A DNA stretch of 32,702 nt from the NCBI GenBank assembly GCA_017305935.1, contig JAFKJU010000045.1, positions 1 through 32,702 on the forward strand, written 5' to 3'. Positions within the stretch are counted from its first letter, which is position 1; each line of letters starts with the position of its first letter. Under the pieces are notes generated by a model. That model searched no databases, was not told where the DNA came from, and saw nothing but the letters and a program-made list of their open reading frames with translations. This DNA comes from Hyphomicrobiales bacterium. GTDB lineage: Bacteria > Pseudomonadota > Alphaproteobacteria > Rhizobiales > Rhizobiaceae. The position numbers were made by a program, and so were the translations under genes. This document shows, in pieces, positions 1 through 32,702 of the stretch.

Positions 1-149
1 CGGTGCTGCGTCGATCTGGTCGTAAGCCTTGAATTCACCGAAGAACTTGGTGATCGCAGCCGTCAGAGACGTCTTGCCGTGGTCGACGTGGCCGATCGTG
101 CCAATGTTCACGTGCGGCTTGTTGCGCTCAAACTTACTCTTTGCCATTT
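1..149 (-). CDS. tuf: Elongation factor Tu, N-terminal 49 codons (gene continues left of window)
   Basis: EF-Tu is the GTPase that delivers aminoacyl-tRNA to the ribosome A site. The visible peptide begins [20 protein letters not shown] and contains the P-loop GHVDHGKT at about residues 19-26, the diagnostic G1 motif of translation GTPases. The sequence up to the window edge is intact EF-Tu without frame breaks. ATG at 149 is preceded by an AGGAAG-type ribosome site. It lies about 200 bases downstream of tRNA-Gly and tRNA-Tyr on the same strand, so it may be co-transcribed with them, as in the tyrU-glyT-thrT-tufB cluster of E. coli. Only the start is present, so which tuf copy this is cannot be told. 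Confidence 0.97.
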
Positions 150-355
150 GAATGCTTCCTGTGGATCGGTAAGAGGAGACCCGGCGAACGGGTTTAGTGC
201 CGCCGTTTAAGGCTTTCGCAATAAATGCGCAAGACTTAAATATTTGCAGCGGGCAGCGGCGAAGCGATAATTCTCGGCTTTGCGCAAATCAGGTTAACGA
301 GCTGAAATCGCACAGGCCTAAGACATCAAACGAGTATGTTTTCGGAAGTTACAGA

Positions 356-429
356 TGGAGCGGGTAGCGGGAATCGAACCCGCGTATTCAGCTTGGAAGG
401 CTGCTGCTCTACCATTGAGCTATACCCGC
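356..429 (-). tRNA. tRNA-Gly (anticodon TCC)
   Basis: The minus strand folds as a 74-nt cloverleaf. Acceptor arms GCGGGTA and TACCCGC pair, the D arm uses GCTC/GAGC, the anticodon loop is CTTCCAA with anticodon TCC, the T loop is TTCGATT, and the 3' end is an encoded TCCA. The anticodon stem GCAGC/GCTGA has a G-A mismatch at its outer pair; all other stem pairs are regular. It is separated from tRNA-Tyr upstream by 26 bases. Confidence 0.96.
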
Positions 430-455
430 AGGGTCTGGCGCTTTCCGAGGACGAA

Positions 456-540
456 TGGTGGAGAGAGTTGGATTTGAACCAACGTAGGCTGAGCCAACGG
501 ATTTACAGTCCGTCCCCTTTAACCACTCGGGCATCTCTCC
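456..540 (-). tRNA. tRNA-Tyr (anticodon GTA)
   Basis: An 85-nt class II tRNA on the minus strand. Acceptor arms GGAGAGA/TCTCTCC pair, the anticodon loop is CTGTAAA with anticodon GTA, there is a long variable arm (about positions 484-500), the T loop is TTCAAAT and the gene encodes ACCA at the end. Type II tRNAs are Leu, Ser and Tyr; the GTA anticodon makes it Tyr. It is first in the presumed tRNA-Tyr, tRNA-Gly, tuf transcript. Confidence 0.96.
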
Positions 541-608
541 AGTTTCGTCCTGGTCGGAAGGCCAAGTTTTCTCGACTTCGTAGCGTGTGCTCCGCTGTCT
601 GTGCGGCG

Positions 609-637
609 TATATGACTTCCCCGATCCGATCTGTCAA
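609..637 (-). promoter_or_regulatory. Sigma70-type promoter for tRNA-Tyr/tRNA-Gly(/tuf)
   Basis: On the minus strand a perfect -35 TTGACA (637-632) is followed after 17 bases by CATATA (614-609). It lies about 70 bases before the 5' end of tRNA-Tyr. Position and near-consensus elements suit a stable-RNA promoter; the transcription start itself is inferred. Confidence 0.6.
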
Positions 638-798
638 CACGCATTCTCATGAATAAATTCGATTTTTTACAGCGGCTGTGGAAAGCTCGATTTTTCTGGG
701 CTTCGGTCGAAAAACCATCGGCGACCGCCCGTGGCGTCTTTGCGCGCGTCCATGCGATTGTCCCTAGCGGGCCGGTTTTCCCCCCGATATAAAGCGCC

Positions 799-1668
799 AT
801 GACCAAGGACAAAGACAACGATAAATCCGCCCGCGACACGCATTACGCCACTCTGCGGCGTGCTCATCGCGATGCCCGCCGAGAGCGTGGCGAGATTCCC
901 ACTCCCGACAGCCGCAAGCGCGCCGGCCAGAAGGACTGGAAGCCGCCGGCGCTCGAGGCCAACCAGGTCTTCCTGTATGGCTTGCATACCGTGCGCGCAG
1001 CACTGGCCAATCCGCAGCGCAAGAACGTGCGCCTCAGCGTCACACAGAACGCTCTGGCGCGGCTGGAGGTCGAGCCCGAAACGCTCGGCATTCCCGTCGA
1101 TATCGTCTCGCCGCATGAGATCGAACGCATCCTCGGCCCTGAGGCCATACACCAGGGCGTCATGCTGGAAACCCGTCCCCTGCCCGTGCGCCGGCTGGAA
1201 GCGCTGAAGGACAGCCCGCTGATCCTGGTTCTCGACCAGGTGACCGATCCGCACAACGTCGGCGCGCTGATGCGTTCGGCTGTCGCCTTCGATGCCGGCG
1301 CGGTCATCACCACGATTCGCCATAGCCCGACCGAATCGGGCGTGCTCGCCAAATCCGCCTCCGGCGCGCTGGAAATGATTCCCTATATCCAGATCACCAA
1401 TCTGGCGGATGCGCTGGCCGAGTTGCACGACCTCGGCTTCCAGACCCTCGGCCTCGATTCAGAGGGACCGGCGGTTCTCGAAGACAGCTTTTCGGGCTAC
1501 AAGGTGGCGCTGGTGCTGGGTTCGGAAGGCAAGGGCCTACGCCAGAAGACGCGCGAGACCGTCAGCACGCTCGCCCGCCTCGACATGCCCGGCCAGATCA
1601 AGTCGCTGAACGTCTCCAATGCCGCCGCCATCGCGCTCTACGCGACGCGTGCCTATCTCAAGCGCTGA
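799..1668 (+). CDS. rlmB: 23S rRNA (guanosine-2'-O)-methyltransferase RlmB, SpoU (SPOUT) family
   Basis: RlmB methylates the ribose 2'-OH of a conserved guanosine in domain V of 23S rRNA using S-adenosylmethionine. The 289-residue protein has a basic, disordered N-terminal extension (1-50), an L30e-like substrate-binding domain beginning VFLYGLHTVRAAL (about 57-130), and the SPOUT knot with its three motifs: LDQVTDPHNVGALMRSA (145-161), VLGSEGKGLR (239-248) and MPGQIKSLNVSNAAAIALY (263-281). The latter two form the cofactor-binding trefoil knot. The N-terminal extension is longer than in E. coli RlmB, as is common in alphaproteobacteria. It ends four bases from the convergent folK stop codon. 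The related TrmH family was considered, but the N-terminal L30e-like domain favours RlmB. Confidence 0.9.
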   Translation: MTKDKDNDKSARDTHYATLRRAHRDARRERGEIPTPDSRKRAGQKDWKPPALEANQVFLYGLHTVRAALANPQRKNVRLSVTQNALARLEVEPETLGIPVDIVSPHEIERILGPEAIHQGVMLETRPLPVRRLEALKDSPLILVLDQVTDPHNVGALMRSAVAFDAGAVITTIRHSPTESGVLAKSASGALEMIPYIQITNLADALAELHDLGFQTLGLDSEGPAVLEDSFSGYKVALVLGSEGKGLRQKTRETVSTLARLDMPGQIKSLNVSNAAAIALYATRAYLKR

Positions 1669-1672
1669 CCTC

Positions 1673-2200
1673 TCAGGCGCGCCGCCACCAGTCGGGATCG
1701 CCATCGGCGATCTCGATTCCCGTGGTATCGGCCGCCTGTAGCCAATCGGACACCGGCCGTCCGGAAACGACCATTGCGCCGGCGAAATCGGCGAGTGGCA
1801 TCAGCACGAAGCCGCGCTCCAGCATCCGCGGATGCGGAATCACCAGTCGCTCACTGTCTAGCGTCAAATCATCATAGGTCAGGATATCGATGTCCAGCGT
1901 GCGCGGCCCCCAGCGCGCGTCGCGCACCCGCTTCATATGCCGCTCGATATCGAGGCAGAGCGCGATCAGTTCTGCCGGTGTAAGCACGGTGTGCAGTTCC
2001 GCGCAGGCGTTGAAGAAATCCGCCTGGTCGGTCTTGCCCCAGGGCGGCGTGCGGTAAAGCCGCGAGACGGCGCTGACCATACAATCGTCGCGGGCGTCGA
2101 GCGCCTGCAATGCATCCGCAATGGCGCGGGCGGGATCGCCGAGATTTCCGCCGAGACCCAGCGTCGCGCGATGCGCTAAAGCCTCAGGCACGGTGCTCAA
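1673..2200 (-). CDS. folK: 2-amino-4-hydroxy-6-hydroxymethyldihydropteridine pyrophosphokinase (HPPK)
   Basis: HPPK transfers pyrophosphate from ATP to 6-hydroxymethyl-7,8-dihydropterin, the step before dihydropteroate synthase in folate synthesis. The 175 residues show the family landmarks: GLGGNLGD (15-22), SRLYRTPPWG (46-55), FFNACAEL (62-69), RWGPRTLDIDIL (96-107) with the Mg-binding D103 and D105, and IPHPRMLERGFVLMPL (121-136). It is last in the folP-folB-folK operon and overlaps the end of folB by 17 bases, so it is probably translationally coupled. The most upstream usable start is TTG at 2200, preceded by AGGTGAG; a GTG three codons later is the alternative. Confidence 0.95.
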   Translation of the reverse strand: MSTVPEALAHRATLGLGGNLGDPARAIADALQALDARDDCMVSAVSRLYRTPPWGKTDQADFFNACAELHTVLTPAELIALCLDIERHMKRVRDARWGPRTLDIDILTYDDLTLDSERLVIPHPRMLERGFVLMPLADFAGAMVVSGRPVSDWLQAADTTGIEIADGDPDWWRRA

Positions 2201-2552
2201 CGCTCACCTGGACGTAATCGAGAATGCCTGGCACCGGTGCGCCGGGCTTGCGCACGGTGATTCTGGCGCGGCGCACCTGAGGATGCTGCTGACAGATGGA
2301 TTTGGCGATGTCATGCGCCAGCGCCTCGATCAGGTAGCGGCGCGTGCCGGTCACGATCGATTCGACGAGTTGGAACACCTCGCCGTAATGCACGGTATTG
2401 TCGATCGAATCGGTTTCCAGCGCATCGCCTGGGTCGACCTCCATTTCGACATCGACGAAGAAGCGCTGCCCGAGGAATTCTTCCTGCTCGAAAACCCCAT
2501 GGCGGGCGAAGAAGGCGCAGTTCTGAAGGTGGATGGTGTAGGTGCCGCTCAT
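2184..2552 (-). CDS. folB: Dihydroneopterin aldolase
   Basis: FolB cleaves 7,8-dihydroneopterin to 6-hydroxymethyldihydropterin plus glycolaldehyde in folate synthesis, acting as an octameric cytosolic enzyme. The 122-residue product begins MSGTYTIHLQNCAFFARHGV. It carries the FEQEEFLGQRFFVDVEME segment with E22, the TVHYGEVF segment (53-60), and the C-terminal VRKPGAPVPGILDYVQV with the conserved active-site lysine K102. ATG at 2552 is preferred over an upstream in-frame start because it follows the folP stop by 13 bases, has a GGAG ribosome site, and gives the normal family length. Genes on both sides act in the same pathway. Confidence 0.94.
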   Translation of the reverse strand: MSGTYTIHLQNCAFFARHGVFEQEEFLGQRFFVDVEMEVDPGDALETDSIDNTVHYGEVFQLVESIVTGTRRYLIEALAHDIAKSICQQHPQVRRARITVRKPGAPVPGILDYVQVSVEHRA

Positions 2553-2565
2553 GCCGCCGCTCCGC

Positions 2566-3417
2566 TCAAGGCTTTGTCTGGAAGGCGAGCATAGCATCCG
2601 CCATTGCCAGCGCATCCATGTTGATTGCGACATTGTGAACACGGAAAATCGCAAAGCCCTTCATGCGCAACAGCGCCGTCGTCGCCGCCGTCGCCACGTC
2701 GCGGTCCTTGGCGTCGCGGCCGGTGACATTGCCGAGAAAGCGCTTCCGCGATGTGCCGGCCAGCAAAGGCAGGCCGAAGACAGCCAGTTCATCGCTTCGC
2801 GCCATCAACTCCAGATTGGCCTGAGGCGTTTCCTTGGCAAAGCCGAAACCCGGGTCGAGCACGATGCGCTCGCGGGAAACGCCCGCCGCATCTGTTATGG
2901 CAAGCGAGCGGTCGAGGAAAAGGCGCTGGTCGGCGATGACGTCGGCAAGCCGCTCGCGGTTACGCCCGGTATGCATCAGGCAAAGCCCGGCGCCGGCTTC
3001 GGCGCAGACGGTCGCAAGCTCCGGCTCCTTTTGCGCGGCCCAGACGTCGTTGACGATATGGGCGCCGGCGGCAATCGCCAGCCGCGCCGTCTCAGCCCGG
3101 TAGGTATCGATGGAAATCAGCGCATCTGTGCGCGCCGCCAGCGCCTCGATAACCGGCAGGACGCGGTCCTGCTCCTGCGCCGCCGAGACAGGATCGGCGC
3201 CTGGCCGTGTCGATTCGCCGCCGATATCGAGAATGTCGGCGCCCTCTCCGACGCAGCTAAGCGCATGCTCCACCGCGCTCGCCGCGACGGCATGCTCGCC
3301 GCCGTCGGAAAAGGAATCGGGCGTGACGTTGACGATCGCCATCAGGCGGCCGGTCTCGCCGAGCGCCAGCGCGCGGCCATGCGCCACCGGCCAGATGCGT
3401 GTTGTCAAAACTGTCAC
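2566..3417 (-). CDS. folP: Dihydropteroate synthase
   Basis: FolP condenses hydroxymethyldihydropterin pyrophosphate with p-aminobenzoate to give dihydropteroate; it is the sulfonamide target. With the GTG at 3417 the protein is 283 residues, normal for the family. Landmarks are MAIVNVTPDSFSDGG (pterin-pocket loop), DILDIGGESTRPGA, ISIDTYRAETA, HIVNDVWA, DPGFGFAKE and the C-terminal GTSRKRFLG. The open frame extends further upstream to 3627, but that part is antisense to the start of the neighbouring DUF922 gene and unlike FolP. TTG at 3408 is an alternative start. It is first of the folP-folB-folK operon. Confidence 0.93.
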   Translation of the reverse strand: MTVLTTRIWPVAHGRALALGETGRLMAIVNVTPDSFSDGGEHAVAASAVEHALSCVGEGADILDIGGESTRPGADPVSAAQEQDRVLPVIEALAARTDALISIDTYRAETARLAIAAGAHIVNDVWAAQKEPELATVCAEAGAGLCLMHTGRNRERLADVIADQRLFLDRSLAITDAAGVSRERIVLDPGFGFAKETPQANLELMARSDELAVFGLPLLAGTSRKRFLGNVTGRDAKDRDVATAATTALLRMKGFAIFRVHNVAINMDALAMADAMLAFQTKP

Positions 3418-3526
3418 CGAAAAACGATCCCCGGTCAGAAAGTTTGGAGAAGTGCGGCAGCGTGTTGCCTTCGCCGCCGCTATGCCGCAAGCTTGCCGTG
3501 GTTTCAACCCGCCTGCCAAGGACGAA

Positions 3527-4153
3527 ATGACCAGATCCGCTGCTTCGCGCCTTTTTCTTGTTCTGCTTGCCACCGCGACGCTTGCCTCCACCGGCGCAAA
3601 CGCCGAGGTCGTGATCCGCAAGAGCATCCGCTATTTCACCGTCAAGGGCGCCACCGCCGAGCAGCTGGACGACGCGTTGTCGAGGCACGGGCCGAAGACG
3701 CTCGCCTCCCCCATGCGCCATCCGGGCGCCACGCGCATAAAATTCGGCGGCTCGGTCACCTATGCCGAGACCGGCCATCTCTGCCGCGTCGACAAGGTGC
3801 TGATTACGCTGAGCACGCAACTGATCCTGCCGCGCTGGAACCGCCCGAAAAATGCCTCGAAGGGCCTGGCGATGATCTGGAACACGCTCGCCGCCGATAT
3901 CAAGCGGCATGAGGAGCGCCATGCCGAGATCGCCCGCAACCATGCCCGGCAGATGGAAAAGAGCTTCTCGCGCCTTGGAGCGGAACGTTCCTGCAAGGTG
4001 CTGCAGGCCCGCGTCGCGGAGGTCTCCCGCCGGGAACTGGACGACCACGACCGCGACCAGGCCCGATTCGACCGGATAGAGGCGGCGAATTTCGAAAGCC
4101 GGATGACGCGTCTGATGCGCTACCGGCTATCCGGCCGTTCCGCGCAGGATTGA
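3527..4153 (+). CDS. Secreted DUF922-type putative zinc-dependent protease
   Basis: A 208-residue exported protein. Residues 1-26 form a signal peptide: basic MTRSAASR, hydrophobic LFLVLLATATLA, and a cleavage site after STGANA. The mature part contains HEERH at 128-132, fitting the HExxH zinc-binding motif, inside a helix that follows MIWNTLAADIKR. This pattern matches DUF922, a family annotated as predicted secreted Zn-dependent protease whose substrates I do not know. The C-terminal third is strongly charged and helical. ATG at 3527 has AAGGA upstream. It is divergent from folP with about 110 bases between the starts. Two cysteines (C86, C156) could form a periplasmic disulfide (inference). 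Confidence 0.75.
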   Translation: MTRSAASRLFLVLLATATLASTGANAEVVIRKSIRYFTVKGATAEQLDDALSRHGPKTLASPMRHPGATRIKFGGSVTYAETGHLCRVDKVLITLSTQLILPRWNRPKNASKGLAMIWNTLAADIKRHEERHAEIARNHARQMEKSFSRLGAERSCKVLQARVAEVSRRELDDHDRDQARFDRIEAANFESRMTRLMRYRLSGRSAQD

Positions 4154-4299
4154 GCCTTTTCAGGGGCGCCGCCGGAACCGAGTCGAAAAACGGCCTGTCA
4201 GAAACGATCCGAAGCTTGCGCGAGGCTTGCTTCGACCCCTGTCAATAACCGGTCATTTCTCGGCATGGCTATCCCGCCGCAAGCGTAGTATAGTCGTCT

Positions 4300-4448
4300 C
4301 AACTTAAAGCAGCCGATACGAATACATTGATCGCATCAATCCGGGTTCTCCTGGCGCGTCTGTCAACCGCAGGTGTTTCCTCCCTCGCCTGATATGGTGA
4401 TGCGCCCTCCTAGCCTCGCTCCTCCTCAAAGAGAGCGAGGCTTTTTTT
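4300..4448 (+). ncRNA. Candidate trans-acting small RNA with repeated CCUCC (anti-Shine-Dalgarno) motifs
   Basis: The plus strand can fold into consecutive hairpins: CCGGG/CCTGG (4341-4354), CAGGTG/CGCCTG (4370-4391) whose loop contains CCTCCC, and a terminator hairpin (4413-4441) whose loop contains CTCCTC. A further CCCTCC lies at 4405-4410. Several C/U-rich motifs complementary to ribosome-binding sites, shown in loops and ended by a strong terminator, are the known design of rhizobial alpha-r14 (NfeR1-like) and the related cuckoo RNAs. Membership is inferred from the pattern, not from a search. The 5' end is uncertain; about 4300 is guessed from TATAGT at 4289-4294. Confidence 0.5.
4413..4448 (+). 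terminator. Rho-independent terminator
   Basis: GCCTCGCTC (4413-4421) pairs perfectly with GAGCGAGGC (4433-4441) and is followed by seven T residues. It reads in the plus direction, 260 bases past the DUF922 stop, so it fits a separate small transcript better than that gene. Confidence 0.88.
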
Positions 4449-4477
4449 GAGCGCATCATGGGAGAAGGATTGAAAGC

Positions 4478-4798
4478 TCAAGCCTGCCGTTCCGGCACAT
4501 GCACCACCAGCCCGTCAAGGGCCGGCGTCATCTTGATCTGACAGGAGAGACGCGAGGTGGGACGCACGTCGAAGGCGAAGTCGAGCATGTCCTCTTCCAT
4601 CGGCTGTGGCTGCCCCACGGCCTCCGTCCAGGCATCGTCGACATAGACATGACAGGTGGCGCAGGCGCAGGCGCCGCCGCACTCGGCATCGATGCCGGGC
4701 ACGGAATTGCGCACGGCATTCTCCATCACCGTCGACCCGTTCTCGACATCGAGATCGAAACGCGTTCCGTCGAAGGCAAGGATGGTAAGCTTGGTCAT
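4478..4798 (-). CDS. [2Fe-2S] ferredoxin, adrenodoxin/ISC type
   Basis: A 106-residue soluble electron carrier. The cluster ligands are visible as C40-x5-C46-x2-C49 in the segment [16 protein letters not shown], with the fourth ligand C86 in RLSCQI; an additional C44 lies in the ligand loop. This spacing is that of vertebrate/bacterial adrenodoxin-like ferredoxins (FdxB, terpredoxin, putidaredoxin) rather than plant-type ones. Such proteins pass electrons to P450-type oxygenases or serve Fe-S cluster assembly; no partner gene is nearby, so the role is open. ATG at 4798 gives the usual family length. Confidence 0.9.
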
Positions 4799-4970
4799 GG
4801 CATCGGATTCCGTTCAGTCATTCCAATCGAATGGCCGTTCTTCCACGAATTCGTCATGCGCGTCAATCAGTGACGCGCGGATGGCAGGCATGGCTCCATG
4901 CCCTCGCCCGAGACCGGAAGTGAGACACCCGGTCTTTTCTCACAACCCCGGAAAGCGGGCGCGTCGTTTC

Positions 4971-5339
4971 TTATCGACACAGCTTGAGAATGAAGTTTTC
5001 CGCTTCCAGGACGGCTGCGTCGACGCCGGCGAACAGGGCCGCGTCTGTGGGACTGGCTTCAAGCTTTTCGGCGGCGGCCGAAACCTGGAAGGCGCCGACG
5101 GCTGCGGCAGCGCCCTTCAGCCGGTGGATGGCAATCGCCGCGCCAGCTCGGTCGCCATGGGCAATTTCCTGCAGGCTGGCGCGGGCATGGCGCGCAAAGG
5201 TCTGAAGAACTTCGATTTCGAGCGCCTTGTCGCCCATGGTCTGGCCGGCCAGATGCACGAGATCGATGGGCCGCGAGGGCGCTGCGCGGTATCCGGTGAC
5301 GTTCTCGGGAGCTTCGAAAGCGATACTGACCGCTGCCAT
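4971..5339 (-). CDS. Hpt (histidine phosphotransfer) domain protein
   Basis: A 122-residue cytosolic protein made almost entirely of one Hpt four-helix bundle. The phospho-accepting histidine is H72 in AIHRLKGAAAAVGA, the standard HxLKG(S/A)A signature, followed by the amphipathic helix AAAEKLE. Stand-alone Hpt proteins relay phosphoryl groups between hybrid kinases and response regulators. No kinase or regulator is adjacent; the divergent neighbour is the large GPR-like protein. Cognate partners cannot be assigned from this window. Confidence 0.82.
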   Translation of the reverse strand: MAAVSIAFEAPENVTGYRAAPSRPIDLVHLAGQTMGDKALEIEVLQTFARHARASLQEIAHGDRAGAAIAIHRLKGAAAAVGAFQVSAAAEKLEASPTDAALFAGVDAAVLEAENFILKLCR

Positions 5340-5446
5340 ATGCCAATTTCCTTTTTATGTGCTTCCGGTCGGAAACATCCTGTAACCCGCCGCGCTGGAT
5401 TCCCGTTAAATTCAGGCGCAATCAGGGCGGAAAACATCAAAGATGG

Positions 5447-5512
5447 TTAATATGGGCTAAACATGGCTAAAATAACTGTTTTTTAGGGATGAATTGCTTT
5501 AAAAACTGTTAA
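5447..5512. promoter_or_regulatory. Two possible CtrA-type boxes
   Basis: The consensus TTAA-N7-TTAA is approached by TTAA-N7-TAAA at 5447-5461 and TTTA-N7-TTAA at 5498-5512, both in the AT-rich stretch between the divergent genes. CtrA is the cell-cycle regulator of alphaproteobacteria. The match is imperfect in both, so this is a suggestion only. Confidence 0.25.
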
Positions 5513-5644
5513 CAAAGCCTGCGGGGCAAGGGCGTCCGGGTGGGGTCGAATTGTCTCTGTCTGCCGAATGTGTCACTACGGTACTTCTGAAAAAGGGTGA
5601 AATGCCGTCCTCAGGTCCGCGGACCGGCCGGACGGGCTGTCCCG

Positions 5645-5677
5645 GAGATACCCATGCGACGAAAAAGCGGGTATCTC
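5645..5677 (+). repeat. Inverted repeat (9-bp stem, 15-base loop) in the leader of the GPR-like gene
   Basis: GAGATACCC (5645-5653) and GGGTATCTC (5669-5677) are perfect reverse complements. No T tract follows on either strand, so a simple terminator is unlikely. It is about 140 bases before the start codon. Confidence 0.6.
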
Positions 5678-5816
5678 GTCAGATCGGAATTCGCCGGGGC
5701 CGCGGCAGCTTGCTGTTTGCGCCCCCGGTTTCCAAGCGGAGTGATGCGTTTCCGGCTGAATGGCGGTTGCCGGTAACAGTGCGAACGAAGCCGATGTGTA
5801 GCGAGGCGTAAATCGT

Positions 5817-8800
5817 ATGGCGAACAACAAGAACAACGAGTCGATCGACGAAAAGGCATATGAGGCGTTGGAAAACGCCTTGCAGATCAATTTTCGCGAC
5901 GACAAATCCTCGCCGCGGCAGAAGGCCCAGCCGGATGCCAAGGGAGCGGTGAACAAGCCGCGCCAGAGAAGCGAGCAGGCCCAGCCTCGCCGCGCGCCCG
6001 ACGCCGCCCAGGGGCAGCGTGCGCCCTCGTCGGCCGCCAACGACGCCAGCCGGCGCAATTCCGCCAGTATCATGAAGTCGCTCGACGGTGGCTCGCTCAA
6101 GCCGGCGCTGCGCATGGCGACGATCGTCAGCGCCCTGTGGGTCCTCGGCGGCTTCGGCCTGGCGCAGATGCTGCTTTCGCCGCAGATCTGGCAGGTGCGC
6201 TCGCTCGCCGAATTCATCGCCCTTCCCGGCGCCGGTGCGCTGCTGATCGGCACGCTGCTGCCGCTGCTTCTGATCTATGCCTTCGCGATCATGATCGCCC
6301 GCGCGCATGACCTGCGCAACGCCGCGCGTTCCATGGCCGAAGTCGCATTGCGCCTGTCCGAGCCGGAAACGATTGGCTCCGAGCGCATCATGACCGTCGG
6401 CCAGGCCGTGCGCCGCGAGGTCATGGCGATGAACGAGGGCATCGAGCGCACCATCGCTCGCGCCGCCGAACTGGAAACCCTCGTCCATTCCGAAGTCAAC
6501 GCGCTGGAACGCAGCTATACCGACAATGAAATGCGCGTGCGCGGCCTGGTGCAGGAACTGGGCAGCGAGCGCGAGGCGATCGTCAACCATGTCGAGCGCA
6601 TCCGCTCCACGATTGCCGGCGCAAACGAGCAGCTCAAGGAAGAAATGTCGCTGGCGACGGAGGAGATCACCATCCGCCTTGCCACGTCGGGCGAGGCGTT
6701 CGCCTCGCTGATCGACACCCGCGCGGCGATGCTGACGGAGAAATCCGACGCCGCCGCCGAAGCCATCGGCAACCTGCTCAGCAGCCGCACCGAAACCCTG
6801 CTGCAGACTCTGAATTCCTCCGGCTTCGCGCTGACCAACGAATTCGACACCCGCCTCGAGGAACTGAACATCACGCTCGGCGAGCGCGGCCGTGAACTGC
6901 TCGACCAGTTCGAGACCCGCGCCTCGACGCTGGACCAGAACACCGAGCGCCTGAACGCAGCCCTGAACGAGCGCGCCCAGCAGCTCAACGAAAGCCTGAT
7001 CGCCCGCACCCGCGAGATCAACGACACCCTGACCGGCGGCCACAGCACGCTGGCCGGCACGCTCGACGACGTGCTCGCCAAGCTCAACAGCTCGATCGAG
7101 GAAAAGGGCAGCAGCTTCCGCCAGTCGCTGCAATCGAGCATCGACGACACGATCATGGATCTCGACCTGCGCTCGGGCTTCTTCGAGGAACGGCTGCAGA
7201 CCACCGTCAACCAGCTGTCGACCATCTTCGACGACCGCGTCTCGGAATTCACCGAAGCCTTCGAAAACCGCGTCGGCTCGCTGGACAGCAAGCTGATGGA
7301 AAGCCTGACCCGCATCAGCGAAACGCTGAACGGCGGCAGCGATTCCATCGACGGCATCCTCAATTCCAGCATCGACCGCCTCGGCGCTTCGCTGAGCGAC
7401 CATTCCTTCGCATTGGCGACCGCGCTCGGCACCGGCCAGGAAGTGCTGGAAAGCAGCTTCGACAGCCGCATGCGCGACCTGACCGACAGCCTGCACGCCC
7501 GCTCCAACGACATTTCAGGCGTGCTGGCAAGCACGGCCGGCGAAATCACCGCCGCGCTCGGCGAAAAGACGGTGGAAATGGCCGCCGTTCTCGGCGCCCG
7601 CACCGATGAATTCCACCGCGCGCTCAACAATCGCGCCGAGGAAATCTCCGGCGCCATCGGCCAGCGCACCGACGAATTCTCCGCCATGCTCGAAGAACGC
7701 ACCGCCGGCCTCTCCGGCGCGCTCGAAAGCCGCAGCCGCGAACTGTCGAACACGCTCGATGCCCGCTCGGAGGAATTCCAGCGCGCCGTCGGCGGTCGTG
7801 CCGAAGAAATCGCCAGCGCCATCGGACAGAAGGCGGTCGAATTCTCCGCCATGCTCGGCGAACGCACTGCCACCCTATCCGGCGAATTGGAAAGCCGCAG
7901 CCGCGAACTGTCGCAGACGCTGGAGGCACGCTCCGGCGACCTCAGCCGCGCGCTCGAAGACCGCGCCGGCAGCATTTCCTCCGCCCTGGAAAAGCGCACG
8001 GCGGACTTCGCCACGATGATCGGCGATAAGACCGCCGACATGGCCAGCGAGATCGACCTGCGCAGCATGGAACTGACCGCCGCCCTCGGCGCCCGCACGG
8101 AAGAGCTGAGCGGCGCCCTGGCCGCAGGGACCGAACAGCTCGGTTCGGCGCTCGGCGAACGCGTGCTCGACATGACCACCACGCTCGCCCTACACAGCGA
8201 CCAGATCGCCTCCGCCATCGACAGCGGTAAGACCGAGATCGCCGATAGGCTCCAGTCCACCGGCAGCGAAATCGCCTCCATCCTCGGCGCCCGCACGCGG
8301 GAGATGCAGGCTACGCTCGTCTCCGGCACGGAACAGCTCGACGCGACGCTTGGCGAGCGCATGCTCGACATGACCACCACGCTTGCCCTACACAGCGACC
8401 AGATCGCCTCCACCATCGACAGCGGCAAGACCGAGATCGCCTATCGCCTGCAGACGACCAGCAACGAGATCGCCTCGACGCTCGGTGCGCGTACCCGGGA
8501 ACTCAACGAAACCCTGGCCTCCGGTACCGAAAGCCTCGGCTCCGCCCTGGGCGACCGCATGCTGGAAATGGCGACGACGCTCAGCCTGCACAGCGACCAG
8601 ATCACCTCCACCATCGACAGCGGCAAGGCCGAGATCGCCGATCGCCTGCAGACGACCAGCAAGGAGATCGCCTCGACGCTCGGTGCCCGCGCCCAGGAAA
8701 TCAACGAAACCCTGGCCTCCGGCACCGAACGCCTCGGCTCCGCCCTGGGCGACCGCATGCTGGAAATGGCGACGACGCTCGGCCTGCACAGCGACCAGAT

Positions 8801-11800
8801 CACCTCCGCGATCGACGGCGGCAAGACCGAGATCGCCGACCGCCTGCAGGCCGCCAGCACCGACATCGCCTCGACGCTCAGCGCCCGCACGCGCGACGTC
8901 GCCGGCGCGCTGGCCAGCGGCACCGAGAAGCTCGATGCCGCCATGACCGAGCGCATGCTGGAAATGACCACGGCGCTGGGTCTCGGCAGCGACCAGATCG
9001 CCTCCGCCCTCGATTCGACCGAACACCGTCTGGAGCGGCTGATGAGCGAGCGTGGCGACGCCTTGCTCGGCACACTGGAGCAGACGCGCACCCGGTTCGA
9101 GGAAAACTTCTCCGAGCGCGCCGATGCGGTCATCGACGCTGTCACCGGCGGCCAGGGCCGCATCGCAGAGGCGCTCGATCAGCGCACGAGCGCGCTCGCC
9201 GAGCACCTTTCCGATGGCGAACGGCGCATCGCCGCCGCCATGGACCAGCGCGCGGCCTCGATGGCGGCGGCGCTCGAAAGCGGCCACTCGCGCATCGCGG
9301 GCTCGCTGGCCGACGGGCAGTTGCGTCTGGACCAGGTGATCGGCGACGGCGCCGCCCACGTCGCCTCGACGCTGGAGCGTAGTGAACAGCGCATCGCCGA
9401 AACCCTGCGCGACGGCCAGACGCGTCTCGACCTGACGCTGGAAGAACGCACCGGCGCTCTTCTGAATTCCGTTGCGGGAACGCAGCAGCGCCTGACGTCG
9501 ACGTTCGGCGAGCACAGCGAAGCCATCACCCAGGCCTTGAAGAACAGCGAGGAGCGGCTCGGCAATGCCCTTCTCGATGGCCAGATCAACCTGGACATGA
9601 TGCTGGAAACACGCACCACCGCCGCCATCGAGGCGCTCGGGGATGCCGAGAATCGTATTGCCGCCTCGCTTGGCCAGCAGGCCGATTCGATCCGCGAGAC
9701 CTTCGAGACCAACCAGCAGCGCTTCGAGACGTCGCTGACCGGCCAGACCGGTAATCTCAGCGCCCTGATCGAAGCCGGCCGCAATGCCATCGATTCGGTG
9801 CTCGGCGCTTCCGTCGAACGGGCGGAGACGGCGATTTCCAGCGGCGCCCGCCGCATCGCCGAAACCGTCTCCGGCGGCATTGCCGGCATCGAGACGACGC
9901 TCGGCTCGACCGAGGACCGTATCCGCGGCGCCCATGAGCAGATTCGCACCACGTTGGACGAGCGCGGCAACATGATCGGCTCGGCCCTGGAACAGGCCCG
10001 CTCCGGCCTGGAGCACATGCTGTCCGAACAGGCGACATCGATCGGCACCACCATCGCCACCAGCGCCAGCATGATGGAAATGTCGCTGGAAGACCGCGAG
10101 ACCGCGCTGCGCCAGGCCATCGACGCCAGCGCCGAGCGCCTCGACCAGCGCCTGCGCGACAGCACCGGCCATATTGCCGACCGCATGCTCGACACGGCCG
10201 GCCGCATTGCAGTCACCGCAGAGGAGACCGCTGCCCGCATCGATCGCTCCGCCGAAACGCTTTCCAGCCGTGTCGACGACGCCGGCTCTCGCGTCGAAGC
10301 CAGCTTCTCGCTGATGGACAACAAGGTGCGAGACAATGCTGCAGGCATCGTCGACCGCGTCGGCGCCACCGGGCGGCAGCTTGCCGAGGCGCTGTCGATG
10401 CAGGTTCACGGCATCGAGCGCAGCAGCGCCGAAGCCACCAACCGCCTGACCGAATCGCTCGATGCCCGCCGCACCGAGATCGCCCAGACGATCGACAACG
10501 GTGCCACGCGCCTCGCCGAAAGTGTCGAAAGCCGCGCGCAACGACTGGCCGAAACCCTCGACAGCCGAACCGAGCGCCTCGACGAACGTCTCGACACCAT
10601 GAACCGGGCGCTGAATGTCGGCCTCGACAACGTCACCCGCACCATCGAGGAAAAGGCCAGCGGCCTTGCCTCGACGCTGCGCCATGCCGTCACCGATGCC
10701 ACGCAGGGAATCGACGCCGAAGCCATGCGCACCGCCGACATCCTGTCACGCACCGGCGCGGAGTTCCTCGACCAGATCGACCGGAAGAACACCGAGTTCA
10801 CCCAGTCGGTGGAGGAGCGCGCCGACCGCATCGTCGGCCGCGTCACCGAAACCCAGAACCGCCTCGCAGCCCAGGCCGCCGCCGTCGCCCAGACCTTCTC
10901 GGCCGCCGGCAATGCCATCGTCAACAAGGTGGCCGAGGCCGAAGGGCTGGTCAGCAACCAGGTCAGCGCCATCTCGCAGACGCTCGCCAATGCTGAGGCC
11001 TCCCTCGAAGCGCGCGGCGATGCCATTCGCGGCTCGCTGCAGCAGAGCAGCGACGTGATTTCCCAGGCCGTCGGCGAGGCCGAACGGGCGCTGACGCAGC
11101 GCGGTGCCTCGATCCGCACCACACTGCATGAAAGCACCTCGGAACTGGCCGACATGCTGGCCGAAGCCGAACGTACCCTGGATGCGCGCGGCGAATCGGT
11201 GCGCACGACGCTGGAAACCAAGACGACGGAACTGGAAAGCACGCTGTCACAGGCCGAGCGCACGCTGGAAGCCCGCGGCAATGCCATCCGCTCCGCCCTG
11301 CACGGCAGCACCGAGCAGATCGCCGAGACATTGTCGAATGTCGACCGTGCGCTCGAAGCCCGTGGCGACGCAATTCGCACAGGCATCGACGCCCGCGTCC
11401 GTGAAATCGACGAATCGCTTTCCAACGTCGACCGCCAGCTCGAAGCCCGCGGCGCCTCGGTCCGTTCGTCCATCGACGAGCGCACCCGTGAGCTGAATTC
11501 GATGCTGGCCGGCCGCTCCGCCGAACTTGCCCGCCTGATTGAGGAGAAGGCGCGGCCGGTCATCGACGATTACGCCGCCATCGGCCGCGCCGCTGCCGAA
11601 CAGATCACGGCCGCCGCCCAGACCGGCGCGGATCGCCTGCGTGCCGAGAATGCCGCGCTCATCAACGCCATCACCGCCCGCGCCGACAGCGCCGCCAACC
11701 AGCTCTCGACTATCGAAAGCACCCTGGCCGAAAGCGTCAACGGCCTGATCGACCGGCTTGCCCAAAGCAATTCCGGCATCGCTTCGGTGGTCAACCGCGC

Positions 11801-13451
11801 AAGCGAAGACCTTCGCGGCGTCAACCAGACGATGGAAGCCGCGACCTCGCAGTTCGTTGAAGCCGCCGACAAGGCCGCCGAGCGCGTCTCGACCTCGACA
11901 CGCTTCCTCGAAGGCAAGGTCGAGCGCCTGGCCGGTATCTCCGGCGACACGCTGGCGCAGGTTTCGGGCATCGTCACCCGCTTCGGCGATCATTCCAAGA
12001 TGCTCGGCCAGGCGACGGACCTGCTCTCGGCTGCCCAGACCAATCTGGTCAGCACGCTGGAGGAACGCGAGGAAGCTCTGCGCAACCTCGCCGTTGGCCT
12101 CGTCAAGCGTTCGGACGAAATCGAATCGTCGATGCGTTCGCTGGCCGGCATGGTGGAAAGCGCCTTCGATCAGGCCGAGCAACGCTCCAGCCAGGCGACC
12201 AGCAATCTGCGTCAGGGTATCCAGACCTCGTTTGCCGAAGTCGGCCGCGTTCTCTCGGATGCGGAAAAGCGCGCCGAAGCCGCTGCCGAAGGCATGCGCG
12301 ACATGGTGGTCAAGGCCTCGCAGGACGCACGGCAGGCGCTGGAACACTCCTTCACGGAAGCCGAGAAGCGCTCCGGCGATCTCGCCGGCCGGGTTCGCAG
12401 CGGCGTCGGCCAGTCGCTGGCCGATGTCGACAAGCTGCTGGCCGAAAGCGGCCAGAAGTCCGGCGCCGCCGCCGAGCAGATGCGCGCCGCGCTTCGCGAA
12501 GCCGTCGACGAAGCCGTCAACCGCTTTGCCGGTGCCACCGATGAAATTCGCCGCTCGGCGCATGAGATCCGCAAGGAACTCGACGTCACCCGCGGCGAGC
12601 TGCGCAAGGGCGCCTTCGATCTTCCGGAAGAGGCTAAGGAAAGTGCCGCCGCCATGCGCCGCGCCGTCTCCGAGCAGATCAAGGCGCTACAGGATATCTC
12701 GCAGATCGTCGGCCGTTCCTCGCGCAATCTCGAAGTCTCCGAGCCGTCGCTGCGCGCCATGGCCGAGGCCCAGCCGCAACAACGCCGCCCGGCGCCGCAG
12801 CCGGCAGAACAGCCGCGCGAGACGCAAGGCTTTCGCCCGGACGACAGCTTCGGCCTGCGCGGCAGCATTTCGATGAGCCGCCCGGTCGTCGCCCCGCCGG
12901 CTGCGCCCGCCGCCCCAGCCCCCGCTCCCGCACCGCTCACCACTGAAGCGGCTCTGCGCGGCGCGGAAACCGGCGGCTGGATCAGCGACCTGCTGCGCGG
13001 CGCCTCGCGTGACGAAGCTCCACAGGCCGAGCCGGCGCGCGCGCCGCAGCCGCGCCCGGTGGAAGCCGCCGCCCAGCCGCGCAACGGTGACACGCGCAAC
13101 CCGCGCCATGTGGTCGAATCGCTGAATTCGCTGTCTGTGGATATCGCCCGCGCCATCGATCACGATGCCTCGGTCGAGCTGTGGCGCCGCTACCAGCGCG
13201 GCGAGCGCGACGTCTTTACCCGTCGCCTCTACACGCTGAAGGGCCAGCAGACCTTCGACGAGATCAAGCGCAAGTATGACCGCGAGCCGGAATTCCGCAC
13301 CGCCGTCGATCGCTACATCGCCGATTTCGAAAAGCTGCTCGGCGATGTCGCCCGCACCGACCGCGACAAGACGGTGACCCAATCCTACCTGACCTCCGAT
13401 ACCGGCAAGGTCTACACGATGCTGGCCCACGCCGCAGGCCGGTTCAACTAA
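5817..13451 (+). CDS. Growth Pole Ring-like protein (GPR/RgsE): giant membrane-anchored apolipoprotein-like coiled-coil protein
   Basis: A 2,544-residue protein. Residues 1-95 are polar and disordered; two membrane helices lie at about 99-120 and 137-161; residues 165-2270 are a continuous heptad/11-mer helical rod rich in A, E, R, S and T, with phrases such as LGARTREL and LESRSRELS. About 2270-2415 is a Pro/Ala-rich linker, and the last 120 residues are a compact conserved-looking domain ending LAHAAGRFN. This layout matches the GPR protein of Agrobacterium tumefaciens (about 2,100 residues) and RgsE of Sinorhizobium meliloti, which form a ring at the growing pole and are required for normal polar growth. 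Residues about 760-1060 contain a 66-residue repeat. Automated annotators often mislabel such proteins kinesin-like or apolipoprotein. The start has GAGG upstream. It is followed by a terminator. Confidence 0.8.
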   Translation: MANNKNNESIDEKAYEALENALQINFRDDKSSPRQKAQPDAKGAVNKPRQRSEQAQPRRAPDAAQGQRAPSSAANDASRRNSASIMKSLDGGSLKPALRMATIVSALWVLGGFGLAQMLLSPQIWQVRSLAEFIALPGAGALLIGTLLPLLLIYAFAIMIARAHDLRNAARSMAEVALRLSEPETIGSERIMTVGQAVRREVMAMNEGIERTIARAAELETLVHSEVNALERSYTDNEMRVRGLVQELGSEREAIVNHVERIRSTIAGANEQLKEEMSLATEEITIRLATSGEAFASLIDTRAAMLTEKSDAAAEAIGNLLSSRTETLLQTLNSSGFALTNEFDTRLEELNITLGERGRELLDQFETRASTLDQNTERLNAALNERAQQLNESLIARTREINDTLTGGHSTLAGTLDDVLAKLNSSIEEKGSSFRQSLQSSIDDTIMDLDLRSGFFEERLQTTVNQLSTIFDDRVSEFTEAFENRVGSLDSKLMESLTRISETLNGGSDSIDGILNSSIDRLGASLSDHSFALATALGTGQEVLESSFDSRMRDLTDSLHARSNDISGVLASTAGEITAALGEKTVEMAAVLGARTDEFHRALNNRAEEISGAIGQRTDEFSAMLEERTAGLSGALESRSRELSNTLDARSEEFQRAVGGRAEEIASAIGQKAVEFSAMLGERTATLSGELESRSRELSQTLEARSGDLSRALEDRAGSISSALEKRTADFATMIGDKTADMASEIDLRSMELTAALGARTEELSGALAAGTEQLGSALGERVLDMTTTLALHSDQIASAIDSGKTEIADRLQSTGSEIASILGARTREMQATLVSGTEQLDATLGERMLDMTTTLALHSDQIASTIDSGKTEIAYRLQTTSNEIASTLGARTRELNETLASGTESLGSALGDRMLEMATTLSLHSDQITSTIDSGKAEIADRLQTTSKEIASTLGARAQEINETLASGTERLGSALGDRMLEMATTLGLHSDQITSAIDGGKTEIADRLQAASTDIASTLSARTRDVAGALASGTEKLDAAMTERMLEMTTALGLGSDQIASALDSTEHRLERLMSERGDALLGTLEQTRTRFEENFSERADAVIDAVTGGQGRIAEALDQRTSALAEHLSDGERRIAAAMDQRAASMAAALESGHSRIAGSLADGQLRLDQVIGDGAAHVASTLERSEQRIAETLRDGQTRLDLTLEERTGALLNSVAGTQQRLTSTFGEHSEAITQALKNSEERLGNALLDGQINLDMMLETRTTAAIEALGDAENRIAASLGQQADSIRETFETNQQRFETSLTGQTGNLSALIEAGRNAIDSVLGASVERAETAISSGARRIAETVSGGIAGIETTLGSTEDRIRGAHEQIRTTLDERGNMIGSALEQARSGLEHMLSEQATSIGTTIATSASMMEMSLEDRETALRQAIDASAERLDQRLRDSTGHIADRMLDTAGRIAVTAEETAARIDRSAETLSSRVDDAGSRVEASFSLMDNKVRDNAAGIVDRVGATGRQLAEALSMQVHGIERSSAEATNRLTESLDARRTEIAQTIDNGATRLAESVESRAQRLAETLDSRTERLDERLDTMNRALNVGLDNVTRTIEEKASGLASTLRHAVTDATQGIDAEAMRTADILSRTGAEFLDQIDRKNTEFTQSVEERADRIVGRVTETQNRLAAQAAAVAQTFSAAGNAIVNKVAEAEGLVSNQVSAISQTLANAEASLEARGDAIRGSLQQSSDVISQAVGEAERALTQRGASIRTTLHESTSELADMLAEAERTLDARGESVRTTLETKTTELESTLSQAERTLEARGNAIRSALHGSTEQIAETLSNVDRALEARGDAIRTGIDARVREIDESLSNVDRQLEARGASVRSSIDERTRELNSMLAGRSAELARLIEEKARPVIDDYAAIGRAAAEQITAAAQTGADRLRAENAALINAITARADSAANQLSTIESTLAESVNGLIDRLAQSNSGIASVVNRASEDLRGVNQTMEAATSQFVEAADKAAERVSTSTRFLEGKVERLAGISGDTLAQVSGIVTRFGDHSKMLGQATDLLSAAQTNLVSTLEEREEALRNLAVGLVKRSDEIESSMRSLAGMVESAFDQAEQRSSQATSNLRQGIQTSFAEVGRVLSDAEKRAEAAAEGMRDMVVKASQDARQALEHSFTEAEKRSGDLAGRVRSGVGQSLADVDKLLAESGQKSGAAAEQMRAALREAVDEAVNRFAGATDEIRRSAHEIRKELDVTRGELRKGAFDLPEEAKESAAAMRRAVSEQIKALQDISQIVGRSSRNLEVSEPSLRAMAEAQPQQRRPAPQPAEQPRETQGFRPDDSFGLRGSISMSRPVVAPPAAPAAPAPAPAPLTTEAALRGAETGGWISDLLRGASRDEAPQAEPARAPQPRPVEAAAQPRNGDTRNPRHVVESLNSLSVDIARAIDHDASVELWRRYQRGERDVFTRRLYTLKGQQTFDEIKRKYDREPEFRTAVDRYIADFEKLLGDVARTDRDKTVTQSYLTSDTGKVYTMLAHAAGRFN
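8193..9050 (+). repeat. Tandem 198-bp (66-residue) in-frame repeats inside the GPR-like gene
   Basis: The phrase encoding HSDQI recurs with exact 198-base spacing at 8193, 8391, 8589 and 8787, and more divergently (GSDQI) at 8985. Each unit encodes a version of SDQIxSxIDSGKxEI. Sixty-six residues is six 11-mers, matching apolipoprotein-like helical periodicity. Units two to four are so similar at the DNA level that recent duplication or gene conversion is likely. Confidence 0.9.
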
Positions 13452-13472
13452 GCCGACCTGGAGATCAAAGCG

Positions 13473-13505
13473 AAAAAAGCCCCGTGCGTCGTACGGGGCT
13501 TTTTT
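13473..13505. terminator. Bidirectional rho-independent terminator
   Basis: Six A residues, GCCCCGT (13479-13485), loop GCGTCGT, ACGGGGC (13493-13499), then six T residues. The symmetric A/T flanks let it stop both the GPR-like gene from the left and the chemoreceptor gene from the right. Confidence 0.93.
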
Positions 13506-13528
13506 ATCGGGTGCTGAAATGCGGCCGC

Positions 13529-15307
13529 CTAAAATTCTTCCCAGTTTTCGCGGACCGCCGCCGCGGCACCGCTCACGAGCCGCGGCTTGGCAAAGCGCGC
13601 CGCCACTTCGCCTCTGCCGTCCGACGCACCAACCCTGTGCGAACTGACCGCGCCCAACCGATCGCTGATCTGGAACCGCGCCAGCAATTGCGTCAGCGCC
13701 ACCGCGCGTTCGGAGAGCATGTTGCTGGCCGCACTCTGCTCCTCGGCGGTCGCGGCGTTCTGCTGCGTGCCCTGGTCGAGCACGTTCACCGCCTGGCCGA
13801 TCTCGGTGACGCCCATCGCCTGCTCACGGCAGGCATCGACGATAGCGCTGACATTGCCGTCTATCTCCTGAACCCGCGCAACGATTGTCGTCAGCGCCGC
13901 CCCTGTCCTGTCGACGAGGCAAACGCCCGCCTTGACCTGTTCGGAGGAGACGGTGATTAGCGCCTTGATCTCCTTGGCAGCCTTTGCCGAACGCTGTGCC
14001 AGTTCGCGCACCTCCTGGGCCACGACGGCAAAGCCCTTGCCCGCTTCACCGGCGCGGGCCGCTTCCACACCGGCATTCAGCGCCAGCAAATTGGTCTGGA
14101 AGGCGATCTCGTCGATCACACCGATGATATTGGCGATCTCATGCGAAGACTGCTCGATCCGACCCATCGCCGAAACGGCATCGCGGACGATAGCGCCGGA
14201 TTCCTCCGCGGCGCTGCGCGTCTGCCGCACGATGGCGCCTGCCTCGCCAGCGCGCTTGCTGGTATCGCCCACCGTCTGGGTGATCTGCGCCAGCGCGGCG
14301 GCGGTCTCCTCGATCGATGCCGCCTGCTGCTCCGTCCGCCTGGCGATGGCATCGGCGCTCGCCATCATTTCACCGGCGGTGCCGGCAATATCGCGGGCGG
14401 TCATCGAAATCTCGCCGATGGTTCGGTCCAGCGTCGTCACCGCCGCATTGAAATCCGTACGCGTGCGCTCCACCGCCTTGTCGAGCGGCTGTGGCACCTG
14501 CGATGTCAAATTCCCCTGCGCCAGTTCGCCGATGGCATTGCCGAGAGTATCGACCGATTTCATTCTGGCGGTAACATCGGTCGCGAACTTCATGACACCA
14601 TAGATTTTTCCACGGCTGTCGGCGACGGGGTTATAGGAGGCCTGGACCCAGACGCGCGCGCCATCGCGAGTCCTGCGGATATAGGTGTCGCTTAGAAGTT
14701 CGCCGTTGCGCAGCCGCTCCCAGTGACGGCCATACTCGCTCGATGCGACATAATCGGCCTCACAGAAGGTGCTGTGTGGCTTGCCCTTGATGTCCTCCAG
14801 CCGATAGCCCATCAGACGGCAGAAATTCTCGTTGGCATCCAGCACCTTTCCATCGAGATCGAATTCGATGACCGCCAGGGAGGCATCGAGCGCGCGCAAC
14901 TTGTTCTGGTTGTGAAGCGAGAGAAGTTTGGTGGCGGTAATATCGGCGGCGATCTTCACGACTTCGATCACTTTGCCGTCCGAAAGAATTGGATCGTAGG
15001 AGGCTTCGATATACACATCCTGCCCGGATTTGGAAAGACGCCGGAACTGCCCCACCTGTGGCTTTCCGGTCGCCAGTTCCCGCCAGAAAGTTTCGTAGGC
15101 CGGCGATGCGGATAGGTCCGCGCCGACGAAAATCCGGTGATGCTGACCGATGATCTCCTGCAGCGAATAACCAAGCGCAGCGCAAAAATTCTCGTTTGCG
15201 CCCTTGATGATCCCATCCGGCGCGAACCAGATCAATGCATGCGATTTGGAGATCGCCCGATAATGTTGCGAAATGCGACGGCTTTGAATCCAGGCGGACA
15301 GTGACAT
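13529..15307 (-). CDS. Cytosolic methyl-accepting chemotaxis protein, PAS-PAS-HAMP-MCP
   Basis: A 592-residue chemoreceptor with no membrane segment. Two PAS/PAC sensor domains lie at about 20-128 and 140-250, each with the PAS phrase GxxxxANENFCxxxGY, and could bind heme, FAD or a small ligand. A HAMP-like linker (about 250-300) and the coiled-coil signalling domain (about 300-565) follow. The hairpin tip reads FQTNLLALNAGVEAARAGEAGKGFAVVA (split: FQTNLLALNAGVEAARAG at 403-420, then EAGKGFAVVA at 421-430), where CheA and CheW dock. The C-terminus is NWEEF, resembling the NWETF tether that recruits CheR/CheB in enteric receptors. Its ribosome site is partly inside a hairpin. No che genes are in the window. 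The family resembles Aer/McpY-type soluble receptors; energy or redox sensing is a guess. Confidence 0.92.
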   Translation of the reverse strand: MSLSAWIQSRRISQHYRAISKSHALIWFAPDGIIKGANENFCAALGYSLQEIIGQHHRIFVGADLSASPAYETFWRELATGKPQVGQFRRLSKSGQDVYIEASYDPILSDGKVIEVVKIAADITATKLLSLHNQNKLRALDASLAVIEFDLDGKVLDANENFCRLMGYRLEDIKGKPHSTFCEADYVASSEYGRHWERLRNGELLSDTYIRRTRDGARVWVQASYNPVADSRGKIYGVMKFATDVTARMKSVDTLGNAIGELAQGNLTSQVPQPLDKAVERTRTDFNAAVTTLDRTIGEISMTARDIAGTAGEMMASADAIARRTEQQAASIEETAAALAQITQTVGDTSKRAGEAGAIVRQTRSAAEESGAIVRDAVSAMGRIEQSSHEIANIIGVIDEIAFQTNLLALNAGVEAARAGEAGKGFAVVAQEVRELAQRSAKAAKEIKALITVSSEQVKAGVCLVDRTGAALTTIVARVQEIDGNVSAIVDACREQAMGVTEIGQAVNVLDQGTQQNAATAEEQSAASNMLSERAVALTQLLARFQISDRLGAVSSHRVGASDGRGEVAARFAKPRLVSGAAAAVRENWEEF

Positions 15308-15355
15308 GCAACCCTCCAGGGAAAAGTTACCTGGAGTTTGATATCGATTATCAAA
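15308..15355 (-). promoter_or_regulatory. Two adjacent hairpins in the chemoreceptor leader, one sequestering the ribosome-binding site
   Basis: In the minus-strand RNA, CTCCAGG (15336-15330) pairs with CCTGGAG (15320-15314); the GGAG of the ribosome site GGAGGG lies in the 3' arm, four bases before ATG at 15307. Directly upstream TTTGATA (15355-15349) pairs with TATCAAA (15343-15337) around a 5-base loop. This could control translation by folding; the role is inferred. Confidence 0.5.
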
Positions 15356-15510
15356 TTTTCTCTTAACTCAGAGTTGCATCAATAATAAATAATCTCATAA
15401 ATTGCATATTATCGACATTACGGTCAATCAAGGCTGGATATGGCTGCCCGCATGACCGCAATGTCCTGCGTCCAATAATGACCAGCAAAGGGCTGGCCGA
15501 CCTATTCCAT

Positions 15511-15816
15511 CTATTTGACCGGCTTCACAAGCGAGAGAACGCGAGGCTTGGACGGAGCGTCGAGCCAATCGATCCACCTGTCCCGTTCTTCTATCGTGTC
15601 GAAGAATCGCCAGAGCTTGTATCCTTGGTCAGTCGCCTCCACCATCTCCCCGATGGTCGCCAGTTCCAGAGGCAGCGTCACCTCATTGCCGTCGAAACGG
15701 ACGAAATAGACCCCTTCGGCAGCAAGGCGTATAACCTGACCGGTTCCGTAGGCACCGTCCTCGTCGTCAACCGTGAAATACATGCCGGTCAAAGTGTCGA
15801 TCACTGCGTCTCTCAT
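15511..15816 (-). CDS. Hypothetical protein (101 aa)
   Basis: I do not recognise a named family. The 101-residue product MRDAVIDTLTGMYFTVDDED... is acidic in its first half with a beta-rich pattern (MYFTVDDED, GVYFVRFDGN, VTLPLEL) and has an aromatic, charged C-terminal helix (KLWRFFDTIEERDRWIDWL). Alternating beta strands followed by a helix suggest a small folded domain rather than a chance frame, and codon use looks like its core-genome neighbours. It has no signal peptide or membrane segment. The ribosome site is weak (GAGA), and M12 is an alternative start. It is upstream of the chemoreceptor on the same strand, with about 200 AT-rich bases between. Confidence 0.55.
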   Translation of the reverse strand: MRDAVIDTLTGMYFTVDDEDGAYGTGQVIRLAAEGVYFVRFDGNEVTLPLELATIGEMVEATDQGYKLWRFFDTIEERDRWIDWLDAPSKPRVLSLVKPVK

Positions 15817-15940
15817 GGGGTCTCGGATGCCAGCCTGGAAATACTCATCAGACCACGTTTGCCCAGGCGCGCGGCAAAGGCAAGCCGCACACGCAATGTT
15901 TTTTTCAGTATCGCGCCGATCTCACTTGCCTTGATGGCCA

Positions 15941-15983
15941 AAACAAAAGACCCCTGCTGCCTATGAGGTCGGTGCAGCAGGGG
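15941..15983 (-). terminator. Rho-independent terminator (minus direction)
   Basis: CCCCTGCTGC (15983-15974 as read on the minus strand) pairs perfectly with GCAGCAGGGG (15960-15951), with a 13-base loop. The minus strand then reads TCTTTTGTTTT. Confidence 0.8.
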
Positions 15984-16015
15984 CACTGGAAATTGTAGCA
16001 ACTGACAAGTCACCG
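15941..16015 (-). ncRNA. Candidate small RNA A (about 75 nt)
   Basis: A good sigma70 promoter (listed separately) would start transcription near 16015 on the minus strand. A rho-independent terminator follows about 30 bases later, with no open frame between. This promoter-short transcript-terminator arrangement is typical of a bacterial small RNA. I cannot assign an Rfam family. Confidence 0.45.
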
Positions 16016-16021
16016 AATCGA

Positions 16022-16050
16022 ATCTTAGAGAATGTCGATCAAACGCTCAA
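16022..16050 (-). promoter_or_regulatory. Sigma70-type promoter of candidate small RNA A
   Basis: Minus strand TTGAGC (16050-16045), 17-base spacer, TAAGAT (16027-16022). Both hexamers are close to consensus with optimal spacing, and a terminator follows less than 80 bases downstream. Confidence 0.5.
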
Positions 16051-16114
16051 TACTGCGACTGGGTGAGGACTTCGCTTTGCCATATGGGCAAAAACGGCCA
16101 GCGCGGTCGCGCCG

Positions 16115-16143
16115 AAAAGAAAAGCCCGGCGAAAGAGCCGGGC
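16115..16143 (-). terminator. Rho-independent terminator (minus direction)
   Basis: GCCCGGC (16143-16137 on the minus strand) pairs with GCCGGGC (16130-16124) around a 6-base loop, followed by TTTTCTTTT. Confidence 0.75.
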
Positions 16144-16215
16144 AAGGAGCGCTGACTAGAAGTAGGGACACCGCAGGATCATGCGTAGGGATAAGCAAAC
16201 TATCCTGCAGCATAA
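16115..16215 (-). ncRNA. Candidate small RNA B (about 100 nt)
   Basis: On the minus strand a 7-bp hairpin, GCAGGAT (16208-16202) with ATCCTGC (16179-16173), is followed by a terminator hairpin. TCCCTAC occurs twice, once in the hairpin loop (16191-16185) and once in the linker (16168-16162), as expected for a pair of seed regions. A weak promoter TTGTTT-N18-CATAAA (16254-16225) lies just upstream. A 62-codon frame (16213-16025) runs through it and past the terminator, so it is unlikely to be the product. The assignment rests on structure alone. Confidence 0.4.
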
Positions 16216-16439
16216 CTAGAATTGTTTATGCGAAAAAATGTTCCCGGAAAACAATCAAAAATTGTCGCAAAGACCGATGGCCGCAAGCAGGAAACGGGGC
16301 CAAAGATTGAAAAAAATCAAACCGTGCCACGCTCTCGAAGCCGCCATATGGGCGCGAATATCGCCGAAATTCAACAAGGCCTGATAGGCCAACGCACAGC
16401 GAATGTGAACCAGCGTATCGTATTGAGGCAGCGTCGCGA

Positions 16440-16530
16440 AAGAAAAAATGGCGCACCCAAGTAGAGCGAAGGCGAACTCGCGAAATTGGTTGGATGACGG
16501 CAGCGCGCAAGAAAAAAATGGTGCGCCCCC
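16440..16530 (+). repeat. Two copies of AAGAAAAAATGG(C/T)GC(A/G)CCC, candidate oriT/nic or accessory-protein site
   Basis: Copies at 16440-16458 and 16509-16530 share an A-rich run followed by GGCGCACC or GGTGCGCC, which are reverse complements of each other. They lie 110-200 bases upstream of the MobC-like gene, where origins of transfer usually sit. GTGCGCCC resembles the core of MOBQ-type nic regions as I remember them; this is a weak resemblance. Confidence 0.3.
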
Positions 16531-16640
16531 ACGGCGACCTATCGAACCAGATATTTACAGAATTGGCTCATTGGGAGCAGATTTTAAAGGACACGTCGCT
16601 GGCCCGTCCGGCCCCGCCTTCACCGTAGGAGGGCGCGGCC

Positions 16641-17072
16641 ATGTCATTGACCAAGACATTTCAGCGTGCGGCGGCTGCAAGCGCAAAACCGCCGGCGCCG
16701 CGCAAGAAACGGCTTCCGCCCTTTTCGATTCGCCTGTCACCGGAGGAACGCGCCCGCCTGGCTGTTGAGGCCGCGGGCGCTCCGCTCGGTGCCTATATCA
16801 AGGCGAAGGTTCTGGGGACGCCGCTGCCTGTCCGCGTCCGCCGGACGGGTCTGGCGGTGGAAGATCGCACAGCTCTTGCGCAGGCGCTTGCTCTTCTCGG
16901 GCGCTCCCGTGTTGCGAACAACCTGAACCAGCTCGCCCACCTCGCCAATGTCGGCGCATTGCCGATGACACCGGAGACGGAAGCCGAACTGTGCGGCACG
17001 CTGGCGGATGTGCAGCACATGCGCCGTTTGCTTATGACCGCGCTCGGCCTCAAGCCGGAGGATCGGGAATGA
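16641..17072 (+). CDS. MobC-like relaxosome accessory protein
   Basis: A 143-residue basic protein. After a Lys/Pro/Ala-rich N-terminus (1-25) comes a ribbon-helix-helix-like segment FSIRLSPEERARLAVEAA followed by GAPLGAYIKAKVLG, the pattern of plasmid mobilization proteins that bind oriT and help the relaxase. The C-terminal half has the family phrase ALLGRSRVANNLNQLAHLAN. ATG at 16641 has a perfect TAGGAGGG ribosome site. Its stop codon overlaps the relaxase start (ATGA), so the two are coupled. It is the first gene of the mobilization operon. Confidence 0.78.
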   Translation: MSLTKTFQRAAAASAKPPAPRKKRLPPFSIRLSPEERARLAVEAAGAPLGAYIKAKVLGTPLPVRVRRTGLAVEDRTALAQALALLGRSRVANNLNQLAHLANVGALPMTPETEAELCGTLADVQHMRRLLMTALGLKPEDRE

Positions 17073-18352
17073 TCCTCAAAGGTAGTCAACGCGGATCGGG
17101 TCAGAACCTCGCCGCCCATCTCTTGAAGATGGAAGACAATGAGCATGTCAGCCTTCACGAGCTTCGCGGATTTGCGGCGGACGATCTCCATGGGGCATTC
17201 AAGGAAATCGAAGCGGTCAGTTTAGGGACGCGCTGCAAGAATTACCTCTTCTCCCTGTCGTTAAGCCCGCCCGAAGACGCAAGGGTTCCGGCTTCGGTCT
17301 TCGAAGAAACCATCGACCGGATCGAGAACCGTCTCGGTCTGGACGGCCAGCCACGCGCGATTGTCTTTCACGAGAAGGGAGGCCGCCGCCATGCGCATTG
17401 TGTGTGGTCGCGGATCGACGCGGACACCATGACGGCGCGGACCTTGCCCTTCTTCAAACAAAAGCTGATGAGCGTGGCGCGGGATTTGTACCTCGATCAC
17501 GGCTGGACGATGCCGCGCGGCCTTGAGAACGCGGCGGAACGCAACCCCACCAACTTTTCCCTCGCCGAATGGCAACAGGCAAAACGGCAGGACGTCGATC
17601 CCCGCTGGCTCAAACAGGCGTTGCAGGATTGCTGGAAGCGTTCCGACAATCTGGGGTCGTTTCAACATTCTTTGCAGGATCGCGGTTTCTTTCTCGCCAA
17701 GGGAGACAAGCGCGGCTTCGTCGTTCTCGACCATGCGGGCGAGGTCTGGTCGCTGCCGCGTATGCTGGACGTGAAGACGAAAGAGGTTCGCGCCCGCCTC
17801 GGTGATGGCGAGAACCTTTCCTCTGTCGAGAACACGCGCAAGACCATCGGCGAGCGCATGACGCCCGCCCTGCGCCGTCATATCGAGGAATCCCGCCAGC
17901 AATTCCGTGGCCGTTCCGACAAGCTCGGCCAATATAAGCAGGAGATGACGCGCCTACATCGCAGCGCACGGCAAAAGCTGGAAAAGCGTCAGAAGGCGGA
18001 AGCCGAACAGCAAACCCGCGCCCGTGCGGAGCGCCTGCCGAAAGGCTTGCGCGGCCTGTGGCACCGCTTGACGGGACAATACCAGAAGATACGAGCGCTG
18101 AATGAGATGGAGGCGCAAGCCACCCGTCTTCATCAGACGGAAGAGCGGCAAAAGCTGATCGAAAAGCAGCTTGAGCAGCGCGCCGTCCTGCAAACGCAGT
18201 TCAGGGAATTGCGCAAAAAGCAGGCCAAACAATTGCTGTCCCTGCGCGCCGACATCGGGCGCTACCTCAAATTCTCACGCGGGCAGGACGGACAAAGCCA
18301 GTCCCGTGCCGTGACTCAATCCCCATCCCTCGGACTCAAACTCGAACGCTGA
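17069..18352 (+). CDS. Relaxase/mobilization nuclease, MobA/VirD2-like
   Basis: A 427-residue relaxase that would nick oriT and pilot the strand during mobilization. The nuclease domain (about 1-250) carries the three-histidine metal motif in VFHEKGGRRHAHCVWSRID, i.e. H101-x6-H108-x-H110, and the preceding segment NYLFSLSLSPPE. The C-terminal 150 residues are a highly charged coiled coil (about 290-410). The usual N-terminal catalytic tyrosine of MOBP proteins is not visible; the corresponding region reads NLAAHLLKMEDNEHV, with H17 and H26. ATG at 17069 overlaps the mobC-like stop and gives the start MILKGSQRGSGQ; an in-frame upstream ATG lies inside the previous gene and is not used. Confidence 0.85.
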   Translation: MILKGSQRGSGQNLAAHLLKMEDNEHVSLHELRGFAADDLHGAFKEIEAVSLGTRCKNYLFSLSLSPPEDARVPASVFEETIDRIENRLGLDGQPRAIVFHEKGGRRHAHCVWSRIDADTMTARTLPFFKQKLMSVARDLYLDHGWTMPRGLENAAERNPTNFSLAEWQQAKRQDVDPRWLKQALQDCWKRSDNLGSFQHSLQDRGFFLAKGDKRGFVVLDHAGEVWSLPRMLDVKTKEVRARLGDGENLSSVENTRKTIGERMTPALRRHIEESRQQFRGRSDKLGQYKQEMTRLHRSARQKLEKRQKAEAEQQTRARAERLPKGLRGLWHRLTGQYQKIRALNEMEAQATRLHQTEERQKLIEKQLEQRAVLQTQFRELRKKQAKQLLSLRADIGRYLKFSRGQDGQSQSRAVTQSPSLGLKLER

Positions 18353-18379
18353 TCCTTGAAGCAAAAAGGAGGAATACGC

Positions 18380-18877
18380 ATGTCTTCCAACAACAACGAC
18401 AATGGCGCAGGGATGGCGGTTGCTATCGTCTGCGCCCTGATCGGCGCGGCGGCAATCTTTTTGTTCGCCATTCTCGCCTTTGTCGCCTTCGTCCTGACTA
18501 TCCTTGCGATTTTCGCATGGAACAGCCCCGTGACGCTCGGCAAATGGACGCTGCACCCGCACGAGGCGCGGGCGTTCGTCGGACGAGGTATTCTCGGCGC
18601 GGTTCTGGTACCGACCTTCGTGCTGTTCGTGCAGGTCGTTTTCACTATCCCCGTCGAATGGCAGTATCTGAATTACATGCTGCTCATCGGCTATGTGCTC
18701 GGCTCGATTGGTATTGAGATCATGATGGCGGATCAGGAAGGGACAAGCACACCGCCCGCCACAACGTACATTCCGCCAGCGCCGCAACTTCCCGCACCGC
18801 CAAAACCTTCCCCGCAAACCAGCGAGGCCGAACCCTTCCGCTTCGCAAGCTGGGACGATGAGGAGGAACGCGGATGA
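18380..18877 (+). CDS. Small membrane protein of the mobilization operon
   Basis: A 165-residue protein of unknown function. It has a long hydrophobic stretch at about 11-47, likely one or two membrane helices, and two more at about 71-91 and 96-115. A proline-rich cytosolic-type tail (TPPATTYIPPAPQLPAPPKP) ends in acidic WDDEEERG. The start at 18380 has a near-perfect AAGGAGGA ribosome site. It sits 28 bases after the relaxase gene and overlaps the next gene by ATGA, so it belongs to the same operon. It may link the relaxosome to the membrane or coupling protein (inference). Confidence 0.7.
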   Translation: MSSNNNDNGAGMAVAIVCALIGAAAIFLFAILAFVAFVLTILAIFAWNSPVTLGKWTLHPHEARAFVGRGILGAVLVPTFVLFVQVVFTIPVEWQYLNYMLLIGYVLGSIGIEIMMADQEGTSTPPATTYIPPAPQLPAPPKPSPQTSEAEPFRFASWDDEEERG

Positions 18878-19104
18878 GTTTGGGCAAGATCATGGAGATT
18901 TACCAGTTTTTCTGGATGTTCGAATCCCATGCACAGCAGCGCCTTGCATGGGAGGATGCGGCGCAAGCACGCATTGCCCGCGTCCGCGCCGAAGCGCAGG
19001 CGGCGGCGCAATTGCAAGCGATGCTGGATGCCAACCCGTCCGGCGAGCTCGGCAACGCCGCCCTCAATGACGATGACGCGCTGGATCAATCGGGGCTGCT
19101 ATGA
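18874..19104 (+). CDS. Short helical hypothetical protein (76 aa)
   Basis: No family recognised. The first part MSLGKIMEIYQFFWMFESHA is amphipathic; the centre (about 25-50) is an Ala/Arg/Gln-rich helix; the tail is acidic (NDDDALDQ). It overlaps the membrane-protein stop by ATGA and overlaps the start of the coupling-protein remnant, so translation appears coupled through the operon. Confidence 0.6.
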   Translation: MSLGKIMEIYQFFWMFESHAQQRLAWEDAAQARIARVRAEAQAAAQLQAMLDANPSGELGNAALNDDDALDQSGLL

Positions 19105-19657
19105 ACGGTATCGTTCTGGATCAGGTGCCGCGCCGGATGCGGCGCGGCATTGAACTCGGTTTTTATCGCGGCAAGCCGCTCATCTACGACGGCACCGAAC
19201 CCGTTGCGATTGATGCGCAAGCCGGTAAAGGCACACGCTCTATCGCGGTCTTCCAGACAATGACACGCTGAAAGACATAGAACACCGTTCGGGGAAAACC
19301 TCCGTCATGGTGCGCGGCTTCAACGTCAACATGAATCAGGTCAACGGGTCTGGCGACAATCTTTCGGAACAATCCCGCCCGCTCTTGCAGGTCGAGGACG
19401 TGCGCCGCGCCACGGGCGGCGAGTCCGGCCTTCTGGAATCCCGTGACCACGGTTATTTTACTGTCGATATGCCGAATTTCTGGGAGCGCCCTGAAATGTC
19501 CAGCATGCTGCGCGACGTGCGGCAAAAGCCCGACAAATATGCTTGGCTCGGCAAGGCAAGCCACCCCGCGCCGCTATCGTTGCCGATACCTGCGCCGATA
19601 ACGCGCGAGGACGACGATATAGAGGCGATCTTGAGTGCATTGCAGGACGAGATTTAA
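19101..19657 (+). pseudogene. VirD4/TraG-type conjugative coupling protein, internally deleted and out of frame
   Basis: The start MNGIVLDQVPRRMRRGIELGFYRGKPLIYDG...PVAIDAQAGKGTR (about 45 residues) looks like the N-terminal portion of a coupling ATPase just before the Walker A region. That frame stops at about 19271. In another frame from about 19230, LYRGLPDNDTLKDIEHRSGK and SEQSRPLLQVEDVRR followed by the tail to 19657 resemble the C-terminal end of the same family. The whole nucleotide-binding core, normally several hundred residues, is absent, and the two parts are in different frames (557 bases in total). The gene can no longer make a coupling ATPase. It overlaps the preceding gene in operon style, showing where the intact gene once stood. 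Confidence 0.72.
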
Positions 19658-19662
19658 GGTGC

Positions 19663-20166
19663 CTAAGCGCCAGTTTTTGCGATGGTCACCAACGGCAAGA
19701 ACAACTGCAACGGCTTGGAAGCAAAAGCTATGAACCCGAAGTGGCGGTAAAAATCTGCGGCCTGTTCATCTTTTGCATCGACGGCGAGCGCAAATACGCC
19801 CATCTCGGAACGTAAGGCACGGTCAGCCGCATCCCAGAGCAAGGCCGCGCCAAGCCTGTTTCCCTGAAACTCTTTATCAATTGCCAACCGTCCAACTCTT
19901 GCCACAGGGACGACCGGATAACGCGGTAGTTTCCGCGCTATATCTTCCGGCATGTCTTTCAGGGCAACGTCTCCAGCGGACAGCGTGTAATATCCGGCGA
20001 TCCGGTCTTCGCCATGAGGACAGGCTACGTAGCACAAGGCTGCACGGCGTTTGATGTCCTGCCCTGCCTGTTCCTTGAGATAGCGGTCAAGCGGAGCCAC
20101 GCCGCACGAAAAGCTTTTGCGGTCATGGCCTGATGCCAGAGCCGCGATTTCAAACTGCATGGTCAT
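19663..20166 (-). CDS. GNAT-family acetyltransferase toxin (TacT/AtaT-like)
   Basis: A 167-residue acetyltransferase. The acetyl-CoA loop is visible as VGRLAIDKEFQGNRLGAALL (Q/RxxGxG/A type), and the C-terminal FYRHFGF carries the tyrosine used as general acid in this family. The N-terminal phrase FSCGVAPLDRYLKEQAGQD is typical of toxin GNATs that acetylate aminoacyl-tRNA and block translation. It starts one base after the stop of the RHH antitoxin gene, the normal type II arrangement. A second ATG two codons later is an alternative start. Substrate tRNA is unknown. Confidence 0.88.
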   Translation of the reverse strand: MTMQFEIAALASGHDRKSFSCGVAPLDRYLKEQAGQDIKRRAALCYVACPHGEDRIAGYYTLSAGDVALKDMPEDIARKLPRYPVVPVARVGRLAIDKEFQGNRLGAALLWDAADRALRSEMGVFALAVDAKDEQAADFYRHFGFIAFASKPLQLFLPLVTIAKTGA

Positions 20167-20167
20167 G

Positions 20168-20449
20168 CTATTTGAGGATCAATGCATTATGGGCGGCTTT
20201 GGCGCGTTTCAGCGCGGCACTCGGCTCCGGCGGATTGAGAAGCATATCGACAAAACGGGTCTGGTCTTCAACGGAAAGCCGGATAACCTGATTTTCTTCA
20301 ATTGTACGACGCGCTGCCTCTTGTGCCGCCGACACAATAAAATCGCTCACGCTACGCCCTTCCATCTCGGCGGCGCGTTTGACGATAGCGAGTGCCTCCG
20401 GTGCTATGCGTGCTTCCAGTCGGGCGGTGCGAGTATTTTCCTGTGTCAT
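20168..20449 (-). CDS. DUF1778-type ribbon-helix-helix antitoxin (TacA-like)
   Basis: A 93-residue protein. Its N-terminal half is the DUF1778 DNA-binding fold: RLEARIAPEALAIVKRAAEMEGRSVSDFIVSAA. The C-terminal half (about 50-93) would wrap the toxin, with VEDQTRFVDMLLNPPEP as in other TacA/AtaR proteins. It binds and neutralises the GNAT toxin and normally represses the operon. ATG at 20449 has AAGGAGAT upstream. A 23-bp palindrome and a promoter lie just upstream, overlapping the end of the previous gene. Confidence 0.88.
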   Translation of the reverse strand: MTQENTRTARLEARIAPEALAIVKRAAEMEGRSVSDFIVSAAQEAARRTIEENQVIRLSVEDQTRFVDMLLNPPEPSAALKRAKAAHNALILK

Positions 20450-20467
20450 GCGTTTATCTCCTTCTTC

Positions 20468-21256
20468 TCATTGTACGGCAATATGCCGGACAAATGCAAG
20501 GAAATCTGAATACCCCGCCGCGCTGCCCCTTTTCCAATCCTCCAGCTTGAGCGCCAGCCGGATCAGGTATTCGCAAAACACGATATACGGGACAAACAAG
20601 AAAGCGAACATAAACCAGATGTGGAATATGATCGAATACTCATAATACCCGTCCATGAATTTCTCGATTTTTGCGCGGCGTTTTTCGATGAAGGCAAAAC
20701 GGCGATACGCATTGTCAATCATCAAAGCGGGTATCAACCAGATAGCGATTGATACGATCAAAAACAGCATCGTGAAAAGTATGGCAACGGACGTAACGAT
20801 AAACGCGTATGTTCCTGTGTAATCCGATATATCCCTGTCACCCGCAATGATCGTCATTCCGGCTTCTGCCGGAAGAGAAAACAGGCTTTCATTCGGGAAA
20901 AGATAGTCCTTCAACCAGTAGCCGTAGCAATCGCGCTCAAAGGGATTTTCTTTCCGGATGATTTTCGGGCTGAAATCGAGCTTGCCGCCGCAGACGAAAA
21001 ACAGCGGCTTGTCGCTTGGGCTGACGGCATGGCCTGTCAGGTTCTTGAAGACATACCGCTCGCCGTAGGACTGCCCGTCACCTGTGCGCAATTCTGATAT
21101 GGAATGCGTTCCGAGGAACACCAGCTTGTTGTCGATCGTCACTGCGCCGTAGGTGAGCAAGATTGCGCTGATGAGAACATCGAGGCCGGAGAAGATGCCA
21201 GTCGCTTTCTCGAACCAGCGGATAGAGAATGAACGAATTGCCATGTTTCGCCGCAC
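20468..21256 (-). CDS. Hypothetical multi-pass membrane protein (262 aa)
   Basis: No family recognised. Hydrophobic segments at about 22-42, 152-181 and 207-232 suggest three or more membrane helices. Between the first and second lies a 110-residue probably extracytoplasmic domain with two cysteines (C89, C110). A basic segment (RRFAFIEKRRAKIEK) separates the last two helices. The furthest start is GTG at 21256, with ATG four codons later an alternative. It is 75 bases downstream of the coiled-coil gene and probably in the same transcript. Lower GC than the core genes fits horizontal origin. Confidence 0.6.
   Translation of the reverse strand: MRRNMAIRSFSIRWFEKATGIFSGLDVLISAILLTYGAVTIDNKLVFLGTHSISELRTGDGQSYGERYVFKNLTGHAVSPSDKPLFFVCGGKLDFSPKIIRKENPFERDCYGYWLKDYLFPNESLFSLPAEAGMTIIAGDRDISDYTGTYAFIVTSVAILFTMLFLIVSIAIWLIPALMIDNAYRRFAFIEKRRAKIEKFMDGYYEYSIIFHIWFMFAFLFVPYIVFCEYLIRLALKLEDWKRGSAAGYSDFLAFVRHIAVQ
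20470..20499 (-). promoter_or_regulatory. Toxin-antitoxin promoter with overlapping palindromic operator
   Basis: Minus strand TTGCAT (20499-20494), 18-base spacer, TACAAT (20475-20470). The interrupted palindrome at 20471-20493, TTGT-n-CGGC-AATAT-GCCG-n-ACAA, fills the spacer and overlaps the -10. This is where an RHH antitoxin would bind to autoregulate. It is inside the last codons of the upstream membrane-protein gene. Confidence 0.55.
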
Positions 21257-21331
21257 ACCCCGCGTTTTGCGCGAATGCGGGCATCTGGCCGCACAAGGGC
21301 AGATGCCGCTATTCCATGATGATGCAATTGC

Positions 21332-22099
21332 CTAGGGGCCGGACGGCCCGCCAAAACCTGTCTGGCGCATGAGTGCGTCCATGTTGTTCGGCAATACGGG
21401 CGCATTGGTTTCGAGTTTCTGGCTGTTGGTGTTCTCGGCTTCCAGTCTGTCGTTGCCGACCTTCGCCCGCACCGCGTCCGGCATGGATTTCTCAAGATCG
21501 CCTTTGAGCGCGTCGAGCTCCTTGGTGGTGATTTCGCCCTTGTCGAGACGGTCACGGGCGGAATCGAGCTTGTTCTGATATTCAAGAAGCCCTTCACGTT
21601 CTTCCGTCAGGCGATGCTCTTCAATCCTTGCGTTTCGGAATGTTTCCCAGAGTGGCTTCTTCGCACTGATACTGTCGGGGTCGATAGTGTCACGGGGAAC
21701 TTCCTGCCCGTGTTCATCGAAAACGCGCTGTCCGTCTTTGGTCTTGAATACCCTGCGACCATCGGGAAGCACTTCTGCCTCCTCAAGCATGGTTTCCATT
21801 TTTTCGCGAACAAGTTTGAGCGCTTCCTCGTTTTCGATCAGCGCTTCAACGGTCTTTGCGTCGTAATCATCCAGTTGGAGTTTGAAATCGGCGACCTGTT
21901 CGGGGGAAGCAATCACCATCTGGACAAGCGCGTACATTTCCATGTCGCGCAATTCCATTTCCCTGTCTTCGTTCTTTTGCTTCTCACGTTCACGAGCCTC
22001 GAAACGGGCAAGCTGTTCGCGGCGATAAATCTCGTCGCGGATGCCGGAAGCCCGTTCAAAATCCTTGATCCATGAGCGGCGCGGGATTGCTGACATCAT
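21332..22099 (-). CDS. Hypothetical charged coiled-coil protein (255 aa)
   Basis: No named family. Residues 10-120 are rich in E, R, K and M and predicted as helical coiled coil (QLARFEAREREKQKNEDREM); a small beta-rich insert follows (LPDGRRVFKTKDGQRVFDEHG, 21 residues in two strands); residues 165-225 are helical again, and the tail (TNAPVLPNNMDALMRQTGFGG) is disordered. ATG at 22099 overlaps the stop of the upstream secreted-protein gene (ATGA). No signal peptide or membrane segment. Proteins of this build accompany relaxases in rhizobial mobilizable elements, as far as I recall. Confidence 0.6.
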   Translation of the reverse strand: MMSAIPRRSWIKDFERASGIRDEIYRREQLARFEAREREKQKNEDREMELRDMEMYALVQMVIASPEQVADFKLQLDDYDAKTVEALIENEEALKLVREKMETMLEEAEVLPDGRRVFKTKDGQRVFDEHGQEVPRDTIDPDSISAKKPLWETFRNARIEEHRLTEEREGLLEYQNKLDSARDRLDKGEITTKELDALKGDLEKSMPDAVRAKVGNDRLEAENTNSQKLETNAPVLPNNMDALMRQTGFGGPSGP

Positions 22100-22440
22100 T
22101 CACCACACTTCTGTTTTACCAGAACGTCCATAATCGACCCCGGCGGATAGGTTGGATATTTGCCGAATGCGTCATGGATCGTTCGGAGCGTGGATTTGTC
22201 CTCGTAGAACCAGTCATAAATGCAGTTCATGCCTTCGGACTTCTTTCCATCCTTCATGTAACGTGCGCCAGCCAATCCTTCGACTACGCCAGCAATATAG
22301 GAGATGCGTTCGTCTGCGGACATCTGGTTCATAACCTTGTCTGCATCGAATTGTTGTTCTGCAAAAGCCGTTCCCTGCATTGAAAACACAAGGCTTCCCG
22401 CCAGTATTACAGATGTTTTCAGTTTGCGTGCGCGGGTCAT
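22096..22440 (-). CDS. Small exported protein (about 114 aa), possibly Rap1a/Tai-like
   Basis: Start at ATG 22440 gives a signal peptide MTRARKLKTSVILAGSLVFS followed by MQGTAFA and a cleavage site before EQ. The mature part is about 87 residues with two cysteines, in MNCIYDW and at the end VKQKCGE, which could form a disulfide. The phrase YIAGVVEGLAGARY followed by C and a C-terminal P-G-x-x-M-x-V-L-V-K-x-x-C resembles the Rap1a/Tai fold of periplasmic immunity proteins. That resemblance is weak and no toxin is nearby. A TTG at 22461 would add seven residues. Its stop overlaps the next gene. Confidence 0.6.
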   Translation of the reverse strand: MTRARKLKTSVILAGSLVFSMQGTAFAEQQFDADKVMNQMSADERISYIAGVVEGLAGARYMKDGKKSEGMNCIYDWFYEDKSTLRTIHDAFGKYPTYPPGSIMDVLVKQKCGE

Positions 22441-22469
22441 ATACGTCCAATTTTTGAACAATTTTCATA

Positions 22470-22541
22470 AATTCTTTATCTGTGTTACTCTATAGTTGTG
22501 ATAAAGAATTATGGACTGCCGATACTTTAATGACGGCAGTC
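22470..22541. repeat. Two inverted repeats upstream of the serine recombinase, candidate res site or operator
   Basis: IR1: AATTCTTTATC (22470-22480) and GATAAAGAATT (22500-22510), perfect 11-bp arms around 19 AT-rich bases. IR2: GACTGCCG (22514-22521) and CGGCAGTC (22534-22541), perfect 8-bp arms around 12 bases. They occupy the divergent promoter region, where small serine recombinases commonly have their res subsites. Confidence 0.5.
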
Positions 22542-22629
22542 ATTTCGGGGTGGCTTTGGCCGAGGGAAAAAGGGACGATTTCAGGGCATAGCGTTCGGGA
22601 GAAGCAAATTTACCCGAATGGCAGGAAAT

Positions 22630-23184
22630 ATGAGAAAAATCGGATATTTACGGGTTTCGACGGAAGAGCAACGGCCGGACAGGCAGATTGACGGGCTGAC
22701 GGCCATCTGCGATGAACTCCACATCGAAACCCTGTCTGCCGTCAGCAAAACCCGCCCTGTCTATGAAAAGGTCATGCGCCGCCTGAAAACAGGCGATATT
22801 TTCGTGGTCTGGGACTTGGACAGAGCATATCGCTCGGCGCGGGATGCGCTGAACGCTTTCAGCGCCTTGCAAAAGCGCGGTGTCCGGTTTCAGGTGATAA
22901 ACCTGCCCATCGATGTGAACACCGATTACGGTTATTACTTCTTCACGGTAATGTCGGCGCAATGCGAGCTTGAGCGGCGGATGCTGTCACGCCGCACCAA
23001 GGAAGGGCTTGCGGCGGCGCGGGCGCGTGGCAAGGTCTTGGGTCGTCCGCGCAAGCTGAATGATCATCAGATCGCCGAAGCGCGCGAGCGGCTGCGAACG
23101 AAACAAATGACCATCACTGCAATGGCCAAGGAAATGAAGGTCGGACGCGGCACGCTTTCCAACGCCCTGAACCATACCCCATAG
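22630..23184 (+). CDS. Small serine recombinase (resolvase/invertase family)
   Basis: A 184-residue site-specific recombinase. The catalytic N-terminal domain begins MRKIGYLRVSTEEQRPDRQ, with the nucleophile serine in YLRVST (S10). Later it has VVWDLDRAYRSARDAL (the conserved D-R-x-x-R-S/D region), followed by the long E helix containing ERRMLSRRTKEGLAAARARG. The C-terminal 45 residues are a Hin-type helix-turn-helix (ITAMAKEMKVGRGTLSNAL). The length is that of Tn3-type resolvases, not of large serine integrases. ATG at 22630 has AGGA upstream and is preferred over the in-frame ATG at 22618. It may resolve multimers or transposition cointegrates of the element. Confidence 0.92.
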   Translation: MRKIGYLRVSTEEQRPDRQIDGLTAICDELHIETLSAVSKTRPVYEKVMRRLKTGDIFVVWDLDRAYRSARDALNAFSALQKRGVRFQVINLPIDVNTDYGYYFFTVMSAQCELERRMLSRRTKEGLAAARARGKVLGRPRKLNDHQIAEARERLRTKQMTITAMAKEMKVGRGTLSNALNHTP

Positions 23185-23459
23185 GCATGATGTCGCTTAT
23201 CCTGTTCCCTGTTCGATGCGTGCCGCAGGCAGCATTGAACCCGCCCAGAGGGCGGAAGCGATGTTCCCTGTCCCGATAGCCTCGCACGGCCACGGGAGGC
23301 GGACAAATTGCAAGGGTTTTCCCTTGCAATAGGCGGTTTTCCGGCTTGCCGGAAAATGCACCAAAGGTGCAAGACGGTTGGCCGCGCCGTGGTAGGCTAT
23401 ATTCAGAATGGTGATTATAATATCATTATTAAGCCATCGAAACTTTACAAGGTCGTTCA
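23185..23459. other. Non-coding structured region between recombinase and DUF4238 gene
   Basis: No gene is credible on either strand, although frames are open. It holds a series of perfect short-loop inverted repeats (listed separately), then an AT-rich stretch 23400-23440 before the DUF4238 start. Confidence 0.6.
23241..23371. repeat. Array of four perfect short-loop inverted repeats
   Basis: In order: CCGCCC-AGA-GGGCGG (23241-23255); ATTGCAAGGG-TTTT-CCCTTGCAAT (23307-23330, 10-bp arms); TTTTCCGGC-TT-GCCGGAAAA (23337-23356); TGCACC-AAA-GGTGCA (23357-23371). The last two are directly abutting. A fifth, weaker pair GCCTC/GAGGC lies at about 23279-23299. Only the T-free spacing rules out a simple terminator series. 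Confidence 0.8.
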
Positions 23460-24431
23460 TTGTCCGAAGCTCGCAAACATCATTATGTGCCGCAGCTATA
23501 TCTTCGGCAGTTTACAACGGGTTCCCGCAAACAAGCTCGAACCTATGTGACTGATATCGTACAACGTAAGACCTTCGCTACGGGAAGCGGTAATATAGCG
23601 GCGGAACGTGACTTCAATCGGATAGAGGTTGACGGTCTAGATCCTAATTCATTGGAAAACGCTTATGCTTCCTTCGAAGCCAAGGCCGCGACTGCATTGA
23701 ACCGCCTCATACATCTGGTCGACATGCCGGACGGAGAGGATAGGCTTGTCATTTTCAACCTGATGGCCATGCTGGCTGTGAGAAATCCGCGATTTCGGAT
23801 GAACATTTCAAGCTTCCTTGACGACGTTTATCGCAAGGTAGGAAAGCTGGTTATGGGTAGCGAAGAACGCTGGATATCCGTCCGGCAGAGAATGTCGGAT
23901 GCGGGTTACACGGTGCCCGACAACATTTCCTACGCACAACTGAAAGAGTTTATCACTTCGGACGAATACGATGTCGTAGTTCCGACGACGACCTTGGCAC
24001 GGTTCGAACTACCTCAATATCATCTCGCCATTCAAACAATGATGAAACGCAACTGGCAGATTTTCATTTCGGACGAAAATTCGGGCGGCTTTGTTACATG
24101 CGACCATCCTGTTAATCTTATCGCCACCGATGAAAGGCTGTTGGGCCGGCCCTTGGGCTTTGGCCTCCCGGGCACGGCGGTGCTTTTTCCACTTTCGCCT
24201 AAGATAATGATTGCAGGAGAGTTTGGCGGACAATCTTTAAGAAGAAAGGTCGACAGAGCCGAGGTTGCGGTCCTTAACTCGCACATGATCGATGGTGCTG
24301 TTGCCCAAATCTATGCAGCCGATGATAGGTTTCCATATATGGCACCAGATCAGACGATAAAGGCAGGAAGCTCGTTATTGGATGACCTGATCCACGCGGA
24401 AGGGAATGGGCGGAAGGGGACGAGGCAATGA
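23460..24431 (+). CDS. DUF4238 domain protein
   Basis: A 323-residue protein starting at a TTG (23460). The N-terminus SEARKHHYVPQLYLRQF carries the KHHYVPxxYLRxF signature of DUF4238. The family also has an internal segment of the type FVTCDHPVNLI (about 215-225), visible here, followed by LFPLSPKIMI. The function of the family is not established; its members are common in accessory and defence-rich regions. The gene has lower GC than the core. It stands alone, downstream of the hairpin array, with a weak AAGG ribosome site, so the TTG start is chosen from the position of the conserved motif. Confidence 0.82.
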   Translation: MSEARKHHYVPQLYLRQFTTGSRKQARTYVTDIVQRKTFATGSGNIAAERDFNRIEVDGLDPNSLENAYASFEAKAATALNRLIHLVDMPDGEDRLVIFNLMAMLAVRNPRFRMNISSFLDDVYRKVGKLVMGSEERWISVRQRMSDAGYTVPDNISYAQLKEFITSDEYDVVVPTTTLARFELPQYHLAIQTMMKRNWQIFISDENSGGFVTCDHPVNLIATDERLLGRPLGFGLPGTAVLFPLSPKIMIAGEFGGQSLRRKVDRAEVAVLNSHMIDGAVAQIYAADDRFPYMAPDQTIKAGSSLLDDLIHAEGNGRKGTRQ

Positions 24432-24534
24432 GCTTTGTTTCGCAGCTTTCGCGTTTTTGCTAATAAAGGCGAGGATTCTAATTTACGATTGCTGTAGGCG
24501 AGAGGCGGTCGAGGAGTCCGTAGGGTTCCAAGGG

Positions 24535-24667
24535 GCAGGAACGCTCTTTGGCCGATGGGTGCAGGGAGAGCGGAAATCTCTCCTGCGCGTGGTTCAGCGG
24601 TGAGACGCTGACGGTATCCAAACCGCGAAGGATTGGTCATGGTGGTGTCGGGGTAGCAGGAACGCTC
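24535..24667 (+). repeat. 12-base direct repeat GCAGGAACGCTC, 121 bases apart
   Basis: Exact copies at 24535-24546 and 24656-24667 bracket a stretch with an imperfect hairpin (GCAGGGAGAG at about 24560, CTCTCCTGC at about 24582). They occupy the 246-base gap before the first phage-like gene, which otherwise contains nothing recognisable. Confidence 0.6.
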
Positions 24668-24677
24668 CCTGACTGGC

Positions 24678-25943
24678 ATGCAACGGCCAGACGGTGCGAG
24701 TGGTCAAGGCGGCTTCTTCGATATGACCGATCCGCGCATGTTGATCGCCATGCAATTGATCATGAACGGCCAGCGCCCGCCGGGCCAAGGGTTTGACGGC
24801 ATCCCCGAACTCGTCGCCTATTCTGCGAAGATGAATGAGAGAAAGGAGGAGAAAGCCAAGGAAGCGCTCCAGCGAAATCAGACGTATCAAACATTGCGCA
24901 TCAAAGCTCCCGATCTTGCTGAGGCCATGCTTGGCGGCTTGCCGGCACCTGACGCATATAATGCGTGGGCGAAGCGGTTGGCCGATCAAAATGACCCCGC
25001 CTATCAGCTCGACATGCGTTATAAGCAGGCACAGCTCGACGCATTGAACAAGAAGCCGCAAAAGAACTGGCAGAAGCTATCGGACACCACTCTGTTTGAT
25101 CCTGAGAGCGGTGAAACAAGGGCCATTGGAGCATCCAATCCGAACGGCGCTTTCCGGTTTGCGGGCAATTCAGTTGAAGCGCAGGCGCTCAACGGGCTGA
25201 TGGAAAGCGGCAAGATTACGGAGGAACAAGCGCAACAGCTTGGAGCCGGCAAGACCATCACCGGGGAAAACGGTGAAATCATCTTCATGACGCCGGAAGG
25301 TGTATTCAGCCAGCAAGGCAGCCAGACTCCTCAGCCGATTGGCGGTGCTCCATCCGGGGGCGGTATCGACCTTTTCGGGGACGGCGGGGCTTCGCCTGCT
25401 GTTGCGCCCATGCCGATGCCTGGCCCCGCCCCAGAAGCTGGCCAACAGCAGCGGCCCGGCCTGATCAAGCTTACTGAGCCGAAAGTCACTATCGACGAGA
25501 GGAAGGCCGCCGGCTTCTCTGATCGTATGCGGGAAGCTGAAGATGTGCTTTCGCAGGTCGGCAACGCGGGTACGGGCATTTGGGACAACCTTGTCCGAGG
25601 TAACGATTGGATCCCCGACGCTGCTGAAAATTGGCTCGTGAGCGGCGACTTCCAGAAGTACGAGCAGGCTCGACGCAACTTCATCAATGCGCAGATGCGC
25701 CGTGAGTCTGGTGCAGTCATTTCGCCCGAAGAGTTCGTAAACGCGGATAAACAGTATTTCCCACAGCCGGGAGACTCGAAGGAAGTGATCGATCAGAAGC
25801 GGAGAAATCGACAGACGGCTCTTGCCTCTATGGGACGTGATGCGGGCCCAACCTACAAGGCTCCGCGCTCGGGAGAGGGAAAGCCTTCCTCTTCATCCCA
25901 GCCGCGAGCCAACGACTACAAAACTCGCTATGGATTGGAATAA
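24678..25943 (+). CDS. Phage virion/DNA-ejection-like protein (421 aa)
   Basis: The C-terminal third contains FQKYEQARRNFINAQMRR and ESGAVISPEEFVNADKQYFP followed by QPGDSKEVIDQKRRNRQ (about residues 326-390). This block recurs in internal or ejection proteins of podovirus- and siphovirus-type phages. The N-terminal part is helical and charged, and the centre is Gly/Pro-rich (about 205-260). It is three bases upstream of the next gene, making a two-gene unit. The start at 24678 is the first ATG after an in-frame stop; the internal ATG at 24723 is an alternative. No phage head or packaging gene is visible nearby, so this may be a remnant. Exact virion role is not certain. Confidence 0.6.
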   Translation: MQRPDGASGQGGFFDMTDPRMLIAMQLIMNGQRPPGQGFDGIPELVAYSAKMNERKEEKAKEALQRNQTYQTLRIKAPDLAEAMLGGLPAPDAYNAWAKRLADQNDPAYQLDMRYKQAQLDALNKKPQKNWQKLSDTTLFDPESGETRAIGASNPNGAFRFAGNSVEAQALNGLMESGKITEEQAQQLGAGKTITGENGEIIFMTPEGVFSQQGSQTPQPIGGAPSGGGIDLFGDGGASPAVAPMPMPGPAPEAGQQQRPGLIKLTEPKVTIDERKAAGFSDRMREAEDVLSQVGNAGTGIWDNLVRGNDWIPDAAENWLVSGDFQKYEQARRNFINAQMRRESGAVISPEEFVNADKQYFPQPGDSKEVIDQKRRNRQTALASMGRDAGPTYKAPRSGEGKPSSSSQPRANDYKTRYGLE

Positions 25944-25946
25944 GAT

Positions 25947-27848
25947 ATGGCTGATCTCGACCGCATCAAACGCAACGTTGCCAAGATGGCATCACAGAAC
26001 GCGCCTATTGAAGATATCGACGGCTACATCGCTTCCGAAGGGGTCGAACTCGACGATGTGCGCAACTTCAAACCGGAGGCCGGTGTAGGCAATCCAACGC
26101 CGCCGACCTCTCAGGAAGGTACATTCCAGCGAAGCACGGTTCTGCCGCTTGGCAAGGACACCGCCACCGGGGAAATCAGTTGGGCGGTTCCCGGGGCAAT
26201 CGCCGCCATTCCCGGCCTCATCAGCGGGGCCGCCAGGAGCGCCGTGGATGCCGCGATGCTGCCCGGTCGCGCATACAACGGGGAAATCCAATTGACAGGG
26301 CCCGATGGTCGCCCGACACAGGAAGCAATTGAACAGGCGGCAAACTTTGCCATGTGGGCTTCTCCTGCCTCGCCGGCACAATCAATGCCGCTTTCCCCAA
26401 CTGTGCGGGCGGCGCGACCAAAGCCGGAAGGTCTACAAGTCGCCGAAGCTGGGCAACGGCTTGGCGTTGATCTTCCGCGCGCCGCCACTTCTGACAGCAT
26501 GACAATTCAACAGGCAGGGAAAACAATTGCCAATGCTCCCTTCGCCGGTTCGCCTTTGCGGAAAGCCAGCGCTGACGCCGTTGAAGGTTTGAAGGATGCC
26601 GCTGTGCGCGTCCGTGAAGGATACGGCACGGGAAGCGTAGCCAATGCCGGCGGTATGGCGCGCGACGGTATTGAGAACTATGCCAAGACAACCCTGGGGG
26701 ACCGTGTCAAAGCAAGCTATGACGCCGTCGATGGATTGGTCACCCAAAACGTAGTAACGCCGCTGAACCGCACGGCCAAAATTGCTGGAGAAATCCTATC
26801 CAGCCGAACCAATTCCCAAGTCCCCGGGCGGTCTCGCGCGGTGGGCCTCGTCGAAAAAGCACTATCGTCTAGGGACGGCCTGAACTATCAGGGCTTGAAA
26901 GACCTGAGAACGTCTGTGGGCGAGCTTCTGGAAAATCCGTCCCTGATACCGTCCAATATGAGCCAAGCGGAACTTAAACGCATCTACGGCGGCCTGACTG
27001 ACGACCTGCGCAACGCTGTCGCGCGCGCTGGAGGTGAGAAGGCGACAAAGGCTTTCGATGATGCGAACGCACTAGCGGCGAGCGTCGCGAAAGAGCGCGA
27101 AGCCCTACAAAGCGTTCTCGGACGACAGACTTCCGACGAGGGCATTTTTTCTCGGATTGAAGCAATGGCCGGCTCTACCGCCCGCGCTGATCAAAATGGG
27201 CTCATGAAGGTGCGCGGTGCCGTTGGTAAAGACACTTGGGATGAGATTGCCTCCGGCGTGATTGCCCGCTTGGGGAATGAAGGGAGCGGGAACTTCTCGC
27301 CTGATCAGTTCTTGACCAAGTACAACAAGCTTTCGAACACTGGCAAATCGCTTCTGTTCGGGGGCAAGCAGGAGTTCGCTAAGTCGCTGGAGGATATCGC
27401 CACGGTGTCTCAGCGCTTCAAGCAGTTGAACCAGTATGCAAACCCAAGTGGTACGGCAGGCAGCGCTCTAACCGGCATTGCCGGCTACGGGCTTGCTTCG
27501 AACCCGATGGGTACAATAGCCAGTTTGGTTGGCGGCCGCGCGCTATCGTCAGTGCTTGCAAAGCCTCGTAGTGCGAAATCCCTTGCCAACTGGGCAAAGG
27601 CGTATGAGGAGGCGACGCTTAATCCGAGTGTGAAAACGACCTTCCTTCTCGACGCCCGGGCGAAGGTTCTAGCGACTGAGCTTGCGGCGGAAACGGGCGG
27701 CACCCTTACACGCGATCAAATACTTCCTTCGATATCGCGCGTCGGTCAGGTGCAGGCAGATGATGGGAATGAAGATCAGGGGGCTCAAGAAAACAAGCAA
27801 GGTCGTGTACCCGCACAGCCGCGCCGTCTGCTTCCAAACGAAACCTGA
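25947..27848 (+). CDS. Phage-like structural/ejection protein (633 aa)
   Basis: No exact family recognised. It begins MADLDRIKRNVAKMASQNAP with a short N-terminal helical domain, a glycine/alanine-rich probable membrane-active segment (AVPGAIAAIPGLISGAARSA, about 79-98), then a long Ala-rich helical body. A second hydrophobic region lies at about 507-545 (GTAGSALTGIAGYGLASN and IASLVGGRALSS). The tail is polar. Large Ala-rich helical proteins encoded directly after an ejection-type gene often form the injected pore proteins of tailed phages; this role is inferred from position and composition. A GGAATAAG ribosome site overlaps the upstream stop. Confidence 0.55.
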   Translation: MADLDRIKRNVAKMASQNAPIEDIDGYIASEGVELDDVRNFKPEAGVGNPTPPTSQEGTFQRSTVLPLGKDTATGEISWAVPGAIAAIPGLISGAARSAVDAAMLPGRAYNGEIQLTGPDGRPTQEAIEQAANFAMWASPASPAQSMPLSPTVRAARPKPEGLQVAEAGQRLGVDLPRAATSDSMTIQQAGKTIANAPFAGSPLRKASADAVEGLKDAAVRVREGYGTGSVANAGGMARDGIENYAKTTLGDRVKASYDAVDGLVTQNVVTPLNRTAKIAGEILSSRTNSQVPGRSRAVGLVEKALSSRDGLNYQGLKDLRTSVGELLENPSLIPSNMSQAELKRIYGGLTDDLRNAVARAGGEKATKAFDDANALAASVAKEREALQSVLGRQTSDEGIFSRIEAMAGSTARADQNGLMKVRGAVGKDTWDEIASGVIARLGNEGSGNFSPDQFLTKYNKLSNTGKSLLFGGKQEFAKSLEDIATVSQRFKQLNQYANPSGTAGSALTGIAGYGLASNPMGTIASLVGGRALSSVLAKPRSAKSLANWAKAYEEATLNPSVKTTFLLDARAKVLATELAAETGGTLTRDQILPSISRVGQVQADDGNEDQGAQENKQGRVPAQPRRLLPNET

Positions 27849-27854
27849 CGCATC

Positions 27855-27886
27855 GGGAGGGAGCAATCGTTCCGGATGCCCCTCCC
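27855..27886 (+). terminator. Possible weak terminator after the phage-like genes
   Basis: GGGAGGG (27855-27861) and CCCTCCC (27880-27886) form a perfect 7-bp stem with an 18-base loop, only a few bases after the stop codon at 27848. The following TCTTGCTT is only partly T-rich, hence low confidence. Confidence 0.3.
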
Positions 27887-27920
27887 TCTTGCTTCCTGCA
27901 AGCCATCCATACTCCATAAC

Positions 27921-28418
27921 CTATTCGGCCGCGCGCATCGGGCTCTTGCGAAATCCTGCCACTGCCCACATGACAAGCAGGCCAATCAAATAAATTGCGA
28001 CTGGCGGCACAATGGCAATCATGGCAGCGGTTTTCGTATTTTCGAAGCGGTCGCCGTCAAAGACCATCGACCAGCCAATTTTGCTGTACAACGCTTTCGA
28101 CACGGCGGCCTTGTCCATGTTCTCGTATTCCGGCCAGAACGCACGAAAATGTTCTAGCGTGTAGAAGCAAGCTTGCCCCGGCTCGCGAAACTTATTCCAC
28201 GGCTCGAACGCGGCGGCTATCTGGTAGTCCGAACCTGCTTGCCCCTTAGCCTCTTCGCAGCGTACTGGCAGCAAATTCAACGGCTCTTTCTCCCACCATT
28301 CGGAGCCTTTCACCCACTTGTCTCCCGAAGCCATTCCCACGACCAAGGGGCTTGTCACGGCCAGCCAAAGAAGGCTTACGACCACCCACGAGCGAAACAA
28401 GCCGCGCTTGATGTTCAT
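27921..28418 (-). CDS. Hypothetical bitopic membrane protein (165 aa)
   Basis: No named family. An N-terminal hydrophobic segment (about 9-30, WVVVSLLWLAVTSPLVVGMA) and a second near the C-terminus (about 131-153, AMIAIVPPVAIYLIGLLVMW) flank a 100-residue soluble domain with two cysteines (C54, C83) that is probably periplasmic. Proteins of this build, with WxKFREPGQACFY-like segments, occur as lone genes in rhizobial genomes and prophages. ATG at 28418 has GGAG eight bases upstream. It is convergent with the phage-like genes. Confidence 0.62.
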   Translation of the reverse strand: MNIKRGLFRSWVVVSLLWLAVTSPLVVGMASGDKWVKGSEWWEKEPLNLLPVRCEEAKGQAGSDYQIAAAFEPWNKFREPGQACFYTLEHFRAFWPEYENMDKAAVSKALYSKIGWSMVFDGDRFENTKTAAMIAIVPPVAIYLIGLLVMWAVAGFRKSPMRAAE

Positions 28419-28597
28419 CTAGACTTCTCCATTGGCCGCCTACGAACTAGGCGTTGAGAGTGTTTGACGGGAGTAACGATATCCGTTGAAACCGCGACAG
28501 CCAAGCGCGCAATTTCAAACCGGTAATTCCCCGGCTTGGCGGTCCTCTACGTGACGTTGATAACGGGCATTGGGCAACACCCCCGAACACCGATCAG

Positions 28598-29329
28598 TCA
28601 ACCCCGTCGCCCTCGCTCCCGGCCGCCCATACCACCGCCGGAGCTTCCCGCGCTGCCGCTCGACCGCCCGCCAGAATTGCTATCCCGACCACCAGGACCA
28701 GCGCCGCCGAGGCCGTCCCCGCGCGAAGTGCCGATCATTCCCAGCAGGCCGCCGAAAGGCCCGCCAGGGCCGCCGGCCGGCATACCGCGGCCACCAATCT
28801 TGTTTCCTGCCAGCGCCCCGAGAATGCCACCAATCGGGCCGCCAACGACCGTTCCAAGCAGCCCGCCGAATATCGTCCCTGCCTTCGGGCTCATTCTCCC
28901 ATTGTAAGATGGCACTACGTCGCTCGCTATTCCGAGTTCTGCAGGAGAAAGCCCGAAATTACCGCCGGCATTCGGGCCGTAGGAAGTGGTTGAAGGGCCG
29001 TGGTAGGAAACGCCATGTGCAGGCGAGGCAATACCGGCGATGGCTGCTTGAGCTGGCGATACGTGAGCAGCCGGTGCAAAGCTTGTCGCCGGGGACGGCG
29101 GGGCCGCAATGGAGCTGACCGGTACACCGGCAGCGGCTGCGGCACGGGCCAACGCCTCAGCATATTGCCGGCGCTGAGCGGTCGATAGATCGCTAAATGA
29201 ACCCATCCCGGGGATTCCGGGATTTACGACGTTGTCGGTTCGAAATGAATCGTTGAACCGTTCTCGGAACCCTTCGCTGGCACCGCGCGGGCCGCCGCTG
29301 TAAGGGCCGCCATAGGTCGAATAGGGCAT
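28598..29329 (-). CDS. Glycine-rich protein with glycine-zipper segment (243 aa)
   Basis: The first 60 residues are polar (MPYSTYGGPYSGGPRGASEG); then comes an Ala/Pro-rich middle. A hydrophobic glycine-zipper-like stretch AGTIFGGLLGTVVGGPIGG followed by ILGALAGNKIGG lies at about 150-180. The tail is extremely Gly/Ser/Arg-rich. Such zippers insert in membranes or pack helices; the gene is next to phage-type genes and may be a virion or lysis-related product, which is only a guess. ATG at 29329 follows GAGGAA. The strong coding bias and clean start suggest a real gene despite the low complexity. Confidence 0.5.
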   Translation of the reverse strand: MPYSTYGGPYSGGPRGASEGFRERFNDSFRTDNVVNPGIPGMGSFSDLSTAQRRQYAEALARAAAAAGVPVSSIAAPPSPATSFAPAAHVSPAQAAIAGIASPAHGVSYHGPSTTSYGPNAGGNFGLSPAELGIASDVVPSYNGRMSPKAGTIFGGLLGTVVGGPIGGILGALAGNKIGGRGMPAGGPGGPFGGLLGMIGTSRGDGLGGAGPGGRDSNSGGRSSGSAGSSGGGMGGRERGRRG

Positions 29330-29625
29330 GTGTTCCTCGCTGTTCCACCGACCTCATGCCGGCCCTGGTTGACAGGTCGAAGTATACTGGAAAGAGCGAA
29401 TCCGGTCCATGACGCGTGCTTCCAGGAGGGCAATAAACGGATAATTCTGAACCACTTGGCGGCGAATCCTTGCCTGAATTCCGCAAGGTAGGCAGAATTG
29501 GTCATGCTCGCCGATCCCTCCTCTTGCCCGGCGGATCGTTCAGCAATACATCTTCATTCGCCGGAAATTGTTCTTAATTGATAAACAATCGGGACCGGTC
29601 GCCCCCTTCTTCTCGCGAGGCTGCC
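29330..29625. other. Intergenic region (296 bp)
   Basis: Divergent promoter region between the glycine-rich protein gene and a small plus-strand gene. No convincing promoter pair, repeat or RNA was found; open frames here have no recognisable translation. Confidence 0.5.
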
Positions 29626-29859
29626 ATGCTGACGGAAATCGAGATTGACGGAATTGGAACCTACCGCCTGCCGAACATGTGGCAGCATTCGAGGATCCGG
29701 GTAATCAGAGGCCCGAACCAGCATCTTGCAATCCTTGCCTTCGGGCTTGGGATGCCGCTGAAGCAGTTCAAGAAGCTGCCGGACGAAAAGCAGGACGAGG
29801 TCAACCGCGCTTGGTGCCGGCTCACTATGTCGTCCAACATGCCGCGGGCGGCTGCCTGA
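29626..29859 (+). CDS. Small hypothetical protein (77 aa), phage-associated
   Basis: No family recognised. MLTEIEIDGIGTYRLPNMWQ is a beta-rich start, followed by IRVIRGPNQHLAILAFGLGM and a basic helix (PLKQFKKLPDEKQDEVNRAW). ATG at 29626 is chosen because GAGG lies six bases upstream and the protein sense improves there; the frame is open further upstream to 29578. Its compact, non-repetitive sequence beside the phage-like genes favours a real small phage gene. Confidence 0.5.
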   Translation: MLTEIEIDGIGTYRLPNMWQHSRIRVIRGPNQHLAILAFGLGMPLKQFKKLPDEKQDEVNRAWCRLTMSSNMPRAAA

Positions 29860-29873
29860 TGGGGAAAGCTGTG

Positions 29874-30365
29874 TTACGACACAGCCAAACGATGCGCCCT
29901 AAGACTACCGCGTGCGCTGGTAACGAAGGCTTGGCAGGCTCTTGCAACTCTTTTGCTACATTCTTCGCCTGTAAGGAAAGTAACGTCGTTTTCGATCTGA
30001 AGCATTTCGTCAACAAGGCGCAACAAAGCGGCATTTATTTCCGTGAGTACCTTGTCACCTTGGGTAGCGCACAGCGCGTCACATGCGAAGTACCAAGGAT
30101 TGAACTCCCTCTTCATCGCTTTCGATAAGGTCTCGATCCGTTCAACCGGCTCGTCCACGTCCGCGAGCATAGTTGTAAGGCTCATTGAGATAACCTCAAG
30201 CGTGTTCAGCTTCGCCTCGACAGGCGTTACGAGCCAGGCGTCGTATTCTCCAACGGTTCGGGCGGCGCTTCGAAGTCTCTTTTCAGTTGTCCAAGTATAG
30301 ACGGACGCCAAAATGGATACCACAAGAGACACGCCCGCAACGACATCAGCAGCCGTGTACTCCAA
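29874..30365 (-). CDS. Single-pass membrane protein, third gene of the STAS/ATPase operon (163 aa)
   Basis: One N-terminal hydrophobic helix (about 8-26, DVVAGVSLVVSILASVYTW) is followed by a basic TTEKRLRSAAR, so the bulk is probably cytosolic. The rest is a predicted helical bundle with four cysteines. The start is TTG at 30365, preceded by GGGGAT. It lies 15 bases after the STAS-like gene stop. Within the operon it could be the membrane effector or anchor of the module; no effector motif is recognisable. Confidence 0.6.
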   Translation of the reverse strand: MEYTAADVVAGVSLVVSILASVYTWTTEKRLRSAARTVGEYDAWLVTPVEAKLNTLEVISMSLTTMLADVDEPVERIETLSKAMKREFNPWYFACDALCATQGDKVLTEINAALLRLVDEMLQIENDVTFLTGEECSKRVARACQAFVTSARGSLRAHRLAVS

Positions 30366-30380
30366 GATAAATCCCCATTA

Positions 30381-30710
30381 TTAAATCAGGTCTTCACGGC
30401 TCGAAGTCGCGTTGCGAATGCCAATATCGATCCATCGTAGAACCCGGCTATTCGCGATGAATTTATATTTTTCTAAAAATGCCTTTTTGCCTTCAAGCCG
30501 CTGAATGCTACCGGAAAACAGCCCCTGAAAGTAAGACGGCGAAATAGCGTCAACGTAATCTGGCACCAGCACCTCAACGGTATTATCGTCTCGGTCTAGT
30601 TCATCAAGATGCAGTTCCGCGCGAGCGGCAATGCCCCGCTCTTTGCCGGAAAGATTCTTCACCTTTCCGCTTCCCGCGAGCTTATCCAGGTCCAGTTGGA
30701 CGGTGGTCAT
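30381..30710 (-). CDS. STAS-like protein of DUF4325 type (109 aa)
   Basis: A small soluble protein resembling the STAS-like DUF4325 family. The family core is seen in VEVLVPDYVDAISPSYFQGLFSG (in two parts: VEVLVPDYVDAISPS at 45-59 and YFQGLFSG at 60-67), where an acidic turn and Ser precede the recognition helix, followed by IQRLEGKKAFLEKYKFI. STAS proteins act as anti-anti-sigma switches that are phosphorylated by GHKL kinases; the ATPase-containing gene is directly upstream. ATG at 30710 follows the previous stop by four bases with AGGGA overlapping, so coupling is likely. Which serine or threonine would be phosphorylated is not certain (S57 or S59). Confidence 0.62.
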   Translation of the reverse strand: MTTVQLDLDKLAGSGKVKNLSGKERGIAARAELHLDELDRDDNTVEVLVPDYVDAISPSYFQGLFSGSIQRLEGKKAFLEKYKFIANSRVLRWIDIGIRNATSSREDLI

Positions 30711-30714
30711 TTCC

Positions 30715-32100
30715 CTACGTCCCGTCAAAAGAGCCATCAATCGCAAATCTCATAGTTATCAGCGTGCCAGGCAGAGCATACGGCAGGTCGATAACGTGTG
30801 TCTCAGCTGGTGGTTTCAACACATCGTTATCGACATTGAACCACTGAAGTCGGCGCTCGGTATTACCTGACACAATCCCGTTAAGATAGGGGGTGTCGAA
30901 TTTAATATAGCTCCGGCCCGATATTAAAGCAATTTTCGGACTTTTGCCGGCTATCGGTAGCTTGCCGACTTCATTTACGAATTCGGCGACGTCCATCAGC
31001 CCTGTCCCGCCGCTCGGCTGCCCGTCGCCTTGCTCCACTCGCGAAATGCCATCCTGAAGCGCGAAGACAGTGGCCAGCGTCTCGGGCGACAGACCGGATT
31101 TCCTATGCCTAGCCACATAGCGTTCGATTTGTGCTTTGACCGCACGAGGCCCATTGTTAATGGTCTCTGCGACGGTGCGCCCTTCGTTATAGAAGCAGAG
31201 ATGGCAAACGTGGGCGGTAACTCCCCCGCGGTCAATCCGCCTCGCCATAAAACCACCAGTGATCCAATCACCATCGCCACCTACCGGCCCATGTCTTTCC
31301 GCATTGTTTAAGATTTCTCCCACTGTTGCTCTGATCTTTGCCAGGCCGTGGTCTGTAAGCTCCCTCGGGGGAGTTAACTCGAGCAACCAGTTATTTACGT
31401 TTGCGGCGATGCCATCAGCCGTTATTTCAACGCGCGATGGTTCATAAGCCATATTGTCTGTCTTCGTCGACCCGGCCCTTCTGCGGCGCGTGAGGGGGAA
31501 GGCCCAGACGTCATACATCGGAACACGGCCAAAAGACCGCATTCGAAGGAATTCGCGGAGCCTCAATGCCTCAAGGACTTTCACAACTCGGCGGTGTACA
31601 CCGCCCCCTGTCGCAAGGGGCGCCATTTTTTCCCGCATTAAGCCTAGGACTAGATAAGGGCCGATGTCAGTTACATACTCGTCTAAGAAATCAATCCTGA
31701 AATTAACGCGCTCGCATTCAGCGACGGCAATTGCCTTGAGAGACTCAAATGTCTTCAGAGGGTTATCGATGAAGGAAAATTCTTTGCACGTTAAATGACC
31801 GCCACTACGACGTTGCGTTATTTTCCGCCAGCGAATCTCTCTATCCGGTACCAGCGCAGCAAGCATCTTGCACTCCTGGAAACGAGATATAAGCAGAGTT
31901 CGGCTAAACGGTACCCTGCGTTTTACACGTCTCCTTAGTATCAGTCGCCGCTTTACTGCTTTTGCTCTCGCATCTCCATTGCGAGCTTTTTCCCTATCGC
32001 GCACGAGAACGAGTAGCGCACGGAAGTCGCTGTCATCGAGTTCTCTTAAAGCAAATTTATTTGCCTTCCGTACTTTGAATGGCCATGAAATTTTTGACAT
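30715..32100 (-). CDS. STAS-like region plus GHKL (histidine-kinase-type) ATPase protein (461 aa)
   Basis: The C-terminal part (about 225-460) has the Bergerat-fold ATP site: N-box VGEILNNAERHG with E262, N265, N266 and H270, and the G boxes LQDGISRVEQGDG and GGTGLMDV (364-371). There is no H-box or DHp dimerisation domain, so it is not a classical sensor kinase. Residues about 100-190 (KTFESLKAIAVAEC, RIDFLDEYVTDIGPYLVLGL and VVKVLEALRLREFLRM) have the strand-helix pattern of a STAS-type domain, recognised only by eye. The N-terminal 75 residues are very basic. It would act like SpoIIAB/RsbW-type partner-switching ATPases. It leads a three-gene operon; ATG at 32100 follows AGGAA at ideal spacing. 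Confidence 0.68.
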   Translation of the reverse strand: MSKISWPFKVRKANKFALRELDDSDFRALLVLVRDREKARNGDARAKAVKRRLILRRRVKRRVPFSRTLLISRFQECKMLAALVPDREIRWRKITQRRSGGHLTCKEFSFIDNPLKTFESLKAIAVAECERVNFRIDFLDEYVTDIGPYLVLGLMREKMAPLATGGGVHRRVVKVLEALRLREFLRMRSFGRVPMYDVWAFPLTRRRRAGSTKTDNMAYEPSRVEITADGIAANVNNWLLELTPPRELTDHGLAKIRATVGEILNNAERHGPVGGDGDWITGGFMARRIDRGGVTAHVCHLCFYNEGRTVAETINNGPRAVKAQIERYVARHRKSGLSPETLATVFALQDGISRVEQGDGQPSGGTGLMDVAEFVNEVGKLPIAGKSPKIALISGRSYIKFDTPYLNGIVSGNTERRLQWFNVDNDVLKPPAETHVIDLPYALPGTLITMRFAIDGSFDGT

Positions 32101-32429
32101 AAACGTTCCTGAGAATCACGCCTATGACTTGAACATGCGTCTGCAACTCGCGCAATGCTGATTCTCGCTGTGGTTTTCTATTATGCAGAGGTTGACGGCA
32201 TCGGATTTCGTCCGACCATCAAGACCGGATCGCTGAAAGCTCATAGCAACAGGCAGAAGGCTCCAAGTGGCCGCCCGGCCGCCTGCCCATCGCCGTCTTG
32301 CCGGCCATCTCGGAAGGTCGGCGAGGCGACGGCCCGGCTTCCTTGCTTCGAAATTGGGGAAGCGAATAACCGCTACCGGAATGCCGGCCGGCGCGCTTTC
32401 ATCCAAGTGCCAAATTATCACCAGCATTG
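32101..32429. other. Intergenic region (329 bp)
   Basis: A 101-codon minus-strand frame (32427-32122) starts two bases after the PIN-like stop, but its Arg/Pro/Trp-rich translation (such as RRLADLPRWPARRRWAGGRA) does not look like a folded protein, so it is left uncalled. Otherwise it contains the presumed promoter of the ATPase operon, which I could not pin down. Confidence 0.45.
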
Positions 32430-32702
32430 TTACAGCAATGAAGCCGCTTTACTTGGCGTTGCAATTTCAATGTCTCTAAAACGCGAATGAGCGGACAATC
32501 TCTTCGAGAAATTTCGGTCGGAAGTCACAAAGACATCGCGACCGTAAAAGATATGACCCCACATGGCCTGAGCATCCAAGAAGCGGTTGCGCCACTTCCA
32601 TCCCTCTCTTGACTCGATATCGTCAGGATCAACGCCCTTTTCGCCGGCATAAGCTGGCCATTTAGGATTTGTTGAAGGAAACAACGCGCTAAAAATTTCC
32701 GT
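32430..32702 (-). CDS. PIN-like domain protein, C-terminal part (gene continues right of window)
   Basis: The visible 90 residues end in DAQAMWGHIFYGRDVFVTSD followed by RNF and a tail IEIATPSKAASLL. The HIxxxRDxFVTxDxxF pattern with an aspartate near the end is typical of the C-terminal half of PIN-like ribonucleases, where the last acidic residue binds metal. The frame stays open to the window edge, so the true start and the first acidic residues lie outside. It ends about 330 bases upstream of the ATPase operon on the same strand. It may be a lone gene or part of the same accessory cluster. Confidence 0.5.
   Translation of the reverse strand, partial: TEIFSALFPSTNPKWPAYAGEKGVDPDDIESREGWKWRNRFLDAQAMWGHIFYGRDVFVTSDRNFSKRLSAHSRFRDIEIATPSKAASLL

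Follow-up and report, generated by a model that had tools for sequence, protein, structure and literature searches.

Do three closely spaced genes near one end of a Hyphomicrobiales contig form a functional unit, and what might such a unit do? The genes, here called K, S and M, lie on the minus strand of the window, that is, the whole 32,702-nt stretch of contig JAFKJU010000045.1 that was analysed. The original prediction had read them as a GHKL ATPase, a STAS-like protein and a membrane protein acting together, in a gene set matching no described system.

Three adjacent genes on the minus strand

The three ORFs were found where they had been placed, and their lengths, start codons and spacing agree with the sequence: 4 bases separate K from S, and 15 bases separate S from M. 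The first gene, K (30715..32100), starts with ATG and encodes 461 aa, for which homologues were found and AlphaFold2 gave a confident model (pLDDT 89.4). Its product begins with an Arg/Lys-rich extension (residues 1-99, 31804..32100; 31% K/R, net charge +21), followed by a STAS-like domain (approximately residues 102-205, 31486..31797), delimited by eye from the order of strands and helices in the model together with the hhalign alignment, and by a GHKL domain (approximately residues 223-455, 30736..31434) recognized by its N-box and G365/G367 motifs. S (30381..30710) also starts with ATG and encodes a 109-aa STAS-like, DUF4325-related protein with a confident model (pLDDT 91.8), in which Ser59 (codon at 30534..30536), a candidate phosphate acceptor, stands at the start of a helix spanning residues 58-71. 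M (29874..30365) starts with TTG and encodes 163 aa, with a single hydrophobic stretch (19 residues beginning at residue 4, Kyte-Doolittle 1.97) predicted to form one membrane helix at about residues 4-25, and a helical part thereafter.

Neither K nor S of the window matched any Pfam model, and in NCBIfam nothing came near a cut-off; none of four proteins (K, S, M and an upstream fragment) matched the PADLOC 2.0.0 models at E up to 1, in a library that dates from 2023 and predates the VapKSC system discussed below. The upstream fragment (32430-32702) resembles a PIN domain by eye, with no support from Pfam and PDB searches; the idea that it might be a hidden VapC partner was dropped, as no copy occurred in the other module loci checked or in the other 200 genomes searched. 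A structured RNA leader preceding K was likewise rejected (z = 0.24 for 150 bases), and scans for promoters and terminators gave counts at or below those of shuffled sequence.

The gene order is conserved

Homologues of the three genes adjoin one another elsewhere, as the module claim had supposed. In the 50 loci listed from searches seeded with K, the genes follow one another as K (GHKL), S (small STAS-like) and M (a single membrane helix); 48 of these loci were measured by a script, one whose K is broken was read by eye and in one M was masked. A search seeded with S found K upstream in 17 of the 18 loci that had room for it and a hydrophobic third ORF in 19/20. Neighbouring genes within the module often overlap by a few bases, and the aligned K proteins share 17-54% identity with the window copy. 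The recurrence of this order in 50 loci at K identities as low as 17%, and again in the S-seeded search, is more than chance would give; the three genes are a real, conserved module.

The module is rare, occurring in 3/398 genomes of the window's phylum, a count that includes the window's own genome and one merely partial match. It was found on contigs of assemblies assigned to three phyla, with Gemmatimonadota represented by one metagenome contig only, and it is carried on plasmids, the smallest of 6.8 kb. The first scans with single sequences gave no matches, and tblastn found no hit to K among 50,697 phage records, at the sensitivity applied, and no hit to the window's S among plasmids. Among the 144 neighbouring ORFs were five integrases and three mad3 genes, counted without a background set. 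By eye, the module was also seen on satellite-like elements, and a non-systematic reading of the loci showed no additional gene kept beside it.

Among E. coli genomes, 32/5426 contained a match to the module. In all five of these 32 whose loci were opened, one of them the commensal strain SE11, the module occupies the slot of a P2-like prophage that is bounded by gpQ (portal) and gpA (replication endonuclease); this location applies to the E. coli copies, the window copy being situated in another element. Among the 32 matching records, the 30 listed annotate the genes as three hypothetical proteins. The gpQ-gpA slot of P2 prophages has been published as a defence hotspot known to carry unrelated defence systems (PMC9122126; PMC9519451).

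Profile comparison relates K and S to DUF4325-linked kinase and STAS pairs

Seven residues of K (E262, N266, A267, H270, G307, G365 and G367) are invariant in 41/41 aligned K proteins, and at least 40 residues occupy the position of the basic N-terminus in 37/41 homologues, with a median net charge of +19 in those 37. The ATP-site residues E262, N266 and H270 and the GGTGL motif (364-368) were confirmed in the window protein, with one correction: the G1-box position holds Asn305 instead of the Asp seen in 13/13 canonical relatives aligned. This position is N in 28, S in 13 and D in none of the 41 K proteins. The G1-box Asp of GHKL proteins contacts adenine. As it is missing in 41/41, kinase activity of K is not certain. 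K is better named a predicted Ser kinase than just an ATPase.

A profile of K matched a set of 13 DUF4325-linked kinases, two of them PIN-linked, in its STAS part as well as in its GHKL part (hhalign, 99.0%; pairwise E = 2.4e-18). These 13 kinases in turn weakly matched PDB entries of RsbW (6m36, E = 5.2e-4) and SpoIIAB (E about 5e-3), with CheA ranking between the two, and K's own profile had no match among PDB sequences. Pfam HATPase_c_2 was detected in merely 1/17 K proteins (E = 0.053). In a tree, a 100/99 branch separates K from the 13 canonical kinases.

For S, the profile matched 15 DUF4325 proteins (hhalign, 92.9%; E = 3.8e-7), as against 0.05% for an unrelated control, and this 15-protein set matches Escherichia VapS (PDB 9z7o, E = 9.3e-16). 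Compared with PDB directly, the S profile gave nothing usable (best E = 0.33). Of the 41 S proteins aligned, 7 had a Pfam DUF4325 (PF14213) match when E was allowed up to 0.1 (best 4.4e-4), as had 1/18 of an earlier set (5.9e-5); there was none in the window's S or anywhere in its genome. Ser59 is invariant in 41/41 S proteins and aligns one column after VapS Ser48, the latter placed from alignments and a presumed 18-residue tag.

The models of both proteins show by eye a STAS-like order of strands and helices, with no extra domain in S. A Foldseek search of PDB with the K or the S model returned nothing that reached E 0.001, so that the predicted STAS folds are only partly corroborated, and the STAS and GHKL assignments are based on sequence motifs, on profile comparison and on how strands and helices follow one another. 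At the level of profiles, K and S are distantly related to DUF4325-linked kinase/STAS pairs. The SpoIIAB/SpoIIAA-like logic originally proposed is supported through chained homology, from K by way of the DUF4325-linked kinases weakly to RsbW, SpoIIAB and CheA, and from S to the DUF4325/VapS set, but not by a direct PDB match to the K profile.

M varies most among the three genes

A hydrophobic third gene after S is common to the related loci, and M is poorly conserved, the most variable of the three. Profiles of the alpha- and gammaproteobacterial M proteins did not match directly (3.1%) and were joined only via a Bacteroidota set. In gammaproteobacterial M, approximately 50-130 residues precede the membrane helix, with a start that resembles a signal peptide or lipobox by eye; these proteins gave nothing usable against PDB sequences (best E = 0.43). 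No PIN match to M was found in Pfam. Several canonical DUF4325 kinase-STAS pairs (L061, L064, L067, L076 and L081) also have a small membrane third gene and, by eye, the same architecture, but their third genes are not detectably homologous to M and their aligned kinases keep the G1-box Asp. Nothing supported placing M in one family with these third genes (hhalign, 2.5% and 0.2%).

Comparison with known kinase-STAS systems

VapKSC, published in June 2026, is described as an anti-phage kinase-STAS-toxin system whose toxin is a PIN nuclease; it gave about 2-log protection against phage Bas42, which was lost with VapS S48A, VapC D28A or VapK F54A, and VapS carrying S48E failed to bind or neutralise VapC (PMC13373217). 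Like it, the module is a three-gene operon that combines a STAS-GHKL kinase, a small STAS protein, whose invariant serine is a candidate counterpart of the conserved Ser/Thr, and a putative output protein; K and S also show profile homology to DUF4325-linked sets in which two operons are PIN-linked, i.e., have a PIN third gene. It differs in that the third gene encodes a membrane protein in place of the PIN ribonuclease, in the one-column offset of the invariant serine, and in K, which has the basic extension, lacks the G1-box Asp and lies across the 100/99 branch from the canonical kinases, the comparison of K having covered these 13 kinases of the related set.

CapK and CapS similarly pair a STAS-GHKL kinase with an adjoining STAS substrate and are tied to immune operons. 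In the same report, CapK has an HTH, CapS has a winged HTH and represses transcription, and activation by ssDNA is shown for CapK and predicted for VapK, the aromatic residue for stacking on ssDNA being W68 in CapK and F54 in VapK (PMC13373217). The 109-aa S, in contrast, has only the STAS-like part in its model and no winged HTH. SpoIIAB/SpoIIAA and RsbW/RsbV share with the module a GHKL Ser kinase and a STAS substrate, whereas the module has no sigma factor or phosphatase and K bears a STAS-like domain of its own. The exact gene set was not found in the literature searched, as the original prediction had held, but the kinase-STAS pair is already described in CapKS and VapKSC (PMC13373217). 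The module is probably an unrecognised relative of the recently described anti-phage switch VapKSC.

A possible partner switch guarding a membrane effector

The position of the E. coli copies in a defence hotspot and the kinship to VapKSC suggest a putative anti-phage role. Membrane proteins of known defence systems are believed to be effectors (PMC9122126). The module may be a kinase-STAS partner switch that guards a membrane effector and releases it by phosphorylation upon damage, a reading to which we give slightly less than an even chance. At rest, S would bind the cytosolic part of M and hold it inactive. Nucleic acid, or damage to DNA, arising in the course of phage infection would be felt by K via its basic N-terminus and STAS-like domain, and K would then phosphorylate Ser59 of S, as the invariant N-box residues, the invariant serine and the kinship to VapK and VapS suggest. 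Phosphorylated S would free M, which may act on the inner membrane and arrest or kill the cell before phage release.

Several other explanations were weighed against this switch. M could be a sensor or anchor through which a membrane event, such as phage DNA entry or envelope stress, is passed to K and S, with the output elsewhere in the cell. The signal- or lipobox-like start of gammaproteobacterial M, the long part ahead of its membrane helix and the high variability of M, as is frequent in sensors, would fit such a role; however, an output elsewhere sits poorly with the lack of a further kept gene in the loci read, the third gene of the related VapKSC operons is a toxin and the related CapK senses ssDNA by itself (PMC13373217), and we regard a sensory M as unlikely. 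Somewhat less likely still is that K is a pseudokinase or nucleotide-binding clamp, with switching by nucleotide-dependent binding of S and no phosphorylation: the replacement of the G1-box Asp by Asn or Ser speaks for it, but it is not obvious why a pure clamp would need to keep both the N-box Glu and Asn and one serine of S, all invariant in 41/41.

We find it similarly improbable that the module serves its prophage or plasmid and is not strictly a defence system, acting in superinfection exclusion, in the timing of lysogeny or SOS, or as a plasmid-maintaining toxin-antitoxin set. Its location in P2-like prophages, small plasmids and elements that look satellite-like would suit this, as would a damage-responsive kinase in SOS-linked prophage decisions, yet the module also occurs on contigs from three phyla, some of which may be prophage, and other, unrelated defence systems are known from the P2 slot (PMC9122126; PMC9519451). 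The line between such a role and defence is thin. Finally, nothing was found in favour of the three genes being chance neighbours without joint function, beyond the missing Pfam matches of K and S in the window; the order kept across divergent loci, the frequent overlaps and the S-seeded search make this extremely improbable.

A broader interpretation, which we hold more tentatively than the switch itself, is that these loci represent a phospho-switched, membrane-killing class present in several phyla, in which a kinase with an unusual nucleotide pocket that lacks the G1-box Asp, and with an Arg/Lys-rich nucleic-acid sensor, would free a membrane effector held by a STAS antitoxin. Membrane outputs would then have arisen in at least two kinase-STAS lineages, so that the pair may serve generally as a plug-in trigger to which different killers can be attached. 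Loss of the G1-box Asp raises the question of which nucleotide such a kinase uses, and the E. coli copies in P2 prophages make a clean test possible. A membrane output on a branch of its own would show the kinase-STAS pair to be a modular damage trigger.

Layout of the module in the window

The window is an entire contig of 32702 bases, with the module on the minus strand at its right end. K, a predicted GHKL kinase with a basic N-terminus and a STAS-like domain (32100..30715, 461 aa), is followed after 4 bases by the small STAS-like protein S (30710..30381, 109 aa) and, after a further 15 bases, by the membrane protein M (30365..29874, 163 aa, TTG start). The compact three-gene unit of the original prediction was recovered, and its gene order recurs in 50 loci. 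None of the three proteins had a match near cut-off in Pfam, NCBIfam or PADLOC; K matched phrog_3364 (E = 1.4e-4) and S matched phrog_37359 (E = 2.9e-8), two PHROG families whose function is unknown.

The contig looks phage-like, judging from a 2544-aa ORF with a weak tape-measure match and several unknown PHROG matches (5817-13451, plus strand) and from matches to a DNA transfer protein (25947-27848) and a DNA invertase (22618-23184). An ORF cut by the contig end (32430-32702, minus strand) lies some 330 bases upstream of K and carries a 90-residue C-terminus that is PIN-like by eye only; no copy of this fragment was found in the other module loci compared, nor in 200 other genomes searched.

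Conservation of gene order

The module is rare, since of 398 genomes searched in the phylum the K profile reached just 3, counting the window's own, with one match spanning only 65 positions. K matches occurred in the genome of the window and in one relative (together 2 of 201 genomes), in 6 plasmid records (7 with a gammaproteobacterial K as query), in 16 viral contigs and, within the species genome set, in 32 contigs; two K queries had no match in 50,697 phage records. The K-seeded set comprised 50 loci with coordinates entered by hand (the window, locus L003, 4 plasmids, 13 viral contigs and 31 genome contigs; L014-L016 and L034 were left out as copies). S came after K in 49/50, and neighbouring genes commonly overlapped by a few bases. 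In L042, from a metagenome assembly, K is broken, with S and M readable further along. M was measured in 48/50 loci; in L042 it was seen by eye, and in L039 a hydrophobic ORF begins after S, then enters masked bases.

Scanning viral contigs with S as seed gave 20 loci, 4 of them on contigs from the K-seeded search. K was present upstream in 17 of the 18 with room for it, recognised by a strict motif in 8 and by a relaxed N-box pattern in 9. The third ORF downstream was hydrophobic in 19/20, measured stop to stop, such that some hydropathy maxima may precede the true start. L112, the sole failure for both genes, is probably a chance hit. The co-occurrence elsewhere on which the original prediction depended holds from either seed.

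K and S resemble DUF4325-linked kinase–STAS pairs

Across 41 aligned K proteins (the window and 40 of 48 scan loci), E262, L264, N266, A267, H270, G307, G365, G367, G395, N422 and G445 were invariant (window numbering). The G1-box Asp contacts adenine in GHKL proteins; at this position, two before G307, K carries Asn in 28/41 and Ser in 13/41 and never Asp, the residue found in 13/13 canonical DUF4325-linked kinases used for comparison (2 PIN-linked, 5 with an evident or likely membrane third gene, 6 other). The K family aligned with these 13 across the STAS and GHKL parts (hhalign, 99.0%, pairwise E = 2.4e-18). In a midpoint-rooted tree of 54 kinases, in which several canonical rows have long branches, a branch with 100/99 support separated the 41 K proteins from the canonical kinases. 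The title of contig L036 names a Bacteroidetes metagenome bin, but its K sits with alphaproteobacterial K, reflecting either recent transfer or wrong binning. Against the PDB, the canonical kinases matched RsbW (E = 5.2e-4), CheA (4.7e-3) and SpoIIAB (about 5e-3), and the K-family profile matched nothing, these three included. The AlphaFold2 model of K was confident (pLDDT 89.4, pTM 0.86); its best Foldseek match in the PDB reached only E = 0.059.

N-terminal to the STAS-like part, 37/41 K proteins have at least 40 residues, forming an Arg/Lys-rich stretch (median net charge +19; 27% K/R versus 12% in the rest of these proteins). The stretch is absent from the PIN-linked kinases L065 and L068 and from L067, and present in canonical L061, L064, L081 and L085.

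In S, only G22, G26, S59 and G63 were invariant among 41 aligned proteins, which were chosen by their place after K with the aid of a loose motif, a Ser-aromatic pair being part of it; the serine is also present in the five rows kept despite failing this motif (L037, L039, L045, L047, L052). Pfam DUF4325, a STAS-like family, matched 7/41 S proteins weakly (best 4.4e-4) and did not match the window S. The S family aligned with 15 DUF4325 proteins (hhalign, 92.9%, E = 3.8e-7; unrelated control, 0.05%), and the DUF4325-set profile matched Escherichia VapS (9z7o, E = 9.3e-16). The AlphaFold2 model of S was confident (pLDDT 91.8), with Ser59 opening helix 58-71; its best Foldseek match was only E = 0.58. 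By these alignments, and allowing for a presumed 18-residue tag, VapS Ser48 would fall one residue ahead of the Ser59 column; among canonical members whose third gene encodes a membrane protein, most have Ser at both positions.

M and the third genes of related operons

M is predicted to cross the membrane once, by a helix that precedes a charged, helical part. Its 19-residue hydropathy was at least 1.5 in 42/48 proteins measured, compared with maxima of 1.43 among 49 S and 1.64 among 50 K proteins. Three of the six below 1.5 have a weaker hydrophobic stretch (L027, L029, L035); in the other three, alphaproteobacterial L038 (7588-8181), L040 (7561-8088) and L041 (1183-1686), a hydrophobic stretch lies just ahead of the first in-frame ATG/GTG/TTG, hinting at a rare start codon. 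Gammaproteobacterial M proteins (L011, L013, L017, L018, L021) show by eye a signal- or lipobox-like start and a long region ahead of the helix. The Bacteroidota-type M profile, which also includes one gammaproteobacterial and one Gemmatimonadales row, matched the gammaproteobacterial profile (89.8%, E = 1.8e-6) and, weakly, the alphaproteobacterial-type one (52.7%, E = 1.4e-4); the latter two did not match each other directly (3.1%). Because both match this middle group, M is probably one fast-changing family, as judged from profile comparison.

A DUF4325 survey listed 30 places from 28/398 genomes, 10 of which were classified, with gene order read by eye. The kinase–S pair was followed by a PIN protein in L065 and L068 (Pfam E = 7.1e-9 and 5.2e-8) and in five places by a gene for a small protein that carries a hydrophobic stretch (L061, L064, L067, L076, whose kinase ORF is short, and L081); the third gene was ambiguous in L079 and not evident in L073 and L075. 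These membrane third genes had no detectable relation to M. In L060, L062, L063 and L071, DUF4325 forms the C-terminus of a 334-352-aa protein with a GHKL-like N-box pattern, so that a single chain may hold both kinase and substrate.

Genomic locations

According to record titles, the module occurs mostly in Pseudomonadota and Bacteroidota, with Gemmatimonadota represented by one metagenome contig. Modules of the type of L013, a gammaproteobacterial locus, matched 32/5426 complete E. coli genomes (31 covering at least 80% of the module) at 33 places, all chromosomal, and were annotated as three hypothetical proteins in the 30 rows listed of 32. All five loci opened lie between the portal and replication endonuclease genes of a P2-like prophage, a position described as a hotspot of anti-phage systems (PMC9122126) and the source of four of 21 systems in PMC9519451. 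Among 144 mechanically called ORFs around 25/31 genome loci, counted without a background set, Pfam gave phage integrase 5 times and P2 gpA twice (among the best 25 of 124 families), and PADLOC gave mad3 3 times, mad2 twice and type II methyltransferase models twice (among the best 25 of 86).

In L020, L022 and L023 the module by eye adjoins small holin-like, lysozyme-like and spanin-like genes, with a large primase-like gene also nearby in L022; this setting may be that of a phage satellite. L007, a 6.8-kb mobilizable Providencia plasmid, is a very small carrier, the module part making up at least 29% of it; its K is missing from the listed genes, probably as it spans the start of the record.

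Relation to known systems

CapK/CapS and VapKSC are described as pairing a STAS-GHKL kinase with a STAS substrate (PMC13373217). In VapKSC, the same paper reports, a PIN toxin is released once the STAS serine bears a phosphate mimic, and the system confers ~2-log protection against a single phage. There, ssDNA was shown to activate CapK, and for VapK such activation was only predicted. The term 'transmembrane' is absent from the paper's main text, and the literature searched, supplementary tables aside, described no gene set combining a kinase, a STAS protein and a membrane protein; PMC13092281 mentions a predicted system, not validated, that contains a histidine-kinase-like ATPase.

The observation of the K–S–M module is sound. 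Unlike in VapKSC, its third gene encodes a membrane protein in the place of the PIN toxin, and we therefore class the module as a variant of the kinase–STAS immune switch. It is a conserved relative of VapKSC whose carriers include prophages and plasmids. The best-supported mechanism, each functional step of which we infer, is that K–S–M would act as a damage-triggered, phospho-released membrane effector.
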